Positions 1-64,000 of a stretch of 64,000 nucleotides of DNA are shown piece by piece. The DNA comes from a virus. The notes under the pieces are model-generated. The model was not told the DNA's origin. It worked only from the letters and a program-made list of their open reading frames with translations, and did no database searches. Made by a program: the position numbers and the translations under genes. Within the stretch, counting starts at the first letter, position 1. The number at the start of each line of letters is the position of its first letter. The DNA lies in the IMG/VR virus record IMGVR_UViG_3300023210_000015, positions 45,229 to 109,228 of that record. One strand, given 5' to 3'.

Positions 1-125
1 ATGTGACAACCCATTATGGCTCTGTAAATGGTTTTTTAAGCGATAGTGGAGTAAAGGTCAAGCAGGATTTTGCTGATCTTTCGGAAAGGGCCGGATACAC
101 TATAGATTCCGGCAATATAGAATAA
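1..125 (+). CDS. 3' end of an unknown gene upstream of the terminase (partial)
   Basis: An open frame entering from the window edge ends at TAA 123-125. The visible 40 residues run from THYGSVNGF to SGNIE. The stop lies two bases before the terminase ATG, so the two genes are probably translationally coupled. The position just upstream of the large terminase would fit a small terminase subunit, but nothing in the visible tail identifies it. Function unknown. Confidence 0.5.
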   Translation, partial: VTTHYGSVNGFLSDSGVKVKQDFADLSERAGYTIDSGNIE

Positions 126-127
126 AT

Positions 128-2047
128 ATGCCAAAAAAACAATATACAACTATAGGAGATATGCTACAAGAGGCTAAAGATGATATAGCTGCCAAAATGG
201 ATTTGTCTTCCAGCAAAAGCATACCTGATATCGTAACATTTTGTGAAGATCAAAAATATCTTGGATTAAGAAAATGCGATGAAGATGGAAATGAAATTGC
301 CAATTTGTATCCTATGCAAATGCTTATTTTAAAAGTATTTTATCGTGGGACGCTTGGTAATGAGGATTTGGTTTTGACGGACGAAGACATAGAACTATTA
401 AAAGAACTTAATTTAGAAGATAATGACCATGGCGATGTCTTAGGAAAATACAATTCAAAGGCTATTTTTAGAGAATTAGTTTTGGTATGGGGAAGACGTT
501 CAGGTAAAACTTTCTTATTCTCTATTATCGCTTTGTATGAAGCCATGAAATTATTAGAAACACCTGGCGGTGATCCTAACGTACTTTATAGACTTGGTGG
601 TGGTGCTGAAATTTCTATTTTAACTGTTGCTATGTCATCTGACCAAGCACACTTGGCGTTTTTGGAAATCAGAGAGAAATTATTACACAGTAAATATTTT
701 GAAGATAAGTTTATGAGGCCAGATGGTATTACTGCTGATTCTATTTATCTGCTTACTCCAAAAGACAAAAAAGATAATGAAGACTGTAAAAAGAAGAATA
801 TCCCTCAGAAAAAGGGATCGATAGTTATCGAAGTGGGTCACAGTAACTCTAGTACACTTAGAGGTAAATCTATTTTCGTTTTGCTGTTTGATGAGATTGC
901 TGCCTACAAAACAACTTCTGGCCCTTCTTCTGATGAAAACATTTATGCTTCTTTAATCCCTTCTGTTAATACTTATTTCCGTATATTTCCTGCGTTGGAT
1001 AAAGATGGTAATCAAAAGGTTGATGAACGCGGAAAAAAAGTGTTCGATAAAATATTTGATGGAAAAATAATTTGTATTTCAACTCCAATGGGCAAAGAAG
1101 GTAAGTTGTATGATTTATACAGTAAAGCCCCAGCCGCAAAACACAGGCTGACTTGCAGATTATCGACATGGGATGTAAATCCATTTTTAACAGAAGATGA
1201 TTTAAGAGCAAATGCGGATTTGCCTGAAGACAAGTTCATGCAAGAGTATGGCGCTGAATTCTCTGGTACTGCTGGTGAAAACTTCTTCCCAAGAGAATGT
1301 GTAGAAGAAATTTTCAAGAAAGGTTATTCCAAGAAAATGAAAACGCATGGCGAACCAGGCACTGTCTATTTTGCTCACTTAGACCCTGCTAGTACAAGCC
1401 ATAACTATGCACTAGCCATCGTGCATAAAGAACTTTCGTATAATAAAGAAACAAAGCAAATAGATTTTAGAGTTGTTGTTGACCATCTTAAATACTGGCA
1501 ACCTCTGCCGAATAAGCCAATCAATGTAGATATGGTAGATGAGTATCTCATCAAAATGAAGAGTTTCTTCTTCTTCGGATTAGTGACATACGATCAATGG
1601 AATAGCGCTTCTAGTATACAAAAAGTGCGTAAGCACGGATTGCCAGCAAAATGCACAAGGTTTAATAACAGATTTAAGATGGCAATTTATGATGAATTAT
1701 ACAATTTGGTTGTTGGTGGGAAAATAGTAATTCCATATAATGACTTATTGATGAATGAAATGATTAATTTACAGAGGAAAATGACCCCTACTGGATGGCG
1801 TGTAGGACCGAAAAAAGCTGGTGGCACACAAACAGACGATTGCGTGGACGCATTGGCTGGTGCTTGCTATCATGCAGTACAAGCCACGTTTAATAGGCTT
1901 CCAACAGGTCAAATAGTAGCTACTACAAACGGGACAGCAGGCAGAAGAATGTGGAATTCGATGCAAGGTCCAATAGGATACGGAACAGGTAGAGAGGTTT
2001 CTAGTAACTTAGAACGCCTTAAATCGTGGCCAAGCCGTTTAAGATAA
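128..2047 (+). CDS. Terminase large subunit (TerL), ATPase-nuclease
   Basis: DNA packaging motor protein that pumps DNA through the portal and cuts the concatemer. The N-terminal ATPase domain has a Walker A motif GRRSGKT at residues 122-128 and a Walker B hydrophobic run ending in FDE (Asp255-Glu256). A coupling-type segment ISTPMGKEG follows near residue 320. The C-terminal RNase H-like nuclease starts with HLDPAS (Asp419) and continues with YDQWNS and a late TDDCVDALA acidic motif. At 639 residues it is in the usual range. There is no strong Shine-Dalgarno; the start lies 2 bp after the preceding stop, suggesting coupling. It opens a head-gene series leading to the portal at 14377. Identity is confident from motifs and order. 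Confidence 0.95.
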   Translation: MPKKQYTTIGDMLQEAKDDIAAKMDLSSSKSIPDIVTFCEDQKYLGLRKCDEDGNEIANLYPMQMLILKVFYRGTLGNEDLVLTDEDIELLKELNLEDNDHGDVLGKYNSKAIFRELVLVWGRRSGKTFLFSIIALYEAMKLLETPGGDPNVLYRLGGGAEISILTVAMSSDQAHLAFLEIREKLLHSKYFEDKFMRPDGITADSIYLLTPKDKKDNEDCKKKNIPQKKGSIVIEVGHSNSSTLRGKSIFVLLFDEIAAYKTTSGPSSDENIYASLIPSVNTYFRIFPALDKDGNQKVDERGKKVFDKIFDGKIICISTPMGKEGKLYDLYSKAPAAKHRLTCRLSTWDVNPFLTEDDLRANADLPEDKFMQEYGAEFSGTAGENFFPRECVEEIFKKGYSKKMKTHGEPGTVYFAHLDPASTSHNYALAIVHKELSYNKETKQIDFRVVVDHLKYWQPLPNKPINVDMVDEYLIKMKSFFFFGLVTYDQWNSASSIQKVRKHGLPAKCTRFNNRFKMAIYDELYNLVVGGKIVIPYNDLLMNEMINLQRKMTPTGWRVGPKKAGGTQTDDCVDALAGACYHAVQATFNRLPTGQIVATTNGTAGRRMWNSMQGPIGYGTGREVSSNLERLKSWPSRLR

Positions 2048-2127
2048 ATAAAGGTAAATTTTTGTTTATTCGGAATGAAAAAAGTAAGTATCGGTATATC
2101 GATTAACATAATGTTCGGAGAATAATA

Positions 2128-3015
2128 ATGGTTAAATACAACCAACAGAAACAAAAAAAAGAAGCACAGATCAAGCCTTATGAAAAAATGTTGCTAGATA
2201 ATCAAAATAAGTATGATACAGATGTTAAAGGCGACAAGATTGAAGATAAACTTCTCGAAGACGAGAGAGGCACCGATGGTGCAAAAGGTGATAAAATTTA
2301 TGAGAAGTTACAAGAGGATGTAAGAACTGGCTCTCCAGATAAAAATACAGAAGGACAGCTTAATGAAGGTTCGACCAAATATAATGACGCTGAACATCGC
2401 AGTGATGGTGGAGAACCATTGATGGATTATCATAAAAAGACGGAGAATGAAGAAATAGCTGATTTTACTAAGGCTAATTCTGGTATGAAAAGAGACAAGA
2501 TGTTTTGGGATAAATACGTTAATTCTCAGATTCCCCCAAAGGGTGGGAACGAAAGTCTCAATGAATTAACCAAGATTGTTGACAATGATCAGTCAAGTCA
2601 GCTTTTGTCCAATTATGATACGAGAGAAGAGATGAGAGAGGCCACACCAGCCGTAAAATCGGCTTCTGCTGACCTCAAAGACGCTGATGCTATCTTATAC
2701 CATATTTACAGAGAAGCGGCTGAGAACGGCAGGGAATTGACAGACCAAGAAAAACAAGCAACTGAAGAAATCAATAGTTATAAAACAAATACATTGGTGG
2801 AGTTGCAAAAAGAAGCTGTTTACTTTCCTCCCGGTGGCGAGCAAATGCCCACTTCACCTAATGGCGATATAAATTGGGCTTATTTCAGAGAACAGAAAAA
2901 GAAAGAAAAAGCACTAAAAGATAAAATTAAACGTGGGCCACCAAAAAAGGGGGAAGAAGACGAATGCGAACCTGGATCGCGTAAAAATCCATGCAGAGGA
3001 CCGAATGTAAAATAA
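2128..3015 (+). CDS. Hypothetical charged protein, 295 aa
   Basis: Not recognised. A hydrophilic protein rich in Lys, Glu and Asp, with no membrane segment and no Cys cluster apart from CEPG and NPCRG near the end. Residues 25-70 hold two similar KGDKI(E/Y)(D/E)KL segments, a short internal duplication. The C-terminus is basic (KKKEKALKDKIKRGPPKKG). GGAG lies 9 bp upstream of the ATG. It sits directly behind the terminase and overlaps the next start by TAATG, so it belongs to the head operon. It could be a scaffold-like or internal head protein, but this is inference from composition and place. Confidence 0.75.
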   Translation: MVKYNQQKQKKEAQIKPYEKMLLDNQNKYDTDVKGDKIEDKLLEDERGTDGAKGDKIYEKLQEDVRTGSPDKNTEGQLNEGSTKYNDAEHRSDGGEPLMDYHKKTENEEIADFTKANSGMKRDKMFWDKYVNSQIPPKGGNESLNELTKIVDNDQSSQLLSNYDTREEMREATPAVKSASADLKDADAILYHIYREAAENGRELTDQEKQATEEINSYKTNTLVELQKEAVYFPPGGEQMPTSPNGDINWAYFREQKKKEKALKDKIKRGPPKKGEEDECEPGSRKNPCRGPNVK

Positions 3016-3245
3016 TGAAAATCATTAAATCAAAAAAAGTTGCTCAATATATTGATGAAGGTATCAAAAGACCGTTACATAGGGATGAAAAATTTAGAGC
3101 CACTGTTTATCTTGATGTGTTTGCAAAAGATAAAGTTGATGCTCAATCTAAATTGAATCAAATGCTTGAAAGTTTATACCCTGATTTAGATTTATTTACT
3201 ATTGTTGACGTTAAATCTTGGACTGAAATTAAAAACATTGGATAA
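3015..3245 (+). CDS. Small hypothetical protein with N-terminal KKVAQ peptide, 76 aa
   Basis: The start at 3015 overlaps the previous stop as TAATG; a longer frame from 2991 is possible but would overlap further. The protein begins MKIIKSKKVAQYIDEG and then has an alternating hydrophobic pattern (FRATVYLDVFAKD, LFTIVDVKSW) suggesting a small alpha/beta domain. The KKVAQ near the N-terminus is the same peptide seen near the start of the protein at 8331. No family recognised. Confidence 0.75.
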   Translation: MKIIKSKKVAQYIDEGIKRPLHRDEKFRATVYLDVFAKDKVDAQSKLNQMLESLYPDLDLFTIVDVKSWTEIKNIG

Positions 3246-3246
3246 A

Positions 3247-3774
3247 ATGAATTGGTATCATCAGATTAAAACTGCTATAAGGGGCAATCTGGAAAGAATG
3301 AACGATCCAGATACATATCCTTATCAACATTCTAAGCCCGGCGAAATTAGCGACGGGCAGCTTTCTTATTTGACACAATTCGGGGATGAAAGCGGGAATT
3401 CTGGCTCTGCATCTATTGGAGGTCGTAGATTCAGAAACAAAAAAGCCCCTCGTGATTGGAGTTCAAAATCGAATGAATATGACTGGGACGGTACTTCATC
3501 TTGGAAAATGGAAGATTTACCAGAATCCGATCATATGTTTGTTACAGATGATGATTCAACAATGATGGGGACAGGCAAGGGTGTAGACAGTACAACTAGA
3601 CAAGATTTTACCGATAGTAGAGATAGATTGCCAACAGATAAAGAAACTTTTGGCCCTGACCCTCGTGGTCCACACAATATGTGGAAACCGTGGGGCGATA
3701 ATCAGAAAAGAAAAAAAAGTTTATATGACAAAACGAGAGAGAGAGTGAAAGGAGCATATCATGGCCGAATATAG
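3247..3774 (+). CDS. MNWY-type hypothetical protein, 175 aa
   Basis: The start is chosen at 3247, 1 bp after the previous stop, because it gives the N-terminus MNWYHQIKTAI, which matches the MNWY starts of genes at 45546, 45926, 50326 and 50769; a longer frame from 3202 would overlap the upstream gene. The rest is hydrophilic and probably disordered, rich in Asp, Gly, Ser and Arg (for example PRDWSSKSNEYDWDGTSSW). No enzyme motif seen. Overlaps the next gene by 14 bp. Possibly a packaged cargo or structural protein; function unknown. Confidence 0.7.
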   Translation: MNWYHQIKTAIRGNLERMNDPDTYPYQHSKPGEISDGQLSYLTQFGDESGNSGSASIGGRRFRNKKAPRDWSSKSNEYDWDGTSSWKMEDLPESDHMFVTDDDSTMMGTGKGVDSTTRQDFTDSRDRLPTDKETFGPDPRGPHNMWKPWGDNQKRKKSLYDKTRERVKGAYHGRI

Positions 3775-4483
3775 AGTTAAAGTAAATCCAAACTTTTTAG
3801 GAGAGTTGACGCTTCCGTTTTTGGATGTACCAGTTACAGCGAATCAAAGGATTGTGTTAAATGAGCAGCAATATCGTGATGGTCTAATTCAGGGAGCGAT
3901 CAAAAGGAATTATCTTATTGATGACACTCCGCAAGAAGCTGTTGTGGAAGAAGTCGTAGAGGAAGTTGTGGAAGAAGTCGTAGAGGAAGTTGAAGCTGTT
4001 CATCCAACAGAAGATATCGAAGAAGTTGAGATAGAGGAAGATATTGATCCCACGTTAGGCGAACCTGAAACTACTCCTATCGTTTGGGATGCTGAAGAGC
4101 AAGTGGCTGTAGATGCCAAAACTGGCATGAAGAAAATGCTAAAACAATTGAAAGGCGTAGAAATGGATGTCGCAGTTGGCGATATCGATTTTGATAAAGT
4201 CGAAGAAGAAAAAAAGGTTGCAAAGAAAACTCGAAAGAGGACAGTGAAGAAAGCTGCGAAGAAAACCAAAAGAGTTAAAAAGGCCAAGAAGGCCAAGAAA
4301 ACAGCTAAAAAGGTAAAAAAGGGTAAAACCCTTCCATTGCCATCTTCTGGAGATATCGAATTTATTGATAGTCCAGCCAATGATGGTGAGATTTCTTTTG
4401 TCGATGAAGAGCAACGAATCGAAAAGATTAAAAAGCATCCTGTTCTAAATAAGAAATTAGAAAATAACGAGGAAGTTGGTTAA
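3761..4483 (+). CDS. Hypothetical protein with Val-Glu repeats and Lys-rich tail, 240 aa
   Basis: Preceded by AAAGGAG. An N-terminal globular segment of about 60 residues (YRVKVNPNFLGELTLPF) is followed by an acidic Val/Glu repeat encoded by two exact 24-bp copies (3941-3988), and then by a strongly basic Lys/Ala-rich run at residues 150-190 that resembles histone H1-like tails. Such tails usually bind nucleic acid or acidic partners. The alternating acidic and basic blocks suggest a scaffold or internal head protein. Overlaps the next gene by TAATG. Family unknown. Confidence 0.75.
   Translation: MAEYRVKVNPNFLGELTLPFLDVPVTANQRIVLNEQQYRDGLIQGAIKRNYLIDDTPQEAVVEEVVEEVVEEVVEEVEAVHPTEDIEEVEIEEDIDPTLGEPETTPIVWDAEEQVAVDAKTGMKKMLKQLKGVEMDVAVGDIDFDKVEEEKKVAKKTRKRTVKKAAKKTKRVKKAKKAKKTAKKVKKGKTLPLPSSGDIEFIDSPANDGEISFVDEEQRIEKIKKHPVLNKKLENNEEVG
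3941..3988 (+). repeat. Two tandem 24-bp repeats coding for Val-Val-Glu-Glu units
   Basis: Two exact copies of a 24-bp unit beginning GTTGTGGAAGAAGTC lie at 3941-3964 and 3965-3988 inside the gene at 3761, giving a short EEVVEEVV run. It is likely a slippage-prone site that changes the length of the acidic segment. Confidence 0.85.
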
Positions 4484-5067
4484 TGATATTTATTGATTCC
4501 GCAAAAAGCAAGAAAAAGAATAAAAAAAAAGATGATTTTTTCAAAGTATACTGGAAGCTCCTTGAGCCGCCAGCATACGTTGATTTAATGGTTGCGGATA
4601 TTTTGTGGAATTCGACATTAACTAAATTAGCAAATAAGAATTTAAAAGAAGTATCACTAAAAGGCACATTACATAAGAATGATAGTGGATTTGTTTATGT
4701 AAAAGTAGATGATGATGTGATACACGGAATGTATACGCTGATTGATGAAGAAGGTATTAGTGAACCTCCTTATTTTGGTAAGGGCGACAAAAAAATTGGG
4801 GCACATATTTCTGCTATTTCTCAAGATGAACTTGAAGAAAAAGATGTTGACATCAAAGACATTAAAGAAATAGGTGATGAAGTTAATTTCACTTTAGGTG
4901 AAATGTATTCTACTAACCCTGACGGATGGGATGAAATGAAGAAGGTATATTTCATTTCTGTAGACGCTCCTGAACTCAAAGAGATAAGAAAAAGTTATGG
5001 GTTGCCAGCGACGTACAAAAATAAAGGTCATGATTTTCATATTACAGTAGCAGTTGAAAAGGCGTAA
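4483..5067 (+). CDS. 2H phosphoesterase-like protein, 194 aa
   Basis: I see two H-x-(S/T)-x motifs, AHISAI (His108, Ser110) and FHITVA (His186, Thr188), about 78 residues apart. This is the signature of the 2H phosphoesterase superfamily, whose members open 2',3'-cyclic phosphates or process 2'-5' linkages in RNA ends and nucleotides. The N-terminus is lysine-rich (SKKKNKKKDD) followed by YWKLLEPPAYVDL. Start overlaps the previous stop (TAATG). Two cREC-like proteins, themselves predicted to act on cyclic phosphates, are encoded at 5945 and 6421, which supports an RNA-end-processing role. Family assignment is from motifs; the exact substrate is unknown. Confidence 0.7.
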   Translation: MIFIDSAKSKKKNKKKDDFFKVYWKLLEPPAYVDLMVADILWNSTLTKLANKNLKEVSLKGTLHKNDSGFVYVKVDDDVIHGMYTLIDEEGISEPPYFGKGDKKIGAHISAISQDELEEKDVDIKDIKEIGDEVNFTLGEMYSTNPDGWDEMKKVYFISVDAPELKEIRKSYGLPATYKNKGHDFHITVAVEKA

Positions 5068-5069
5068 AA

Positions 5070-5900
5070 ATGGATAACGTTTGGGACATTTTGACAAAAG
5101 AGTTAGCATACTATGGAGTTAACCTCACAAATTCTAGTGAATGCTCTGTCGCTTTTGGTAACAAGATAAAGAAAGCTCCAACAAAAAATGTCATAGGGAG
5201 TATTGAGAAACGTATTAGACATAACGGTTTGCTTTTGGAAGAACTGTTTAGCGAACTGATAGAACTTCTGGGACAAACACAACCAATATCCACAAAAGAC
5301 CCACTCGATGAAATCACAATAAAGTTTTTTGTAAACTCTCTCAAAGCAACATGCGATTTTGTTGGTTTTTTATGCCATGAATGCGACTTTGTAGATAACG
5401 CTATAAAAAAGAGATTAAGTTCTGAATTACCGCAAGCTTTAAATAGAGATTATACAGAATTTCCAAAAGAAGTGATCTTATCATTGCCAGACTTAAAGAT
5501 CAATATTGATTGGGTATATAGGAATATGTCAATCTTAAATTACATTAGATCGCTTTTGGAGTTCGCAAGACTTGGCCCTAACAGTATCCAAAAAATGAAT
5601 ATCAAAATAGCCAGAGGTATTTCTGGTCCTTGGGCCAATCTAGACTTGCCTATGTTGGAAAGAAAATTTCCATATGCAGATATTGCTGAAGAGATGTCAG
5701 GAAGACGCAGAGATATCCGACACCAATTAAGATACGAAAAAGGCTTTATGCATTACAACGATCCTTCTGGTAAGGTGGGAGAAGGTCATTATTGGCGTGA
5801 AATACGCAACGAACCTTTCTCTTGGTCTGCCGGAAACACAGAGAGTCCATATCCATCTAGACATACCCTTTCCCGTTGGGGTTCACGTTCTTCACAGTAA
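5070..5900 (+). CDS. Hypothetical protein, 276 aa
   Basis: Not recognised. Mostly helical-looking sequence with hydrophobic heptads (LLLEELFSELIELL, FFVNSLKATCDFVGFL) in the first half and a Pro/Ser/Arg-rich tail (GNTESPYPSRHTLSRWGS). No membrane segment clear enough to call. The start is 2 bp after the previous stop. It separates the 2H-like gene from the two cREC-like genes in one tightly spaced transcription unit, so a shared role is possible, but the sequence itself gives no function. Confidence 0.75.
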   Translation: MDNVWDILTKELAYYGVNLTNSSECSVAFGNKIKKAPTKNVIGSIEKRIRHNGLLLEELFSELIELLGQTQPISTKDPLDEITIKFFVNSLKATCDFVGFLCHECDFVDNAIKKRLSSELPQALNRDYTEFPKEVILSLPDLKINIDWVYRNMSILNYIRSLLEFARLGPNSIQKMNIKIARGISGPWANLDLPMLERKFPYADIAEEMSGRRRDIRHQLRYEKGFMHYNDPSGKVGEGHYWREIRNEPFSWSAGNTESPYPSRHTLSRWGSRSSQ

Positions 5901-5944
5901 AGGAATTACTCTAGAATATCAGAATTATATTCTTGGAGAATTCT

Positions 5945-6424
5945 ATGTTTAAAATTTTTATCTTAGAAGATAACCATGAACGCATTGAGTGGTTTAAAGA
6001 TATGTTCAAGGGAAATGAACTAGATATAACGAAAAACGCAAAAAAGGCGATTAAGCAGATGTCTAAAAATCGTTATGATATCATTTTCCTAGATCATGAC
6101 TTGGGTGAAGAGGACTTGGCATTAACTGGCCGTGAAGTAGCTAGACAAATGAAAAAACGCAAGATTGCTAGAGATACTCCTGTAGTCTTGCATTCAAAAA
6201 ATCCGCATAATAGAAGAAAAATGTTAAGACATTTATTAGAGTATAAAAAGGATATTGTACGAACTATTTACTCTGATTTAAGGAAATACACATTGGCCGA
6301 AATATACGAAAAAATTAGAGTCAAGTGTGTGAGTAAAAAAGTTCGGAGGAAGTTTAGGAAAACAATTAGAAATCTTGTAAAAGATGATAATTCTTCCGAA
6401 ATTAAAGATAGGATAATAACATGA
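5945..6424 (+). CDS. cREC-like protein (cyclic-phosphate-processing receiver domain), 159 aa
   Basis: The start is set at 5945 because TTGGAGAAT lies at the right distance upstream; 5933 is in frame but has no site. The protein has a receiver-like fold signature: FILEDN at the N-terminus, FLDHDLG at residues 48-54, then TGREVA and a conserved HSKNPHNR segment (His83, Asn86, Pro87). The LDHDLG...G..VA...HS.NP..R pattern is that of the cREC family, which is predicted to process cyclic phosphates in RNA repair or conflict systems. The C-terminus is a basic helix-rich extension. ATGA overlap with the paralogous next gene. Confidence 0.75.
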   Translation: MFKIFILEDNHERIEWFKDMFKGNELDITKNAKKAIKQMSKNRYDIIFLDHDLGEEDLALTGREVARQMKKRKIARDTPVVLHSKNPHNRRKMLRHLLEYKKDIVRTIYSDLRKYTLAEIYEKIRVKCVSKKVRRKFRKTIRNLVKDDNSSEIKDRIIT

Positions 6425-7239
6425 CTAAAATATTCGTATTAGAAGATTGCCCCGAAAGAACAGAGTGGTTTAAAAAGACATTCAGCGAATGTGATCTTTG
6501 TATTGTGCAGACTGTGAAACAAGCATGTTCTGAATTAGAGAACAATGAATTTGATTTTATCTTTCTAGATAGGGATTTGGGAAATCCGCACGAGAATGGT
6601 GAAGATGTAGCGTGGCATATGATGGAAAATAAATTGGCAGAAAAAACACCAGTTATCATTCACTCTGTAAACAAACGTGGACAAAGAGTAATAAGCCGTT
6701 ATCTTGGAAGATATAAAGATAATGTCGAAGTGTTAGATTTCAACCGTCTCAAACACCATTCCGCTGACGAAATTCTGAAGACATCACAAACTGATACAAA
6801 AACCGTTAAAGAAAGTCAATCTGTTGTTGATTTCCTTGTTAATAATTTGTCCATAGTTACAGACAAAAGTATAAATGGTGATGTGTTCCAGAGTCGCAAG
6901 GCTCGTGCCGCTGCTGCTGTTTTTTGTATATGGAAAAACGGTAAAAACAAAATCAGTTCTAATGTATATAGAAAACCTTTACAAATATCTGAAAAAGACA
7001 TACAGATTATGGAAAAAGAGAATTTTATTAAATGTATAGGTAATAATTTGAAAATTACTCCTGAAGGTTCTGAAATTATTAAAACTATGATTTTGGGAGA
7101 TGATCGTTCTAGTTTCGAGAAAAAAGGAAATGAATCTATCAGCTTACACCAAGCGGAATCGAACATTAAAAAGAAAAAGAAACACAAAGAAGGTCAACGG
7201 TTGGCATCGACCAATTGGTGGGACAGATTTGAGAAATAA
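6421..7239 (+). CDS. Second cREC-like protein with C-terminal winged-helix-like extension, 272 aa
   Basis: The N-terminal 120 residues are a paralogue of the upstream protein: FVLEDCPERTEWFK, FLDRDLGNP, GEDVAWHM and IIHSVNKRGQR align with its motifs, with the first His of the LDHD motif changed to Arg. Residues 130-220 look like a winged helix-turn-helix (NNLKITPEGSEIIK), which might bind nucleic acid. The tail is basic (KKKKKHKEGQR) and ends TNWWDRFEK. ATGA coupling to the first copy suggests that both are made together. The domain duplication with different C-termini suggests division of labour, for example catalysis versus targeting; this is inference. Confidence 0.72.
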   Translation: MTKIFVLEDCPERTEWFKKTFSECDLCIVQTVKQACSELENNEFDFIFLDRDLGNPHENGEDVAWHMMENKLAEKTPVIIHSVNKRGQRVISRYLGRYKDNVEVLDFNRLKHHSADEILKTSQTDTKTVKESQSVVDFLVNNLSIVTDKSINGDVFQSRKARAAAAVFCIWKNGKNKISSNVYRKPLQISEKDIQIMEKENFIKCIGNNLKITPEGSEIIKTMILGDDRSSFEKKGNESISLHQAESNIKKKKKHKEGQRLASTNWWDRFEK

Positions 7240-7680
7240 ATGAATAGAGTACGCATAACAGTTTATAAGCCAATAAAAAACATAGAAGAGAAAAAAGACA
7301 TTAAACAACCTCTTCTTTGGTATGATACTTTTTATAAGAAAATGCTTAATTTTGATGCGACAGCTTTAGATTTCGACTATAGACCTGAAAAATATATAGA
7401 GTTGAACGACGGATCACGGGTGCCGGAATCAGAAGCCACAGACCAGCAAAAAAAGGAATTTGCCGTACAAGAGATTTATCTATCGAGGCCAAAACCAAGA
7501 ATCGAACAAAGAATTATTCGTCGTAAAGAAATTGACAATGATGTTTTGTCTGATGTGACTAGAGATTTTGATCCAATAGATGAGACTAAAGAAACAATGG
7601 TTTTTAGTATACCAAAAAATGAGGAAGATGATTTGGTTTTCATCCTAGAAAGAAAAAGACTTAATTACGAGATAAAATAA
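7240..7680 (+). CDS. Hypothetical protein, 146 aa
   Basis: Not recognised. Begins right after the previous stop and overlaps the DUF192 gene by TAATG. Beta-rich start (RVRITVYKP), then a hydrophilic middle (QRIIRRKEIDND) and a hydrophobic strand near the end (DDLVFILERKRL). No catalytic motif or signal peptide visible. Confidence 0.7.
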   Translation: MNRVRITVYKPIKNIEEKKDIKQPLLWYDTFYKKMLNFDATALDFDYRPEKYIELNDGSRVPESEATDQQKKEFAVQEIYLSRPKPRIEQRIIRRKEIDNDVLSDVTRDFDPIDETKETMVFSIPKNEEDDLVFILERKRLNYEIK

Positions 7681-8096
7681 TGAAAAAGACAACATTATAT
7701 GTAGAAGTCGCCGACACTCCAACAAAACAAGCGAATGGTTTGATGTTTCGTAAAGAACTAGAACCATATTCTGGTATGTTGTTCAGATTTGGTAATCCAA
7801 AAGTTCTAAGTTTTTGGGGATTAAACACTTATATTCCTCTTGATATCGCTTTTATTTCACCAGAAAATAAGATAGTTAAAATTAGTAGAATTAAACCTTT
7901 CTCTAAGGATGGTGTATGCAGCGATGTAGATTGCACAATGGCCGTTGAAGCTAATGATGGGTTTTTTGCGTCTCATGGCATTAAAGTCGGAGATGTAATG
8001 AGATTATCTGATGATGATAATTGTGATGCGGTAATTTTTGGTAATGAAAAGGATATTGATGAGCATGAATTTACATTGAAAGATATATTTAGCTAA
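7680..8096 (+). CDS. DUF192 family protein, 138 aa
   Basis: Matches the DUF192 pattern: a start with VEVADTPTKQANGLMFRKEL, then GMLFRFGNPKVLSFWGLNTYIPLDIAFI, then the strand KIVKISRIKPFS and a MAVEANDGFFASHGIKVGD segment. Cellular members are small single-domain proteins of unknown biochemical role, often exported; this one has no signal peptide, so it probably works in the cytoplasm or in the virion. Neighbours overlap by TAATG on both sides, placing it in the same operon as the RNA-processing-like genes. Function of the family is not established. Confidence 0.8.
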   Translation: MKKTTLYVEVADTPTKQANGLMFRKELEPYSGMLFRFGNPKVLSFWGLNTYIPLDIAFISPENKIVKISRIKPFSKDGVCSDVDCTMAVEANDGFFASHGIKVGDVMRLSDDDNCDAVIFGNEKDIDEHEFTLKDIFS

Positions 8097-8326
8097 TGAA
8101 AACAATAAAAACTGCAAGATTTTCATCAAGAAGAGAACGTTTAACGGGTTTGCATGAACAAGCGACTGAAAAGTTCGAAGATTTATGTAATCGATTGGGG
8201 CTAAATAGATTGGATGTTATTGGGGATTTTCGGTTAGGAAAAAAACCTGAAAATGAAGAACTTGCTTTAGCTATAGATGATGTCATAAAATTACAAAATT
8301 TATTAGATATAGGTGATGAAATATAA
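8096..8326 (+). CDS. Small hypothetical protein, 76 aa
   Basis: Begins MKTIKTARFSSRRERL and continues with a predicted helical body (ATEKFEDLCNRLGLNRLDVIGDF). The KTAR near the N-terminus is a variant of the K-x-A-Q peptide seen in neighbours. Coupled by TAATG to the DUF192 gene. No family recognised. Confidence 0.65.
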   Translation: MKTIKTARFSSRRERLTGLHEQATEKFEDLCNRLGLNRLDVIGDFRLGKKPENEELALAIDDVIKLQNLLDIGDEI

Positions 8327-8330
8327 TTTA

Positions 8331-8966
8331 ATGAAAACATTTTTAGGAAAAAAAGTAGCTCAGACCATGGTTAGTTGGGACGACCCCGAAGGGGAGCCTG
8401 AATCTATGTATCTATTTGACGATTATGGTCGAGCGGTTTACGATAAAGATGGAAGACAGGCAAGGACTGATGAAGTGCCAGAATTGAAAGGTGGGACTAC
8501 TCAATTCGGTGGAGATTTGCCCACTTTAACACCTTCTGATGTTATGGATAGCGATTATTTAGTTGACAAAAAAGAAGGAGAATTGCCTTCTGAAGAGGAA
8601 GAAGAGATAACGGAACCTGAAGAGATTCCTGAGTTTGGCTCTCTATTTCAGGCTTTCAGATGGGCTAAACACGAACAAAAAGTAATTAGGTTGTACTATG
8701 TGACAATTAATGGTGCTTATATCATTCGTGATATAGAACCTCATGGAGACTTTTGGGCGAGAACTACGCTCAAGAGAATTCTTGTCACTTGGGATGAAAC
8801 AGTAGGTGACATTAGAGCTTTTAGATTAGAGAATGTGCAAAAATATGAATTCACAGGAAAGCCGTTTGAACCTAAATTCAATTTTTCACAACGTCAGCAT
8901 ACTTACCGCAAACGAATGAGACGCAGAAAAGAAAGAAGGGAAAAAGCTCAACAAGGACTAATATAA
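8331..8966 (+). CDS. Hypothetical protein with GKKVAQ N-terminus, 211 aa
   Basis: The start at 8331 is preferred because it follows the previous stop and gives MKTFLGKKVAQTMVS, matching the KKVAQ start of the gene at 3015; GTG 8313 and ATG 8316 are in-frame alternatives. A low-complexity acidic stretch (SEEEEEITEPEEIPEF) at about residues 83-100 separates an N-terminal region from a likely folded C-terminal domain (VIRLYYVTINGAYIIRDIEP...RAFRLENVQKYEF), which resembles WYL-type or SH3-like beta domains only loosely. The C-terminus is very basic (YRKRMRRRKERREK). Function unknown. Confidence 0.7.
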   Translation: MKTFLGKKVAQTMVSWDDPEGEPESMYLFDDYGRAVYDKDGRQARTDEVPELKGGTTQFGGDLPTLTPSDVMDSDYLVDKKEGELPSEEEEEITEPEEIPEFGSLFQAFRWAKHEQKVIRLYYVTINGAYIIRDIEPHGDFWARTTLKRILVTWDETVGDIRAFRLENVQKYEFTGKPFEPKFNFSQRQHTYRKRMRRRKERREKAQQGLI

Positions 8967-8995
8967 ATATAGCACAACAATAGGGATAAATAAAT

Positions 8996-10447
8996 ATGGA
9001 TTCTGCAATTAAAAAATTGGCAAAAATATCTACTCATTTAGATAAAATGGGTCAAGTCAAGGTTGCTGATAAACTTGATAAAATTTCAAGAAACATCTTA
9101 AATATTAAAACTGCTCAATATGTTGGAGTACAAGGATATTGGATGCGTAATCAGCGATGCTGGGGCAACTGCTATAGGCAAAAACGTTCCAACGAGCCGA
9201 ACAAGACAGCTCAAGAAGTCTGGATGTCATGTCATGATGAATATCTTAAATACATTAATGATCCTGAAAGCCTAAACAAAGAACATAGTTGGAATAAATA
9301 TGCTGATGAAGACGTTATTATAAAAACAGCCAGTGAAGAGGTTAAGGCAGCTTTAAAGTCTGAAGATGAGCGTTTCCATAAAGAATTACAAAAAAGAATT
9401 GCTCAAGGGGAAGAAATTCCTGTTGCTGTTTTCTCGTTAATTGATGAAAACCTTGATAAATATTCTTCAGCCATCATGGATGAAGTTGAAGAAATGTTAA
9501 AAGTCGCTAAGGTATTGGATAATCATGGCGGTAAGAAAATTGCAAAAGCTATTACCGATACTGCAAATGAGATCATAGAAGCTCAAGGCGGAATACGAAA
9601 TTGGTTTGGGCGCCAATACCAAAAAGGAAAAGACGCATTAACCTGGAGGGGGGAAAAGGGACAAACAGTTAGGGCTAGGGGCTTAGTCAACCAAACTTTG
9701 AAAATGGTTCAAAAAGCAGTAAAATCTTATACCGGTGGAGATCGTTCTGCTGGTGCAAAACTAAAAAATGATTTATTGAAACTTTTACCACAAATGGTAA
9801 AAATAGTTCACCCATTGCCTAACGGTGCGGATTTCGTTAATGCTGTTAAGGCGGTTGCCCAATCTTCTGGAACTGAAGGTATGAGGGCCGCTTTGAAATC
9901 CATGAGAGAAAAAGCTACTAATTTTACGGCTCAGTTAGCAGGATTAGAAGCTAAAGAGAAAGCAGCACCAAGATCAAAACCTGGGGCACCAGCGTTTCCA
10001 AGAAATAGACCAGCACCGACAGAGGCACCAGCAGGAACAGCGGCACCAGCAGGAACAGCGGCACCAGCAGGAACAGCGGCACCAGCAGGAACAGCGGCAC
10101 CAGCAACAGGAGCAACTACCGTAGATGATCATATCAAGAATCTGATAGCCATACGTACTTATTTCGCAAATATGCCGACAGGACTTGGTGGTTTAGAAAA
10201 ACCGATACAAATGATTATCGAATCATTGAGAGGAAAAAAGAATGCGACACCAGCGAAACCAGTGTCACCAGCGTCACCAGCGTCACCAGTAGCACCAACA
10301 ACAGCACCACCAGTGGCAGGTGTGGGTATACCAACTAAATCAGAACCGAAGCCAGCACCGGCAGAAAAACCATCAGGTGATTCGATGTACAAAAATCTGA
10401 GCAAAGAATTAAAGAATACTCTCAAGAAAATGGGAATAAATATATAA
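8996..10447 (+). CDS. Hypothetical virion-like protein with Ala-Pro repeats, 483 aa
   Basis: Begins with helical MDSAIKKLAKISTHLDKM, then IKTAQYVGVQGYWM and a Cys-containing segment RCWGNCYRQKR...SCHDEY, followed by a helical middle. Residues 340-370 are four exact repeats of APAGTA, and a second Pro/Ala/Ser-rich linker lies near residues 420-465 before a short helical C-terminus (NLSKELKNTLKKMGI). This layout (helical domains joined by flexible linkers, several K-T-A peptides) fits a scaffold or internal virion protein. AGGGA precedes the ATG by about 10 bp. No family recognised. Confidence 0.72.
   Translation: MDSAIKKLAKISTHLDKMGQVKVADKLDKISRNILNIKTAQYVGVQGYWMRNQRCWGNCYRQKRSNEPNKTAQEVWMSCHDEYLKYINDPESLNKEHSWNKYADEDVIIKTASEEVKAALKSEDERFHKELQKRIAQGEEIPVAVFSLIDENLDKYSSAIMDEVEEMLKVAKVLDNHGGKKIAKAITDTANEIIEAQGGIRNWFGRQYQKGKDALTWRGEKGQTVRARGLVNQTLKMVQKAVKSYTGGDRSAGAKLKNDLLKLLPQMVKIVHPLPNGADFVNAVKAVAQSSGTEGMRAALKSMREKATNFTAQLAGLEAKEKAAPRSKPGAPAFPRNRPAPTEAPAGTAAPAGTAAPAGTAAPAGTAAPATGATTVDDHIKNLIAIRTYFANMPTGLGGLEKPIQMIIESLRGKKNATPAKPVSPASPASPVAPTTAPPVAGVGIPTKSEPKPAPAEKPSGDSMYKNLSKELKNTLKKMGINI
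10025..10096 (+). repeat. Four perfect tandem 18-bp repeats
   Basis: The unit GCACCAGCAGGAACAGCG is present four times without change at 10025-10042, 10043-10060, 10061-10078 and 10079-10096, with a degenerate fifth start at 10097. It codes for the APAGTA linker in the gene at 8996. Exact identity points to recent expansion. Confidence 0.95.
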
Positions 10448-10523
10448 GGTACATAAAGGATTTTTAGGAAAAGATAGACAATATAGTAAATTAGTAAAGA
10501 AAAATTACTATAAGGAGTTAGAT

Positions 10524-11192
10524 ATGGACGCAAAGTTCTATACAAACAAGATTAAAGTAGCGCAAGACCCAGATGGATTCCAGAATTTCGTCAAAAAGAT
10601 TCTTCATAAAGACGAAGAGGTTGTAAAGACCGCTTCTGCTGAAGAAGTCAAAACTGCCGAACAGGATGAAGCTGACAGTAGCGGTCAACCAGAAGCTGAA
10701 GCAAAATTAGTTAACACCCCTGAAAAGGAAGGTGGCAAAGGTAAGGGAAGCGCCGCTGGCGGCAAATGCTGCGAAGAAGGCGAAGATAGTGGACAACCTA
10801 AAGCCGAAGCCAAGTTAGTTAACCATCCTAAAGTAGAGTGTGAAGGCGAAGAAGAAGTGAAGACTGCTAAAGCCAAAGATGAGGACGAAGAAGAAGACGA
10901 AGATAAAGAAGAGAAGACCGCCGAAGTCAAAGAAGCTGGCGAATTGCCAGAAGCTTTGAAAAAGCATCAGTTTAAAGCTAAAGGCGATAAAGATGATGAT
11001 GACGACGACGATGACGACGATGATAAAGATGACGATAAGGATGACGACGAGAAGGAAGACAAAGAGGCTAAAAGCGTTATTAAGATCGAAAAAGTAGCTA
11101 AATTGAATTCGCCTACCCGCGAAATGTTGAAAGAATATTGGCTTAACATCTTCCCTCCTGAATATGTAGAAGCAATGCTTGCTGAAAAGTAA
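10524..11192 (+). CDS. Highly acidic protein with poly-Asp tract, 222 aa
   Basis: AAGGAG lies upstream of the ATG. The N-terminus reads NKIKVAQDPDGFQNFVKKIL, then come several KTA peptides (VVKTASAEEVKTAEQ, EVKTAKAKDE, EEKTAEVKEA), a pair of similar QPEAEAKLVN / QPKAEAKLVN segments, and a run of eleven Asp near residue 157. The C-terminal 35 residues look folded (TREMLKEYWLNIFPPEYVEAML). Such acidic, low-complexity proteins in head operons are often scaffold or DNA-mimic proteins. The repeated KTA peptides are part of the recurrent motif set in this window. No specific function can be assigned. Confidence 0.75.
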   Translation: MDAKFYTNKIKVAQDPDGFQNFVKKILHKDEEVVKTASAEEVKTAEQDEADSSGQPEAEAKLVNTPEKEGGKGKGSAAGGKCCEEGEDSGQPKAEAKLVNHPKVECEGEEEVKTAKAKDEDEEEDEDKEEKTAEVKEAGELPEALKKHQFKAKGDKDDDDDDDDDDDKDDDKDDDEKEDKEAKSVIKIEKVAKLNSPTREMLKEYWLNIFPPEYVEAMLAEK

Positions 11193-11235
11193 GAACAAAT
11201 AGTTATACATAGTCAGGTAATTTTGGAGAACAGTT

Positions 11236-11997
11236 ATGCCTATTCTTCCTAGCGGCAAAAAACGAATTATGGAAGCTCAGTCCTCATTGGGGCTTGGGAA
11301 CGAATGGGGCACCCAAGAGTTGGGTGCGCCTAGCGATTATCCTATGCCACAAAAGGAAGTGAAACCAGACTTGGATACGGATTTGGATATAAATCAAGAT
11401 GATGGAGGAGTTGATATTACTAAAAATGTAAAAGATTCTCCCCCTCAAGTTGAAGAGTATATTTTTAAAGTCCTTGAAGGTTGGGGTTATCCTCCTCGCC
11501 GTATCGAAGAGTTTTCTGATGAATTTATTACTGAGGAAATGTTTCCTGGCGGTGCAAAAGAAGTTACTATTACACTGCCTGATCGTCTTTACGGCACTAA
11601 GAAAAGATTGCCTGACGGTGAAATATCGAAAATGGTTAATAAGATTCAAGAGCAGTTCGGCCTTGTGCTGACAAAAGCTTCGAGAGCGAAAAAGAAAGTC
11701 ATTATGGACTTTACTGCTTCTGTAGAAAATGAACAACCTGGAGCCGAAGAAGAGGAAGCCATGATGGGCGATGATCTCGATGAAATTTTTGGTGGCGATC
11801 ATAAAGGACCAGGCGGAAAAAAGGTAAGAGAGAAAGAGAATAAAAGAAAAGCCTCAACAATTCAAGAGATCATGAAGATGGGGCGAAAAGATTTAGTAGA
11901 CAAATTGGTGCAGATTGCTGATGATGCTGGTTTTACAAGTAGATTGAATGATAAACGCCATGCAATGCTAGATTCTTTATTTCAGGAGAATAAATAA
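11236..11997 (+). CDS. Hypothetical protein, 253 aa
   Basis: TTGGAGAAC upstream of the ATG supports the start. Residues 70-165 look folded (VEEYIFKVLEGWGYPPRRIEE...VTITLPDRLYGTKKRLPDGE...VIMDFTASV), while the N-terminus and residues 170-205 are acidic or basic low complexity. The C-terminal 45 residues look like a small helical domain (GRKDLVDKLVQIADDAGFTSRL). Overlaps the next gene by TAATG. Not recognised. Confidence 0.72.
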   Translation: MPILPSGKKRIMEAQSSLGLGNEWGTQELGAPSDYPMPQKEVKPDLDTDLDINQDDGGVDITKNVKDSPPQVEEYIFKVLEGWGYPPRRIEEFSDEFITEEMFPGGAKEVTITLPDRLYGTKKRLPDGEISKMVNKIQEQFGLVLTKASRAKKKVIMDFTASVENEQPGAEEEEAMMGDDLDEIFGGDHKGPGGKKVREKENKRKASTIQEIMKMGRKDLVDKLVQIADDAGFTSRLNDKRHAMLDSLFQENK

Positions 11998-12680
11998 TGA
12001 TTCAAAAGAATAAAAATTCCGAATCCATTAACTTCTTATTTAATGCTGTTACTGGTGGCGATCAAGAAGAAAAGATTGCTGAAAACGAAGAGAAACCACC
12101 AGTTAAGATAGAAAAGGCAAAGAAACTAGATAACAATGAAGCTGTTGCTTCTAGATTCAGTAATGCTATTTTGTCTGCTGGTCAAGGGAATATCACCAAT
12201 ATGGGTGGGCCACAGAAACAAATAGGTTCTGAGACGAACAATAGCATTTGGGATTCAGGAATTCTTGAAAAACTTGCGGGGACACCAAGTAATAAAGAAA
12301 AGACTATCGAATCGAAAGAGGAAATAGAAAATTTGCGTAATTCTATGAAATCTGGAAGAATAGACGAAATGGTAGAATCTCTAAAAGAAACAGATCAGCG
12401 CAAAGACGCTACTGTTACTGGAATGTCAGAGTATACCGAAAGAGATACAAGAGATTATAAGCTTCCTTCCAGAAATATTAGCATATTTGATACTAAAGAG
12501 GAAATGGATTTTCGCAGAGTGCCTGAGAAAACGGCTGGCGAACTGTCTATAGAAGAAGCCGGTATCCCAAAAGAAAAAGATGAATCTTGGAAAGATATCA
12601 AAGGCGCCCCTAGACTGAAAAATACATTAGATACATTATTTGACAATTTAACAAAAGAAGATGATCAAAATCAGCAATAA
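11997..12680 (+). CDS. Hypothetical hydrophilic protein, 227 aa
   Basis: Not recognised. Largely charged and probably disordered, with several EKLAG / EKTAGE peptides and a SIWDSGILEKLAGTPS segment. Starts in a TAATG overlap with the upstream gene, and its end overlaps the start of the next gene by 20 bp. Probably part of the head-assembly protein set by position. Confidence 0.7.
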   Translation: MIQKNKNSESINFLFNAVTGGDQEEKIAENEEKPPVKIEKAKKLDNNEAVASRFSNAILSAGQGNITNMGGPQKQIGSETNNSIWDSGILEKLAGTPSNKEKTIESKEEIENLRNSMKSGRIDEMVESLKETDQRKDATVTGMSEYTERDTRDYKLPSRNISIFDTKEEMDFRRVPEKTAGELSIEEAGIPKEKDESWKDIKGAPRLKNTLDTLFDNLTKEDDQNQQ

Positions 12681-13905
12681 CTTAGAGCAGATTGAAATCG
12701 CTAATGCCGCATTACAAGCGATTCAGCCTGAAAATGTACCGCCTGAATTTGAACAAGCAGGCAATGCAGCAGTTGCAATCGATTTTCTGCAAAGACAGGT
12801 AACAGAATTGCAACAAGTAGAAAATACTATTCAGGCCACATTGACTAATGCTAATGCCGTGTTGATAAATAAGCAGAATTTAATGAATCAACAACAGGCT
12901 GGCCAAACTGCTCCGATTGCACCTGTTATGTCGAAATCGAAAAGATTTAATTTAAAGATTGCTCAAATGGCACCGCCTTTGGCCCCGCCGCTTGAACAAC
13001 AAGAATTAAAAACCGACATGAATGTACCGATGGAACCCACAATGTCTGATATGAATTTGAGGACAGCGAATGACTTAAAAAATTGGATTGATAGTTTTGA
13101 GGATCGTTCAGAGGCTGAAAGAGAATTGATAGAGTTGGTACCTGACAATCAAAAAGAAATTGTTGTTGATGCGTTGGAAGAATACTTTGAAAGTGATTTA
13201 ACCGAAGAACAAAGATTGGAAATCGCAGTAAAATTATGGCCGATACTTCCTGATATTATAAAGGAAGATAACCCTGATATACAGGAGAATATTATGGAAT
13301 TTCCTTATGTGAAAGCTGAAGACATAGAGAAATTGGTGAAAGAAACCGATAGCCAAATTAAAAAAATGGCTTCTCAAGATGTCAAAACATCGAAAAAATT
13401 TAATCTACAAAAAACCGCTCAACAAAAGTCTATGGAAAATGTGATCCTTTTTGGCCCACAACAGACATATGTTGACCCGTTCCTAAGACAGCCTGCTTCT
13501 GATTGGAGTCTTATAGAGCGTAATAAAGGCTTTGGTCTTGTTGTAGACGATGTTTGGAATATCGATTGGGAATCTGTTTGGCGCGGTAATATTATGGACA
13601 AATATTCTCGTCCTTATAGGGATAAGGATGGCAAATGGGTTGGTGGCTATATTCAAAAGCGTTTTGAAGTAGATAAATGGATACCTGAAAAGAATAATAT
13701 GCAATTATTGCCTGGTCAGCGGAGAAAACCTCGTTTGCCAGAGCAAGGCGTTATAGAAGGCCGTTTAGAAGCCATGAGAGCGAAGAACGAAAGAGGGTAT
13801 GAACCTAATTCTACTGGCGAACCTTATGACTGGGATAAAAAAGAACAGTTTGCTCCTATTTCAAAAACTGCTAGTTTCAACCTAAAAAAAAAACTGAGCG
13901 CGTAG
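12661..13905 (+). CDS. Virion-like protein with repeated FNL...AQ peptides, 414 aa (in-frame part)
   Basis: Begins inside the end of the previous gene. The helical N-terminus (LQRQVTELQQVENTIQATL) is a likely coiled coil. Three copies of a short peptide occur: SKRFNLKIAQ at about 93-102, SKKFNLQKTAQ at 244-254 and TASFNLKKK at 403-411. The third copy is cut at the end of the reading frame in a run of ten A (13884-13893), and the -1 frame restores a matching TERVAQ ending. So the annotated stop at 13903 is probably not the end of the real product (see the next entry). The middle contains DPFLRQPASDWSLIERNKGFG and a tail-like WDIESVWRG region. Function unknown; position just before the portal suggests a head or internal virion protein. 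Confidence 0.72.
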   Translation: MIKISNNLEQIEIANAALQAIQPENVPPEFEQAGNAAVAIDFLQRQVTELQQVENTIQATLTNANAVLINKQNLMNQQQAGQTAPIAPVMSKSKRFNLKIAQMAPPLAPPLEQQELKTDMNVPMEPTMSDMNLRTANDLKNWIDSFEDRSEAERELIELVPDNQKEIVVDALEEYFESDLTEEQRLEIAVKLWPILPDIIKEDNPDIQENIMEFPYVKAEDIEKLVKETDSQIKKMASQDVKTSKKFNLQKTAQQKSMENVILFGPQQTYVDPFLRQPASDWSLIERNKGFGLVVDDVWNIDWESVWRGNIMDKYSRPYRDKDGKWVGGYIQKRFEVDKWIPEKNNMQLLPGQRRKPRLPEQGVIEGRLEAMRAKNERGYEPNSTGEPYDWDKKEQFAPISKTASFNLKKKLSA

Positions 13906-14363
13906 CTCAATTAGCGCCTTTACAAGACCCTTTTGCTGACAAATCTCGTAGGCCAAAAGGGTCTGAGTATTTCGAGGGAAAAAAACCAGATGTAAAAGCA
14001 CAATATATGTGTAGTGCTTGTGACGCTCAAAACCCATCTCCTTCTGACGGTGTAATTCCAACTACATGTTCGTGTGGAAAATACCCGTGGTCCGAAGTCG
14101 CCGTTTTAACAACAGGCAAGAACGCACCTGATCAGCCTGGTTCTGGAAATGGTGGTAATAAGGAGATGTTGATTAGACCAATTATGCCGTTAGCTGGCAA
14201 AAAGAAAAAGCATGATATTCCACCAGAATATACTGATTGTGGAGTTGAGGAATGTAAAACTGATGAATTTAAGATGATGAAAAATCCAAAATCCGATAAG
14301 AAAAGGGAAGATTTTTGGAAAGATATTTTGAATAGTTCCGATTTTCTTGCTATCGATGGATAA
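13893..14363 (+). CDS. -1 frame extension of the preceding gene with zinc-ribbon-like Cys cluster
   Basis: In the -1 frame relative to 12661, an open frame runs from the A10 tract to TAA at 14361-14363, giving 156 residues beginning TERVAQLAPLQDPFADKSRR. It has no good start of its own until ATG 14007, which would split a CSAC...TCSCGK zinc-ribbon-like cluster from its upstream KAQY context. The fused product would be 567 residues. A ribosome or polymerase slip on A-AAA-AAA at 13887-13893, a true frameshift mutation, or a missing A in the assembly would all explain this. The continuity of the FNL...AQ motif across the site favours one original gene. Confidence 0.6.
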   Translation, partial: TERVAQLAPLQDPFADKSRRPKGSEYFEGKKPDVKAQYMCSACDAQNPSPSDGVIPTTCSCGKYPWSEVAVLTTGKNAPDQPGSGNGGNKEMLIRPIMPLAGKKKKHDIPPEYTDCGVEECKTDEFKMMKNPKSDKKREDFWKDILNSSDFLAIDG

Positions 14364-14376
14364 AGGAAAATAAAAA

Positions 14377-17300
14377 ATGCCTATAAAATTTTCAATGAAT
14401 GATAGAAAGCCCCAAAACACAGGGCACTCTACGACTTCTCGTGGATATCATTCTGCCGGTTCGCCATCATCTGTTGTGGATAATGGTCGTTATGTTAGCG
14501 GCATGGTTGCTCAAACACCAATCACACAATCTTTTTCTTCCAAAACTGCACAAACGATGTCAAGCGGTGGTGGAAGCGCTGCGAATGTTATGTATGGACA
14601 ACCCATGTTCTTCTCTCCTTTGCATACTCCGCAAAACTGGCAAATCGCCAGTAAAAGACGAGAGATTTATCAGTGGGCTAGATTCTACTACGAAAATGAA
14701 CCAAAGATTTCCGCAGGCATAGATTTCTACTCGCAATTCCCTATGAATGGGTTTACTCTTGAATGCAAAGACAAAAAGATACTCAACTTCTTCAACAGAA
14801 CTTCAAAGAGAGTGAAACTAAATTATTGGGTAAAGGCCATAAGCTTTGAAAACTTCCTGTTGGGTGATGTCTTCCCATTTGTGGAATACGAATGCGAACA
14901 TTGTGGTGGCTCTGGTTACAAATCCAATGGGGAAGTGTGTAATCACCCTGGCGGAACTATTAAATCGATTAAGATATTGAACCCTGATTGGATTACAGTT
15001 CACAGTTCTCCAATGGCTTCTGACCCTGTATATGTACTAGAACCTGATGATGAACTGAAAAGCATTGTCGCTTCTAAAAGACCTGTAGAGATTTATGAAA
15101 AAATGCCACCAGGACTAATTCAAGCAATTTCTTCTGGTCAGCCAATTCGTTTGTCTAATAGATGTATCAGTCATGTAAAGCATCAAGGTAGTACATACGG
15201 AACATATGGTACATCGTTGGTCAGAAGAAACTTCACTTACTTGGCATATAAAACCAAATTGATGACAGCCAACTGGATTGTAGCAGAAAGACTAGTGTTG
15301 CCAGTTAGAGTTGTTAAAATCGGTAGTGAAAATCGTCCAGCCACTCAAGCGGATATCGCAGATGTTTCTAACCAAATCGCAGCAGTTGTAAACGATCCGA
15401 ACCTAACACTTGTAACTCACCACAACTTTGAATACGAGTGGTACGGGGCCTGTTATGATCAAAACACTAAAGTATTGACAAATAAGGGGTTACAAAAATA
15501 TACCGACATCATACACGAAGAAGTAGGCATTGATGGAGAAATAGTTAAAAAAATTAATGACGATGTGGACATTATGGTTTTTGATCCAAAAACTGGTAAA
15601 ATGAGACTGGAAAAACCAATTGAATTTCATGAATATGATTATAATGGATGGATGAATCATATTACAGGTAATAAAGTAGATATGTGTGTTACACCAAATC
15701 ATACCATGTTAGGTTATAAACGTGATAAAAAAACCGCTTATTCTATGGAAGCAAAAGATTTTTATAAACTTAATGAATGTGATAGGTATGTAAGATGCTG
15801 TGGAGATTTTGCGACAGATACTAAAAAAACAATTAAAATAGGTGATTACGAATTCGATACTGATAATTTTTTGAAATTTTTAGGATATTTTCTTTCTGAG
15901 GGGTATACGACCTACAATACAGAAAAATTTCAATATGTTTTATCTGTTTCGCAGAGCAATATCAAAAATGCTAATATTTGTAAAGAAATTGATGACTGTT
16001 TTAATGGTTTGAATATGTCATTCAAAAAATATGATAATAAAAAAGGCATGTATGCATGGAACATTATGTCAAAAGATTTTGTTAAGGAAATGAAAAAATA
16101 TTTTGGTAAAAATGCTTATACGAAAAAAATTCCAGACTTTATTAAGAATTTACCACCACGACAACTAAAAATATTAATTGATGCTTTTTGCAAAGGAGAT
16201 GCCACTTATTACAACTATAAACACGGTACGACTGGCGTTCAAATAGGAACGGTAAGTGAACAATTGTCGGTTGATTTACTTGAGATATTGTTTAAAGCCG
16301 GTTTCAGCCCGATATTAAGCAATTATAAAAAGAAAAATCCTTCAGGTAGCATTTCTCATATGATATACTGTAATTTGTCTGAAGAAAGCAAGGGTAGATT
16401 TCCAAGAATTAAAGATAAACATTGTCAAACAGAATATTATGATGGAAAAGTGTGGTGTTTTGAAACATCAACTGGTTTTTTTGTCACAGAAAGAAATGGA
16501 AAATTTGCCATTCAAGGTAATACTGGCAAGATTCATCAAATTACTAATGAGTTAGAACAAATTGGTAAAGAAATATTAGATGGCTTCATGCTGAACCAAG
16601 CTATCTTAAACGGTGAAATGGGAGGTTACAGTAGTGCCCAAGTCGGTATCGAAGTAATGATACATCGCCTAGAAAGCTGGCGTAACAGTTTATCTGAGTG
16701 GGTTGAAAATAACATCTTCTTACCTATTGCTATGATGCAAGGATTTAAGGATGTTGACGAAAGCAAAGAAGCTGGCGAAACAGTATGGTTATATCCTAAA
16801 CTGAAATGGAATGATCTCAATTTGAGAGATCGTACCAGCTATAGACAGGTTCTTATTCAATTGCATGACAAAGGATTGATTTCTACTCAAACCTTACTTG
16901 AAGAATTTGATATTGATTATGATCAGGAAATTCAGAGAAGGAGAGAGGAAACTGCATTGGCTACAGAAAGTGGTCAGTTCTTAGGCCAGCCTCCTGCCGC
17001 TGGCGGTATGGGCGGTATGCCACCTATGGGCGGCGATTTAGGCGGCGGTATGCCACCTATGGGCGGCGATCTAGGTGGCGGTATGCCTCCTGCGGGCGGT
17101 GAAATGGGCGGAATGCCAGGCGGTGAAATGGGCGGAATGCCAGTGGCACCAGCCGGTGGGGCTGTAGCTGCCGCTGCTCAACCAGTTTCTCCACCACCTA
17201 ATTTTATGGTGCAAAAACGAGGTAAAGGACAATCTGCTCAAGAGCAAATGCAACCTGTACAGCCGAATATCAAACCAATGCCATTGACTACGTTAGAACA

Positions 17301-17772
17301 GTCGATGTTGAAGGCTCTACGCAATATGTCTGATAAGATTCCATATCAATTGTTTGGTCAATATAAGGTAGCTATGCCGAATCAGCCGCAACCTTTCGTG
17401 ATTGATTTCGCCTATCCAGATGTTGGGGTTGGCGTTGAGACTGATGGAGAAATTTGGCATGAACAGGCAACGTCCAGAGCTAGAGATCAGCAAAGAGATC
17501 AAAAACTTGCCAATGTTGGATGGCGTATATTGAGATTCAATGAAACTGCGGTTAATGACCATATAATTGATGTCTCTAAAATTATTTATAATAATGTGAT
17601 GCAGGCAACAAAAGAAAGAAATGCCAGAAATAAAAAAGCTGGTAAAGATGAAAAGTTGATTAAAGAAGCCCAACAGCTATTAACATTTGAAAACATAAAA
17701 GAGGAAGATTTGAAATTTCAAAGAATAGACATGGAGAATAATCTAGGTTATATAGTTTTGGTTGGGGTATAA
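14377..17772 (+). CDS. Portal protein with intein and C-terminal DUF559/Vsr-like nuclease domain, 1131 aa
   Basis: Forms the dodecameric ring through which DNA enters the head. Portal-type sequence covers residues 70-358 (REIYQWARFYYENEPKISAGIDFY, then ILNPDWITVHSS) and resumes at 716 (TGKIHQITNELEQIGKEILDGF, the tunnel-clip region). Residues 359-715 are an intein. A CEHCGGSGYK...CNHPGG zinc-knuckle-like insertion lies near 170-190. After a Gly/Met/Pro repeat linker (about 875-935), residues 989-1066 match the DUF559 nuclease pattern: VIDFAYP (Asp1010), GVETDGEIWH (Glu1021, Asp1023, His1028), DQQRDQKLANVGWRILRF. AAGGA precedes the ATG. The N-terminus contains KTAQ at about 55. The portal call is strong from context and sequence; the role of the nuclease domain is unknown. 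Confidence 0.85.
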   Translation: MPIKFSMNDRKPQNTGHSTTSRGYHSAGSPSSVVDNGRYVSGMVAQTPITQSFSSKTAQTMSSGGGSAANVMYGQPMFFSPLHTPQNWQIASKRREIYQWARFYYENEPKISAGIDFYSQFPMNGFTLECKDKKILNFFNRTSKRVKLNYWVKAISFENFLLGDVFPFVEYECEHCGGSGYKSNGEVCNHPGGTIKSIKILNPDWITVHSSPMASDPVYVLEPDDELKSIVASKRPVEIYEKMPPGLIQAISSGQPIRLSNRCISHVKHQGSTYGTYGTSLVRRNFTYLAYKTKLMTANWIVAERLVLPVRVVKIGSENRPATQADIADVSNQIAAVVNDPNLTLVTHHNFEYEWYGACYDQNTKVLTNKGLQKYTDIIHEEVGIDGEIVKKINDDVDIMVFDPKTGKMRLEKPIEFHEYDYNGWMNHITGNKVDMCVTPNHTMLGYKRDKKTAYSMEAKDFYKLNECDRYVRCCGDFATDTKKTIKIGDYEFDTDNFLKFLGYFLSEGYTTYNTEKFQYVLSVSQSNIKNANICKEIDDCFNGLNMSFKKYDNKKGMYAWNIMSKDFVKEMKKYFGKNAYTKKIPDFIKNLPPRQLKILIDAFCKGDATYYNYKHGTTGVQIGTVSEQLSVDLLEILFKAGFSPILSNYKKKNPSGSISHMIYCNLSEESKGRFPRIKDKHCQTEYYDGKVWCFETSTGFFVTERNGKFAIQGNTGKIHQITNELEQIGKEILDGFMLNQAILNGEMGGYSSAQVGIEVMIHRLESWRNSLSEWVENNIFLPIAMMQGFKDVDESKEAGETVWLYPKLKWNDLNLRDRTSYRQVLIQLHDKGLISTQTLLEEFDIDYDQEIQRRREETALATESGQFLGQPPAAGGMGGMPPMGGDLGGGMPPMGGDLGGGMPPAGGEMGGMPGGEMGGMPVAPAGGAVAAAAQPVSPPPNFMVQKRGKGQSAQEQMQPVQPNIKPMPLTTLEQSMLKALRNMSDKIPYQLFGQYKVAMPNQPQPFVIDFAYPDVGVGVETDGEIWHEQATSRARDQQRDQKLANVGWRILRFNETAVNDHIIDVSKIIYNNVMQATKERNARNKKAGKDEKLIKEAQQLLTFENIKEEDLKFQRIDMENNLGYIVLVGV
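15451..16521 (+). mobile_element. Intein with LAGLIDADG homing endonuclease in the portal gene, 357 aa
   Basis: The intein starts with CYDQNTKVLTNKG (Cys359) and ends VWCFETSTGFFVTERNGKFAIQGN before a Thr +1 (residue 716), so a class 1 Cys-to-Asn/Thr splice. TPNHTMLGY is the TxxH block B. LAGLIDADG motifs are LGYFLSEGY (about 502-510) and LKILIDAFCKGDA (about 597-609). The penultimate residue is Gly in place of the usual His, a known but less common variant. Removal gives a continuous portal sequence, WYGA joined to TGKIHQ. More AT-rich than the surrounding extein by eye. Confidence 0.92.
17005..17150 (+). repeat. Gly-Met-Pro-rich repeat linker in the portal gene
   Basis: Imperfect repeats coding for GGMPPMGGDLGG and GGEMGGMP units join the portal body to the C-terminal nuclease domain. 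Two near-identical 33-bp units begin with ATGCCACCTATGGGCGGCGA. It looks like a flexible tether that could let the nuclease reach away from the ring. Confidence 0.85.
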
Positions 17773-17773
17773 T

Positions 17774-18199
17774 ATGTCTTTCAATTTAACAAAACAGGCT
17801 GGTGGTCCAAAGCGGATCAGAGATCGCGGTATTCGATGGCACGAAGCATATCACGAAAAGTCTAAAGGTGTGAAGAAAAAATTTAACAAAGAACTTGGTG
17901 AAGGTTCTTATTATCGCTGGGAAGGTCACGACTATACTACATTTAGTGATTATTTTGTAGTTGTTGGACCAGCCAAACAAAGATATGGTCAAAAATCATA
18001 TTTCGCTGGTATTAAAAAATTACCGCCACGAGGAAGTCGTAAAAAAGTTTATGCACCATCTGGTGAGTATTTTTCTACAATTCTTTCTGCTCTAAGTCAT
18101 GCTAGTAAAATGTGGGGTCTTCCTTTTCCTAAAAATCAGCACAATTATACTGCCGATGATTTGGAAAACATTTATATCCCACGACACGTTAAAGGATAA
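17774..18199 (+). CDS. Hypothetical protein starting MSFNLTKQ, 141 aa
   Basis: The start at 17774 is chosen because it follows the portal stop and gives MSFNLTKQAGGPKR, which shares the FNLxKxA pattern with the repeats in the gene at 12661 and the start of the gene at 52789. The body is basic with aromatic residues (YYRWEGHDYTTFSDYFVVVGP, KMWGLPFPKNQHNY). No family recognised. Followed by a hairpin terminator. Confidence 0.72.
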   Translation: MSFNLTKQAGGPKRIRDRGIRWHEAYHEKSKGVKKKFNKELGEGSYYRWEGHDYTTFSDYFVVVGPAKQRYGQKSYFAGIKKLPPRGSRKKVYAPSGEYFSTILSALSHASKMWGLPFPKNQHNYTADDLENIYIPRHVKG

Positions 18200-18233
18200 A
18201 AAATCCCGCAAACAAAAAGAGGATTTTTCTATC
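18195..18233 (+). terminator. Likely Rho-independent terminator after the portal operon
   Basis: An inverted repeat GATAAAAAATCC ... GGATTTTTCTATC overlaps the stop codon of the preceding gene, with a T-rich right arm. GC content in the stem is low, so strength is uncertain. Confidence 0.5.
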
Positions 18234-18410
18234 ATCTTGTGTAATATGGAATTAAGCGAGACGCCCGAATTGTAATTATGCACTAGAACGAAAAGGGAAC
18301 AAATAGTCCTTAAAGTTTGATTAAATAGCAGATTTAAGCCCTTTTAAGAAATCGCAGTCAAGATGAACAGTAAACACGAAACTATTTTTTACACTGCGAA
18401 AGGGTAAAAT
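18200..18410 (+). other. Non-coding 210-bp leader with two pairing elements
   Basis: No gene is visible. AAAAGGG (18291-18297) can pair with CCCTTTT (18339-18345), and TCGCAGT (18352-18358) with ACTGCGA (18393-18399), the latter ending next to the ribosome binding site GAAAGGG of the gene at 18411. This may be a structured 5' leader of the membrane protein gene and the protease-scaffold gene behind it. No clear -35/-10 pair is seen. Confidence 0.4.
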
Positions 18411-18770
18411 ATGATAGGGGCAACTAAAAAAACAGAGCCTAAAAATAAAAAGGGAGTCAAAGGAACTAGTGGTAATGGAGATTCCTTTAGACTTTCCGGC
18501 GGCGGTATGAAATTTGTTACATTAGTCATTGTGTGTATTTTAGCTATTGGAAGTACAGTTTATAATATCGCTAGTGCTTATGGCCAAATCGATACAATAA
18601 AAAATCATCAAGAAATACATTGTAAAAAATTTGATGATGTCGATAAACATGTAGAAAGAAATGAAAACAAAATAGATCGTATGGCTGAAAAACAAGCAGA
18701 GATGGCTGGCGACGTAAAAGTTATTAGAACTTTATTAGAACAAGCCACGAAACCAACACCTAATAAATAA
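18411..18770 (+). CDS. Small membrane protein with coiled coil, 119 aa (holin-like or virion membrane protein)
   Basis: A basic, Gly-rich N-terminus is followed by one membrane segment at about residues 34-56 (FVTLVIVCILAIGSTVYNIA) and then a charged helix (FDDVDKHVERNENKIDRMAEKQ) that probably forms a coiled coil. This is the layout of some single-span holins and of bacteriocin-like (BhlA/XpaF) phage proteins. Location between portal and protease is unusual for a lysis gene, so a role in the head-membrane contact or DNA ejection is also possible. Confidence 0.6.
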   Translation: MIGATKKTEPKNKKGVKGTSGNGDSFRLSGGGMKFVTLVIVCILAIGSTVYNIASAYGQIDTIKNHQEIHCKKFDDVDKHVERNENKIDRMAEKQAEMAGDVKVIRTLLEQATKPTPNK

Positions 18771-18781
18771 GGAAATTATTC

Positions 18782-21700
18782 ATGATTATTAAACATGCTA
18801 TTCGTTTAGTTGACGGAACTCTTGAGGCTCTGAATAAACCTGATTGGTATGAGTATAATATGAGTCGTGTTAAGTTTGCTTCTATCCAAAAAGATAAAAA
18901 TGATCTTGGTGGATTTGATTTAGAATCAGCAGTAAAAGAAAGTCCAGACTTTCTTTTTGTTAAAGTTTTTGCAATTAAAGAAGATGAAGTTAACGATAAT
19001 GGTGATGCATTTTCTAGTATGGAACTAAAAAAAGCGGCTAAAAGCTTTATCGGAGTTCCTATATTCACAAATCATCAAAACGATGATGTAGAGAAAGCAA
19101 AAGGACAATGTGTACACGCATGGTATGACAAAAATGCAGAAGGTATTTGGATTATATCAAAAATAGATAGAGTTGCTTATCCTCAATTAGCTCGTGGAAT
19201 AGAAGAAAAATATGTGGCAGGAACCAGCATGGGGGCCATGTCAGGTGACGCAGAAATTCTAATGTCTGATTATTCTAAGAAAAGAATTTCTGATGTAGAA
19301 ATAGGTGAAAAGGTTATTACACATTTAGGAAATTGCTGTAAGGTAGAAGAAGTACATAGTGATTTTATAGATGAGCATTTGTTAAAATTTGATTTAGGCA
19401 ATTTGGCCAATAGCCCATTGTTTACTCAAGACCATCCAATTTTTTCTATTAATGGAAAAACCATTCGAGAGCAGAAGAAAAATAATAAAGATTGGAGATC
19501 GTACCCATATGATTGTATTTTTAGAGAAGCAAAAGATTTGAAACTTGGTGATTACGTTCTTATACCATCTGCTCATAAAATGGTTAAAGAAAATGAATTC
19601 GATTTAGATTTTTATTATCTTCTAGGGGCATTTGCTGGTGATGGTTACATAAAATTTAACAGAGGAAAAATAGAAGGTTTTGGTTTCTGTTTTGGCAATC
19701 AAGATATTGCTTTAATAAGTAAAATTAAAAACATTTTAAGTCAATATACTGATTTTGATATCAAAGAAAAAATTATTGAATCAAGAAATGGTGTTTACCT
19801 TTCTATATATGACAGAAAATTAGCTAATAAATTAAACACTTTAATTGGGCATGGAGCGTATACTAAACGAATAAAAATTAAAGAATTTAGCGAAAATGCT
19901 ATTAAGCAATTTATATCTGGCTATATAGATACAGACGGTTGTTCAGTTAAAGATTATACAGATTGTAAAAATGATATTAGAGGTTTTCAAATTTCTAGTT
20001 GTAATAAAAACTTATTAGAAAGCGTTCGATCTATGCTCGTTTTGATTGGTTGTCCCGCCGGAATCATGACCAATATTAGAAAACCCAATAAAAATAGTGT
20101 AGTGGATATCGAAACCATAGAACATACTTTATTTATAAACTTGTTTACTTCTTCTAGGTTTAAAAACTCCATAAAGGTTGCCCAAAAATTAAATGGATAT
20201 GAAGCTTCTTATTGTAATACTCCTAACATGATTTATCGAGTAGGAGATCAAAATTATATTGCGGCAAGAATTAAGGGCGTAATTTTAGTTGATAATTACG
20301 ATAATGAAGTTTATGATTTGACTGTTGAAAAAGATGCTAGTTATATCGCTAATAATATAGCTGTTCACAATTGTTCTGTAGAATACTCTGTATGTTCGAT
20401 ATGCCACAACAAAGCTCATACTGCTGATGAGTATTGTGATCACATCAAAAACCACAAAACCAGAAAAGTAAGCGAAACTACAGAATGTCAATATCATAAA
20501 AGTCCAAACAAACCAATAGATGATTGTCCAGTTTGCGGCAAAAAACACAATGAATCTAAGAAATTATCACACAAAGAAGCCCAGGTATTTGAGTGGAACT
20601 ACGATGTAAAGTTTATCGAAGATTCTTTTGTTGTAAATCCTGCATGTCACACTTGCAATGTGAATGGGATTTTGAATCCTAATGGCATGAATAGAAAAGT
20701 GGCTACTATTAGAGATAGGATTGGAAAATTGGAAAAAGCAGCAAGTTCTGAAAATGATTGGTGTTTGGAAAAAACTGCTGGCGAAAGAGAACTGAAATAC
20801 TTGACTGATGCAATGGATAAAATAGAAACCGTGGCTAAAAGCATGATGAGTCAAAAGAAACAGATTTCTATGGAGTATGTAAGTGATTTAGTTGATGTTT
20901 TAGCCAGTGTACAGGCTACTTTGGATGAATTGGAAGAAATGGGATATGCTCAACTTCCGTCTCCAAGTGTACAGTCTGTTGAAGATGTCGAACTTCCGAA
21001 AGAAGCGGAAGAAGAGACAGAAATACAACCACAATCTCAAGCGGTTCAACCTCTAAATGCGGCCCCAACTATTCCACCGGCAGGACAACCACCAGTACAA
21101 CAGGTCGCTCCGGGAATTGAGAGCGAACAATTGGGAGATTTAGGGAGCGTAACTCGACCTAAGTTCTCTGAAACAATCGAGATAAAAAAGAAGGATTTTC
21201 TGAGAGCTTCCAGTAGTATTATAGATAGACTTGATAAAATTCAGGAAAATTATACAAAATTAGAAAAAAACTCTGAAGCTAATCAAACAAAAATAGATAA
21301 GGAGTCTATTACTATGGCAAATAAAACAGGTAACGACCAAAATGAAAATGAAAAAGTAGCAGAACATGATCTAAATGTTATTACAGAAAAGCAGTTAGAT
21401 GATGCCGAATTCACTGGTGAACGTACAAATGATTCTCCTAACGTCATCACTGAAAAGCAACTAGATAACCCTAAAGATGTCAATGTAACCACTTCTAAGA
21501 CTCCACAGGAGCGTTCTGGTTCTTATGACGTTATCACAGAAAAGCAACTGGCTTCTATTAAGGAAGGTTATGTCGTGCGTTGGAATGATTTCCCCAACGT
21601 AATCACTGAAAAACAGTGGACAGACATGAGCAGATTGCTTGGTTCTGAACTTTCCAATGACCAAAGTAACCGTATTACTGAGAAACAGTTAACTGATTTT

Positions 21701-24700
21701 ATGTCTAAGCATAAATACGTTAGTCCTACTGTTATCTATGAGAAACTTTTGAATGGTCAAGATGGAGAGTTGGCTCGTTGGGCTTCGGCGGATACCAATA
21801 CTTTGGTTAAAATCGCTGAAAATGTCATTGCTGACGCGATTGCGTATTATGGCAAGACACCTGATGAGATCAGAAAAGCTGCTTCTACCATTGATAACAA
21901 CGGTAATAATCAAGAAAAAGCGGCTTTCCTAGTCGTTATCAACTCTTTAGCTCATAAAGCAGATGCTCGTGAAAGCGAAAGAGTCCGTTACAACTATCTA
22001 AGTAAACTATCTTCTTCTGCGATTAATACTCCTTCGGCTGTTGATGCGTTGGTAATCGCTATGAGCGACAATATCGCTGATCAAGATGCCTTTGAATTAA
22101 TTGAAGTTGTTAATCATGTAGCCAAATCTAAAGTGGCTATTAAGAGAATCGAAGCCATCGCCAAGTCTAAGTTGTCTGGCGAAGGCGAAGATAAGAAGGT
22201 TGTTAGCAAACAAGCAGCTATCGAAGAGGCAATTGCCAATTTGAATAAAGCTGATGATGGTAAATACCGTATCGTTGCTAATTTCGGCAGCGAAAATGAT
22301 AAAGACGTTGACCTCCATGTGAGTCCTGAGAACAAAACGGCGTTTACAAGTGCTGTTTATAAATTTGCCAACGACGCAATCGCAGAAGAAGTTGGCACTG
22401 AAGTAGATACCGCACTTCTAGATGTTAATGTAGATAGCGGCAATAATGTTGTTGTTGCTACTCTGAAAGATGTTTCTGTTCTTACGGACGAAGAGAAAAC
22501 GAGTTGGGATAAGGTGGCACAGAGTTTACAAAGTCTTGTTGAAGACCCCACTAAGCCATCTCGTAGTTTCCTTCCAGATGCTGAGACACCGCTAGCTAAA
22601 GAAGGACTAGATATCCTTCCGGAACCCGGTGAAGAAGAATTAGCAATTGGTGTTGACGATATAGACCTAGAGGGTGTAGACCTAGATTTGGAACTTGACG
22701 TAAGTGGTGCCCCTGGCAGTCTTAATGAGGAACTGTTCGAAGGTGAAGGAAAAGACATGCTCATGGGCGATGAAGAAGTTATTAAAGATATGTCCATGGG
22801 AACTGAAGACGAAATGGCACTTGACATTGAAGATGCTCGCGGCGGTCCAGTTTTTGCTTCTAGAAAAGACAAACGTGATGGAATGGTTAAAGAAGCACAG
22901 CTACTTGGCGGCGAAATGGGCGGTCAAGGCGGTGCGGCTCAAGGTCCAGGTGCCGGTGCAGGACTGCCTCAACCTCCTGCTGGCGGCGAAGCTCCATTGG
23001 AGAGTTTCGAAGGTTCTGACCTTGGTGGCGAATTTGAGGACGAGGGTGATTTACAACCTAAACCACCTGGCTCGATTTGTCCAGTTTGCAGTAGCGAGAA
23101 TGTAGATATCATCAAGGGCGAGGGCAAATGTAATAACTGTACTTCTGAATTTAAGTACAAAGTTGCTATTGAGGTTACAAAGTGGGCTGATCTGCTTGAA
23201 GACCAAGATAATGGCGACGAGGAAGAAGATATTGAGGGCGAAGGCTTCGAAATCGAAGAAACACCTGAAGCTGCTGCCCCTCCTGCTGCTCCTGCCCCTC
23301 CTGCCGCTGCTCCTGCTCCTGCCCCAATGCCTGGTGCAGCAAGCACTGATAATGACAAAATACAAAAATTCGCAAGCGTTGACAGATTTGCGTCAATGAC
23401 TGTTATCAAACCAGAAGCTATTAAGGTTGCTAAAGAAGCTGGCATTGAGCTAGGTACTGTTAGCCCTGTAACTGGTTCTGCAAATACTATGAAATTGGAA
23501 GATGGAAGACGTTTCTGCTTGGATACGGGTACTCCTTATTCTGTAGAATATGCAGTTGATAAAAATGATCCTAAGAAAGTATATGCTCAGTGGTCTTGGA
23601 AGCCTCCAGTTGATGAAGGATGTTCGGAATGTGCGAAGAGTCATCAACAGTTCGTTGAGTCTCTAAGTACAATGAACATTACAGAAGATCAGTTCGATTC
23701 TATGGGACTGAAAGAGAAGGGCGAAACTATTTTGAGCATGAAACAAGCTGGATTGCTTAAACAGATTAAAACCGCTTCTGCGGAAACAAACAATATGATT
23801 AAGAAAGCAACAGTTACCTTGGGCGATAATTTCCCAATGGAATCTTGTGTTGAAAAACTAGCTCGTCGTTATGGCGAAGACGCATTGGCATTAAGTGGCC
23901 CTTGTGAGGGTAAGCCTCTTGCTGATTGCATCTGTGCTTCGCTTAAACGTTCTGGCATGTACTCTAGTAGGTTGGCTAATAAGGTCGCCAGCATCTGGTC
24001 TGATAAAGAAGCTTCCACCGAATGCCTAGAAGATTATGTAAGAATGGGATTCGAGTTGAAGGAAGCCGCTGCTGTTTGCCAAGCTTTGAAGACCAAGTAT
24101 GCGTCTCCTAAAGATGTATACGCACAGCAGTTAGGCGAAATCATCGAACAGGACGAAGAAGTTGATGTTCCTGTTGCTGATGATGAAGTCGGAGTAACAG
24201 ACTTGGGTGATGAAGACCCATTTGATGGAGAAGAGGTCGAAGGTGCTGGCGATGTGACAATTACATTGCCTGGCGAGGTTGTAGAGCAGCTTGACGCGGC
24301 TCTAGATACTGCTTTGGGCGAAACTCCAGAAGAAGAGGCTCATCACGAAGAGGGTATTGATGTTACAGAAGACGTAGGTGGACCGGCTGAAGAGGCCGTT
24401 GATGTTGCAGAAGGAGCAGAAGAGATGGTGCCAATGGAAGGCGGCGAAGTCGGCGAAAGCAAAGACATGGGTGGCGAAGTTGTTGAAATCGGCATCGAAG
24501 ACGGTGGAGAAGAAGTTGGTGGCATCGGTGAAGTTGGCGAAGTTGTAGAAGACGAAGTTGGCGAAGTTGTAGAAGACGAGGGTGAAATTGGTGGCGATAT
24601 CGGCGAAGATATCGCTGACGAAACAGCGGCCCCACAGGGGTTGGCTGAAGTAGTTGAAGAGGTTGTAGAAGCTGTAGAAGAAGCTGTAGAAAAGGTTAAA

Positions 24701-25972
24701 GAAATTATTGACGAAAAAAATGGTGTTGAAGAAGAAGGAATTTTAGAAGAAGATGAGAATAGTGAAGGAAATGACCTCCCAGGAGTTTTGAATCCTGAAG
24801 AAACTGATGTTGAAGTTGAGAAGGAAGGGGAGGAAGAGGAAACCGAAATGGACTTTGAAGAAAAGGAAGCTGCCATCATGAATAGAAATTACATCGGCAG
24901 AACTGACGAAATTGCTCATCTTGATTTTTCCAAGTTAGCCAGTGTTATTAAGGGTGCTGACACAATCAAGATTAAGCCTGCTCAAGACGTTGTTCCTTTC
25001 CAATATAGTGCTACAAGCACAATTGGCGATGAAGACGCTTTCACCGCTGACAAAGCAACTGCTCCCCATAAGGGTGATGCGGCTGCTATAGGAAATGAAG
25101 AACCTCCAAAGGCTGAAAAAGCAAGCGCTCCTACTTCCGACGCTCGTATGAGCGGAGAAAAAGATAATACTGATCTAAAACCAGAACTTGATGATGTCGC
25201 TACTGGCGGCGAAGAGGGTGCTGGTACTTCAAAGGCCGCTTCTACAAAAGAAAGAATTTCCAATTTGGCTGACGCAATCATCAAAGCTCAAGCTAATATC
25301 GAAGCTCAGACAAAAGTGAAAAGGAAATTCGTTCAAGACGATGAAGACACAAAGCCTTATTCTGGCGACAGTTTTATAGGCAATGAAAAAGAATCCATCG
25401 GTGATGTTCCTGCTGCCAAGCCTGCAATCGAGCAGAAGGTTCCAACCGATCAAGCCTTTATTGGCAATGAAAAAGAATCTATTGGCGAAAAGCCAAGTGA
25501 TGCCGACATGCCTGACATCCCAACAAAGGATAGCAGAATTGACGGCGAAAAAGATAATGAAAAAATCGCTCCTGAAAAGGACGATGAAATGACGGGCGAC
25601 GTTACAAATGGTGGCGTAAACGCGGAGTCTCACACTCATAGAAAAGAAGCAACTCGCGTTGCTGGTCGCATGCTTCAAGCTGGCAAGATTAGCATTGAAG
25701 ACTTAGCAACCAAGATCGCAGAGTTAGAACGCTATGAGAGTGGAACACTCAATGATATTGAGAACTCCATCTTTGATGAAAAGGGACTTAACACGCAATC
25801 CGAGGGGTTAGAGCAAGCCCCTGTAGTATCCGAAGACAGCAATCAGATAAAGGTTGCCAATTCGCAAGACGAGTTGGCTAAACAATTAACTGGTATGTTT
25901 AGTCTTTCTAGGAGAAACGAAGCTGCTCAAGAGGATTCCGATATCCAATTAAGGAAAGATTATGGTAGGTAA
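18782..25972 (+). CDS. Prohead protease-scaffold polyprotein with intein, 2396 aa
   Basis: The N-terminal domain (1-151 joined to 531 onward) looks like a prohead protease of the herpesvirus-type serine protease fold: VNDNGDAFSS, VPIFTNHQND (probable catalytic His98) and AGTSMG (probable catalytic Ser149). Spliced, this continues into CSVEYSVCSICHNKA, a Cys/His-rich zinc-like segment. Residues 152-530 are an intein. From about 845 the protein is scaffold-like: six repeats of the type NVITEKQL (866-985), a second zinc ribbon (CPVC...CNNC, about 1433-1455), an Ala-Pro linker, a long Glu/Val/Gly acidic region (about 1780-2020) and repeated IGNEKESIG units near the end. An internal Shine-Dalgarno and ATG at 21314 could start a separate scaffold. 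The ITE triplets match the (I/L)-x-E cleavage rule of T4 prohead protease. AAGGA precedes the first ATG. Confidence 0.8.
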   Translation: MIIKHAIRLVDGTLEALNKPDWYEYNMSRVKFASIQKDKNDLGGFDLESAVKESPDFLFVKVFAIKEDEVNDNGDAFSSMELKKAAKSFIGVPIFTNHQNDDVEKAKGQCVHAWYDKNAEGIWIISKIDRVAYPQLARGIEEKYVAGTSMGAMSGDAEILMSDYSKKRISDVEIGEKVITHLGNCCKVEEVHSDFIDEHLLKFDLGNLANSPLFTQDHPIFSINGKTIREQKKNNKDWRSYPYDCIFREAKDLKLGDYVLIPSAHKMVKENEFDLDFYYLLGAFAGDGYIKFNRGKIEGFGFCFGNQDIALISKIKNILSQYTDFDIKEKIIESRNGVYLSIYDRKLANKLNTLIGHGAYTKRIKIKEFSENAIKQFISGYIDTDGCSVKDYTDCKNDIRGFQISSCNKNLLESVRSMLVLIGCPAGIMTNIRKPNKNSVVDIETIEHTLFINLFTSSRFKNSIKVAQKLNGYEASYCNTPNMIYRVGDQNYIAARIKGVILVDNYDNEVYDLTVEKDASYIANNIAVHNCSVEYSVCSICHNKAHTADEYCDHIKNHKTRKVSETTECQYHKSPNKPIDDCPVCGKKHNESKKLSHKEAQVFEWNYDVKFIEDSFVVNPACHTCNVNGILNPNGMNRKVATIRDRIGKLEKAASSENDWCLEKTAGERELKYLTDAMDKIETVAKSMMSQKKQISMEYVSDLVDVLASVQATLDELEEMGYAQLPSPSVQSVEDVELPKEAEEETEIQPQSQAVQPLNAAPTIPPAGQPPVQQVAPGIESEQLGDLGSVTRPKFSETIEIKKKDFLRASSSIIDRLDKIQENYTKLEKNSEANQTKIDKESITMANKTGNDQNENEKVAEHDLNVITEKQLDDAEFTGERTNDSPNVITEKQLDNPKDVNVTTSKTPQERSGSYDVITEKQLASIKEGYVVRWNDFPNVITEKQWTDMSRLLGSELSNDQSNRITEKQLTDFMSKHKYVSPTVIYEKLLNGQDGELARWASADTNTLVKIAENVIADAIAYYGKTPDEIRKAASTIDNNGNNQEKAAFLVVINSLAHKADARESERVRYNYLSKLSSSAINTPSAVDALVIAMSDNIADQDAFELIEVVNHVAKSKVAIKRIEAIAKSKLSGEGEDKKVVSKQAAIEEAIANLNKADDGKYRIVANFGSENDKDVDLHVSPENKTAFTSAVYKFANDAIAEEVGTEVDTALLDVNVDSGNNVVVATLKDVSVLTDEEKTSWDKVAQSLQSLVEDPTKPSRSFLPDAETPLAKEGLDILPEPGEEELAIGVDDIDLEGVDLDLELDVSGAPGSLNEELFEGEGKDMLMGDEEVIKDMSMGTEDEMALDIEDARGGPVFASRKDKRDGMVKEAQLLGGEMGGQGGAAQGPGAGAGLPQPPAGGEAPLESFEGSDLGGEFEDEGDLQPKPPGSICPVCSSENVDIIKGEGKCNNCTSEFKYKVAIEVTKWADLLEDQDNGDEEEDIEGEGFEIEETPEAAAPPAAPAPPAAAPAPAPMPGAASTDNDKIQKFASVDRFASMTVIKPEAIKVAKEAGIELGTVSPVTGSANTMKLEDGRRFCLDTGTPYSVEYAVDKNDPKKVYAQWSWKPPVDEGCSECAKSHQQFVESLSTMNITEDQFDSMGLKEKGETILSMKQAGLLKQIKTASAETNNMIKKATVTLGDNFPMESCVEKLARRYGEDALALSGPCEGKPLADCICASLKRSGMYSSRLANKVASIWSDKEASTECLEDYVRMGFELKEAAAVCQALKTKYASPKDVYAQQLGEIIEQDEEVDVPVADDEVGVTDLGDEDPFDGEEVEGAGDVTITLPGEVVEQLDAALDTALGETPEEEAHHEEGIDVTEDVGGPAEEAVDVAEGAEEMVPMEGGEVGESKDMGGEVVEIGIEDGGEEVGGIGEVGEVVEDEVGEVVEDEGEIGGDIGEDIADETAAPQGLAEVVEEVVEAVEEAVEKVKEIIDEKNGVEEEGILEEDENSEGNDLPGVLNPEETDVEVEKEGEEEETEMDFEEKEAAIMNRNYIGRTDEIAHLDFSKLASVIKGADTIKIKPAQDVVPFQYSATSTIGDEDAFTADKATAPHKGDAAAIGNEEPPKAEKASAPTSDARMSGEKDNTDLKPELDDVATGGEEGAGTSKAASTKERISNLADAIIKAQANIEAQTKVKRKFVQDDEDTKPYSGDSFIGNEKESIGDVPAAKPAIEQKVPTDQAFIGNEKESIGEKPSDADMPDIPTKDSRIDGEKDNEKIAPEKDDEMTGDVTNGGVNAESHTHRKEATRVAGRMLQAGKISIEDLATKIAELERYESGTLNDIENSIFDEKGLNTQSEGLEQAPVVSEDSNQIKVANSQDELAKQLTGMFSLSRRNEAAQEDSDIQLRKDYGR
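19235..20371 (+). mobile_element. Intein with LAGLIDADG endonuclease and alanine at position 1, 379 aa
   Basis: The block A-like start is AMSGDAEILMSDYSKK, where the usual first Cys is Ala152. The end is canonical: VYDLTVEKDASYIANNIAVHN followed by Cys531. TQDHPIFS is the TxxH block B. LAGLIDADG motifs are LLGAFAGDGYI (about 280-290) and ISGYIDTDGCS (about 379-389). Ala1 inteins with Cys +1 are known (the KlbA-type, class 2), so splicing without a class 1 nucleophile is possible. The insertion point is three residues after the probable catalytic serine of the protease. Confidence 0.88.
21299..21316 (+). promoter_or_regulatory. Internal Shine-Dalgarno and in-frame ATG inside the protease-scaffold gene
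   Basis: AAGGAG at 21299-21304 is followed by an in-frame ATG at 21314 (Met845), which would make a 1552-residue scaffold starting MANKTGNDQNENEK. The change from a helical linker to the ITEKQ repeat region happens exactly here. Nested scaffolds made from an internal start in the protease gene are established in phages such as lambda (C and Nu3). Confidence 0.65.
21376..21745 (+). repeat. Six degenerate NVITEKQL repeats in the scaffold region
   Basis: The peptide recurs as NVITEKQLDD, NVITEKQLDN, DVITEKQLAS, NVITEKQWTD, NRITEKQLTD and TVIYEKLLNG, about 20-25 residues apart. The core is I-T-E-K-Q. The codons differ between copies, so selection on the peptide rather than recent duplication maintains it. 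Confidence 0.9.
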
Positions 25973-25985
25973 TGGAGAATAAATT

Positions 25986-26534
25986 ATGGCTCTTATAGAA
26001 ATTTACCACGTTGTTGCAGACATGTATGATGTTGACCCAGACTGGACCAATGCAGAAGCTATTATCGAGGGGCAGTGGGTTGCACTCGAAAGCGTCTCTG
26101 GTTCAATTTACGCGAAACGCGCTGATGGTACTGATGAGAGAATCATCGGTATTGCTGGCGATACTATGTCGAACACAACCTCCGGTACCCCGTATGCTAC
26201 TGCTGTATTGGTTAACCCTGCTGGTAATACTCGCCAGACTGAGAACCGTGTTTCTGATATGTTCAATGAGACATTGGCTTCTGGCAAGATTACAGTTTAC
26301 AACGCTGGCGGCAAGTTCGCCACCGACCAGGTCCGCTCCGGTGTGACCTTTACAGTCGGTCAAGCATTGTACTGTGATGCCGCAGGTAATACTACTAATG
26401 CAGATGCTGGTAACGCTCAAATCGTGGGTATATGTGTTGACCCCGTTTCTGCGTACCCAAGTGGTGTTCCGGGCACAGACGTAGAAGGTTCGATTAGCTT
26501 AGGCAACTATCTAACGATCCTCATCCAACACTAA
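25986..26534 (+). CDS. Decoration or head-stabilising protein candidate, 182 aa
   Basis: A beta-rich, Gly/Thr-rich small protein (WVALESVSGSIYAKRADGTDERIIGIAGD, VTFTVGQALYCDAAGNTTNADAGNAQIVGI) with no helices of note. It resembles capsid decoration or head fibre proteins and lies directly before the major capsid gene, the usual place for such proteins. GGAG lies 9 bp upstream. Base composition is more GC-rich than the neighbours, as for the capsid gene, which suggests codon selection for high expression. No definite family. Confidence 0.6.
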   Translation: MALIEIYHVVADMYDVDPDWTNAEAIIEGQWVALESVSGSIYAKRADGTDERIIGIAGDTMSNTTSGTPYATAVLVNPAGNTRQTENRVSDMFNETLASGKITVYNAGGKFATDQVRSGVTFTVGQALYCDAAGNTTNADAGNAQIVGICVDPVSAYPSGVPGTDVEGSISLGNYLTILIQH

Positions 26535-26620
26535 AAACAGGATAACTTAAGTCCCTTTGTTCTATAGTTTTAGGGTTTATGAGAATTAACGCCTAAAAGA
26601 TAGAAAAACAGGAGAATAAA

Positions 26621-27490
26621 ATGATTACTAAGAATGGTTTAACAAACGAAGACAAGCTAGCAGTTATTGAAGCTGCTTTGAATACTGATGAAGGTCGTGT
26701 CGCCCTTGCGCAAGCAATTGTCGAGCCAATTCGCCGTTCTTTGGAATACCAGGCCGTTGGTCGTAAGCTTATTATGGTCGACGAACTACCTCAAGGCGCT
26801 CTCGCTCGTTACGAGAGAGACGTTGCCGCAATCGCTCATGTGATTTCTCGTCGTGGTGCTGTTCCCGACCAGATTCAAGAAGGCGAAGAGGTCTTGGTTC
26901 CAACGTTCGAAATCGCCGCTCACCCAACTGTACGTTTGAGTGAAATCAAAGCTCGTCGTTTCTACATTGTAGATAGAGCGCAGATTAAGGCAAAAGAGGC
27001 TATTCAAAAAGAGGAAGATACCAATATTTTCAACGCATTGATCGCTGCTGCCACTAACCGTGGTACGCAAGTTGTTGTCAACGTTGGAGCTTTGAGTATC
27101 AACTCGTTGAACACGGCGTATCGTCTGATCGAACAGCATGACCTAGTTGCAACAAAGGTCGTTCTGCACGCGAATCAGTTTGCTACAATCCGTATCTTTG
27201 GCAAAGATTTCTACGATGAGGCAACTCAGCGTGAAATCATCACAACTGGCCTTTACGGTCACTTGTGGACTGCCGATATCCACGTTTCCAGTCGTATGGA
27301 CACGGATACGGTCCTCGTTGTTGCCTCGCCTGACACAGTGGGTGCGTTCCCCATCCGTCAGGATATTACAGTTCTTCCCGCCGATGATCCCAAGAAATTG
27401 CGTCTTGGCTGGGTGATCTATGAAGAGGTTGGCATCGTTGTGTTGAACGATTACGCTCTAAGCATAATCGAAGTATCAACAGCTAGCTAA
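26621..27490 (+). CDS. Major capsid protein, HK97 fold, 289 aa
   Basis: The main shell protein. The sequence has the pattern of HK97-type capsid proteins from aquatic phages: VPTFEIAAHPTVRLSEIKARRFYIVDRAQIKAKEAIQKEEDTNIF is split here only in description; the E-loop/spine region lies at about 88-140, followed by an A-domain-like part (VVLHANQFATIRIFG, DTVLVVASPDTVGAFPIRQD). The N-terminal arm (residues 1-45) carries NTDEGRVALAQAIVEP, which recurs in small proteins at 40241 and, less closely, 40792. AGGAG precedes the ATG, GC content is raised, and a strong terminator follows. Confidence 0.88.
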   Translation: MITKNGLTNEDKLAVIEAALNTDEGRVALAQAIVEPIRRSLEYQAVGRKLIMVDELPQGALARYERDVAAIAHVISRRGAVPDQIQEGEEVLVPTFEIAAHPTVRLSEIKARRFYIVDRAQIKAKEAIQKEEDTNIFNALIAAATNRGTQVVVNVGALSINSLNTAYRLIEQHDLVATKVVLHANQFATIRIFGKDFYDEATQREIITTGLYGHLWTADIHVSSRMDTDTVLVVASPDTVGAFPIRQDITVLPADDPKKLRLGWVIYEEVGIVVLNDYALSIIEVSTAS

Positions 27491-27507
27491 TTAGTACAGA
27501 CTAAAAT

Positions 27508-27540
27508 AAAAAGGCAGTTTTTTATAAACTGCCTTTTTAT
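27508..27540 (+). terminator. Strong Rho-independent terminator after the major capsid gene
   Basis: AAGGCAGTTT (27511-27520) pairs perfectly with AAACTGCCTT (27526-27535) around a 5-nt loop, followed by T residues and preceded by A residues, so it can work in both directions. It separates the highly expressed capsid gene from the homing endonuclease gene. Confidence 0.92.
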
Positions 27541-27578
27541 TTACTATAATGTCATACACGAAGATGTTGGAATAGAGA

Positions 27579-29303
27579 ATGCATAAAAGAAAAATATTCA
27601 ACTTTGAATCTGTTATTTTAGATCATTTAACTATAGAAAAAGAAGGATATCCTCCTGTTCAATATAGTAATGGTTCTGCGAAATTTATTTGGGCCACCTG
27701 TAGATATTGCGGTGAACCTCATCGTTTGCGTAAATGTTTTTTCTATAGAAGCGGATCAGCATGTCACAAAGAGTGTAGAATAGAAGAACAGAAACAACAA
27801 GTGTCTCCATTCGCTGATAAAAAAGTTAGGAAAAAAGCCGAAGAAACTAATCTCAAAAAATATGGAGTTAAACATGCTGCCTCTAATCCTAAAATTCGTT
27901 CTAAAATTTCTAAAACTAAAAAAACTGAATTTTCTAAAAACAAAACGAAGCAAACGAATTTACAAAAATATGGTGTTGAAAATGTATTTCAAAATCCTGA
28001 AATAAAAAACAAAATAGCTGCTACTAACAAAAAACGCTATGGATACAAATCTCCTATTCAAAACCAGTCAATCATGGATAAAATACAAAAAACTAATCTC
28101 AATAAATTTGGTTTTATCAATCCAATGCAGAATGATGTCGTAAAAGAAAAAGCCGTAGCAACCAGTATGGACAGATATAATAAACCAAATCCTATGCAAA
28201 ATGCAAAAATTGCCAAACAAACATCTATTTCTCTTAAAACAACTATAAAAAATAATGTTTCTGGTAATTATAATTTAATCAATTTGTTGCGCGGTAAATC
28301 CTTTTGGAGTATGTTAAAAAAAGAAGATATAACGTTATTAGAAATATGTGATTATTTTAATATAAATTATGGCAGCTTAACTGCCCACTTAGTTCAAGAT
28401 GAATTTAAAAATAAATATTACAGTATTTACTCTTTCCCAACGCAGCAAAAACAAAAAGAATTAATCAATTGTATTAAAAAAATGGGGATACGCGATAATC
28501 AAATTATAATTAACACCAGAAAAGTAATTTCTCCTCTAGAACTTGACATATATATACCTCATTTAAATGTGGCTATAGAATTCAATGGAAGTTATTGGCA
28601 TTCAGAAGCAATTCTTTCTTCTATAGAGGCTAGAAATAAACACATACATAAAACGAAATTATGCCGAGATAAAGGAATATTTTTATTACATATCTTTGAG
28701 AATAATTGGCATCAGAAAAAACAACAACTATTGAACTATATAAAGTCCAAACTGGGTCTAAATCAAAATAGAATCGCGGCCAGAAAATGTACGATAGATC
28801 ATACGAATGCTAAAGATTTTATCGACACTAATCATATACAGGGGTATGGTCGTGGAACAATAAAATATTTCAATTTGAGATATGACGGAAAAATTATTGG
28901 CAGCATGACAGCTTCGTTGCATCACAGACAAAAAGACGCTAATGTTATTTTAAATAGACTTTGTTTCTGTAGTGATACGACTATACAAGGAGGAGGGCGT
29001 AGGCTATTTAAGTATTTTGAACTTTGGGCACGAGAACAAAATTATAAAAATATTATATCGTGGTCAGATAATAGTTGGACTGACGGTAACATATATCCTA
29101 TTTTGGGATTTAAAAAAGAGCATGCATATGGACCTGATTATTTTTACTGGGATATAAAAAGTAAAAAATATTTCTCTAAACAATCTAAACAAAAGAGTAA
29201 AATTGGTTGTCCAAAAGATATGACGGAACATGAATATTGTATGCAGATGGGTCTTTACAGAATTTGGGATTGCGGAAAAATTCGTTGGATATATGATTTG
29301 TAA
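27579..29303 (+). CDS. Free-standing homing endonuclease with Vsr-like nuclease and DNA-binding repeats, 574 aa
   Basis: A Cys-containing N-terminal domain (CRYCGEPHRLRKC...CHKEC) is followed by about four repeats of a 35-40-residue unit of the type TNLKKYGVKHAASNPKIRSK (residues about 88-215), known from phage mobile endonucleases as sequence-reading modules. A Vsr/DUF559-type PD-(D/E)xK nuclease follows (ELDIYIPHLNVAIEFNGSYWH, about 318-345, then HKTKLCRDKGIFLLHIFEN). A C-terminal GNAT-like or substrate-recognition region ends in a basic tail. Insertion right behind the capsid gene, after a terminator and with its own TATAAT box (27545-27550), is typical of selfish genes. Confidence 0.82.
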   Translation: MHKRKIFNFESVILDHLTIEKEGYPPVQYSNGSAKFIWATCRYCGEPHRLRKCFFYRSGSACHKECRIEEQKQQVSPFADKKVRKKAEETNLKKYGVKHAASNPKIRSKISKTKKTEFSKNKTKQTNLQKYGVENVFQNPEIKNKIAATNKKRYGYKSPIQNQSIMDKIQKTNLNKFGFINPMQNDVVKEKAVATSMDRYNKPNPMQNAKIAKQTSISLKTTIKNNVSGNYNLINLLRGKSFWSMLKKEDITLLEICDYFNINYGSLTAHLVQDEFKNKYYSIYSFPTQQKQKELINCIKKMGIRDNQIIINTRKVISPLELDIYIPHLNVAIEFNGSYWHSEAILSSIEARNKHIHKTKLCRDKGIFLLHIFENNWHQKKQQLLNYIKSKLGLNQNRIAARKCTIDHTNAKDFIDTNHIQGYGRGTIKYFNLRYDGKIIGSMTASLHHRQKDANVILNRLCFCSDTTIQGGGRRLFKYFELWAREQNYKNIISWSDNSWTDGNIYPILGFKKEHAYGPDYFYWDIKSKKYFSKQSKQKSKIGCPKDMTEHEYCMQMGLYRIWDCGKIRWIYDL

Positions 29304-29498
29304 AAGAGAAGTCATATAGTTTAGATCGTAAATAGTGTTAATCACTTCAGATATAGTTATTCTTAATCATTTTTTACACATCCATTTCCGATATATAGAT
29401 AAAGGATTTCGTCTTATTTCGCAATATTAATAACTAATCAAAGAAAATGGTGAACTACATATGGACCCTAACAAAATTAAGTATGAGAGTAATAACTA
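29304..29498 (+). other. Non-coding 195 bp with CCGATAT box and a 12-codon open frame
   Basis: Contains CCGATATATAGAT at 29388-29400, the candidate phage promoter motif discussed in the findings. A 12-residue frame (29461-29499, MDPNKIKYESNN) overlaps the next ATG as TAATG and may be a leader peptide or the remnant of a gene displaced by the GC-rich insert. Nothing else is recognised. Confidence 0.4.
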
Positions 29499-29783
29499 AT
29501 GACTGAATTAACTACGCAAGTGATAACAGCAGCGACAGTGAAAGACGTAAGCGATGCGATAGTTTCGGTTGCAACGGTTCCGCGTACCATCGAACTTCGC
29601 ACGCGGGACGATGTGCGAATCACGGCTGAAAGCGGCCGAATGGGGCATCGTCACGCTCGACTCCTCAAGGAGCGTCTGGTTGCTGCCGGGTATAGATGTT
29701 ACGGCCCCGGATGCGTGAACCGCTCGTTCACGGTCGTCGCCAAGAAGCCTCTGCCCGTCGCAGTGGTTGAGGAGATCGGGTAA
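29499..29783 (+). CDS. Hypothetical protein at the start of the GC-rich module, 94 aa
   Basis: The first 15 codons are AT-neutral, then the composition turns sharply GC-rich. The sequence (VPRTIELRTRDDVRITAESGRMGHRHARLLKERL, then CYGPGCVNRSFTVVAKK, each described in parts) suggests a small alpha/beta domain with two Cys. ATG overlaps a short upstream frame and the stop leads into the next gene by TAATG. Not recognised; codon use marks it as acquired from a GC-rich source. Confidence 0.65.
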   Translation: MTELTTQVITAATVKDVSDAIVSVATVPRTIELRTRDDVRITAESGRMGHRHARLLKERLVAAGYRCYGPGCVNRSFTVVAKKPLPVAVVEEIG

Positions 29784-31285
29784 TGGCCAACAAGGAATGG
29801 GTGCCTGCCGACGACAACTGGGCATTGGCGACCAACTACACGGGCGGGGTTGCCCCCGTTACCACCGACACGATCCAGCACACGCTCGCCACGCGAACCG
29901 CCCCCGCCACGAATCTCCCGGCGTCGGGGACGTACAACTACGAATTCGTCGATGCGGTCAACAGCTACGAAGTAGACATCTCGGCCTTCGATGCAGGTGC
30001 GGCAGTCGGGACGATCCTGTTCTCGACTCTGGATGGGTATATCGTCATCGAGGAAGCTACTGGAACGCTGACCTCGACGCTGGGCCAGTTCGACCTGAAT
30101 GGTGCTAATGCGTATGTCGTTGTCCTCAACGGTGCGGATGCAAGCGTAGTCGCCCACGAGGGGGCGACGGTTCAGTCGATCACGGACGGTGGGGCTGGTG
30201 GTACGATTTATGGAACGGCCGACGAGTCCTTCACGATCATCGACGCCCTGACCACCGGGACGATGGATGTACTGCTCGACTCTGGTAGCGAACTCATCAC
30301 CACGGGCGGGGCGACGATCTCCAACACGTCCACGCTCCAGATGCTCGACGACAGTGGCAACGACAACATAATGATCACGGGCGACCTGACCATCGCCAGC
30401 GGCGGGACGTTTGACTGGTCGATTCTCGCTGCTGCCCAGATCGTGACCGTGGATGGGAACTTGGTCGTCGCGGGAGTATGGACAGGTTCAGTGGAAGCTG
30501 GGGCGTATCTGATCGTCACTGGCAACCTTCACTACGCGAGTGCCACAGGCGAAACAAACGTCCATGTCAAGATGACGGGAAGTGGGAAGACCATCAACGG
30601 GGCGAGGTACAACCATCACCCCGGCTCTCTGACCTTCGTTGCAGGGTCCAGCGTCGAGGTTACGGCCACCACCTACGCAGATGTCATAGCGTCGGAGGTC
30701 GGGTCAACGGTCACGGGTTCGTCCCTTCTCTATGTCGAGTACATGGGCAACAACTCGCTCGATCTTCAGGGCGACGTTTCCGCTCCCGTTAGGATCAGGC
30801 CGTCCAGCTCTCGGTCTAACACAGGGCGGGTTCACACGACCGGCGTGTGTACCATCACGGGCCGGGATACGACATGGACTTGCAGTGGGGTATGGGACTG
30901 CGGCGAAACGATTATCGAGGGCGATGACACTGACAACGAGTATGGCAAGCTTACCCTGACCGGGGCGAGTGCTTCGCTTGGCGATTTGACTCTGGGCAAA
31001 GCCGCCGACATCAATCGGCATGGAATTCTTGATGTAAGTGGCGTCAGCGGTGCGGTGTCGATTGGTGATCTCGTTGATGCTGCGGGCGGCTCGTCGGCTC
31101 TTGCTCTCGGTGCGAAGGAAATCACACTCGGTGGGGACTGGGACGGGACGAACATCGCCGTGACGGGCAGCGGGACCGTAACGGGTGACAACACCATGAC
31201 CATCGACAACATGGGCGACCCTGGGGCGGTTATAACTGTCTTGGGCGGCGTGACGGACGGAGGGTCGAATCACGAGAACTGGATA
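29540..31285. other. GC-rich segment of foreign composition with a breakpoint inside a gene
   Basis: By eye the GC content rises from roughly a third to well over half between about 29540 and 31285, then falls back at once within the reading frame of the gene at 29783 (around ENWIFAQPTPP). Antisense frames are unusually long here, as expected from GC-rich codon use. This is a recent import whose right edge was fused in frame to a native AT-rich C-terminal domain. Confidence 0.85.
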
Positions 31286-31831
31286 TTTGCTCAACCTACT
31301 CCACCAATACCAGTAGTTCCTAAAGTGACTACAATAACGAGTAGTGTTATAAACAGAATAGGCTCAACTGATATAGCCGCTGTTAGAAATAACAATTATG
31401 ATTATATGATCAATGTAGTATTGGCTTCTTCTGTTGGTTTCTCTGCAACTACGAATAAGTTAAGTCTATATGGATACCCTCTGTCATTGATGGAAAGAGG
31501 AGGGAATTATGCTCTTAACGTGATATCTAAAAATGATGTACTTGTAACAGATAATACATATGTTTATAACGGCGTAAGATATATGCTCTTTAATTATGGC
31601 GGCAACAATGTTTATGCCATCAATAATGTTTCTGGTTCTTCTGTAGCGACTAATTCTACAATGTGGCATGGTGTTCCTGTCTCAATCAATTCAGACAATT
31701 CAATGGTGATGGTTGATAAAAGAGATGTAGTAACAGATGAAACAGCACAATTGATGATGGGTGGAGTTCCAATTCTGATCGGAAGGATTGATAACGATTG
31801 GCATTTGATAGTAGGCAAGAACAATAGTTAA
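29783..31831 (+). CDS. Chimeric beta-rich structural protein (fibre or surface protein), 682 aa
   Basis: Residues 1-500 are GC-rich coding and consist of repeated short beta-strand units with Gly/Thr/Asp turns (GGATISNTSTLQMLDDSG, GDLTIASGGTFDWSIL, LTLTGASASLGDLTLG), as in beta-helix adhesins and tail or head fibres. The N-terminus MANKEWVPADDNWALATNY resembles particle-attachment ends of such proteins. Residues 500-682 are encoded by AT-rich DNA and form a second, different beta-rich domain (NRIGSTDIAAVRNNNYDYM...VPILIGRIDNDWHLIVGKN). No catalytic motif seen. The chimera suggests swapping of a receptor-binding or decorative module onto a conserved C-terminal domain. Confidence 0.7.
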   Translation: MANKEWVPADDNWALATNYTGGVAPVTTDTIQHTLATRTAPATNLPASGTYNYEFVDAVNSYEVDISAFDAGAAVGTILFSTLDGYIVIEEATGTLTSTLGQFDLNGANAYVVVLNGADASVVAHEGATVQSITDGGAGGTIYGTADESFTIIDALTTGTMDVLLDSGSELITTGGATISNTSTLQMLDDSGNDNIMITGDLTIASGGTFDWSILAAAQIVTVDGNLVVAGVWTGSVEAGAYLIVTGNLHYASATGETNVHVKMTGSGKTINGARYNHHPGSLTFVAGSSVEVTATTYADVIASEVGSTVTGSSLLYVEYMGNNSLDLQGDVSAPVRIRPSSSRSNTGRVHTTGVCTITGRDTTWTCSGVWDCGETIIEGDDTDNEYGKLTLTGASASLGDLTLGKAADINRHGILDVSGVSGAVSIGDLVDAAGGSSALALGAKEITLGGDWDGTNIAVTGSGTVTGDNTMTIDNMGDPGAVITVLGGVTDGGSNHENWIFAQPTPPIPVVPKVTTITSSVINRIGSTDIAAVRNNNYDYMINVVLASSVGFSATTNKLSLYGYPLSLMERGGNYALNVISKNDVLVTDNTYVYNGVRYMLFNYGGNNVYAINNVSGSSVATNSTMWHGVPVSINSDNSMVMVDKRDVVTDETAQLMMGGVPILIGRIDNDWHLIVGKNNS

Positions 31832-32088
31832 TGAAAACGATTGAAACACAAAATTACAAAACGGGAAGTCGATTGGCTTTCTTAGAAAAGCTGTCTAAGG
31901 AAGCCCAACTCAACGTCTTAGAAAAAAAAAACTTAGAAGAATCATTGCCTTGGATCGAAAACGCTATACTTAAAATTGATGAAGCTTTAAAAAGTCATAA
32001 TTATGGCTTCAAATACCATCTTCTCAAATTGCGCAGAAAAGCTCTATTAAAAGAATATAGATTAATTAGACAACTCCTTAACAGATAA
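31831..32088 (+). CDS. Small basic helical protein, 85 aa
   Basis: Almost entirely helical in appearance with regular Leu/Ile spacing (LAFLEKLSKEAQLNVLEKKN, LRRKALLKEYRLIRQLLNR). Coupled to the fibre-like gene by TAATG. Could be a small chaperone or adaptor for that protein, as fibre genes often have one next door; no family recognised. Confidence 0.68.
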   Translation: MKTIETQNYKTGSRLAFLEKLSKEAQLNVLEKKNLEESLPWIENAILKIDEALKSHNYGFKYHLLKLRRKALLKEYRLIRQLLNR

Positions 32089-32144
32089 CAACATATCTTT
32101 ATCTTTTGTCCTCTTAAGCCGAATATATATGTGAAAGCAGAAAG

Positions 32145-33566
32145 ATGAAATTCATTAATACCAGCAAAAACACTGTCTATTTAGATGATATAGATAGAGA
32201 CATCCCATTCTTAGAAGATATGTCTCCACAGTTTATCTCTTTGCAAGATGCGAAAAAATCTGCTGGATTTAGAAAGCTTGTTAAGTTAAATTATTTTGAG
32301 ATTACACAACATAATAATTCTTTATTTGAAAGAAATCTTGTTAAAACGCAAAAGAAAGGCAAAGAGATGTTAAAACTCATTCCCAAAGAGAAGAAGAACG
32401 AAATCACTCAAAAAGACAAGACAGAAACGAGTAAAGATCAAATAGAAGTAAGACTGAGAGGTAATTTTTATGAACTAGGGGGCTACGCAAAAGTCAATAG
32501 AAATTTAGCATTCATGTTACACAACTCAGGATGTAAAGTGCATATAGACCCAGTTAATAAGAAATCAAATCAATTATGTGAAGATGAATTAAGGGCATTA
32601 TCACAGATCAATAGTGAAGTTAGCAAAAACGCAATTGTAATCGAAAGTGTGATTCCGACATTCAGTGATGCAGTGTGCGGTAAATATAGGATACTATATA
32701 CCACAATAGAAGCGTATACAGTTCCTCAACAGTTTCTAGAGATAGCCAGAACGTACAGAGAAATATGGGTAACATCTGACTTCTGTAAAAAAGTGTTAGA
32801 GGATCATAACTTGGATAGGCCAATTTATGTTGTGCCTGATTCTATAGATACTGATTTGTATACGGCAGAACACAACGAATATGAGTTTAAACCCAAATTA
32901 AATGATTTTGTTTTTCTGAGCGTATTTGGGTGGAGTTACAGAAAAGGTTATGACACACTGTTGAAGGCATATCTGTCTGAGTTTAGTGGGGATGATGATG
33001 TTTCGCTATTGATCGTTAGTAGGAATCATCTTGGAATGGGTAAAGACGAAGTAATTAAAGAAACAATAGAAAAATTTATTAATGAGTATGGTGGTGATAA
33101 TCCGCCACATATCGCTCGTTGTAGCAAAATGATACCAGAATCTATGATGCCAAGTATTTATGCTGCATGTGATGCTTTCGTTTTGTTCTCACGGGGAGAA
33201 GGGTTCGGTCTTCCGTTTTGTGAGAGTTCATTGTGTGGATTGCCAGTTATAGCAAGTGATTGTTCTGGTCAATCAATGTTTTTGAAGAAAAACAACTCTT
33301 GCTTAATTGATGTGGATGAAATAGCAGAGATGCAAGCTGGTAGAATGCAAGTACATTATTGGGATGGGCAAAAATTCCCGATGTTAAATAGTGAAAAAAC
33401 CATTGAACAGGCAAAGAAGGCTATGCGATACGTATATTACAATTATGATGCGGCAAGTGATAAAAATGACATACTGAGAGACTATATTGCCGACAATTAT
33501 AGTATGAAGGCCGTTGCGAAAGTTGTTAATGCACGGTTATCAGAGATTTGGAGAAAAATATCATGA
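32145..33566 (+). CDS. Glycosyltransferase family 4-like (GT-B), 473 aa
   Basis: Transfers sugar from a nucleotide donor. The first 95 residues are an extra N-terminal region (NTSKNTVYLDDIDRDIPF). The GT-B part starts at about 100 (EVRLRGNFYELGGYAKVNR) and has the C-domain motifs FLSVFGWSYRKGYDTLLKAY, LLIVSRNH and SRGEGFGLPFCESSLCGLPVIASD, the last carrying the EX7E-like donor site. A CCGAATATATAT box lies 26 bp upstream. With genes at 34297 and 59127 it forms a set of phage glycosyltransferases that may decorate virion proteins or the host surface. Confidence 0.82.
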   Translation: MKFINTSKNTVYLDDIDRDIPFLEDMSPQFISLQDAKKSAGFRKLVKLNYFEITQHNNSLFERNLVKTQKKGKEMLKLIPKEKKNEITQKDKTETSKDQIEVRLRGNFYELGGYAKVNRNLAFMLHNSGCKVHIDPVNKKSNQLCEDELRALSQINSEVSKNAIVIESVIPTFSDAVCGKYRILYTTIEAYTVPQQFLEIARTYREIWVTSDFCKKVLEDHNLDRPIYVVPDSIDTDLYTAEHNEYEFKPKLNDFVFLSVFGWSYRKGYDTLLKAYLSEFSGDDDVSLLIVSRNHLGMGKDEVIKETIEKFINEYGGDNPPHIARCSKMIPESMMPSIYAACDAFVLFSRGEGFGLPFCESSLCGLPVIASDCSGQSMFLKKNNSCLIDVDEIAEMQAGRMQVHYWDGQKFPMLNSEKTIEQAKKAMRYVYYNYDAASDKNDILRDYIADNYSMKAVAKVVNARLSEIWRKIS

Positions 33567-34297
33567 TAGTGTTGCTAGATACAGAACGTTTATTGATTAA
33601 AATATATTCTGATTCAGGTTTACAAACATTAGCTTTTGATCAAGCGGACGCTTTGAAAGAAATGACAAAGCGTGGAGAAAAAATTCTATATGTAACGAAT
33701 GGTATAGCGACTACGGCAGATCAGGTAGTCGATACTGTTGCGTCTTTTATGGAAGGTCGCGCTGCTAATATGAGGCAATCTAATGAGCCATTGTTTTTGC
33801 GAAGTACATTGCCAGGATCAATGAATATCCCCGGAATTTATAACGTATGTTCTAAAAAGAGAGAAGATTTAATCTTTAATAATCCTTTTGATGCCAAAGC
33901 AATTGAGGAAGTATTTAGAGATTACGGCAAAGATGTGTTTAAGAAAAATAGAACTATGCGTTCTTTGCTCAAAAAAGGCAAATTGCAAATTATCGCCGAA
34001 AGCGAATTAGAGGATATGGAAGCTCGATACAAAAGAGGAGATTTGAAAATATCCATGAGTCGTGCAGATCAGCTCAAACACCTTAAAACGATGACAAAAG
34101 AAGAGGCAGAAAACTCTTCAGCTTTGGAAGGAGATGTTAAGGCTGGTGGGCCTATCAGCGTACCAAGACAGGGTGATATGGGATCACACGAAAGAAGCAT
34201 GGTTGGTGAAGGCGGTATGGATATAGATCGAGATGTTATGAGCGGAAAAACATTAGATAATTTTGTTGATACATTAGTAGATAGATATGTACAATAA
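33563..34297 (+). CDS. Hypothetical protein, 244 aa
   Basis: The start is set at 33563 (ATGA overlap with the previous stop, GGAG at 33550-33553); the frame extends to 33548. Residues 1-60 look like a small alpha/beta domain (MIVLLDTERLLIKIYSD...GEKILYVTNG), and a later helical part contains KKNRTMRSLLKKGKLQIIAESE. The C-terminal 60 residues are Gly/Met/Asp-rich and probably flexible. Similar architecture is seen in phage structural accessory proteins. Not recognised. Confidence 0.7.
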   Translation: MIVLLDTERLLIKIYSDSGLQTLAFDQADALKEMTKRGEKILYVTNGIATTADQVVDTVASFMEGRAANMRQSNEPLFLRSTLPGSMNIPGIYNVCSKKREDLIFNNPFDAKAIEEVFRDYGKDVFKKNRTMRSLLKKGKLQIIAESELEDMEARYKRGDLKISMSRADQLKHLKTMTKEEAENSSALEGDVKAGGPISVPRQGDMGSHERSMVGEGGMDIDRDVMSGKTLDNFVDTLVDRYVQ

Positions 34298-35031
34298 TGA
34301 AAATATTACTTATACATTTAGGGACTCAAAGCGAATGTTTTATCGCCACAAGTTTAATCAAGGGTCTTAAAAAGGCATATAATGATGCGGATATTTATTG
34401 TGTTGTTAAAAATACAGAAACAGAATCTATTTTCAAATACAATAAAAATATCAAAAAGACATATACAATTAAAAATGTTCCAGTAGAGTTCACAAGAATG
34501 CATTTTGACAAAGTGATTAACTTACATCCTGATTTTTCTACTGAAGAACATTTTGACCCCAAAAGCACAGAAAAACTAGGTTTTGATTTTGGTGAGGGTA
34601 CGGCAAAGATATATGGTTTTTTATATGAACGCAAAAAGACTAATAAAAACATATTCCAATTGTATTATAGATTAGCTGGGCTAAAGTGGCGAGGCGAAGG
34701 ATATAGTTTTTCATATTATCCTAAAGCAAGAACAAAAAAATATACGACTGGAATTGCCGTTGTAAATGCTAATTTGAAAAGTTATGTTGTAGACAAACTG
34801 AAATTAGATTTGTCGAAAATATGGAATATTCCATATAAGAAAAATATACACAAAAAGTTAGACGAGATCAACAGATGCCCGTCTATTGTGACTGATGATT
34901 TTTTCACATTGAACTTGGCACTGTATTTAAGGAAAAATGTTTACTTTCTTGAAACAGCACCTATTAATATGCAAATAGAGTTGTTTGGAAGTGGTAAAAT
35001 ATTCAAAGTTCCACTTGAAATTGTTAGATAA
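34297..35031 (+). CDS. Glycosyltransferase family 9-like (heptosyltransferase fold), 244 aa
   Basis: The start MKILLIHLGTQSECFIATSLIKGLKK and the following DADIYCVVKN match the N-terminal Rossmann domain of GT9 heptosyltransferase-like proteins (MKILLIRLGSIGDVL-type). The C-terminal half is shorter than in bacterial enzymes (about 340 residues), keeping a reduced second domain (CPSIVTDDFFTLNLALYLRKN, VYFLETAP). TAATG coupling with the upstream gene. It may act with the GT4-like enzyme at 32145. Activity is not certain because of the short length. Confidence 0.6.
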   Translation: MKILLIHLGTQSECFIATSLIKGLKKAYNDADIYCVVKNTETESIFKYNKNIKKTYTIKNVPVEFTRMHFDKVINLHPDFSTEEHFDPKSTEKLGFDFGEGTAKIYGFLYERKKTNKNIFQLYYRLAGLKWRGEGYSFSYYPKARTKKYTTGIAVVNANLKSYVVDKLKLDLSKIWNIPYKKNIHKKLDEINRCPSIVTDDFFTLNLALYLRKNVYFLETAPINMQIELFGSGKIFKVPLEIVR

Positions 35032-35035
35032 TTTT

Positions 35036-35812
35036 ATGTCAATTAATATATTCTCTATAGATAAAAAAGATACCGTAAAAGCCGTTAAACGCCCTGTAAG
35101 CTATCAGCCTAGTGTGTTCGGAGCAGAAGACGTTTTTACGGGAAAAGGCGTCCAGGTGGCAATTGTGGGGACTGGATTGCCCATATATCATGGGTTTAAC
35201 ACCATTTCAGAGTTTGAGGTCGCCATCGAAGAAGCAGACACCCCAAATGACGAATTAGGGGCTACTACAGCCATCGCAGGGCTTATCGCAGCGAATGGGA
35301 AACAAGACTTAAAGGGTATTGCTCCATCTACGAAAATATTGTGCGTTAAGTCATTTTATAAAGATTATTCCAGTGATGTTTCAACTATTGCGGCATCTAT
35401 TCTGTGGGCGATAGTCAAAAAGGTAGATATCCTTGTTCTGCCGTTTGAATTCGATACAAATAACCAATTGATAAAAGATTCTCTTAAAAAAGCGTATAGA
35501 AATAACATAATCATTTTGACTCTTCCCACGAATAAAGCCAAAAGATGTCAAGAAGTGATATCTGTTGATACCCACTTTAAAAAGGGCTGTTTTGGAGAAT
35601 TAAGGGGAGTTAAAAACATTTCAGTAAGTTGTTCTACTAGGCGAAAACTTTCTGCTTATGATGTAGAGGGTTTCGTAAGAATGGACAACAATATCGCTGC
35701 TTTGTCTTTAATCGCAGGATTAGTGTCCACATTGGTCGAAAAGAGCAAAAAAGAAGGATCAAGAGATGCTCGTCAATTCGTTATGAAAGAACTTCGAAAT
35801 TTATCTAAATAA
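35036..35812 (+). CDS. Subtilisin-like protein lacking catalytic residues, 258 aa
   Basis: The fold signature of subtilases (S8) is present: GKGVQVAIVGTGLPIYHGF where a DTG/DSG Asp motif is expected, GATTAIAGLIAANG where GHGTHVAG is expected, APSTKILCVKSF, then the helix AASILWAIVKKVDILVLPFE, and NNIAALSLIAGLVSTL where GTSMATPHVAG is expected. Asp, His and Ser of the triad are all replaced (Gly, Ala/Thr, Asn). It is therefore probably a non-enzymatic structural or binding protein. Start 35036 is chosen as the first ATG after the previous stop; the frame is open from 34985. Confidence 0.65.
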   Translation: MSINIFSIDKKDTVKAVKRPVSYQPSVFGAEDVFTGKGVQVAIVGTGLPIYHGFNTISEFEVAIEEADTPNDELGATTAIAGLIAANGKQDLKGIAPSTKILCVKSFYKDYSSDVSTIAASILWAIVKKVDILVLPFEFDTNNQLIKDSLKKAYRNNIIILTLPTNKAKRCQEVISVDTHFKKGCFGELRGVKNISVSCSTRRKLSAYDVEGFVRMDNNIAALSLIAGLVSTLVEKSKKEGSRDARQFVMKELRNLSK

Positions 35813-35876
35813 ACGGCAAGGAAAATGCCATTATCTTTTGAATATTAAAAAGGTGGTTTATTAAAGGATTCATTCT

Positions 35877-36878
35877 ATGGCAATAAGCGCAATAGCAGAT
35901 TTTCAAGGAACATGGGTACAAGGTACATCTAGCTCTCTATTAATCCGAATCACGGATTTTGAAGGTTTTCCTATCGATCCAGAAGATATTGTTGTATCTA
36001 TAGACACGGCTGGCGGTACAGCAGTATTGACAAATGTAATTCCTGAAAAAGTGGAAATCGGTTTCTACGTTTATGAGTGGGAAATTCCTGCAAATCAAAT
36101 TGTTGGTCAATATGATGTAACATGGGAATTCACCACAGAAGATGGTCCACAAACTGAACTACAAGAGATTGTTGTTGTAGCTGATGGAGAAAATTCTGAT
36201 ATCTATAGTGGTAGACCTGGCGATTTATTGCGTAATCTAGAATATAGAATCGCATGTGCCCAAAACATACCAGTTTATTACGAACAGTGCAAACCTTCTC
36301 AAGACAAAAGAACCTACTACTGCACTTTTCCAAGATGGAATCAAACTCCTGGAATTCGCGTATATCGTAATAAGACGAATATGATGACTACAGATGATAT
36401 GGGAGTTGACTATTCTAATGGTAGAATCGTGTTTAATGAAACACTGACTCAATATGACGAAGTGTATGTGGACTATAATTTTAGATGGTTTACGGGAGAA
36501 GAATTGAATCAGTTTCTCAGAGATGCTGTGGGAGAATTAAATCTATATCCAGGTGTTACGGATTACAATCTCAATTCGTTCCCGGATAGATGGACAAAGG
36601 CTATCGTCCTGTCTGCTGCTGTAGATGCGTTAAGAAAAATCATGCTTTGTTTGAACTTCCAACAGCCTGCACAGGTATTCGGCGGAACAGAAGCTGCCGG
36701 TGAAAAATTCTCTAATTTTGACACGCTAAAGAAAAACTATGAAGAAGAAGTAACAAAAATGCTAGAGCAGAAAAAGTATGGCCCATACCCAAGAACTAAT
36801 GCTATCGTTGTGCCTGAATATACCCTACCTGGTGGACGCTCGCGTTGGTTTCGTTACCTCTTTTCCTCAGGTGTCTAA
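35877..36878 (+). CDS. Virion structural protein, neck or connector type, 333 aa
   Basis: The N-terminal 100 residues look like an Ig-like beta sandwich (SSLLIRITDFEGFPIDPEDIVVSI, VGQYDVTWEFTTEDG). A middle domain (PGIRVYRNKTNMMTTDDMGVDYSNGRIVFN) resembles a small barrel, and the C-terminal part is helical (GEELNQFLRDAVGELNLYP, DRWTKAIVLSAAVDALRK), as in phage head-tail connector proteins. AAAGGA precedes the ATG. It has one clear 5' gap and is followed by the homing endonuclease-methyltransferase gene. Structural role is likely, exact position uncertain. Confidence 0.6.
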   Translation: MAISAIADFQGTWVQGTSSSLLIRITDFEGFPIDPEDIVVSIDTAGGTAVLTNVIPEKVEIGFYVYEWEIPANQIVGQYDVTWEFTTEDGPQTELQEIVVVADGENSDIYSGRPGDLLRNLEYRIACAQNIPVYYEQCKPSQDKRTYYCTFPRWNQTPGIRVYRNKTNMMTTDDMGVDYSNGRIVFNETLTQYDEVYVDYNFRWFTGEELNQFLRDAVGELNLYPGVTDYNLNSFPDRWTKAIVLSAAVDALRKIMLCLNFQQPAQVFGGTEAAGEKFSNFDTLKKNYEEEVTKMLEQKKYGPYPRTNAIVVPEYTLPGGRSRWFRYLFSSGV

Positions 36879-37004
36879 AAATACATCGCTTATGGCTCGG
36901 AAACTGCCATTTCCATCATCTCATATAACTATCACTAAAGTTTTTCTCTACTCGTACCGATAACATATATATATAGGGACTATAATGTAATCAAAGGAGA
37001 AAAT
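36879..37004 (+). promoter_or_regulatory. Intergenic region with candidate promoter for the endonuclease-methyltransferase gene
   Basis: Contains CCGATAACATATATATATA at 36957-36975 and a TATAAT box at 36981-36986 within ACTATAATGT, 19 bp before the ATG at 37005. No canonical -35 is seen at the expected distance. The same ACTATAATGT sequence precedes the homing endonuclease at 27579 and the pilin-like gene at 49099. Confidence 0.5.
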
Positions 37005-39131
37005 ATGCCAGCGAAAGGACAAAAATTATCAGAACAAAGTGTCACTTTAATGAAGGACAATAAAAGAAAACGTTTATTAAATCAATATAAATGGGATTTA
37101 GTTAAACCTTATTTGGATATAAATCTTTCTTTATCTTCTAGGGGGCGTAAGCGTCATTTTATTACATTGAGACAATTTAAAGAATACATTGAAAGCGGAC
37201 TAAGTATAAGAGAAATACAAAAATTAACATCTAAAAATCTCGTTTCGTTTTATAGCATATTATGCCAAGGAAAAATTGACCTTAGTAAAAATGAATTTAT
37301 ACAACAATATGAAAGTGGAAAACCTCTCGAAGAAATAGCGGAAGATAATAAGATTAGCAAAGATTATATCGGGTATTTAAGACAGTTATATCGAATCAAA
37401 TCTAAAGGGGCGAAGTTTATTCGCCGCAAAGAAACTGAAACACCGTTAACACAGAGACAAATTGAAATATTATATGGCTCTATGCTAGGTGATGCCCAAC
37501 GCTTAGGTGGAGCGGGTGTCCTTTTTCGACAAGGAGGGGAACAAAAAGATTACTTATTGTGGAAATATAAAGAATTTGAGAGCGTTGCTTCTCCTGATTC
37601 TTTAAAATCAACACATTCTATTGATTTTAGGTCGGAAACAGAAATAACATCTTGGTCATTTTATACTTTTGCTAATACGGATATCGAAAAATGTATTTCA
37701 TCATTTTATCAAGTTGATCCTAATGATTCCTCGAAAAAAGTGAAAGAAGTTTCTCGTGACATTTTAAATCAACTGACTCCATTATCGCTGTCCGTTTGGT
37801 TTATGGACGATGGGCAGACAGACTTCCAACACAGATCGATTGTGAAGGGGAACAATAGTAACCCGACTTGTAATATATGTACTGATTCTTTTTCTAAAAA
37901 AAGTTGTGAAAATATAAAAGAATGGTTTAAAGAAAAGTTTGATATTGATGTCAATATCAAAGATCATCCTTTAAAATATAGAATGGGATATCGAATACGC
38001 ATGAATGCCAAGAATACAAAGCAATTCATAGATTTAATTTCTCCACATATATTGCCCATGTTTCAGTATAAAACTGATTATGAGTCATATAAAAATAAAA
38101 GATTAGAATTGCAAAAACAAGAAATAGATTATGGGAAAATCATGAAGTGTCCATTAGGTGTTGATTTCAAAATGCTTACTGCGAAAGAACAAAGCGGATA
38201 CATTGAAAACCTTGTTGTATCATTTTACAAAGGTGGTTTTAATGCTTTGATGGATGACCCAAAAACTATACAAAATCATATGAATGCTGTTTTAAAGGTG
38301 AACCCGAATAATTTAATTAAAGATGATTTTATTTCGTTTTCAAATGTTGGCAATCGATTTTTAATGGCTCATTTTCCGAACTATTGGGATGCCAAGGCGA
38401 AGGGGAATAAGTCACCAAGAGAAATTTTTGAAAACAAGAAATATTTATCAGAAATTATACGTAAAATAATCACAAATGGAACTTTTCCAAATAAAAAAGA
38501 AATATTAAAGTCGTTGAAACGATATCGTGGGAATAAGGCCGCCAGTGGATTTATGCCCTGTGTTGCCAAATCAATATATCATAAATATTGTGATAAAAAT
38601 TCAAAAGTTATTGATTTTTGCGCTGGGTATGGAGGTAGATTGTTCGGTGCATTTGCTTGTGAAAAGGTGTTTTCTTATACTGGTATAGAAATTAATTTTA
38701 AAACATATTATGGTTTACACGATCTGTACAAAACATTGAGAGAAAAATCGGGTGAAAGCAAAGAAATGAGTCTTCTTAATCAGGATAGTATTATTGGTAT
38801 GAAACAATTTAAAGATAATACTTTTGATTTCTGTTTTACTTCTCCTCCCTATTTTGATGCAGAAGAATATGAAGATAGTCAATTGCAAAGTTCTCAAAAG
38901 TATGATACATATGGAGAGTGGTTTGAAGAATATCTAATTAAATGCGTTCAAGAGGCAACGAGAATTTCTAGAAAAGTAGCAATTGATATTGCTAATACTG
39001 GTGGATACCAGATCGCTGACGATCTTGAAAGGTGGTTAAATAAAAATAATTATAATTTTTCACAGGACCAAATTAGGATGCCAAGATATGATGGCAAATT
39101 TAGATTTGAACCAATTTTTGTCATCGAATAA
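37005..39131 (+). CDS. LAGLIDADG homing endonuclease fused to a DNA methyltransferase, 708 aa
   Basis: Residues 1-145 hold two helix-turn-helix-like repeats (YIESGLSIREIQKLTSKN; YESGKPLEEIAEDNKISKDY). Residues 150-365 are a LAGLIDADG endonuclease of the intron type with motifs ILYGSMLGDAQRL (about 155-167) and LSVWFMDDGQTDF (about 262-274). Residues 500-708 are an S-adenosylmethionine-dependent DNA methyltransferase: motif I VIDFCAGYGGRLFG (about 535), motif II-like TGIEINFKTYYG, and motif IV FTSPPYFD (about 611). TSPPY is typical of amino-methyltransferases (N4-cytosine or N6-adenine). AAAGGAG precedes the ATG. All three parts lie in one frame without an obvious break. Confidence 0.85.
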   Translation: MPAKGQKLSEQSVTLMKDNKRKRLLNQYKWDLVKPYLDINLSLSSRGRKRHFITLRQFKEYIESGLSIREIQKLTSKNLVSFYSILCQGKIDLSKNEFIQQYESGKPLEEIAEDNKISKDYIGYLRQLYRIKSKGAKFIRRKETETPLTQRQIEILYGSMLGDAQRLGGAGVLFRQGGEQKDYLLWKYKEFESVASPDSLKSTHSIDFRSETEITSWSFYTFANTDIEKCISSFYQVDPNDSSKKVKEVSRDILNQLTPLSLSVWFMDDGQTDFQHRSIVKGNNSNPTCNICTDSFSKKSCENIKEWFKEKFDIDVNIKDHPLKYRMGYRIRMNAKNTKQFIDLISPHILPMFQYKTDYESYKNKRLELQKQEIDYGKIMKCPLGVDFKMLTAKEQSGYIENLVVSFYKGGFNALMDDPKTIQNHMNAVLKVNPNNLIKDDFISFSNVGNRFLMAHFPNYWDAKAKGNKSPREIFENKKYLSEIIRKIITNGTFPNKKEILKSLKRYRGNKAASGFMPCVAKSIYHKYCDKNSKVIDFCAGYGGRLFGAFACEKVFSYTGIEINFKTYYGLHDLYKTLREKSGESKEMSLLNQDSIIGMKQFKDNTFDFCFTSPPYFDAEEYEDSQLQSSQKYDTYGEWFEEYLIKCVQEATRISRKVAIDIANTGGYQIADDLERWLNKNNYNFSQDQIRMPRYDGKFRFEPIFVIE

Positions 39132-39188
39132 TCTACTTGGTGAAACCTTATATGTTAGAATGTATGAAATATAAGATTGGAGAATAAA

Positions 39189-39560
39189 ATGCCACTTATT
39201 ATAACCGCATGGTGTACTAATTGTAAAAAAGCCGCTGCTGGTACGCTTCAATACGTACAATATTGGCTTGAAGAAGACGGCTCAAAAACACATCTTTCTC
39301 ATCCGTTTGAAGGTTTTATTTTATATGATAAATGGAAGGAAGAATACAAAGAAAAAGGCATAACATTTAACGAAATGGAAAAAGAACGCTCAGGTTGTGC
39401 AACGGCATTTTGGGACACAGAAAACAAATGTTTAATTTATATTGATGAAGATCGAGAAGAAAAACCGGATAACGCTGTTAATGTTTGTAGCGATGAAGCT
39501 GTCGTTATTTGTAAAGACTGCGGAGAAAAAACAAGTTTTGCTCCATTTGCAATGTCATAG
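39189..39560 (+). CDS. Small protein with two CxxC motifs, 123 aa
   Basis: The start at 39189 follows GGAG; an in-frame codon at 39177 lies inside the site. CTNCKK near the N-terminus and CKDCGEK near the C-terminus could bind one zinc ion. The middle has YWLEEDGSKTHLSHPFEGF. First of a series of six closely spaced small genes of unknown role (39189-40971). Confidence 0.7.
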   Translation: MPLIITAWCTNCKKAAAGTLQYVQYWLEEDGSKTHLSHPFEGFILYDKWKEEYKEKGITFNEMEKERSGCATAFWDTENKCLIYIDEDREEKPDNAVNVCSDEAVVICKDCGEKTSFAPFAMS

Positions 39561-39569
39561 GATAATAAT

Positions 39570-39866
39570 ATGGAAATAGAAGAAGTCAGAAAACAAATAT
39601 GCAAAGCGATGTTGGAAGATATCGATAAAGAGTGGAAAAACATTGAAGAAGAGTTTGAAGAAAGCTGTATGAAACACTTTTTATCATGGGTTCTGTTGTC
39701 GCATGGCGAACAAGTCAAAGAAGAGTGCAAAAAAATATTTGCAAAAAATATTAGTCCAAAATTGCCTTTACTTGAAGTTCTATCTCAAGCATTGGACACG
39801 GTATACGAAACAGATTTAGAAGAAGCGGCAGAGGCAGCGAGAATGCCTTTTGACGATAGAGAATAG
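39570..39866 (+). CDS. Small acidic helical protein, 98 aa
   Basis: Helical throughout with high Glu content (VRKQICKAMLEDIDKEWKN, EEFEESCMKHFLSW) and an acidic end (DLEEAAEAARMPFDDRE). Ten bases after the previous stop. Not recognised; small acidic helical proteins in accessory clusters are often inhibitors of host enzymes, but nothing here shows it. Confidence 0.68.
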   Translation: MEIEEVRKQICKAMLEDIDKEWKNIEEEFEESCMKHFLSWVLLSHGEQVKEECKKIFAKNISPKLPLLEVLSQALDTVYETDLEEAAEAARMPFDDRE

Positions 39867-39876
39867 GGAGAATAAA

Positions 39877-40275
39877 ATGGAATATGATTTTAGTTGGATG
39901 AAAGAAAAAAATCTACCTGATGGTAGTTATCGTGTAGACGGAGAATACCTAGAACCTAGAGAAATAGAAGCTAAAGCGATTTCAACGATGACTCAATATG
40001 TTGATGATGCTAACCGATATTATATGAGCAAAGTCGAAAATGATGGACCTGATGTGTGGTTATGGTGGTCGTATTGTCGATCTTTAGACAGCGAAATTAA
40101 TCCTAGATTATCTCACTTCATGGTTTGGGGAACAAACCTAAAAACTTTTGGCAAACATGATGTAATGCCGAAAAAAGCATTATTTGTATTCGCCGGTTAT
40201 GATACCATGTTCAGAGACATGTGTACTAAGGAGACTCTCGATGAATGGGAAGAGAAAATCAAAGAAAATGACTGA
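39877..40275 (+). CDS. Hypothetical protein, 132 aa
   Basis: AGGGAG precedes ATG 39877; 39850 is in frame but overlaps the upstream gene. Begins MEYDFSWMKEKNLPDGSYR. Contains aromatic segments (DGPDVWLWWSYCRSL, SHFMVWGTNLKTFG). No family recognised. Overlaps the next start by 35 bp. Confidence 0.68.
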   Translation: MEYDFSWMKEKNLPDGSYRVDGEYLEPREIEAKAISTMTQYVDDANRYYMSKVENDGPDVWLWWSYCRSLDSEINPRLSHFMVWGTNLKTFGKHDVMPKKALFVFAGYDTMFRDMCTKETLDEWEEKIKEND

Positions 40276-40561
40276 AGAAGAGAAAAACAAAAAAATACTT
40301 GAAATTTTAAGTACAGAAGAGGGAAGATCGGCACTAGCTAAAGCCATGTGGGAACCGGCTCGTTGTGGCGGCATGGCATACGCCAATGACGGAAAAGCAT
40401 TTATTCGATTTGGCGGTTATTGGTATGATTATGAAAAATGGAAACAACAGTATAATAATAACAGACATCAAATACCAGTTGAATGGATGAAAGAGTATTG
40501 TGAAACAAATGAACACAAAAATAATTCTGAAGATTTTGTGGTAGGAGAAAATAGTGGATAA
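40241..40561 (+). CDS. Small protein sharing a capsid-arm-like motif, 106 aa
   Basis: AAGGAG at 40228-40233 supports ATG 40241. After a basic start (MNGKRKSKKMTEEEKNKK) comes LSTEEGRSALAKAMWEPAR (residues 23-41), which closely matches NTDEGRVALAQAIVEPIRR in the major capsid protein. The rest contains FIRFGGYWYDYEKWKQQY. The shared peptide suggests a common partner, perhaps a scaffold or a host factor. Not otherwise recognised. Confidence 0.68.
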   Translation: MNGKRKSKKMTEEEKNKKILEILSTEEGRSALAKAMWEPARCGGMAYANDGKAFIRFGGYWYDYEKWKQQYNNNRHQIPVEWMKEYCETNEHKNNSEDFVVGENSG

Positions 40562-40787
40562 ATACAAAATAAAAGAACCCAATTGGTTTCAAGACAAGAA
40601 TACCGGTGCGACAACATGCTTGGCTATGTCAGTAAATCCAGAAACCAACAGAATTTATGTGGTGGTTAGCACCGAAATACCTCTTATGCGTTTAGAAGAA
40701 ATCGATGAATCTGTAAAATTGGAAGTGAGTAAACAATTAGCAGAAACAGCAGAATTTATTATGCAAAATAAAAAAGATATTTATTAA
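40554..40787 (+). CDS. Small hypothetical protein, GTG start, 77 aa
   Basis: GTG 40554 lies behind TAGGAGAAAA and overlaps the previous gene by 8 bp. The sequence has a beta-rich middle (TNRIYVVVSTEIPLMRLEEID) and a helical end. Not recognised. Confidence 0.6.
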   Translation: MDKYKIKEPNWFQDKNTGATTCLAMSVNPETNRIYVVVSTEIPLMRLEEIDESVKLEVSKQLAETAEFIMQNKKDIY

Positions 40788-40791
40788 AAAA

Positions 40792-40971
40792 GTGACACCA
40801 GAAGAATTTAAAATAGAGTGGCAGAAGATGATGGAAGAAAACGCGAAGTGGCGTAGGGAAACAATGGTTCCCATATATCAAGCGCAAATAATTTCAGCTT
40901 GCATGGAGAGTGACATCGGAAGAAAAGCGTTATCACAAGCAGTAGCAAAAAGATTATTGGGAGAAAAATAG
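40792..40971 (+). CDS. Very small protein, GTG start, 59 aa
   Basis: A frame from GTG 40792 to TAG 40969-40971 fills the space between neighbours with the same strand and spacing. It reads VTPEEFKIEWQKMMEE, then MESDIGRKALSQAVAKRLL, the latter a looser form of the GRxALAxA peptide in the capsid protein and the protein at 40241. No clear Shine-Dalgarno. Coding is supported mainly by that similarity. Confidence 0.5.
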   Translation: MTPEEFKIEWQKMMEENAKWRRETMVPIYQAQIISACMESDIGRKALSQAVAKRLLGEK

Positions 40972-41050
40972 TGTATAAATTCAAAAGGAAATATATCTTT
41001 CTTCTATAATATAAAGACATGGAAACTTATAACATTCACAACCTTGATTC

Positions 41051-41071
41051 CCTCTAGTTATTAACTAGAGG
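41051..41071 (+). promoter_or_regulatory. Perfect hairpin covering the ribosome binding site of the gene at 41081
   Basis: CCTCTAGTT (41051-41059) pairs with AACTAGAGG (41063-41071) around a 3-nt loop. The right arm contains the first part of the AGGAG site (41069-41073), so folding would hide it. A TATAAT box lies upstream at 41005-41010. Likely translational control, for example by temperature or a binding protein. Confidence 0.65.
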
Positions 41072-41080
41072 AGAATTAAT

Positions 41081-41455
41081 ATGAGCGGTTATTTCAGACA
41101 CCCTAAAACCCTTAACGAGAAAAAAGCAAATCAAGATTGGCCAGTGCGCGGAAGAAGAATGTCCAAAAGGCTTCCACATTTTTGGGACGATATTTGGAAC
41201 CGCACCACCCGCTGCTGGAAGAAAACTCGAAAAACACAGTATAGAGTCAAATCTGTCAAACCCAAAAAAGATAGCACCAGATACGGCAAATCGATGGCAA
41301 AACGAGATCATTTTTACAAAGAACACAAAGCGTGTCGCTATGAAAGACGCAGATGCACATATTGCATTAAACATGGTTGTTGGGACGAATATGACAAATA
41401 TATTGAACGTCATTATAGAAGGATTCTGGCAGAGCAACCAAACAATTATTTCTAA
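41081..41455 (+). CDS. Very basic small protein, 124 aa
   Basis: AGGAG lies 7 bp upstream. Rich in Arg, Lys, Trp and His with CRYERRRCTYCIKHGC (about residues 86-101), a possible zinc-binding nucleic-acid-binding element. The first half is also basic (GRRMSKRLPHFWDDIWNRTT). The hidden ribosome binding site suggests that its expression is limited. Similar to no family I recognise. Confidence 0.7.
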   Translation: MSGYFRHPKTLNEKKANQDWPVRGRRMSKRLPHFWDDIWNRTTRCWKKTRKTQYRVKSVKPKKDSTRYGKSMAKRDHFYKEHKACRYERRRCTYCIKHGCWDEYDKYIERHYRRILAEQPNNYF

Positions 41456-41489
41456 AGGAATTCGTTTAACTATTTTCGAATAATTAAGT

Positions 41490-42296
41490 ATGATAACTTT
41501 AGATGACAAAACAATTTATATCGTATCTGATTTACACATGGGAAACGGATCAAAAGCTGACAGTTTCGCACCATATGCAAAAATCTTTAATGATTTTTTA
41601 GACATGGTAGACCAAGACCCTAATGGAATCCTTATTATCGCAGGTGATGTCTTCGAGTTATGGCAATTCAGTAGCGGAAATATATTCAAAACATATTTTG
41701 ATTTGATCAAACGACTTATTAATATGAATACGATTTTCATCATTGGCAATCATGACATAGATTTGTTTGGGTTTATTGATTCTCCATTAAAATTATCTTT
41801 TTTAGATCAATTAAAGAATGATGTTCAGATTGAACGTGGTGGACAAAAAATAAAAATAATTCATGGTCATGAGTTTGATATCTTCAACAATCCTTCTAAA
41901 TCACTGTTCATGGGAAGAATAGTCACATTGCTTGTTGGAGAATATGAGAAGAACAATCAAGACTTTGACAAATGGGCAGAAAAGTATTTAGAGCCGTTCT
42001 TTAGGAAACTTTCTTTGTTCGCTATGAATTTTTATAGTAGATTTTTTGGGAAAAGTCAGTCACAGGTCGAAGGAAAATTGTCAAAGATACTGGAGAAATA
42101 TCACAAAAATAATCCTAATGAATTTATCGTGTCTGGTCATACTCATTATCCCGGATGGTTTGGTGATTGGTATGTAAATACTGGTTCATGGGAGAGGAAA
42201 GATAATCCTCACTACGTTAAGATTACACCAGATGGGTCTGTAACGCTCTATAAATACCCAGAAAATACGATAGTGACTAAACAGTACAACTCTTAG
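41490..42296 (+). CDS. Calcineurin-like metallophosphoesterase (LpxH-like), 268 aa
   Basis: All five metal-binding motifs are visible: SDLHMG (about 12), GDVFELW (about 51), GNHDID (about 85), HGHEFD (about 127) and SGHTHYPG (about 216). The order and DVFELW form resemble UDP-2,3-diacylglucosamine hydrolase and related enzymes. The substrate could be a lipid-linked nucleotide or another phosphodiester. No good Shine-Dalgarno near the ATG. Its 3' end overlaps the end of the opposite-strand radical SAM gene by 20 bp. Confidence 0.82.
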   Translation: MITLDDKTIYIVSDLHMGNGSKADSFAPYAKIFNDFLDMVDQDPNGILIIAGDVFELWQFSSGNIFKTYFDLIKRLINMNTIFIIGNHDIDLFGFIDSPLKLSFLDQLKNDVQIERGGQKIKIIHGHEFDIFNNPSKSLFMGRIVTLLVGEYEKNNQDFDKWAEKYLEPFFRKLSLFAMNFYSRFFGKSQSQVEGKLSKILEKYHKNNPNEFIVSGHTHYPGWFGDWYVNTGSWERKDNPHYVKITPDGSVTLYKYPENTIVTKQYNS

Positions 42297-43380
42297 GCAA
42301 AAGGTCTTCGATCCTCTTGCCCTTTTCTGCCAAAAACTGGCTGAATGTCTTTTTCTTGAAGTCTTTAGCCATTAACCAATAATATCTGAATTCTCTAGCT
42401 AAGTCTGCTGTCCATTTCTCAGATACAAATATTTTATTATCTAGAGCATTTAATGGTTTAAATATCTGTGGATATGGTCTAACGCCTAATTCTCTAACTT
42501 CTGTTGCTCTATACATTGCTTCATCAAAATCATCTTGGAAATTAAATAACACAAATACCATAAATGCGTACTTGGGAACACCTAATTTTCTCAATTTCTT
42601 AATAGCATCTTGTAAATACCCGTCTTCTGTCATATTATCGAACGCAAGACGCAATCCATTCTCTTGCCATCTAATCTTAGACAGCATCTCTATCTTTTCA
42701 TCGTCCAGCAAACGAACATCAAATCCATTGTGGAAGCACGTAATTAGGCGTTTTTCGGCCAAAAAGTTGACAACCTCTTTGAAGTGTTCTTTTGGCATCG
42801 CTGTTAAGTTGTTGTCATAAACCATAATGTGCTTTTTATCATAATCAATTAGGTCTTTCCAATTTTCTATAATTTCAGTTCTTGGCTCTAACCTCTTAAC
42901 TGCACAGAATTTACAGCTTCTTGGGCATCCTCTTGTAGTGAATATCATACTAAAATTTTCCCATCTTTGTATTTTAGGAGAGTATTTGATGAATTCCTCA
43001 TAAAGAGAGTAATCAGGTTTTATCTTATCTAGATTGCTAGAAAAGCCTATAAATGGTTTTATTCCTGTTTTTTCTTCTATATAATCTGGCATAAGAGTAG
43101 CAAAAATCCCACCAACCAGTATTTTAGCATCTTGAAAGTTGTCTTTATAATAATTAATACATTCAATGGTTCTAGCTGATTGGTAAGTAAATAACGTGGA
43201 TATGTAGATAATATCTGGTTTATACAGATCATCTCCAAACATATCATTGCTAGTGGAGGGTAATAACCCTTTGACGTAATGAACTTGATGGCCTTTTTTC
43301 TTATGTCTAGCCGATATTTTCATTAGAGCCAGATTTGGATATGTCAACGGAATGTTCGGTTCTACTAATAAAATGTTCAT
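42277..43380 (-). CDS. Radical SAM protein with B12-binding-like N-terminal domain, 367 aa
   Basis: The only clear minus-strand gene in the window. The first 120 residues resemble a cobalamin-binding Rossmann domain (MNILLVEPNIPLTYPNLALM, KPDIIYISTLFTY, ILVGGIFATLMPDYI). The radical SAM cluster motif is RGCPRSCKFC with Cys152, Cys156 and Cys159, followed by DNNLTAMPKEHF and GLRLAFDNMTEDGY. Family members do methylations, thiolations and other radical chemistry; the substrate is not predictable here. It converges with the phosphoesterase and starts only 18 bp from the start of the plus-strand ArdC-like gene, so its promoter must lie inside that gene. Confidence 0.82.
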   Translation of the reverse strand: MNILLVEPNIPLTYPNLALMKISARHKKKGHQVHYVKGLLPSTSNDMFGDDLYKPDIIYISTLFTYQSARTIECINYYKDNFQDAKILVGGIFATLMPDYIEEKTGIKPFIGFSSNLDKIKPDYSLYEEFIKYSPKIQRWENFSMIFTTRGCPRSCKFCAVKRLEPRTEIIENWKDLIDYDKKHIMVYDNNLTAMPKEHFKEVVNFLAEKRLITCFHNGFDVRLLDDEKIEMLSKIRWQENGLRLAFDNMTEDGYLQDAIKKLRKLGVPKYAFMVFVLFNFQDDFDEAMYRATEVRELGVRPYPQIFKPLNALDNKIFVSEKWTADLAREFRYYWLMAKDFKKKTFSQFLAEKGKRIEDLLPKSCTV

Positions 43381-43398
43381 ATTTTTTTATCGGAACAA

Positions 43399-45549
43399 GT
43401 GAAGGAAAGAGAGGAGATAATTCGTAAGTATAGAAGTATGGAGAATTTGTTTAAATTGGGTCAAGACATGCCGATAGAGCCTGCGCCCCAAGAAGGCGAA
43501 GTGCAACCTGTACAGCCTCAAATGGCTGGAGAATTAATCACATATGTTAACCATGGTAGAGCGGGTCTGTATTTGGCTGTTGAAATCAAAACCCAAGACC
43601 CCGAAGCCAAACAAGGCATTGTCACTAAATTAACGGTTGGATCAGATTATAGAGAATTTAGGGGCAAATTTACCAAATTAATAACAGAAGAAAATATTAA
43701 TACAGTACAATCGAATTTGGAAGAAGCGGCAGCAGCATATAATTTCACACTTGATCTTAGTGGATTACAATATGCCAGAGATACCCTATCGGCTGGCGAA
43801 ATAGATACTTCATCTCTCGTGGTGGCTGGCGATGTCGATGCGACACTCAAAAATATGCAGGAAAAACTGAGAGACGCAATTAGAAAAACGCCAGGAGATA
43901 AGCGTACTAAGATGATTTCTGGCCTTATTGACCAGCAATTAGAAACTCTTGAAAAAGCTGTTGATGACGAAACCAAATGGGAATTTTTGAAATCATTCTT
44001 GGCTCTTTCTCAAAGATTGTACAGATATAGTTTTGGCAACCAAATGCTTATTTGGTGGCAGACTGGCGGAAAAGCTGTTGATGTACAAGCGTTTAAAAAA
44101 TGGAAACAATTGGGTAGATATGTTAAAAAAGGAGCAACTGGAATTTCGATTTGGGTTCCTCTTAAAATAGATGCCAAAGATGCGTCGGGCAAAGTCATTA
44201 TGGACCCCGCCACAAAAGCCCCTAAAAAGAAATTAATCTTTGTAATCAAACCAGTTTTTGACATTGGGGATACGGCCAAATTCGAAGGCAAACAATTGGA
44301 GCGATGGAAGAAACAACATCCAGATGAAGAACCTTACGAAAGACCTCCTCGTGATGTTTGGATGAGCAAACAAAATGAAGATACAGACACTACGGTTACA
44401 CTTAGGGCTGCATTATTGTCGTGGATTGGGAAATTCGCCACAGATAAAGATTCTCCATATGCTGGCAGAAAAATTGATATCAACTTACATGCCGACACAG
44501 GGACTGCTGGCGGATGGTCTGCTGGTGGTAGGATTGAAATTGATAAAACCTCTGGTGGAGAAAGACAGCTATCTGCACTAATTCATGAACTTGCACACGA
44601 AGTTTTGCATTGGCAAGTTGATGGAACAAAATCAAAAGAAAAATATACAAAGAAACAGGTCGAAAGCGATGCAGAAGCTACGGCATTTATCGTTATGAAT
44701 GCATGGGGATTCAAATCTATTGAATATGTTGGAGCGTATATGAAATTATTGCGTATCGGTTCTAACCTGTTGAGAAGCAGAAGAAACATTGTTAATAAGG
44801 TTTCTCAAAACATTATAGAGGGCATGTGGAACGAAGTGCAGGCTATGAAGAATCAGGGTGATAACGTAGAAGCTAACTGGTATCATGATATAAAAATAGC
44901 AAAAATATTAGATTCTTTATTGAGTCCGATTAGTTCTATTGAAGCTAAAGTGTCTCATCCAAAGATGCTTAAAACCGCTTCTACGAAAGAGGCTAGAAGC
45001 AATATGGACCTTCCTGATGGTAAAACTGATAAAAAGATTTTTCAAAGAAAAAGTGACGCTCAAGCTTCTAATCAACATGGAAAATATTGTACCGTTTTTG
45101 ATGTGCAACGTTATGTAATGGATAGTTATATGTCCAAGGTCGCTCTTTCACAGACTAATGACAAGTTAACGGTATCTATTACTGTTGCTCACGGCTTCTT
45201 GGGTACAATTACATGGGATGAGTATTGGTACTATAATCTTGATGAAATGGATCAGGCACAAAAAACTTACAAAGCAGTAAACAAGATATTGAAAGATACG
45301 ATGGAGCAGTTCGTTGATGAAGAAATACCTACACCAATGTTTTGGGCTTTCTTGAAAAAGAAAACAGATGATGTCGATCCTGATGGAAGACAGCGCATCA
45401 ATATACCTGTTCTTAATTATGCTCGACAATATTCGGATTTACACAACCCTGACTGGCGTAGTAATTTGTATGGCACAAGATATCCAACTCACAAAGAAGA
45501 ATCTTATCGTCAATACTTAAACAGTCATGGACCGAATAGCCCAAAATGA
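43399..45549 (+). CDS. ArdC-like antirestriction protein with zinc metalloprotease motif, 716 aa
   Basis: Residues about 200-300 match the ArdC N-terminal ssDNA-binding domain (SQRLYRYSFGNQMLIWWQ, FKKWKQLGRYVKKGATGISI), and a zinc protease motif HELAHEVLHW lies at 396-405 with a downstream ESDAEATAF. This is the two-domain layout of ArdC, which protects incoming DNA from restriction. The extra 190-residue N-terminal domain and 250-residue C-terminus are unknown. At about 494-504 an internal ANWYHDIKIAK copies the MNWY N-terminal peptide of neighbouring proteins. The start is uncertain: GTG 43399 or ATG 43438, neither with an ideal site. A virion-packaged antirestriction protein is a plausible role. 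Confidence 0.78.
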   Translation: MKEREEIIRKYRSMENLFKLGQDMPIEPAPQEGEVQPVQPQMAGELITYVNHGRAGLYLAVEIKTQDPEAKQGIVTKLTVGSDYREFRGKFTKLITEENINTVQSNLEEAAAAYNFTLDLSGLQYARDTLSAGEIDTSSLVVAGDVDATLKNMQEKLRDAIRKTPGDKRTKMISGLIDQQLETLEKAVDDETKWEFLKSFLALSQRLYRYSFGNQMLIWWQTGGKAVDVQAFKKWKQLGRYVKKGATGISIWVPLKIDAKDASGKVIMDPATKAPKKKLIFVIKPVFDIGDTAKFEGKQLERWKKQHPDEEPYERPPRDVWMSKQNEDTDTTVTLRAALLSWIGKFATDKDSPYAGRKIDINLHADTGTAGGWSAGGRIEIDKTSGGERQLSALIHELAHEVLHWQVDGTKSKEKYTKKQVESDAEATAFIVMNAWGFKSIEYVGAYMKLLRIGSNLLRSRRNIVNKVSQNIIEGMWNEVQAMKNQGDNVEANWYHDIKIAKILDSLLSPISSIEAKVSHPKMLKTASTKEARSNMDLPDGKTDKKIFQRKSDAQASNQHGKYCTVFDVQRYVMDSYMSKVALSQTNDKLTVSITVAHGFLGTITWDEYWYYNLDEMDQAQKTYKAVNKILKDTMEQFVDEEIPTPMFWAFLKKKTDDVDPDGRQRINIPVLNYARQYSDLHNPDWRSNLYGTRYPTHKEESYRQYLNSHGPNSPK

Positions 45550-45929
45550 ACTGGTATACTTTAATAAAATCCGCCGCCCCAATAGGGCCAAACATGCAAG
45601 GTCTAGGTTATCTCGCTATTGGTCATGATTTCGATGTAGGAATCGAAAATCATTTATGGTTTTTAACTCTCGATGGAGATTTTATTTCTAAATTATCTAC
45701 AGGGCCATATGATGTACACGCTGGATGGGACAAGTGGGTGAGAAATGATAATCTAGGGACTATTGTTTCGGAAGGAAGAGTCGAGTGTGTAAAGGGGCAA
45801 AATGGATGTAAAGCTTCTTTGGTTCTTCGTCAAACTTTAACTCCACACTATAAAGAATTTGCTAGAAAAAAATCCTCTAAGATGCTGGATGAGAAGTTCA
45901 ATAACCCGGAAATATTAGTGATGAGATGA
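45546..45929 (+). CDS. MNWY-type protein, 127 aa
   Basis: ATGA overlap with the ArdC-like gene. Begins MNWYTLIKSAAPIGP. The body (GHDFDVGIENHLWFLTLDGDF, GTIVSEGRVECVKG) and the end (KMLDEKFNNPEILVMR) are similar to the protein at 50769 (KILDEKFHNPIILRYG), so the two are paralogues. Function unknown; grouping with ArdC-like and PcfJ-like genes suggests a shared cargo set. Confidence 0.75.
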   Translation: MNWYTLIKSAAPIGPNMQGLGYLAIGHDFDVGIENHLWFLTLDGDFISKLSTGPYDVHAGWDKWVRNDNLGTIVSEGRVECVKGQNGCKASLVLRQTLTPHYKEFARKKSSKMLDEKFNNPEILVMR

Positions 45930-48556
45930 ATTGGTATAAAACAATTTTTGCTGGGGCACAAGGAGATTATCTTCATTCGCTAGGAGCGAGTCAAGAAATC
46001 ATAGCTTATATTGTTTCTCAACCAAACATGCAATATCTCATTAATGCTTTTCGCAAGAATCCGCAGATGACATTAGAGCAAGTTAAAGAAATTAGCAATC
46101 CTAATAAAAGAGAATTAACAGAACTAGAATCTACGTTTATCGATACTTGTTGGGCCAATTCAGGGGTAGGAAAATGGGCGTTAATACAACTACAAAAAAT
46201 GTTTAGGACCGCTGAACGTACAGGTCAATCATTTTATCCTGATGTTTCGACAGCAATAGCTTACCGTTTAACTCTACAACATACTTGTGGCAGAATGAAC
46301 GAAGTCGGACAACAGTTCGCACAAATTGGAGACTGGGTTGTTCGTAGTGAAGACGAGTTCGATCTGTTAAATTATACCTATGAACAAGCCGTAGTCGCTT
46401 CTGATGCTTGGCATGAGCGAATGGCAAAAGGAGGAGCAGGAAAAGAATATGAAGAAAAAAATATTGTCTATGGACCAGAGTGGGTAAATAGGGGAGGGGA
46501 TAAGATCGACGAATTTGAAGGTTGGACCATACAAAATGTTAAAACTGCAAATGATTTAGAAGTAGAGGGACATTTGATGGATCACTGTTTTGCACCAGGG
46601 GCATTGGTAAGGACCAAGAGCGGATATAAGTCGATAGAAGACATCAAAACCGGGGAAGAAGTGCTATGTGAAGGGGGTGGTTTCAACCGGGTATTGAGAC
46701 TGTTCAAAAATCAATATAATGGGCCAATGATTAAATTTGCAACAAGGTTTGGCATCAAGGAAACATTGGTTACTTTAAATCATGAATTTGTGACCATGAT
46801 AAAAAACCAGAAACATTTTGAAAGTAAACACCAGTGTCGTAAACACATATGCGGACAGGTAAAACACAATTCAAACGAAATACATAATTTAAAGTGGGAA
46901 AAAATTGGCAATTTAAATTCATGGAGCTATTTACTGTCAACTGTTCCAAGGCAATTTGCTGATATCAATACTGTTAAAGTACCAGAGCAATATACAAATA
47001 GTAGAAGAAGAGGAAACAGGATATATACTGTGAATTCTGATTTTTTATGGATAATCGGCATGTTTATAGCAGAAGGGAGCGCTACTGGTGATCAAATTTC
47101 TTTTGGGCTTTCCAAGGATGAACGAAATTATGTAGATAAAATAATGTCATTCTTTACTGATAACGGATTTTATGCTAAAATTAGAAAAGATAAAGAAGAC
47201 TATGGTGGTATGGTTGTTGTTATAAGGAGTAGAATGCTTTCTGACTGGTTTTCAAATTGGCTAGGTAAAGGGTGCGATAATAAACATATCCCATCTGAGT
47301 TATTAAATCTCCCGAATGAGAAGGTGTATCACTTATATAAGGGGGTACTAGATGGAGATGGCTGTGAATCTCATAAGGTTTTAAATCAAACTTCGCCTGT
47401 TCTTGCTCTTCAGATGACAGAAATTGGTCTTCGACTGGGAATCGTGCCGACAATTTCTCATCGCACTAATAAGGGTAAAAAAGATACATATCCTATTGAG
47501 GGAATAGACACATCTTTAAGTTACAAAAAAAGTAAAGTTGAGAAACAAAATATATGGAACTTAGATAATAACCTGTTAATCCATCCACACGTATTCGAAA
47601 AGGTAAAATATACTGGTCCTGTGTATAATTTAGAGGTAGAAAACGTTCATTCCTACACGATACAAAACATATTAGTCCATAATTGTGTCGGTGGTTATTG
47701 TGATGATGTAGAACGTGGAGACTCAATAATATATTCATTGCGTGATCCTAAAAATATGCCTCATGTAACTATAGAGGTTGATGGTCATGAGGGCGGCGTA
47801 AATCAGGTGCAGGGTCACAGCAACAGTGAACCAAAAGATAAATATAAAGACATGATCAAACACTGGATTCAAAATGATAAAAATTCTCCTAAATTTATGG
47901 ATGATCCGGAAGAAGGTATACTTAAAGGATATTGGGAGTTAAGAAACTTAAGAGATATGAGTCCAAGATTGTTATTGGAATCCCTAGAGAGCCGTGTCGC
48001 TGGAGGAGATGAATATGGTCTGAGGCATGGTGATATTTATTATGATATGACAAATGTATTTGATCTTGCCTGGCGTTCTGTTGGAAAAAATGCACAGTAT
48101 GGCATGTATGCTGGCGATGGCGGTCTTGGTGAATTTATGGTTGAGGCTGCTTTAGATAGTGACGATTTATCTAAAGAAGATGATAATAAAAAATGTCTTC
48201 GTAGTCTTATTGACGAGATGACACAGGTGGAAGAAGATTCCAGAGACGAGTATCAACGACAGCATATAGATGTCGGTATTCCATATCCGCAAGAAGAAGA
48301 ATATGAAAACCCGGCAGAATATGAAGAAGCTTTGGAAGATTATCAAAAACAAGAGGATGAATTATTAAGTGGGATGTTCCCTTTTCCTTGGGTAACATTG
48401 CTTTGGCAAAAAATTCAAGAAAAATTTCAACAAAGATATGATCAAGATTTTACCAAATGGTATGAAGAGTACCAAGAACGAAGAAGAGAAGAGATGAAAG
48501 AACGAGAGAGACTGCGTGAACTAAACCGTGAACCAAAAACGATATTGGATGATTGA
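45926..48556 (+). CDS. PcfJ-like protein with MNWYK start and an intein, 876 aa
   Basis: Begins MNWYKTIFAGAQGDY. The extein has the PcfJ-like signature, seen after splicing as EGHLMDH-CVGGYCDDVERGDSIIYSLRD followed by HVTIEVDG and VNQVQGHSN. PcfJ-like proteins are found on conjugative plasmids and phages; their activity is not established. Residues 221-586 are an intein placed within the conserved His-Cys motif. The C-terminal 150 residues are highly charged and helical (FTKWYEEYQERRREEMKERE). ATGA coupling to the upstream MNWY gene. Confidence 0.8.
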   Translation: MNWYKTIFAGAQGDYLHSLGASQEIIAYIVSQPNMQYLINAFRKNPQMTLEQVKEISNPNKRELTELESTFIDTCWANSGVGKWALIQLQKMFRTAERTGQSFYPDVSTAIAYRLTLQHTCGRMNEVGQQFAQIGDWVVRSEDEFDLLNYTYEQAVVASDAWHERMAKGGAGKEYEEKNIVYGPEWVNRGGDKIDEFEGWTIQNVKTANDLEVEGHLMDHCFAPGALVRTKSGYKSIEDIKTGEEVLCEGGGFNRVLRLFKNQYNGPMIKFATRFGIKETLVTLNHEFVTMIKNQKHFESKHQCRKHICGQVKHNSNEIHNLKWEKIGNLNSWSYLLSTVPRQFADINTVKVPEQYTNSRRRGNRIYTVNSDFLWIIGMFIAEGSATGDQISFGLSKDERNYVDKIMSFFTDNGFYAKIRKDKEDYGGMVVVIRSRMLSDWFSNWLGKGCDNKHIPSELLNLPNEKVYHLYKGVLDGDGCESHKVLNQTSPVLALQMTEIGLRLGIVPTISHRTNKGKKDTYPIEGIDTSLSYKKSKVEKQNIWNLDNNLLIHPHVFEKVKYTGPVYNLEVENVHSYTIQNILVHNCVGGYCDDVERGDSIIYSLRDPKNMPHVTIEVDGHEGGVNQVQGHSNSEPKDKYKDMIKHWIQNDKNSPKFMDDPEEGILKGYWELRNLRDMSPRLLLESLESRVAGGDEYGLRHGDIYYDMTNVFDLAWRSVGKNAQYGMYAGDGGLGEFMVEAALDSDDLSKEDDNKKCLRSLIDEMTQVEEDSRDEYQRQHIDVGIPYPQEEEYENPAEYEEALEDYQKQEDELLSGMFPFPWVTLLWQKIQEKFQQRYDQDFTKWYEEYQERRREEMKERERLRELNREPKTILDD
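46586..47683 (+). mobile_element. Intein with LAGLIDADG endonuclease in the PcfJ-like gene, 366 aa
   Basis: A canonical class 1 intein: starts CFAPGALVRTKSGYKSIEDI (Cys221), block B TLNHEF, ends VYNLEVENVHSYTIQNILVHN (Asn586) followed by Cys587. LAGLIDADG motifs are LWIIGMFIAEGSA (about 374-386) and LYKGVLDGDGCES (about 470-482). The insertion falls between His and Cys of the PcfJ signature, a typical active-site location. Confidence 0.94.
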
Positions 48557-48619
48557 ATTTAAACCGAATAAATAGGAACGAGGAAGAGAGTCGTTCTTTT
48601 CCAGAAAGGAGTCGTTCCT
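48557..48619 (+). promoter_or_regulatory. Leader with competing hairpins before the gene at 48620
   Basis: GGAACGA (48575-48581) can pair with TCGTTC (48591-48596), which is followed by TTTT like a terminator, or with TCGTTCC (48612-48618), which puts the AAGGAG site (48606-48611) in the loop next to the stem. The two right arms belong to a direct repeat GAGTCGTTC (48588-48596 and 48609-48617). CCGAATAAATAGG (48564-48576) resembles the candidate promoter motif. This may be an attenuator. Confidence 0.5.
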
Positions 48620-49084
48620 ATGGAAACAAGTAAATTGTACCCAGTTTTACTCACACTTCTAGATATTTGCAAAGAACGTAAAGGAAGAATGGACAAATCT
48701 CATTATACAGGCATTGCTTTAGCTAAAGAATTTTGCACAATAGAATTAAAGGCGTGTAGAGGAGCAGGACATACATTGGCTATTATCAATTTAGTACAAA
48801 GTAGATTTGACAAATCTATTATAATGGTCCCCTCAGAAAATCAAAAACACACATTGATTAGTTCTCTAGAATATTATGGTGTACCTGAAGATAGATATAG
48901 CATTTCGTGTGTTGGAAGTGGCAAATGTCGACAGGTCATGATGAGGGGCGTTGACTATAGCATGATTGATGCCGTACTCTGGGATTGTGCCTATACATTG
49001 ACCAATAAAGACAAAGATAATATGTATGCTGCTATATTGCCTTCTTGTGGAAGGAGTATACCTTATTTTATTTTTTTAGAATAG
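48620..49084 (+). CDS. Hypothetical protein with degenerate P-loop-like motif, 154 aa
   Basis: IELKACRGAGHTLAIINL (about residues 41-58) looks like a Walker A region in which the Lys is replaced by His, and IDAVLWDCAYTL (about 114-125) like a Walker B region. The spacing and FDKSIIMVPSENQKHTL resemble a shortened terminase or helicase ATPase core. It is too short for a full motor and probably does not hydrolyse ATP. AAGGAG precedes the ATG. Function unknown. Confidence 0.65.
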   Translation: METSKLYPVLLTLLDICKERKGRMDKSHYTGIALAKEFCTIELKACRGAGHTLAIINLVQSRFDKSIIMVPSENQKHTLISSLEYYGVPEDRYSISCVGSGKCRQVMMRGVDYSMIDAVLWDCAYTLTNKDKDNMYAAILPSCGRSIPYFIFLE

Positions 49085-49098
49085 AACTATAATGTAGT

Positions 49099-49818
49099 AT
49101 GGAACGTAAGAGTTTTTGTTTGGCAGAATTAATGATAGCCATTGGGATAATGGCTATTGGTCTGATAATGGCAGCAACTTTGTTTCCCGCTGCGATACGA
49201 GAACATAGCAGATCAGCGAGAAGCGTCATGGGGACAATTATCTCTGAAAATGCCTTAGAAACTGTTATGGCTACTCTAAAGCACCCTCTACAAGATAACA
49301 GTGGTACAATTGTCGAAGCGGATATGCTTAATTGTACGGAAAAAGTTCAACCACCTGAAGTTAGGAGATATCCAGCCGGTAGTGCGGATACAAAATTTGG
49401 TTTTCTCGTTTTCGCCAGAGTAAAGACCGAAGATAAAAACGACTATATCTTATCAATGGTTTCTTTTTGCAAATCAGACAAAGATAATACTATTGAGGCG
49501 ATAAAATTGACAGGTGTTACCATACCGTCAGGTGATAAAACTTTTGATATTAGTGGTTATGTGCCATCGGTTGGAGATAGATATAGAATTATTGGTTCGC
49601 CAGTAATAGCCCCCAGTGGTTATTACGCCACGATTATAGGCATTGATGGAGATAATGCTGTGTTAGATCATACGATTATAGGCGTTGATTCTGTTAATCC
49701 GTGGATTATTGTAGAAAAAAGTGGGGCTGCTTTTGCTGGCACTCGCAGTCCTGCTCTGATCGTATTTATGACACGTATGGCTTTGCCAACACGCCCAGCA
49801 GAGAAAGTGCCTGCATAA
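49099..49818 (+). CDS. Type IV pilin-like (prepilin N-terminal domain) protein, 239 aa
   Basis: The N-terminus KSFCLAELMIAIGIMAIGLIMAATLFPAA is shown here in parts: SFCLAELMIAI carries the Glu of prepilin-type sequences (usual form FTLIELMIA), followed by a hydrophobic helix IMAIGLIMAATLFPAAI. The processing-site Gly is not present; Ser/Phe-Cys stand in its place. The C-terminal part is beta-rich (GYVPSVGDRYRIIGSPVIAPSG, YYATIIGIDGDNAVLDHTII) and ends soon after. The LFPAAIR form is like pseudopilins of Planctomycetes and relatives. TATAAT lies 5 bp before the ATG with no Shine-Dalgarno, so the message may be leaderless. Probably acquired from the host. Confidence 0.72.
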   Translation: MERKSFCLAELMIAIGIMAIGLIMAATLFPAAIREHSRSARSVMGTIISENALETVMATLKHPLQDNSGTIVEADMLNCTEKVQPPEVRRYPAGSADTKFGFLVFARVKTEDKNDYILSMVSFCKSDKDNTIEAIKLTGVTIPSGDKTFDISGYVPSVGDRYRIIGSPVIAPSGYYATIIGIDGDNAVLDHTIIGVDSVNPWIIVEKSGAAFAGTRSPALIVFMTRMALPTRPAEKVPA

Positions 49819-49819
49819 A

Positions 49820-50310
49820 CATTTCTAAGACGGTGCTAAAGTCCCGTGTATCCTCGGGACCAATTAGCAGCTTGTCGTCTAGCGAAAAGGCGATGTCGCG
49901 TGGTGTGTATCCTCGCCACAAAAAATGGATTCAGTGGCCCTAGACTAGACTGGGGCAAACCATGTATAAACTATGCAGATTACTCAATTACATGTATAGG
50001 CAGGAGAGAGACGCACCGGCTTGACTACTTCCCCGGTGTTATCGTTTGAATCCTGACGCTGCGATTGGAACTCGTTGGAGATAACAGCGTTAACAAATGA
50101 AAACTACCCGTATGGGATAATATCGTTGATATAGAGCTTTAAGCACAATGTCTTCTATATTATTGCTCCAGTAGTGAAGCCCACAATATACCATTGAGGC
50201 ATCACGCTTCCTTGCTTACTTTATTGTTTTTTAAAGTAAAAACTTGGAAGTAGATGTGCGCCAACAATGCCCATTTCGGCATATATCTCTAAAGGAGAAA
50301 TTTATAATTC
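49820..50310 (+). ncRNA. Candidate structured non-coding RNA region (about 490 nt)
   Basis: No credible reading frame fills this stretch, unlike the rest of the window. Two hairpins share the same 8-nt loop TGTATCCT on 6-bp stems that differ in sequence: GTCCCG/CGGGAC (49841-49860) and GTGGTG/CGCCAC (49900-49919). A third strong stem is CACCGG/CCGGTG (about 50015-50039). Different stems with a kept loop point to RNA structure under selection. Length and phage setting recall large ornate phage RNAs such as GOLLD or ROOL, but I cannot confirm any class. No tRNA is recognised here. Confidence 0.5.
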
Positions 50311-50325
50311 GGCGAAAATAATACT

Positions 50326-50772
50326 ATGAACTGGTATAAGTACGCCAATACGGAACGTAAAATCTTTAGAAATCCTGATAAAGCAACTTTTCAAGCTCTC
50401 TTGGCAGAATATAATGGTGGGATGAGAGGAGCATTGATGTTTACTGGTGATCTATATGTAGGAAATGGGGATTACCATAGTCATGCAGATTTGCTAAAAG
50501 GACTTAAAGGTATCAAAGGAAATGAGTTTTTTCGATTAAATATTGCTAGTATAAGTGAATTAAATGTTGAAATATGGTTAGATTATCATGAAATATTTGA
50601 AGACGAAGATGACCCTGATAGCAAAATAATTCTACCAGATTCATATGCAGTAGATGTGGCAAATAAAATCAAGGGAGCTAATGCTATAAAAAGAGCTTTT
50701 GGTACTCCTCCGCAAGTTAAAGTTATCGTTTACGATTACGATGCGTTTATACATATAGAAGAAACGATATGA
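50326..50772 (+). CDS. MNWYK-type protein, 148 aa
   Basis: Begins MNWYKYANTERKIFRNPD. The ATG has no strong Shine-Dalgarno close by, although AAAGGAGAAA lies about 30 bp upstream. The body looks like a compact alpha/beta domain (GALMFTGDLYVGNGDYHSHADLL, FRLNIASISELNVEIWLDY, VKVIVYDYDAFIHIEETI). Overlaps the next MNWYK gene by ATGA. Function unknown. Confidence 0.75.
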   Translation: MNWYKYANTERKIFRNPDKATFQALLAEYNGGMRGALMFTGDLYVGNGDYHSHADLLKGLKGIKGNEFFRLNIASISELNVEIWLDYHEIFEDEDDPDSKIILPDSYAVDVANKIKGANAIKRAFGTPPQVKVIVYDYDAFIHIEETI

Positions 50773-51491
50773 ACTGGTATAAAATATCAAGTCCTATTAT
50801 AGAAATAAAAGATAATCCTACCTACAGTGGTATAGGCCATGAAGGATGGGAGAGTTTTGATTATGATAAAGAAAAAGATCGATATTTTTATACTGGCGAA
50901 AGAGATTTCAGCAAATACAAACAGTACATATGGTTAATTGATAGAAAATGGGATTTTTACTCTTATGATGCAATAGATAATAAAGAAGAAGAAGGCAAAC
51001 AAACGTTGCGTAGTCACATGGATTTATTCGGTTCGAAAATGAGAAGTAAGAATTTTTATGCGGCTGGTAGATATGAACAGTCTGATGAATATCCTGAAGG
51101 AATGGTTAGTATGCAAATCTCTCTTGACATAGAAAATAATTTTTCTATATATCAAGCAGATCATATTATTAAGCGTGTAGAAAAGATTCTTGATGAAAAA
51201 TTCCATAATCCAATTATTTTACGTTATGGGAGTAGCGACAAAATCAAAAAGTATGCTCAATCTCCTATAGAACAAATTTTCTATGATCCTGACTATTGGG
51301 AACTAAAAATAAAGTTTAAGAGCGGACCAACAGTTTACACATATCAGAGTGTATCTCCGTTTGTTTATGAAAAACTTAGAATATTGCTTGGTAAACAAAA
51401 TTATCCTAAAGTAATGGAAATGCTTGGAAATCTATCTGACCAAGATGATAGCGAACAGCTAGAGCCTAAAGAACAACTCAAACTTTTTTAA
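50769..51491 (+). CDS. MNWYK-type protein with KTSC-like C-terminal domain, 240 aa
   Basis: Begins MNWYKISSPIIEIKDN. Residues 5-160 are similar to the protein at 45546, ending VEKILDEKFHNPIILRYG. Then KKYAQSPIEQI leads to a KTSC-like domain at about 172-215 (YDPDYWELKIKFKSGPTVYTY, VSPFVYEKLRILLGKQNY). KTSC domains are small beta-rich modules often attached to RNA- or DNA-related enzymes, of unknown binding target. The KYAQ linker matches the recurring K-x-A-Q peptide. ATGA overlap with the upstream gene. Confidence 0.75.
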   Translation: MNWYKISSPIIEIKDNPTYSGIGHEGWESFDYDKEKDRYFYTGERDFSKYKQYIWLIDRKWDFYSYDAIDNKEEEGKQTLRSHMDLFGSKMRSKNFYAAGRYEQSDEYPEGMVSMQISLDIENNFSIYQADHIIKRVEKILDEKFHNPIILRYGSSDKIKKYAQSPIEQIFYDPDYWELKIKFKSGPTVYTYQSVSPFVYEKLRILLGKQNYPKVMEMLGNLSDQDDSEQLEPKEQLKLF

Positions 51492-51539
51492 TCACTTCAT
51501 CCGATATAATATAAGTCAAAGTTGCAAAGGAGATTAACT

Positions 51540-51905
51540 ATGCCTAAACCAAAACCAGAAGATTTAGATATTTCTGTCGCTGATGAAATTAAAAGTAAAA
51601 TAAAAAACAAAGAGGATTTGAGAAAAATAAAAGTAGCTATATTCGATCCTAAGATAGAATTGTGTTTTATCTCCTCTAATAAATTGAGAGGGATAATTTC
51701 GCAAGGTAAACATCCTTTAGTAAAAAAGTTGCCTGATCAAATTAAAGCCCTTCTTTTGTCTGGTACACCATTTGCTATACAAAAAAAGATGGTGTATAAT
51801 TTTCTGACAGGGAATATAGATAAAAATAACAAATTTATTTTAGATAATGGTGATATTCGTATTGTTCATGCTAATGTATCGCTCTTAGATAAAGGAGAAG
51901 TATAA
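51540..51905 (+). CDS. Hypothetical protein, 121 aa
   Basis: AAGGAG supports ATG 51540. A CCGATATAATATAAG element lies at 51501-51515, a likely promoter. Basic, Lys-rich protein with a folded-looking middle (RKIKVAIFDPKIELCFISSN, QIKALLLSGTPFAIQKKMVYN). Ends in TAATG overlap with the next gene. Not recognised. Confidence 0.68.
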   Translation: MPKPKPEDLDISVADEIKSKIKNKEDLRKIKVAIFDPKIELCFISSNKLRGIISQGKHPLVKKLPDQIKALLLSGTPFAIQKKMVYNFLTGNIDKNNKFILDNGDIRIVHANVSLLDKGEV

Positions 51906-52249
51906 TGGAACCTGGTAAAGTAAAAAAAGGAGGGGTTAATCCTCCTCCGACTACACCAAAACCAAAATTCAGACACAGGGGGCAAAGAAGCAATTCAGAA
52001 GAAGTAGACGCTGAAGTATTAGACTTATCTGATTTGGGGCTTGGTGAAAAAGTAGACGTAGAAAAGATCGACTATAATGATATCGAAGGAAAATTTTTAT
52101 TAGTAAAAGTAGGAACGATACACGACCCTGCTGAAGACAACGATATTAATAATGTAGAGAAACAACTTAATAATATTTTTGATGAAGCAGGAGTCAATTG
52201 TTTATTATTTGTTACTCATCATGCTTTAGATATACAAGTGGTTAAGTAG
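51905..52249 (+). CDS. Hypothetical protein, 114 aa
   Basis: A Pro/Lys-rich start (PPPTTPKPKFRHRGQRSNSE) is followed by a compact C-terminal domain (GKFLLVKVGTIHDPAEDNDI, NCLLFVTHHALDIQVVK). TAATG-coupled to the upstream gene, so the two may form a pair. Function unknown. Confidence 0.68.
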   Translation: MEPGKVKKGGVNPPPTTPKPKFRHRGQRSNSEEVDAEVLDLSDLGLGEKVDVEKIDYNDIEGKFLLVKVGTIHDPAEDNDINNVEKQLNNIFDEAGVNCLLFVTHHALDIQVVK

Positions 52250-52311
52250 GATTTTTTATAACAATAATGAATTAATATATAGTTCTCTAATTACGTGTGA
52301 GGGAGCTTAAA

Positions 52312-52701
52312 ATGGAAAAGACAATTTTTAAAAATTTCGCAGAGTATTGGTGCTATGCTAAATGGTTTACAGATCATCAACGAGATATTATCCTGAGTAA
52401 TTTAGATGACACTCAAAGAAAAAATCTTATTAGTTCGTATAAGAATGGTGGCTGGGAAGATTTGGTAATAAGGGACGAACTCGATAAAAAAATAGATATG
52501 CTTAAAAAAAGCACGGGTATAGATTTATTGGCGTGTCGCTGTAAAATTATGAGCGGAAAAAGTGTACATATGAAAAAAGATGAGTGGGAGCTAATAAAAG
52601 AAATGTTTAAAAATTATAAAGCATCTCACACATATTACGTTTTAGGCGGTATAAAAACTGAAGAATTAGACAAACACGAGATACTATTAGTAAAGAATTA
52701 A
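52312..52701 (+). CDS. Hypothetical protein, 129 aa
   Basis: GGGAG lies 9-10 bp before ATG 52312; a GTG at 52297 is an unlikely alternative. Mostly helical (TIFKNFAEYWCYAKWFTDHQ, RDELDKKIDMLKKSTGI) with a beta-strand near the end (THTYYVLGGIKTEEL-like segment). Not recognised. Confidence 0.68.
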   Translation: MEKTIFKNFAEYWCYAKWFTDHQRDIILSNLDDTQRKNLISSYKNGGWEDLVIRDELDKKIDMLKKSTGIDLLACRCKIMSGKSVHMKKDEWELIKEMFKNYKASHTYYVLGGIKTEELDKHEILLVKN

Positions 52702-52788
52702 ACTTGTAAGAATTAGTCAAACATGGAAGGAAGATACTCCTTTTTATAGAAATATAGAGAGGAGTATTTTAGATAAGAGAGGATTCTT

Positions 52789-55176
52789 GTGTCTCTGAAT
52801 ACGAAATTTAATTTGCACAAATATGCTAGAATGATGATATTCGCCAATGAAGCCCTAAATTTCATTCAAGTTGAGGATAGGCTTGAACTAGAAAAGGCCG
52901 CTAGAGGCATTGGAATAGATCAGATTCCGGCATTAAATACATTTATTAAGGCCATTTCTGATAAACATACAGCAGGGGAAATTACTCCAGACCAAGCGTT
53001 TGAATTTATTTTAGCAAAAATACAAGAATTTCAAGCAGCAGTACAGCCAGAACCTCAACAACCAGTAGAACAGGCTCCTGTTCAAGAAGATCAAGAAGAA
53101 ATCCCAGAAGATTTTTGGCAAGGGAAGTTGATTTCTGAACCTAACTCTAGCGAATTCAAACAAAAGATGATAGAATATAAAGATTTGAACATCGTTCCAA
53201 GAAGAGCCGGTGGCAGACTTCCCGCTGCATATAATAGAGATGACACATTCTCTGATTTTTCAAAGCAATCAACTAAGTTTCTTTATAGTAACCCTGATGT
53301 AGTTGCCGATATCATGAAAATGATAGGCGGCGAAGGGGTAATGAACAATAGAAACTTCAATAACATTGAACAGTCCGTTAACAACGCAATTGAGGCAGGT
53401 CTTTCTCCTTCGTTCTATCTTGTTTCATATATGAAAAATGGTCAAAAGGTACAAGAAATCGAAGATCACAAAGATGGAAGAATAAGTTTTGTTTTGAGTA
53501 GTCCTAAGATATTTGAAGTATTTAACAATCGTTTCAAACAAGCTACTGGTGACGACTTAATTCAGAGGTTGAATGAGAACGGTGTCACTGAAATAAATGA
53601 TGTTACTTTGGGTAAAACGTTGCCATATAATGTTGTAGCTCAAACTTTAAAACAATATCCCAACAATGGTCTGACAGAGTTTATGGACGCTTTGATAGAC
53701 AAAAAATATGAATTGGTGAAAAAATGGATAGCTAGAACCGCTCGTTCTATTCTAGCTGGTGAATATTATGCTGGCTTCAAAACCAGATCATTAATCACAG
53801 AAACAAAAAGTGGGGACGAGTTTGAGTTGCCAGGCGAGGCTATTTCAGAACAAGGTCGCAAGATGAGTATTGAAGAGATGGAACAACAGAGGCAAACTGT
53901 AAAAGATTTTATGATGAAAAAGTTCCAAGGACTCAAAAAGATAGCCGATAAAGTGGTCGAAAAAATGGAACGAGCCGGTGACGCTGGTAATACCTCGAAA
54001 TACTTTAAGGCAGAGATTTTACAAAATCTTATTAATACATATCAAAATCAGTTGAGTGCCGTTCTCGACGAGGGCAACTTGACTAGTTTTAAAGACATGA
54101 TACAATTGAAGTCTACTGGTTCGTTTAGCGGTTACTTAAAAATGAATTTAGACCCAGAAAAAATGCGTGATGTAGATTTTAGAAAACTGATTACTGGTTT
54201 TAAAGGCAGAAAAAGCAAAGGTGGAGAACCAAACGTAGAAACAAATGTTCTTGATAGTTTTAATGAGGTTGTGAAGGGCAGAGTTGCCCTTATCCACGCT
54301 TTGCGTACTGAATTCGGCAGAAGTCACTCAAAACAATTCATAGCACAGCAAGCCGATATGAGCGTTGAACAATTAAATTATTTGCTATCCACGGGTCTTC
54401 AAGATTTGAAAACGCTGTATAGTATTCCAACAGAAGAAGAATATGCTGCGATGTTGGAAGAACGTCGCACGATAAGAGGAAGATTAGCAGATTATGTAGA
54501 AGCCCATCCTGATGCAACTCTTGAAAATTTAAAATCTGTTATGATTTTGGATATTATCAATAACGATTTTACAGGGGCGTTGAAAGATAAAGAGATAGTT
54601 GCTTTGATGAAGGATGTTAAAAAGCAAGGAGCAGATTCTTTTAAAGCATCTTTAGTTCCGAAACAACCGGAAGATATCACACAACAATACAATAAGTTGT
54701 TTAAACAAAAAGAGTTATATAAAAAGATTATTGGCGACACTCTAAGGTGGGACATGGCTAATTGGGTTGAGACTCTATTGGAAATGGTCGAAAGTGGTGA
54801 AGCCGATTATGACTCAATGAATTTATTCCTATCATTTATAAATCCTCACCGTACCATAAGAGAGGGAAGAAGGTATTCAAAGGCTACTCCTCTTTTGTGG
54901 AAGTTGTATGGTTTTAAGACATTTGAGGAATTGCCACCGGAGATACAAGAGGAATTGAGAAACAATGGTATTACATCTCTCCCTGAATCTACAGAGAAAT
55001 TGAGCATGTCTGAAAAAATGGTATTGTTTGCCTTTAATCGTGCCGAAAATAAGATTAGGAAACTATGGCACATGAAGCAGAACTTGACGAAAACGGCTAG
55101 TGTTATATCTATTGACAATAAGATAAAACAGGTGGCATCCGAAGCTCTTAAAGAAATAAGAACGTATAAAATATAA
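52789..55176 (+). CDS. Large virion-like or sigma-like protein, GTG start, 795 aa
   Basis: GTG 52789 follows GAGAGGATT. The N-terminus SLNTKFNLHKYARMM carries the FNLxKxA pattern of other putative virion proteins. A Gln/Pro/Glu linker lies near residues 85-105. The rest is mainly helical. Residues 500-545 (ALIHALRTEFGRSHSKQFIAQQ, ADMSVEQLNYLLSTGLQDLK) look like a helix-turn-helix of sigma region 4 type, and KTRSLITETKSGDEF with MKKFQGLKKIADKV could be an upstream sigma-like part, but this is weak. The C-terminus has NLTKTASVI. Either an ejected internal virion protein or a divergent transcription factor. Confidence 0.6.
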   Translation: MSLNTKFNLHKYARMMIFANEALNFIQVEDRLELEKAARGIGIDQIPALNTFIKAISDKHTAGEITPDQAFEFILAKIQEFQAAVQPEPQQPVEQAPVQEDQEEIPEDFWQGKLISEPNSSEFKQKMIEYKDLNIVPRRAGGRLPAAYNRDDTFSDFSKQSTKFLYSNPDVVADIMKMIGGEGVMNNRNFNNIEQSVNNAIEAGLSPSFYLVSYMKNGQKVQEIEDHKDGRISFVLSSPKIFEVFNNRFKQATGDDLIQRLNENGVTEINDVTLGKTLPYNVVAQTLKQYPNNGLTEFMDALIDKKYELVKKWIARTARSILAGEYYAGFKTRSLITETKSGDEFELPGEAISEQGRKMSIEEMEQQRQTVKDFMMKKFQGLKKIADKVVEKMERAGDAGNTSKYFKAEILQNLINTYQNQLSAVLDEGNLTSFKDMIQLKSTGSFSGYLKMNLDPEKMRDVDFRKLITGFKGRKSKGGEPNVETNVLDSFNEVVKGRVALIHALRTEFGRSHSKQFIAQQADMSVEQLNYLLSTGLQDLKTLYSIPTEEEYAAMLEERRTIRGRLADYVEAHPDATLENLKSVMILDIINNDFTGALKDKEIVALMKDVKKQGADSFKASLVPKQPEDITQQYNKLFKQKELYKKIIGDTLRWDMANWVETLLEMVESGEADYDSMNLFLSFINPHRTIREGRRYSKATPLLWKLYGFKTFEELPPEIQEELRNNGITSLPESTEKLSMSEKMVLFAFNRAENKIRKLWHMKQNLTKTASVISIDNKIKQVASEALKEIRTYKI

Positions 55177-55184
55177 GGCTAACT

Positions 55185-55361
55185 ATGATAAAAATCGTTT
55201 GCGTATGTGGCTTTTGTGGTAATAGCGATCAGGATGAAGGCACTTTGGAATTCAATTTCAGGGACTTCAAGGTTTATTTCGTTTGTCCTAAATGCGAAAA
55301 AATGAATCAACTTTTGCTTGAGCCACCACGACAACAACTCCCAAAGATAAGCAGGGTTTAA
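55185..55361 (+). CDS. Small zinc-ribbon protein, 58 aa
   Basis: A short frame not longer than 58 residues fills the gap exactly and overlaps the next ATG by TAATG. It has CVCGFC near the N-terminus and CPKC in the middle (FVCPKCEKMNQLLLEPP), a complete CxC/CxxC zinc ribbon. AAGG lies upstream of the ATG. Such small ribbons often act in transcription or as adaptors. Confidence 0.68.
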   Translation: MIKIVCVCGFCGNSDQDEGTLEFNFRDFKVYFVCPKCEKMNQLLLEPPRQQLPKISRV

Positions 55362-55924
55362 TGTATATAATCTCAAATACATCTCGTGGAATTTTGACCA
55401 TTTCAGATATGGGAGTAGAAATACCAGCAAATCAAGCCAGAGATTTAGATAAACTTGGTTTGAGTATGAAGCCGGAAGATTCTAGAGATTTGGAAATAGC
55501 AAGAAAAGCTGGTAAAATTAAGATAGTTAAAAGCGATCATAAGCCTAAAAAGGTAAAAAAAGTTAAAGAGAAAACAATTGTTAAAGAGATAGACGAGTTG
55601 AATCACGAGAAGATAGCTGCTATGGTATTTGAAAAGATAAAAGGACATTTACCAAATCAGCAACCTGCGGCTGTAAACCAAGATCAAGAAGTGATGATGC
55701 AAATGCTTAAACAACTGTTGAGCAGAGGGGGTGGCGGCTCTGGTGCCGAATTGGATGCTTTTGCAGAAGAAAATAATGTTGATCCAAAGTTATTGAGAGA
55801 GATTCACAAGAAAACTGTAAACAATATGGTTAAAGGAGCGGAAGTTTCTATAGAGTATGAAAAAGAGAATCAGCAAGATACATCGGTGGTTAATAATGCT
55901 GATGAATTGGAAGATATGATATAA
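55361..55924 (+). CDS. Hypothetical protein, 187 aa
   Basis: The N-terminal 50 residues look like a small beta domain (MYIISNTSRGILTISDMGVEI), followed by a Lys-rich linker (HKPKKVKKVKEKTIVKEI) and a helical C-terminal half with a Gly run (LLSRGGGGSGAELDAF). Layout fits a multidomain structural or adaptor protein. Followed by the actin-like gene after a CCGATATTATAT motif. Function unknown. Confidence 0.68.
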   Translation: MYIISNTSRGILTISDMGVEIPANQARDLDKLGLSMKPEDSRDLEIARKAGKIKIVKSDHKPKKVKKVKEKTIVKEIDELNHEKIAAMVFEKIKGHLPNQQPAAVNQDQEVMMQMLKQLLSRGGGGSGAELDAFAEENNVDPKLLREIHKKTVNNMVKGAEVSIEYEKENQQDTSVVNNADELEDMI

Positions 55925-55959
55925 AGTTTAATCCGATATTATATGCAAGGAGAAAATAA

Positions 55960-57054
55960 ATGAGTAATAAAAGTAGAATAGCTTCGTTAGACCCAGGCAC
56001 AATGTTTTTACAAACGGCAGAATTGCAGGAAGATGGAAGCGTAAGCCTAAAATCTATTCGCAACGCCTTTGTTGAAGTGCAGGCCACCGAAGACATTGAA
56101 GATATATTAAAACAAAATAGTTGGCATTATGTAAAAGATGGCGATCAATACTTTGTTATAGGAGAGGATGCTCTTAAGGTGGCTCGTATGTTCCCTAACA
56201 AGGTCACTCTTCGTCGCCCTATGCAGGACGGTGTTTTGAACAAGGGCGAAGAAAAGAAAATGCTGATTATGGCTGAGTTGATTGACAGCGCTTTGGGTAA
56301 GGCTCCCGACAAAAACTCTGTCGTTTGCACATGTGTTTCTTCTGAATCTGCTGATGAGTCTGCTGATAGTCAATTCCACAGTGCCAGGCTGGAAGGCATG
56401 CTTGAAAGAAATGGTTGGAATGTTAAGGTTATCGAAGAGGGGTTGGGTATTATTCTGTCTGAGCGTCCTGTAGTTATTGACGAAGACGGTAAAGAATATC
56501 CGTATAGTGGTATTGGTATCAGCTTTGGTGCTGGCCGAACGAACTGTGTTTTGGCGTATAAAGGGCTATCTGTTGTTGGGGCATCGGTTGCTAGAAGCGG
56601 CGATTGGATTGATAAGCAAGTTTCTACACAAACCGGCACAGATATCGCTCAAGTCACTGCTAAAAAGGAACGAGAATTAGATTTCGATAACCTAAATTCG
56701 GATGATGATGTCATTTTTGCTTTAGATGTTTATTATACAGCAATGATTAAATATGTTATAGGCATTATAGCTAAAAAATTCATGAAAGTACGAAGTGAAT
56801 TTGATGCCCCATTAGATATAGTTGTGGCTGGCGGCACCAGTATGCCAAAAGGGTTTTGTAATAAGTTGAAAAAAGTTATAAGTGATTTAACTTTGCCATT
56901 CGAAATTAAAGATGTGAAACGTGCGTCTGAACCTAGAAACGCAGTTGTGAAAGGCTGTTTGACACAAGCCATCGCAACACAGAAGAAATTAGTGAAAAAT
57001 AAAGGAAAAGCCGCCCCAAAGGTTGAAAAAGAAGAAGTAGAAGAAGAGATATAA
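55960..57054 (+). CDS. Actin-like ATPase (ASKHA fold), 364 aa
   Basis: Three ASKHA motifs are seen in order: phosphate 1 ASLDPGTMFLQTA (about 8-20), phosphate 2 GIGISFGAGRTNCVLAYKG (about 184-202) and the adenosine motif IVVAGGTSMPKGF (about 287-299). In phosphate 2 the usual Asp is Ser188, so activity may be reduced. The size and the order suggest a ParM/Alp-like filament protein. Phage actins and tubulins place DNA or capsids in the cell or segregate plasmid-like prophages. The C-terminal tail is Lys/Glu-rich. AAGGAG precedes the ATG, with CCGATATTATAT 27 bp upstream. Confidence 0.75.
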   Translation: MSNKSRIASLDPGTMFLQTAELQEDGSVSLKSIRNAFVEVQATEDIEDILKQNSWHYVKDGDQYFVIGEDALKVARMFPNKVTLRRPMQDGVLNKGEEKKMLIMAELIDSALGKAPDKNSVVCTCVSSESADESADSQFHSARLEGMLERNGWNVKVIEEGLGIILSERPVVIDEDGKEYPYSGIGISFGAGRTNCVLAYKGLSVVGASVARSGDWIDKQVSTQTGTDIAQVTAKKERELDFDNLNSDDDVIFALDVYYTAMIKYVIGIIAKKFMKVRSEFDAPLDIVVAGGTSMPKGFCNKLKKVISDLTLPFEIKDVKRASEPRNAVVKGCLTQAIATQKKLVKNKGKAAPKVEKEEVEEEI

Positions 57055-57118
57055 CCTTCGGACGAGGGTTAGATGCACCAATACCGAATTCGGCTTTTAA
57101 CGCAGGAGAATAAATCGA

Positions 57119-57844
57119 ATGGGATATTCGAACATAACCCTTATAACAAATATTTTAGCGAACACGCTAACTAGTGCTTCTCCTTTAAATTTGAATCAGC
57201 CAACTGATTTGATGAATATAGGTCGCACTTTAGATTTCAATGTTTTAGACACTGACACTATCAACCAATATATAAAATGGGCTGATGAAGAAATAAACTC
57301 CGCTGTTAGCGAGTTATACGTAACTCCGTTATGTATGAAATCTGATTTTGAAACTACACTTCTTTCTGATATTAATGACTACAATGATTTTGTCATAACT
57401 ACGGATTCGTGTCCTTTTTATGTAGGCGATGTAATCATGTTGATAAACGGGGCTATTGAGGAACGTCACATTATCGCAGAGATACTAGACTCAGAAGAAA
57501 GCAACGTTTTTAGAACAGTGGACCCAATTTCTTATGAGTTCCCTGCCTCTAGCACAAGAGTCATAAGGATAAAATATCCTGAGCCAATTGCTCTCGTATC
57601 TGCTCGTTGGGCCGCTGCTAATGTCTACGAAAAGTATTTTATGGCAGAAGCATCTCCTTCTCAGTCAGACTATGGAAAATGGTTACGAGGTTTAGCAAAA
57701 GCTGATATCAATAATATATTGAATGGTAGAACTATTCTTCATGGACAACACAGAATAGGGCGAAGATTCTATAACCCAACACTTGTTGACCAATACGGGT
57801 TGCCTCAAGAAAAAGGCAAAACGGATATGGAGATCGGTGAATAA
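57119..57844 (+). CDS. Head-tail connector (DUF1320/gp36-like) protein, 241 aa
   Basis: A helical connector pattern, with DTDTINQYIKWADEEINSAVSELY and then ARWAAANVYEKYFMAEASPS, resembles adaptor proteins that plug onto the portal ring (DUF1320 type). An inserted beta domain (VGDVIMLINGAIEERHIIAEILD) sits between. AGGAG precedes the ATG. It starts the neck-tail gene series 57119-63000. Confidence 0.65.
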   Translation: MGYSNITLITNILANTLTSASPLNLNQPTDLMNIGRTLDFNVLDTDTINQYIKWADEEINSAVSELYVTPLCMKSDFETTLLSDINDYNDFVITTDSCPFYVGDVIMLINGAIEERHIIAEILDSEESNVFRTVDPISYEFPASSTRVIRIKYPEPIALVSARWAAANVYEKYFMAEASPSQSDYGKWLRGLAKADINNILNGRTILHGQHRIGRRFYNPTLVDQYGLPQEKGKTDMEIGE

Positions 57845-58188
57845 TGATAGAAGTTCCTAATATCAAAAAAGTTGAAAAATCTTTCAAAGCCTTGAATGGT
57901 GCATTTAAGAAAATAGTTGCCCTTAAAGGTAAAGATATTGTCAAAGAGGTTAAAAAAACTCCGAAGAAAGAAGGTACTCCATTAAGCCCTAATAATGGGA
58001 TGGGGCAACCAAGAGAAGCTTTATATGAAGCGGTTTATAAGGGACAAATACAACCCACTGCGGCCAATTTGTCTAACGCTAAAAAAGCCAAGTCTGAAAT
58101 GACACCTATGGAGCTTACTAGCGAAGAAGAAGCGATAGTGGATAGGTACATTAGAGATTTAATGAACAATTTATTTAAGGACGTTTAA
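57844..58188 (+). CDS. Small neck protein candidate, 114 aa
   Basis: Basic start (VPNIKKVEKSFKALNGAFKK) and a short acidic end. Coupled by TAATG to the connector gene and followed after 3 bp by the next neck gene. It is at the place of the head-tail joining protein in siphovirus maps, but no family motif is seen. Confidence 0.6.
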   Translation: MIEVPNIKKVEKSFKALNGAFKKIVALKGKDIVKEVKKTPKKEGTPLSPNNGMGQPREALYEAVYKGQIQPTAANLSNAKKAKSEMTPMELTSEEEAIVDRYIRDLMNNLFKDV

Positions 58189-58191
58189 AAT

Positions 58192-59100
58192 ATGGCTGGT
58201 GCTATAGAAATTATGAATAGCGTTCGCAGTATCGCTAACCGTTGGATTAATACACAACAACCCCTAACGGTAGATGCTTTTGCTGGTGATACCACTATAA
58301 CTATTCGTAACACCAATAGATTCCAAGTAGGTGATGAAATCATGATTCGTGATCCTATCAATGGTGGCGAAATCAATAATGTCATTGCCGAAATCGTAGA
58401 TGATACAAATGTTAGATTAACAGAAGAGTTGATTTCTAATTGGACAGTAGCACAGAGCGCAACATTGCAAAAGATTTTTGATGGTCAAATGCTACAAGGT
58501 GTGTACATGGGAGAGCCAGATAATATTCCTATGTATCCTGCTATAACAGTACATATGCCAACCAGAGAATCGGAATGGTTAACTATTGATAGCACAAAAG
58601 AAGTTTATCGTGCAGAAATTTCCATTTATACGAAAGCCGCAGCACAAGAAAAAGGATATAGAAATCACATAAGAATAGCCGAGACAATGATTTATGGTCT
58701 TAAGAAAAACATTTATCCACTTGTTTCTCCTTATCGTACATCGTTGGCTATCGCAGATATAGCCCCAGGTGATGTATTTATTAAGGTTGCAGATACAAGT
58801 AATTTTGTTTTGCCTTCTAGGGTCATTATCGAGGATGAGTGGAAGCAAGCTGAAATAATTTTGAATGAGATCGTAGACGCTAATACCATTAAGGTTAGAC
58901 AGCCGCCGGGTTGTACTTTTTTGGTTTCTGATAATACACAAATTATCAACACAGATAGATTTATTTTTAACTCTTGGCCTGAATCCGTCACTTACGGAGA
59001 AGTGTACAAGGGATCGTTGTTGAAATCTGCAAAAATTAGTTGGTTCGCTTGGGAGGAACTCATTTGGAGAATCCCACCACGCGAAACACAACTTCACTAA
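58192..59100 (+). CDS. Neck or tail terminator-like structural protein, 302 aa
   Basis: Two similar beta modules, QPLTVDAFAGDTTITIRNTN with FQVGDEIMIRDP and later DIAPGDVFIKVADTSNFVLP with SRVIIEDEW, flank a helical and beta part (VYRAEISIYTKAAAQEKGYR, HIRIAETMIYGLKKNI) resembling tail terminator proteins. The duplicated module (transient adhesion-like barrel) also occurs once in the connector at 57119 (CPFYVGDVIMLING), suggesting spread of one domain among neck proteins. Confidence 0.6.
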   Translation: MAGAIEIMNSVRSIANRWINTQQPLTVDAFAGDTTITIRNTNRFQVGDEIMIRDPINGGEINNVIAEIVDDTNVRLTEELISNWTVAQSATLQKIFDGQMLQGVYMGEPDNIPMYPAITVHMPTRESEWLTIDSTKEVYRAEISIYTKAAAQEKGYRNHIRIAETMIYGLKKNIYPLVSPYRTSLAIADIAPGDVFIKVADTSNFVLPSRVIIEDEWKQAEIILNEIVDANTIKVRQPPGCTFLVSDNTQIINTDRFIFNSWPESVTYGEVYKGSLLKSAKISWFAWEELIWRIPPRETQLH

Positions 59101-59126
59101 GAGAGATAAGAGAAAAGGAGAATTTG

Positions 59127-60329
59127 ATGAATATTTTGACAGTAAGTGCCTGTCCATTTCTATTGACGAAAACAGGGAAAATGAATTCAGATGTTTTGAG
59201 GTCTTTGAAAGAAGACGGTCACGAGATAAATAGCGCTGTGTGGCATTTGGATACTACATGGTTTGTGCCGGAAGAAGATGGCACATATACATACGAATAT
59301 ATGGAAAAGAATGTTTGTACTCTTTATCCTATTTCTAAGGCACCGGTTGATAGAGCAACTACACAGGTCTATGAGATTGTGAAAAAAGTTAAACCAGAAA
59401 TAGTTGTTTTCATAGGTGATTACACTGATGCAGCGCCACTATATGCCATAAGATCGCTGGAACCAGATTCTTTTAAGTTGTTTGCTGTCTTGGCTATAGA
59501 CGCCCTGCCTATAAACGACAAGTTCCACGATTTGTTTAATTGTGTTGATATCGCTGTTTCTACCACGAAGGAAGCCTGCGAAGAAATAAAAAGAATATCG
59601 AATTCTGAATGCGAATATCTTCCATATGGTGCTGATCATAATGTATTTAAACCCAAAAAAACCGCTCCACGAAATTCGTTTAAGATAATGAATTGCTCTA
59701 AAAACTCTCAAGCTTCGAGTACAGCCGCTTTTATTTATGCCATGGGAGAGCTTGAAAAAAATAGAAAAGGAGATTTTTTGGGATATTTGCACACTAATTT
59801 TTCTGGCATAGGAGATTATGATATAGATTTGTTGAAAAAGAGACTTAAGGCAGATAATTTAGAACTGCCAGTTGATTTTGTTTCCTTAAATGATGGTGTA
59901 TCTGGAGACAAGCTAAATGAACTATACAACGATTCTGACATAATATTGGATGTTTCGGTGCGTTCTTCTACTGGGTTGTGTGTTCTTGAGGGTATAGCTA
60001 CTGGGTGCATCCCATTAGTGACTAAAGTGGGGGCTTTAAGGGAGATAGTAGAGCTTATTTCTGATTCAGATGAACATTTTGTAGATAGTGTAACTTATGT
60101 TGGAGAAAATGAGGAGGAATACGAGGTAGCAAATTGGAATAGTATTGTAGATAGAATTTTATATTTTGAAAAGATGAAGAAGGAAAGACCCATAGAATTT
60201 GGGAAGAAAATAGTAGAAATACAAGATATAGCATCTCATTTTTCTAGAGAAAAATTTGTTGATGGTATTAGAAAAAATTTAGAGGAAATAGGTTCAAAAA
60301 ATAGAACTATATCTGTAGAAGTAATTTAA
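59127..60329 (+). CDS. Glycosyltransferase (GT-B, family 4-like), 400 aa
   Basis: AAGGAG supports ATG 59127; the open frame reaches back to 59040 inside the upstream gene. N-domain: MNILTVSACPFLLTKTGKMN, KPEIVVFIGDYTDAAPLYAI. C-domain: IMNCSKNSQASSTAAFIYAM and SVRSSTGLCVLEGIATGCIPLV, the donor-binding site with Glu. Third glycosyltransferase of the window, placed inside the tail operon between neck and tube genes, so modification of the tail or head is likely. Confidence 0.8.
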   Translation: MNILTVSACPFLLTKTGKMNSDVLRSLKEDGHEINSAVWHLDTTWFVPEEDGTYTYEYMEKNVCTLYPISKAPVDRATTQVYEIVKKVKPEIVVFIGDYTDAAPLYAIRSLEPDSFKLFAVLAIDALPINDKFHDLFNCVDIAVSTTKEACEEIKRISNSECEYLPYGADHNVFKPKKTAPRNSFKIMNCSKNSQASSTAAFIYAMGELEKNRKGDFLGYLHTNFSGIGDYDIDLLKKRLKADNLELPVDFVSLNDGVSGDKLNELYNDSDIILDVSVRSSTGLCVLEGIATGCIPLVTKVGALREIVELISDSDEHFVDSVTYVGENEEEYEVANWNSIVDRILYFEKMKKERPIEFGKKIVEIQDIASHFSREKFVDGIRKNLEEIGSKNRTISVEVI

Positions 60330-60428
60330 GGAATAATTTTGCGTAAAATGAAGGATTTTTAGAGGTACGTAGGAAATACATTAATATACGCAATTGTTTT
60401 AATATATTTAAGACATGGGAGAACAATA
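60330..60428 (+). other. AT-rich spacer before the tail genes
   Basis: About 100 bp without a gene. Contains TTAATATACGC and TTAATATATTTAAG, possible promoter-like AT boxes, but no motif close to CCGATAT. GGGAG precedes the next ATG. Confidence 0.3.
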
Positions 60429-60809
60429 ATGGCTGTTATTTCTGGTACAGATTATTTGAATATATCTAACGACTTGGCTTCGGCTAAGGATACCACTGTA
60501 AGTGCGAAGGACGATCTTTTTATCGCTGTGTATAGAGTAGTTATGCTGCAAGTTATACTTCCAGAAGTAGACTTGTTAAGTGAGTTTTGGGATACGTATC
60601 TAGTTAATTCTCAGATTCTATCCGCTTCTACTCTGTTTCTTGGTGCTGTTTCTGCTTTACAAGAACACGTACTTAGGAGAAGCACGAACCTGTCTGTTGA
60701 CGAGTATTTGTGGAATAATGTTTGGCCTTCACTGGTCGATCCTACATTCCAAACATTGTCAGCAGATGCGGGCTTTACCATTAGCGATATGTACGTTGAT
60801 TTACCATAA
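60429..60809 (+). CDS. Small tail-region protein, 126 aa
   Basis: A mostly helical protein (LFIAVYRVVMLQVILPEVDLL, ILSASTLFLGAVSALQEHVL) without charge extremes. Position just before the tail tube gene would fit a tail-tube-associated or tail completion protein. Not recognised. Confidence 0.62.
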   Translation: MAVISGTDYLNISNDLASAKDTTVSAKDDLFIAVYRVVMLQVILPEVDLLSEFWDTYLVNSQILSASTLFLGAVSALQEHVLRRSTNLSVDEYLWNNVWPSLVDPTFQTLSADAGFTISDMYVDLP

Positions 60810-60830
60810 TATTAATAAAAGGAGTCGATA

Positions 60831-61766
60831 ATGGCGATACCACCTGCATATATGGGTTACGTCGGTTTTGTAAGAATTAATACCTTTGGTATTAGGTGTA
60901 CTTCTTGCGAATTGAAACTGACACAAACTATCGATAAGCCAGACGTTATATCTGGCAAGTACGATAAAACAGTTTACAAATTGGGGCCAAAGGAAGTTGG
61001 CGGCACAATCGGTTTCCCCGCTGTCATGGAAGCGGTTGGCGGTGCTGCTGCATCCACTGATCTGATACCTGTACTGTGGGATTTGGCATTCACGCGCTCC
61101 AATAACGGTTACTTAACTAAGTTTTATACTGAAGTTAAATACACAAGCGATTATGCAACCTTCCTGTTCAACGAATGTGTAATCAATACCTTTAAATGGT
61201 CAGTTACACAAGGTGATTTGATCAATGTCGAAATCGATGTTATAGGTCGTAATCGTGAAGCTGCATCTGCAACTGAGCCGTTCTACACCAATAGAAATGC
61301 TAGAGCTATGACTTGGAATGATGCGAGAGTCGATATCTATGATAAGAATTCTCAATTAATGATTGATGGTTCATGGATTAGAAGTTTCGAGGCAAACGTT
61401 AATAATAACGTTGATCGTTTCTACACTTTAAATGGCACTCTTGCTCCTCAAGATATCGCTCCCAAGTTGAGAGATATCACCGGTTCGATTGTGATTATGG
61501 GTAGACACCCAACTCTAGCTGAATTGGCCGTAACAAACCAGACACGTTGTTATGAAGATTCTAAAATACACTTTGGTTATTTCGTCGCTGGCACATGTAA
61601 TGCTAATTTCGGAATCAAATTACCAGGTACTGTATTTGAAATCGAAACAATGAGTCTAAGAAATGATCTTATGGAAAGCACAATGAACTGGCATTCTCTA
61701 CCTGGCAGCAAATTTACTGCTACTGGTGGACCAGATGCCGTCAACTTTGTTGAAGATTTTGTGTAA
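60831..61766 (+). CDS. Major tail tube protein, 311 aa
   Basis: Beta-rich sequence with repeated strand pairs (MGYVGFVRINTFGIRCTSCEL, KLGPKEVGGTIGFPAVMEA, INTFKWSVTQGDLINVEIDVIG) and a late phase (GSIVIMGRHPTLAELAV) typical of tail tube proteins. It lies directly before the tail assembly chaperones and the tape measure gene, which is the standard order. AGGAG precedes the ATG and a strong hairpin terminator follows. Confidence 0.78.
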   Translation: MAIPPAYMGYVGFVRINTFGIRCTSCELKLTQTIDKPDVISGKYDKTVYKLGPKEVGGTIGFPAVMEAVGGAAASTDLIPVLWDLAFTRSNNGYLTKFYTEVKYTSDYATFLFNECVINTFKWSVTQGDLINVEIDVIGRNREAASATEPFYTNRNARAMTWNDARVDIYDKNSQLMIDGSWIRSFEANVNNNVDRFYTLNGTLAPQDIAPKLRDITGSIVIMGRHPTLAELAVTNQTRCYEDSKIHFGYFVAGTCNANFGIKLPGTVFEIETMSLRNDLMESTMNWHSLPGSKFTATGGPDAVNFVEDFV

Positions 61767-61793
61767 TATTCTTTTCTCTATATGCTTTTGACG

Positions 61794-61833
61794 ATAACAG
61801 AATAGCGAGACATCGCTATTCTGTTATTTTATT
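61794..61833 (+). terminator. Strong hairpin terminator after the tail tube gene
   Basis: ATAACAGAATAGCGA (61794-61808) pairs perfectly with TCGCTATTCTGTTAT (61813-61827) around a GACA loop, followed by TTTATT. It would reduce read-through from the abundant tube gene into the chaperone genes, which have a CCGATATTAATTATAG element at 61845. Confidence 0.9.
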
Positions 61834-61885
61834 ATCAAAAAAATCCGATATTAATTATAGAAATTAGGCATATGGGAGAAAGCAA

Positions 61886-62323
61886 ATGTCACTATTACAA
61901 AAACAAGAACAACTTTTTAAGATCGTGTTGTACTACATCGAAAAAAAAATAGATGGCGGTGTGTGCCATGTTATTTTAGATGACAAAAAAGCAGAAAAAA
62001 TGTTGGGCGATGAAAAACAGAAAGATAAAGTATCCACTTTAAATACCTATTGGAAGGGTCTTTCTTGGCAAGAGAGCAACAACATCGCTAATGCTTCAAC
62101 AAAACACGGTGTAGATGTTCTTCCAGGTGAGATTGACCCATATAGGGCAAGAGATTTGCGTGTTAAAAGTCTTTTGAAAAAATGGGATATAAAAGATGAT
62201 GATGGCAAAGACGTTCCTGTGACTTCTGAAAACATTAACAGGTTGCCGGTGGCAATTGTTTTGGCTTTATTAATTAAATATGATGAAACAACCGTTTTAA
62301 CTGATGAAGAACTAAAAAACTAA
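61886..62323 (+). CDS. Tail assembly chaperone, short form (gpG-like), 145 aa
   Basis: A helical small protein with KGLSWQESNNIANASTKHGV and a C-terminal LLKKWDIKDDDGKDVPVTSENINRLP, ending at TAA 62321-62323. The last part is similar to the protein at 62575 (VDWTFTDDDGEPVALTPLNI). Location between tail tube and tape measure with a frameshift site at its end defines it as the lambda gpG counterpart. GGGAG lies upstream of the ATG. Confidence 0.85.
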   Translation: MSLLQKQEQLFKIVLYYIEKKIDGGVCHVILDDKKAEKMLGDEKQKDKVSTLNTYWKGLSWQESNNIANASTKHGVDVLPGEIDPYRARDLRVKSLLKKWDIKDDDGKDVPVTSENINRLPVAIVLALLIKYDETTVLTDEELKN

Positions 62324-62559
62324 TTGATGCGGCGGTTGATTTCTTCAATTACGATGAGAAGAAACCGTCGCAGGGAGAATTGCCTAAAGAATTCGTAGAG
62401 TATTTAATTGTCAAAGATACAAAGTGGCCATTAGAATACGTGAGAAATTTATCTGTAAAAGATTATACGATATTTGCTGTTCTTGCCCGTGTTACACAAA
62501 AGATAGATGTTGTAAAAGATGAGATGAAAATCATGGGAGCAGCTAAAGCTGTTTTTTAA
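61886..62559 (+). CDS. Tail assembly chaperone, -1 frameshift form (gpGT-like), 224 aa
   Basis: Produced by a -1 slip at 62314-62320. After LKK the product continues LIDAAVDFFNYDEKKPSQGE, KEFVEYLIVKDTKWPLEYVR and ends KIMGAAKAVF at TAA 62557-62559. The added 79 residues form the T domain that contacts the tape measure and tube in lambda-like tails. There is no start codon with a ribosome site for the T part alone. Confidence 0.85.
62314..62371 (+). promoter_or_regulatory. Programmed -1 frameshift signal: slippery A-AAA-AAC, 8-nt spacer, stem
   Basis: The heptamer A-AAA-AAC (62314-62320) is in the correct frame and is followed directly by the stop TAA. After 8 nt, GCGGCGGTT (62329-62337) pairs with AACCGTCGC (62363-62371), nine pairs with one G-U. 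Heptamer, spacer and stem match known -1 frameshift signals. Confidence 0.9.
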
Positions 62560-62574
62560 CAAAGGAGATAAACA

Positions 62575-62985
62575 ATGAAAGGCTTATTTTTAAGCGAAAA
62601 AGACATAGCAGTAGTTACCGTTTATTTGGCTAACGGCAAAAAAGAAAAAGAACAACTTTGGGTTTCTAATAACAAAAAGGAACTCGCTAAAAATAAAGAA
62701 GTTGACGAAGGGACGATAGAAGAACACTCTATCACATTTAGAAAACCAGCATATGGTGATATCGTTAATATATACAAAATGGATGTCCAAGTTACAGGTG
62801 ATGAAATTAATTCTGTTGATTTAGATTTAATTACTTTAAGGTACAACCAATTTGCACAACTCGCTGTTGATTGGACGTTTACGGATGATGACGGTGAACC
62901 TGTCGCATTAACGCCGTTAAATATACGAAAATTACACCCGCAATTGGCTAATCTAATTGTCGGAGAGTTGGAAAATTTGATTTAA
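62575..62985 (+). CDS. Second tail assembly chaperone-like protein, 136 aa
   Basis: AAAGGAG precedes the ATG. The C-terminal part (WTFTDDDGEPVALTPLNIRK) aligns with the same region of the gpG-like protein at 61886, so it looks like a diverged copy. The N-terminus is different, beta-rich (KDIAVVTVYLANGKKEKEQLW). A second chaperone copy is unusual at this place. Confidence 0.65.
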   Translation: MKGLFLSEKDIAVVTVYLANGKKEKEQLWVSNNKKELAKNKEVDEGTIEEHSITFRKPAYGDIVNIYKMDVQVTGDEINSVDLDLITLRYNQFAQLAVDWTFTDDDGEPVALTPLNIRKLHPQLANLIVGELENLI

Positions 62986-63010
62986 TACAGTTAATATAAT
63001 AAGTTATAAG

Positions 63011-63060
63011 AGGAAATATCTGTTGCTTATGGAATTATAAACAGTGTATTTCCTTTTTTA
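63011..63060 (+). terminator. Hairpin with T-tail just before the tape measure gene
   Basis: AGGAAATA (63011-63018) pairs with TATTTCCT (63047-63054), extended by CTG/CAG, then TTTTT. The tape measure ATG follows only 14 bp later, and no good Shine-Dalgarno lies between, so this element may set the level of tape measure expression by partial termination. Confidence 0.6.
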
Positions 63061-63073
63061 TTGAGACAAAAAT

Positions 63074-64000
63074 ATGGCAGACCCAGACAGTAAAACTATA
63101 GTAATCAATTTGATGGCTGATTCTTCTGGATTCGCTAAAGTCCAAGCGTCTTCCAAGGACATGGCGGCTAATCTTGATAAGATTAATGACAAAACGGATA
63201 CTTGGGGTAGAAAATTAAAAACCCTTAACCGTGGTGTAGTCGATGTTAAGAACACTTTTACTCAAGTATACGGCCAATTAGAAAAAATTGGCGGTATAAT
63301 GACGACCACATTTGGCATCGGTAATTCTGTTAAACAAGTATTAGCATATGAACAAAGTATTGTTAGTCTTTCCGCACAGATGAATAAATATGGTGTTTCT
63401 GTTACGCAGGCGGAAGCTGCTGTCGTTTCTTTGGGCAAAAATCTTGCTATGACTAGAGAAGAATCTGTTAAGCTATTTTCTTCTTTCGAAAAAGGATTGC
63501 CATATGCGTCATTAAAAGCAACAGAAAAGATATTAGAGAACATACGTGGTGCTGTCGGTTCTAATCTGGATGCGATGCAACAGATGGGCGGTGTTGTGAT
63601 GCAATTGGCCAGTACGTATCCTTCACTTCAAAAATCGATAGAGGATATGGGGGAAGTTGATAAAGAGCGTTTATCTAATATAATTAGTATGGAGTTGGCT
63701 TCTGGTCGTATGCAACTTGCACAAGCAAAGGCTTTGAGAGACTATGTGGCACAAAATAAACAATTAAGCAAATCAGATAAGGATGCTCTAGATAAGAAAA
63801 AAGAGATGATAGCGGACGCACAGGAGTTGAAGAAAACATTTGAAGAAATAGGATTAGCAATTGGTAAAGAAATAATTCCATGGTTACAAAAATTTTCCAA
63901 ATTCTTAACAGAAAATAGAGATAGTTTAGCGAAGTTTGCAAGTATTCTTACTAAGGTTATTATACCTGCGTTGGCGGTACAAGCGGGTGGTCGTATTTTG
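63074..64000 (+). CDS. Tape measure protein, N-terminal part (cut by window end), 309 aa visible
   Basis: An open frame from ATG 63074 to the end of the window. The start reads MADPDSKTIVINLMADSSGF, followed by the tape-measure-type pattern of helices with AKVQASSKDMAANLDKINDK and LAYEQSIVSLSAQMNKYGVS, then a hydrophobic stretch near PWLQKFSKFL and IIPALAVQAGG, as in the N-terminal domains of tape measure proteins. It sets tail length and is the substrate of the chaperones upstream. The start codon has only a weak site (TTGAGA). Confidence 0.85.
   Translation, partial: MADPDSKTIVINLMADSSGFAKVQASSKDMAANLDKINDKTDTWGRKLKTLNRGVVDVKNTFTQVYGQLEKIGGIMTTTFGIGNSVKQVLAYEQSIVSLSAQMNKYGVSVTQAEAAVVSLGKNLAMTREESVKLFSSFEKGLPYASLKATEKILENIRGAVGSNLDAMQQMGGVVMQLASTYPSLQKSIEDMGEVDKERLSNIISMELASGRMQLAQAKALRDYVAQNKQLSKSDKDALDKKKEMIADAQELKKTFEEIGLAIGKEIIPWLQKFSKFLTENRDSLAKFASILTKVIIPALAVQAGGRIL

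Follow-up and report, generated by a model that had tools for sequence, protein, structure and literature searches.

A single gene in the window, by which we mean the whole 64,000-nucleotide stretch of DNA that was analysed, part of a 109-kb virus record, raises the question of what a homing endonuclease and a DNA methyltransferase do in one polypeptide. The usual view is that a homing element is spared by its own nuclease either because its insertion removes the cut site or because this site has diverged in the carrier. A methyltransferase welded to, or lying beside, several homing nucleases suggests a third route to self-immunity. An earlier note on this DNA had proposed that such an enzyme would protect the cut site or the carrier genome by methylation and could act as a selfish, restriction-like element. 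Comparative evidence best supports a reading of this kind: the gene would be a restriction-like selfish element combining homing with a methylase.

Two enzymes in one frame

The 708-residue frame described in the earlier note is present as a single unbroken ORF, with AAAGGAG at 36993-36999 ahead of its ATG. It comprises the following features.

37005..39131, + strand: fusion gene of 708 aa, consisting of an HTH-like region, a LAGLIDADG nuclease and a DNA methyltransferase, in that order (ORF; homologue in L086; 54 non-redundant fusions)
37005..37439, + strand: N-terminal helical region, aa 1-145, with two HTH-like tri-helical units at aa 55-87 and 95-128 (AlphaFold2 secondary structure; HTH_23 aligned in L002)
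37461..38027, + strand: I-SceI-type LAGLIDADG nuclease domain, aa 153-341 (Pfam LAGLIDADG_2, PF03161, E = 5e-27; fold match to I-WcaI/I-SceI, E = 2e-12 and 4e-11)
37491..37493, + strand: first catalytic aspartate, D163, in LGDA, corresponding to the LGD motif of I-SceI (invariant in 25 fusions; I-SceI alignment)
37806..37811, + strand: second catalytic motif, D268-D269, in FMDDG (invariant in 25 fusions; I-SceI alignment)
38175..39125, + strand: DNA methyltransferase module, aa 391-707, with its own N-terminal domain at about aa 391-530 (family HMM; stand-alone homologues)
38613..38642, + strand: motif I, DFCAGYGGRL, for SAM binding (D537, G541, G543 and R545 invariant)
38838..38852, + strand: motif IV, TSPPY, for amino-methyltransferase catalysis (S613 and P615 invariant, P614 nearly invariant)

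The AlphaFold2 model of the protein is a confident two-domain model (pLDDT 84.6), with a pTM of 0.52 that leaves the arrangement of the domains uncertain. The two helix-turn-helix units claimed from the letters correspond to the two tri-helical units of this model; Pfam did not call them in the window protein and called HTH_23 at the aligned place in L002. A fold search with the predicted model revealed the resemblance of the nuclease half to I-WcaI and I-SceI, and a profile of 25 fusions aligned with I-SceI (E = 3e-34) across both motifs. The endonuclease with its two LAGLIDADG motifs is thus borne out, both motifs carrying their catalytic acids within an I-SceI fold.

In the C-terminal half, motif I starts at residue 537 and TSPPY at residue 612. 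The presence of a motif I of the FxGxG-like kind and of a motif IV of the (S/D/N)PPY type, both found family-wide, places this half among the amino (N4-cytosine/N6-adenine) methyltransferases. Pfam support from the single sequence was weak (0.008), with N6_N4_Mtase below the cutoff, and the methyltransferase assignment of the earlier note is upheld by PHROG matches (family 12517, 2e-14, and DNA methyltransferase families), by the match of the fusion-family profile to solved DNA methylases and by the fold, some of whose viral-model matches bear the name cytosine-N4-specific methyltransferase. Stand-alone homologues of 330-387 aa, about the length of the module, occur in Vibrio and Bacteroides phages. 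As judged from its motifs, this half appears to be a complete methyltransferase of the N4-cytosine type, an activity suggested by TSPPY. Also among the fold matches are predicted pithovirus proteins, named N4-cytosine methyltransferases, and an uncharacterised one from salmon gill poxvirus (A0A4D5XFF9, A0A0H4Y1D9), presumably through the methyltransferase half.

Alignment of 25 fusions, only about 20-25% identical, revealed invariant columns in the nuclease (GD 162-163, DDG 268-270) and in the methyltransferase (D537, G541, G543, R545, S613 and P615), and no catalytic motif is missing from either half; loss of catalytic residues in both halves is what the earlier note had named as fatal to its claim. 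Between close pairs, dN/dS was 0.04-0.13 in the methyltransferase domain and 0.06-0.20 in the nuclease domain; both are under purifying selection.

Pfam revealed no splicing domain in the window gene, which rules out an intein. NCBIfam gave no match above cutoff for the fusion, the PADLOC library returned only generic hits, to homing endonuclease and Type II methyltransferase entries, and an Rfam scan of the window and 12 relatives at the gathering score gave no match to known RNA families.

A modular family of nuclease-methyltransferase cassettes

The domain search suggested with the original claim returned a LAGLIDADG_2 nuclease for one half and, mainly through PHROG and profile matches, a DNA methyltransferase for the other, and the same fusion was found elsewhere, as that note had also advised looking for. 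A viral scan with the fusion as a single protein found nothing and alignment-based scans were needed; run over viral contigs, these revealed 54 single-ORF fusions of LAGLIDADG_2 to the methyltransferase, counted as non-redundant when their methyltransferases differed by >15%. With that many examples, the fusion is far beyond chance.

Other nucleases are fused to the same methyltransferase: LAGLIDADG_3 (L125, L224 and L494, with L487 by eye), a Vsr-like nuclease (L004 by Pfam; L293, L306, L308 and L311 by eye, L293 also having weak PHROG support as a homing endonuclease), a duplicated PD-(D/E)XK-like domain with zinc fingers (L395, L419 and L460, by eye) and an HNH-like region (L300, by eye). 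In two-gene versions, the methyltransferase lies beside a separate LAGLIDADG gene (L035, L488, L517), a NUMOD3/PD-(D/E)XK gene (L273, L276, L299, L482), a Vsr-like gene (L502) or an HNH gene (L510). Along the methyltransferase tree, the nuclease class switches 13 times or more, and the fusion represents a single branch within a large modular family, to which the two-gene versions also belong. The doubt raised with the first description, that relatives carry separate genes and that the fusion is an assembly error, therefore stands in its first part, as separate genes exist (L035, L273, L488, L517), and falls in its second: an assembly error is ruled out by the 54 fusions and by the full-length homologue in L086, 50% identical to the window protein from end to end.

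Some members depart from the usual layout. One frame (L254:3561-6878) encodes a LAGLIDADG domain followed by two tandem methyltransferases, and a 97-aa remnant (L429:4208-4498), in which an HTH-like start is joined to the last part of the methyltransferase, is an apparent internal deletion of the cassette. Three paralogous methyltransferases of the same family are clustered in L045 and L047, where no nuclease was detected. Between L106 and L305, the nuclease halves are closer (dS 0.61) than the methyltransferase halves (dS 1.96), which suggests recombination between the two modules. Five contigs (L099, L394, L396, L398, L399) are 99.98-100% identical over 4,304 bp; past this part, L099 runs on into the methyltransferase, and L394, L398 and L399 stop just inside it at the same base, through either a recent rearrangement or a shared assembly break.

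Sites behind structural genes

Three neighbouring genes of the window are needed to describe the position of the fusion.

26621..27490, + strand: major head protein gene (phrog_2522, 3e-62), whose homologue is the upstream neighbour of other fusions
27579..29303, + strand: a different homing endonuclease (DUF7487; phrog_3339, 2e-106), directly behind the window phage's own capsid gene
35877..36878, + strand: conserved 333-aa gene directly upstream of the fusion, candidate target of the window nuclease lineage (homologue directly upstream in L086, L087, L088, L093 and L549; no nuclease behind it in ten other loci)

A homologue of the major capsid gene lies directly upstream of every fusion except those of the window and L086, which follow the 333-aa gene in the structural-gene region. 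The gap from capsid gene to cassette is 54-522 nt (median 191; n = 70 loci, including some overlapping fetches of the same contig). In the window, the DUF7487 gene occupies the spot that the cassettes of relatives use. The capsid ORF is uninterrupted in all 70 scored fusion loci and the 333-aa ORF is intact in the window, so that the element is not borne by an intron or intein. Being intergenic and beside a conserved gene, with empty relatives in existence, it has the features of a free-standing phage homing endonuclease.

Capsid ORFs split by intron-like insertions with LAGLIDADG ORFs of the same family were observed in L116, L118, L125, L133, L145, L224 and L499. The split parts lie mostly in frames different from that of the nuclease, which speaks against inteins and for intron-like insertions; when L125, L133 and L499 were searched at a lax threshold, L133 gave one weak match to an Rfam group I intron. 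None of eight intron-like nucleases is fused to a methyltransferase. A strict rule by which intron nucleases lack a methyltransferase and intergenic ones need it is untenable, many intergenic nucleases having none.

A capsid-centred sample, from which duplicates and loci with <3 kb downstream were dropped, left 98 scored loci: 57 carried none of the four screened families, 23 LAGLIDADG only, two another homing endonuclease only, 15 a nuclease with the methyltransferase (as a pair or a fusion) and one a remnant. Among non-redundant methyltransferases, 70 of 70 behind the capsid gene had a nuclease in cis versus 6 of 65 elsewhere, in a pooled set that was seeded with fusions and ignores relatedness, which makes its counts non-independent and leaves P-values without phylogenetic correction; the capsid-centred sample gives the fairer picture. 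Methyltransferases of this family are common in phages with no accompanying nuclease, so that the family has other roles besides this pairing, a point against the reading favoured below. A third cassette site is perhaps the flank of an approximately 1,000-aa gene, behind which each of the Vsr-type fusions L293, L306 and L308 lies (the gene is 59% identical between L293 and L306).

The methyltransferase could be a shield against others, masking the conserved gene from rival homing endonucleases or the phage DNA from host restriction, with the nuclease as a passenger that gains by joining it. Relatives of the methyltransferase mostly lack a nuclease, a possible anti-restriction role has been suggested for orphan methylases of phages (PMC9957025), and different cassettes replace one another and even stack in tandem behind the same capsid gene (L098, L167, L262, L302). 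A lone protective gene should, however, be favoured at just this place, and a nuclease-free methyltransferase was found behind the capsid gene in none of 70 cases (none of the 15 intact ones in the capsid-centred sample). We consider such a shield quite improbable.

Comparison of the fusion carriers revealed a median identity of 76% for the capsid proteins and of 28% for each domain of the fusion. Nuclease and methyltransferase distances were correlated (r = 0.85, or 0.83 given capsid distance), each correlating with capsid distance at 0.36-0.41, and in 72 of 160 pairs with capsids >87% identical both fusion domains fell below about 32% identity. These values are best read as the replacement of whole cassettes behind a stable gene, with a little room left for fast divergence. 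In L459, one gene follows the capsid gene at a distance of 158 nt; of the 20 fusion loci with a matchable downstream gene, most have this gene 0.6-3.8 kb beyond the cassette. The empty sites, the nucleases found solo and the turnover behind capsid genes that are nearly identical suggest that the cassettes are mobile.

The lineage of the window follows the 333-aa gene. Its closest nuclease relatives lie behind this gene without a methyltransferase (L087, L088, L093 and L549; 44-49% for the first three), a frame-broken nuclease occupies the same position in L261/L561, and no nuclease was detected there in ten loci (L546-L548, L550, L553, L555-L559). In the nuclease tree, the window protein belongs to a starred clade of six, all behind the 333-aa gene, of which four are solo and two fused. 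The nuclease lineage thus goes with the site, and gain or loss of the methyltransferase took place inside that lineage. In L546-L548 (7733-9631), the 333-aa gene is followed by a PhoH-like ATPase ORF into which, judged by eye, an intein seems to be inserted.

This nesting bears on whether the methyltransferase gene was a mere landing site, invaded by a homing nuclease and leaving a joined frame of no functional meaning. A precedent is the LAGLIDADG insert in the mycobacteriophage Taj_79 methylase (PMC9957025), a family that also holds the ShiLan/HNH insert (PMC11855218). Like the window protein, Taj_79 joins LAGLIDADG and a DNA methylase in one phage protein, but its methyltransferase is unrelated, with motif IV first and motif I last, and a LAGLIDADG_1 domain of about 100 aa is inserted inside it. 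A common family was rejected, there being no significant similarity; the window protein has neither this methylase nor an internal insert. Here, several nuclease folds lie N-terminal to the same methyltransferase, and the two-gene versions keep the order. Moreover, the window fusion is nested among solo nucleases of the same site, and therefore the methyltransferase joined (or left) a resident nuclease, not the reverse. A landing site is thus a very unlikely account.

Proposed mechanism and known systems

We give slightly better than even weight to a free-standing homing element that leaves its target gene intact and is protected by its own methylation. The nuclease half would recognise a long site that lies within or close to a structural gene of high conservation, probably the 333-aa gene at 35877-36878 in the window and the major capsid gene in most relatives. 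Co-infecting phages without the element would be cut at that gene, and repair off the carrier genome would copy the element into the spot beside it. Unlike an intron or intein, the element lies next to the gene and leaves it unsplit; the carrier would thus keep an intact target, which the methyltransferase half would methylate, there or at a motif within it, allowing the carrier to escape cutting. We infer in this way cutting, methylation, a specificity shared by the two halves, self-protection and transfer on co-infection.

Homing is supported by the intact active sites, selection on both halves, intact neighbour genes, empty sites, solo nucleases, turnover and the recurrent coupling to several nuclease folds. 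Against its combination with methylation stand the solo LAGLIDADG genes often found behind intact capsid and 333-aa genes; intergenic homing therefore needs no methyltransferase, and methylation is an option, not a necessity, at these sites. The selfish, restriction-like element first proposed from the letters is accordingly favoured by recurrent pairing with several nuclease classes, location, empty sites, turnover and purifying selection, and must be amended on two points, as methylation is not obligatory (L087, L088 and L093 use the same site with no methyltransferase) and the fusion is not unique to the window phage.

Parts of this evidence are shared with the shield considered above and with phage-borne restriction-modification, by which a phage would methylate its own DNA and destroy co-infecting phages (marker or superinfection exclusion), to its own benefit and with gene conversion as an incidental effect. 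A nuclease and a methyltransferase in one polypeptide resemble Type IIG/IIC enzymes (PMC4081073), one methyltransferase family is used with several nuclease folds, and the presumed targets are essential, conserved virion genes. General restriction, however, would need neither a flank-restricted position nor empty sites nor turnover, and the nuclease lineage follows its site, be it the 333-aa or the capsid gene, with or without a methyltransferase. We regard restriction-modification as unlikely.

The homing element protected by methylation can be set beside known systems. Type IIG/IIC enzymes (BcgI, MmeI, BpuSI; PMC4081073) also carry a nuclease and a SAM-dependent methyltransferase in one chain, with motif I before motif IV, but they are short-site cellular restriction systems, whereas the window protein has a long-site homing fold at fixed phage loci. 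Its nuclease is of the LAGLIDADG type instead of a known restriction class, most often PD-(D/E)XK; Type II nucleases are grouped mainly as PD-(D/E)XK, HNH and GIY-YIG in a review from which the word LAGLIDADG is absent (PMC4081073). The authors of the Taj_79 study considered a restriction-modification role unlikely, LAGLIDADG enzymes not having been described in such systems (PMC9957025). The T4-like SegF, SegG and MobE ("intronless homing", PMC2988022) are likewise intergenic, beside conserved phage genes and with an uninterrupted target, but they are GIY-YIG or HNH enzymes with no methyltransferase, and no word beginning "methyl" occurs in that source. The T4 free-standing elements manage without methylation, and the separation of their cut and insertion sites is established (PMC2988022). 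The monomeric I-SceI and I-WcaI share the nuclease fold and both catalytic aspartates; they differ in being intron-encoded, with an intron that interrupts the site, and in having no methyltransferase.

The statement of the earlier note that no system of this form was described agrees with the open-licence literature, in which no such LAGLIDADG-methyltransferase element was found, the nearest being the unrelated Taj_79 methylase. The mechanism stands a fair chance of being a new class, the kinds already known being the free-standing homing element and the one-chain restriction-modification enzyme. Slightly short of an even chance, in our estimate, is a new class of homing element with self-immunity through methylation and not through interruption or mutation of the target, in which many cassettes, repeatedly built from unrelated nuclease folds and one methyltransferase family, would compete for positions beside the capsid gene and other structural genes of large phages.

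This widespread family links homing to restriction-modification, fields that are usually apart, and opens two old questions to testing: can restriction-modification systems evolve out of homing elements, and by what means can a free-standing element target an invariant essential gene that it leaves uninterrupted? If paired as proposed, long-site nucleases that each come with a protective methyltransferase would have practical use as DNA tools.

Elsewhere in the window, an 876-aa frame (45926-48556) with PcfJ-like, Hint/intein splicing and LAGLIDADG_3 matches is probably an intein in a PcfJ-like protein. A 716-aa protein (43399-45549) has an ArdC N-terminal (anti-restriction) domain, and an actin-like protein of the Volactin family (3e-61) is encoded at 55960-57054.
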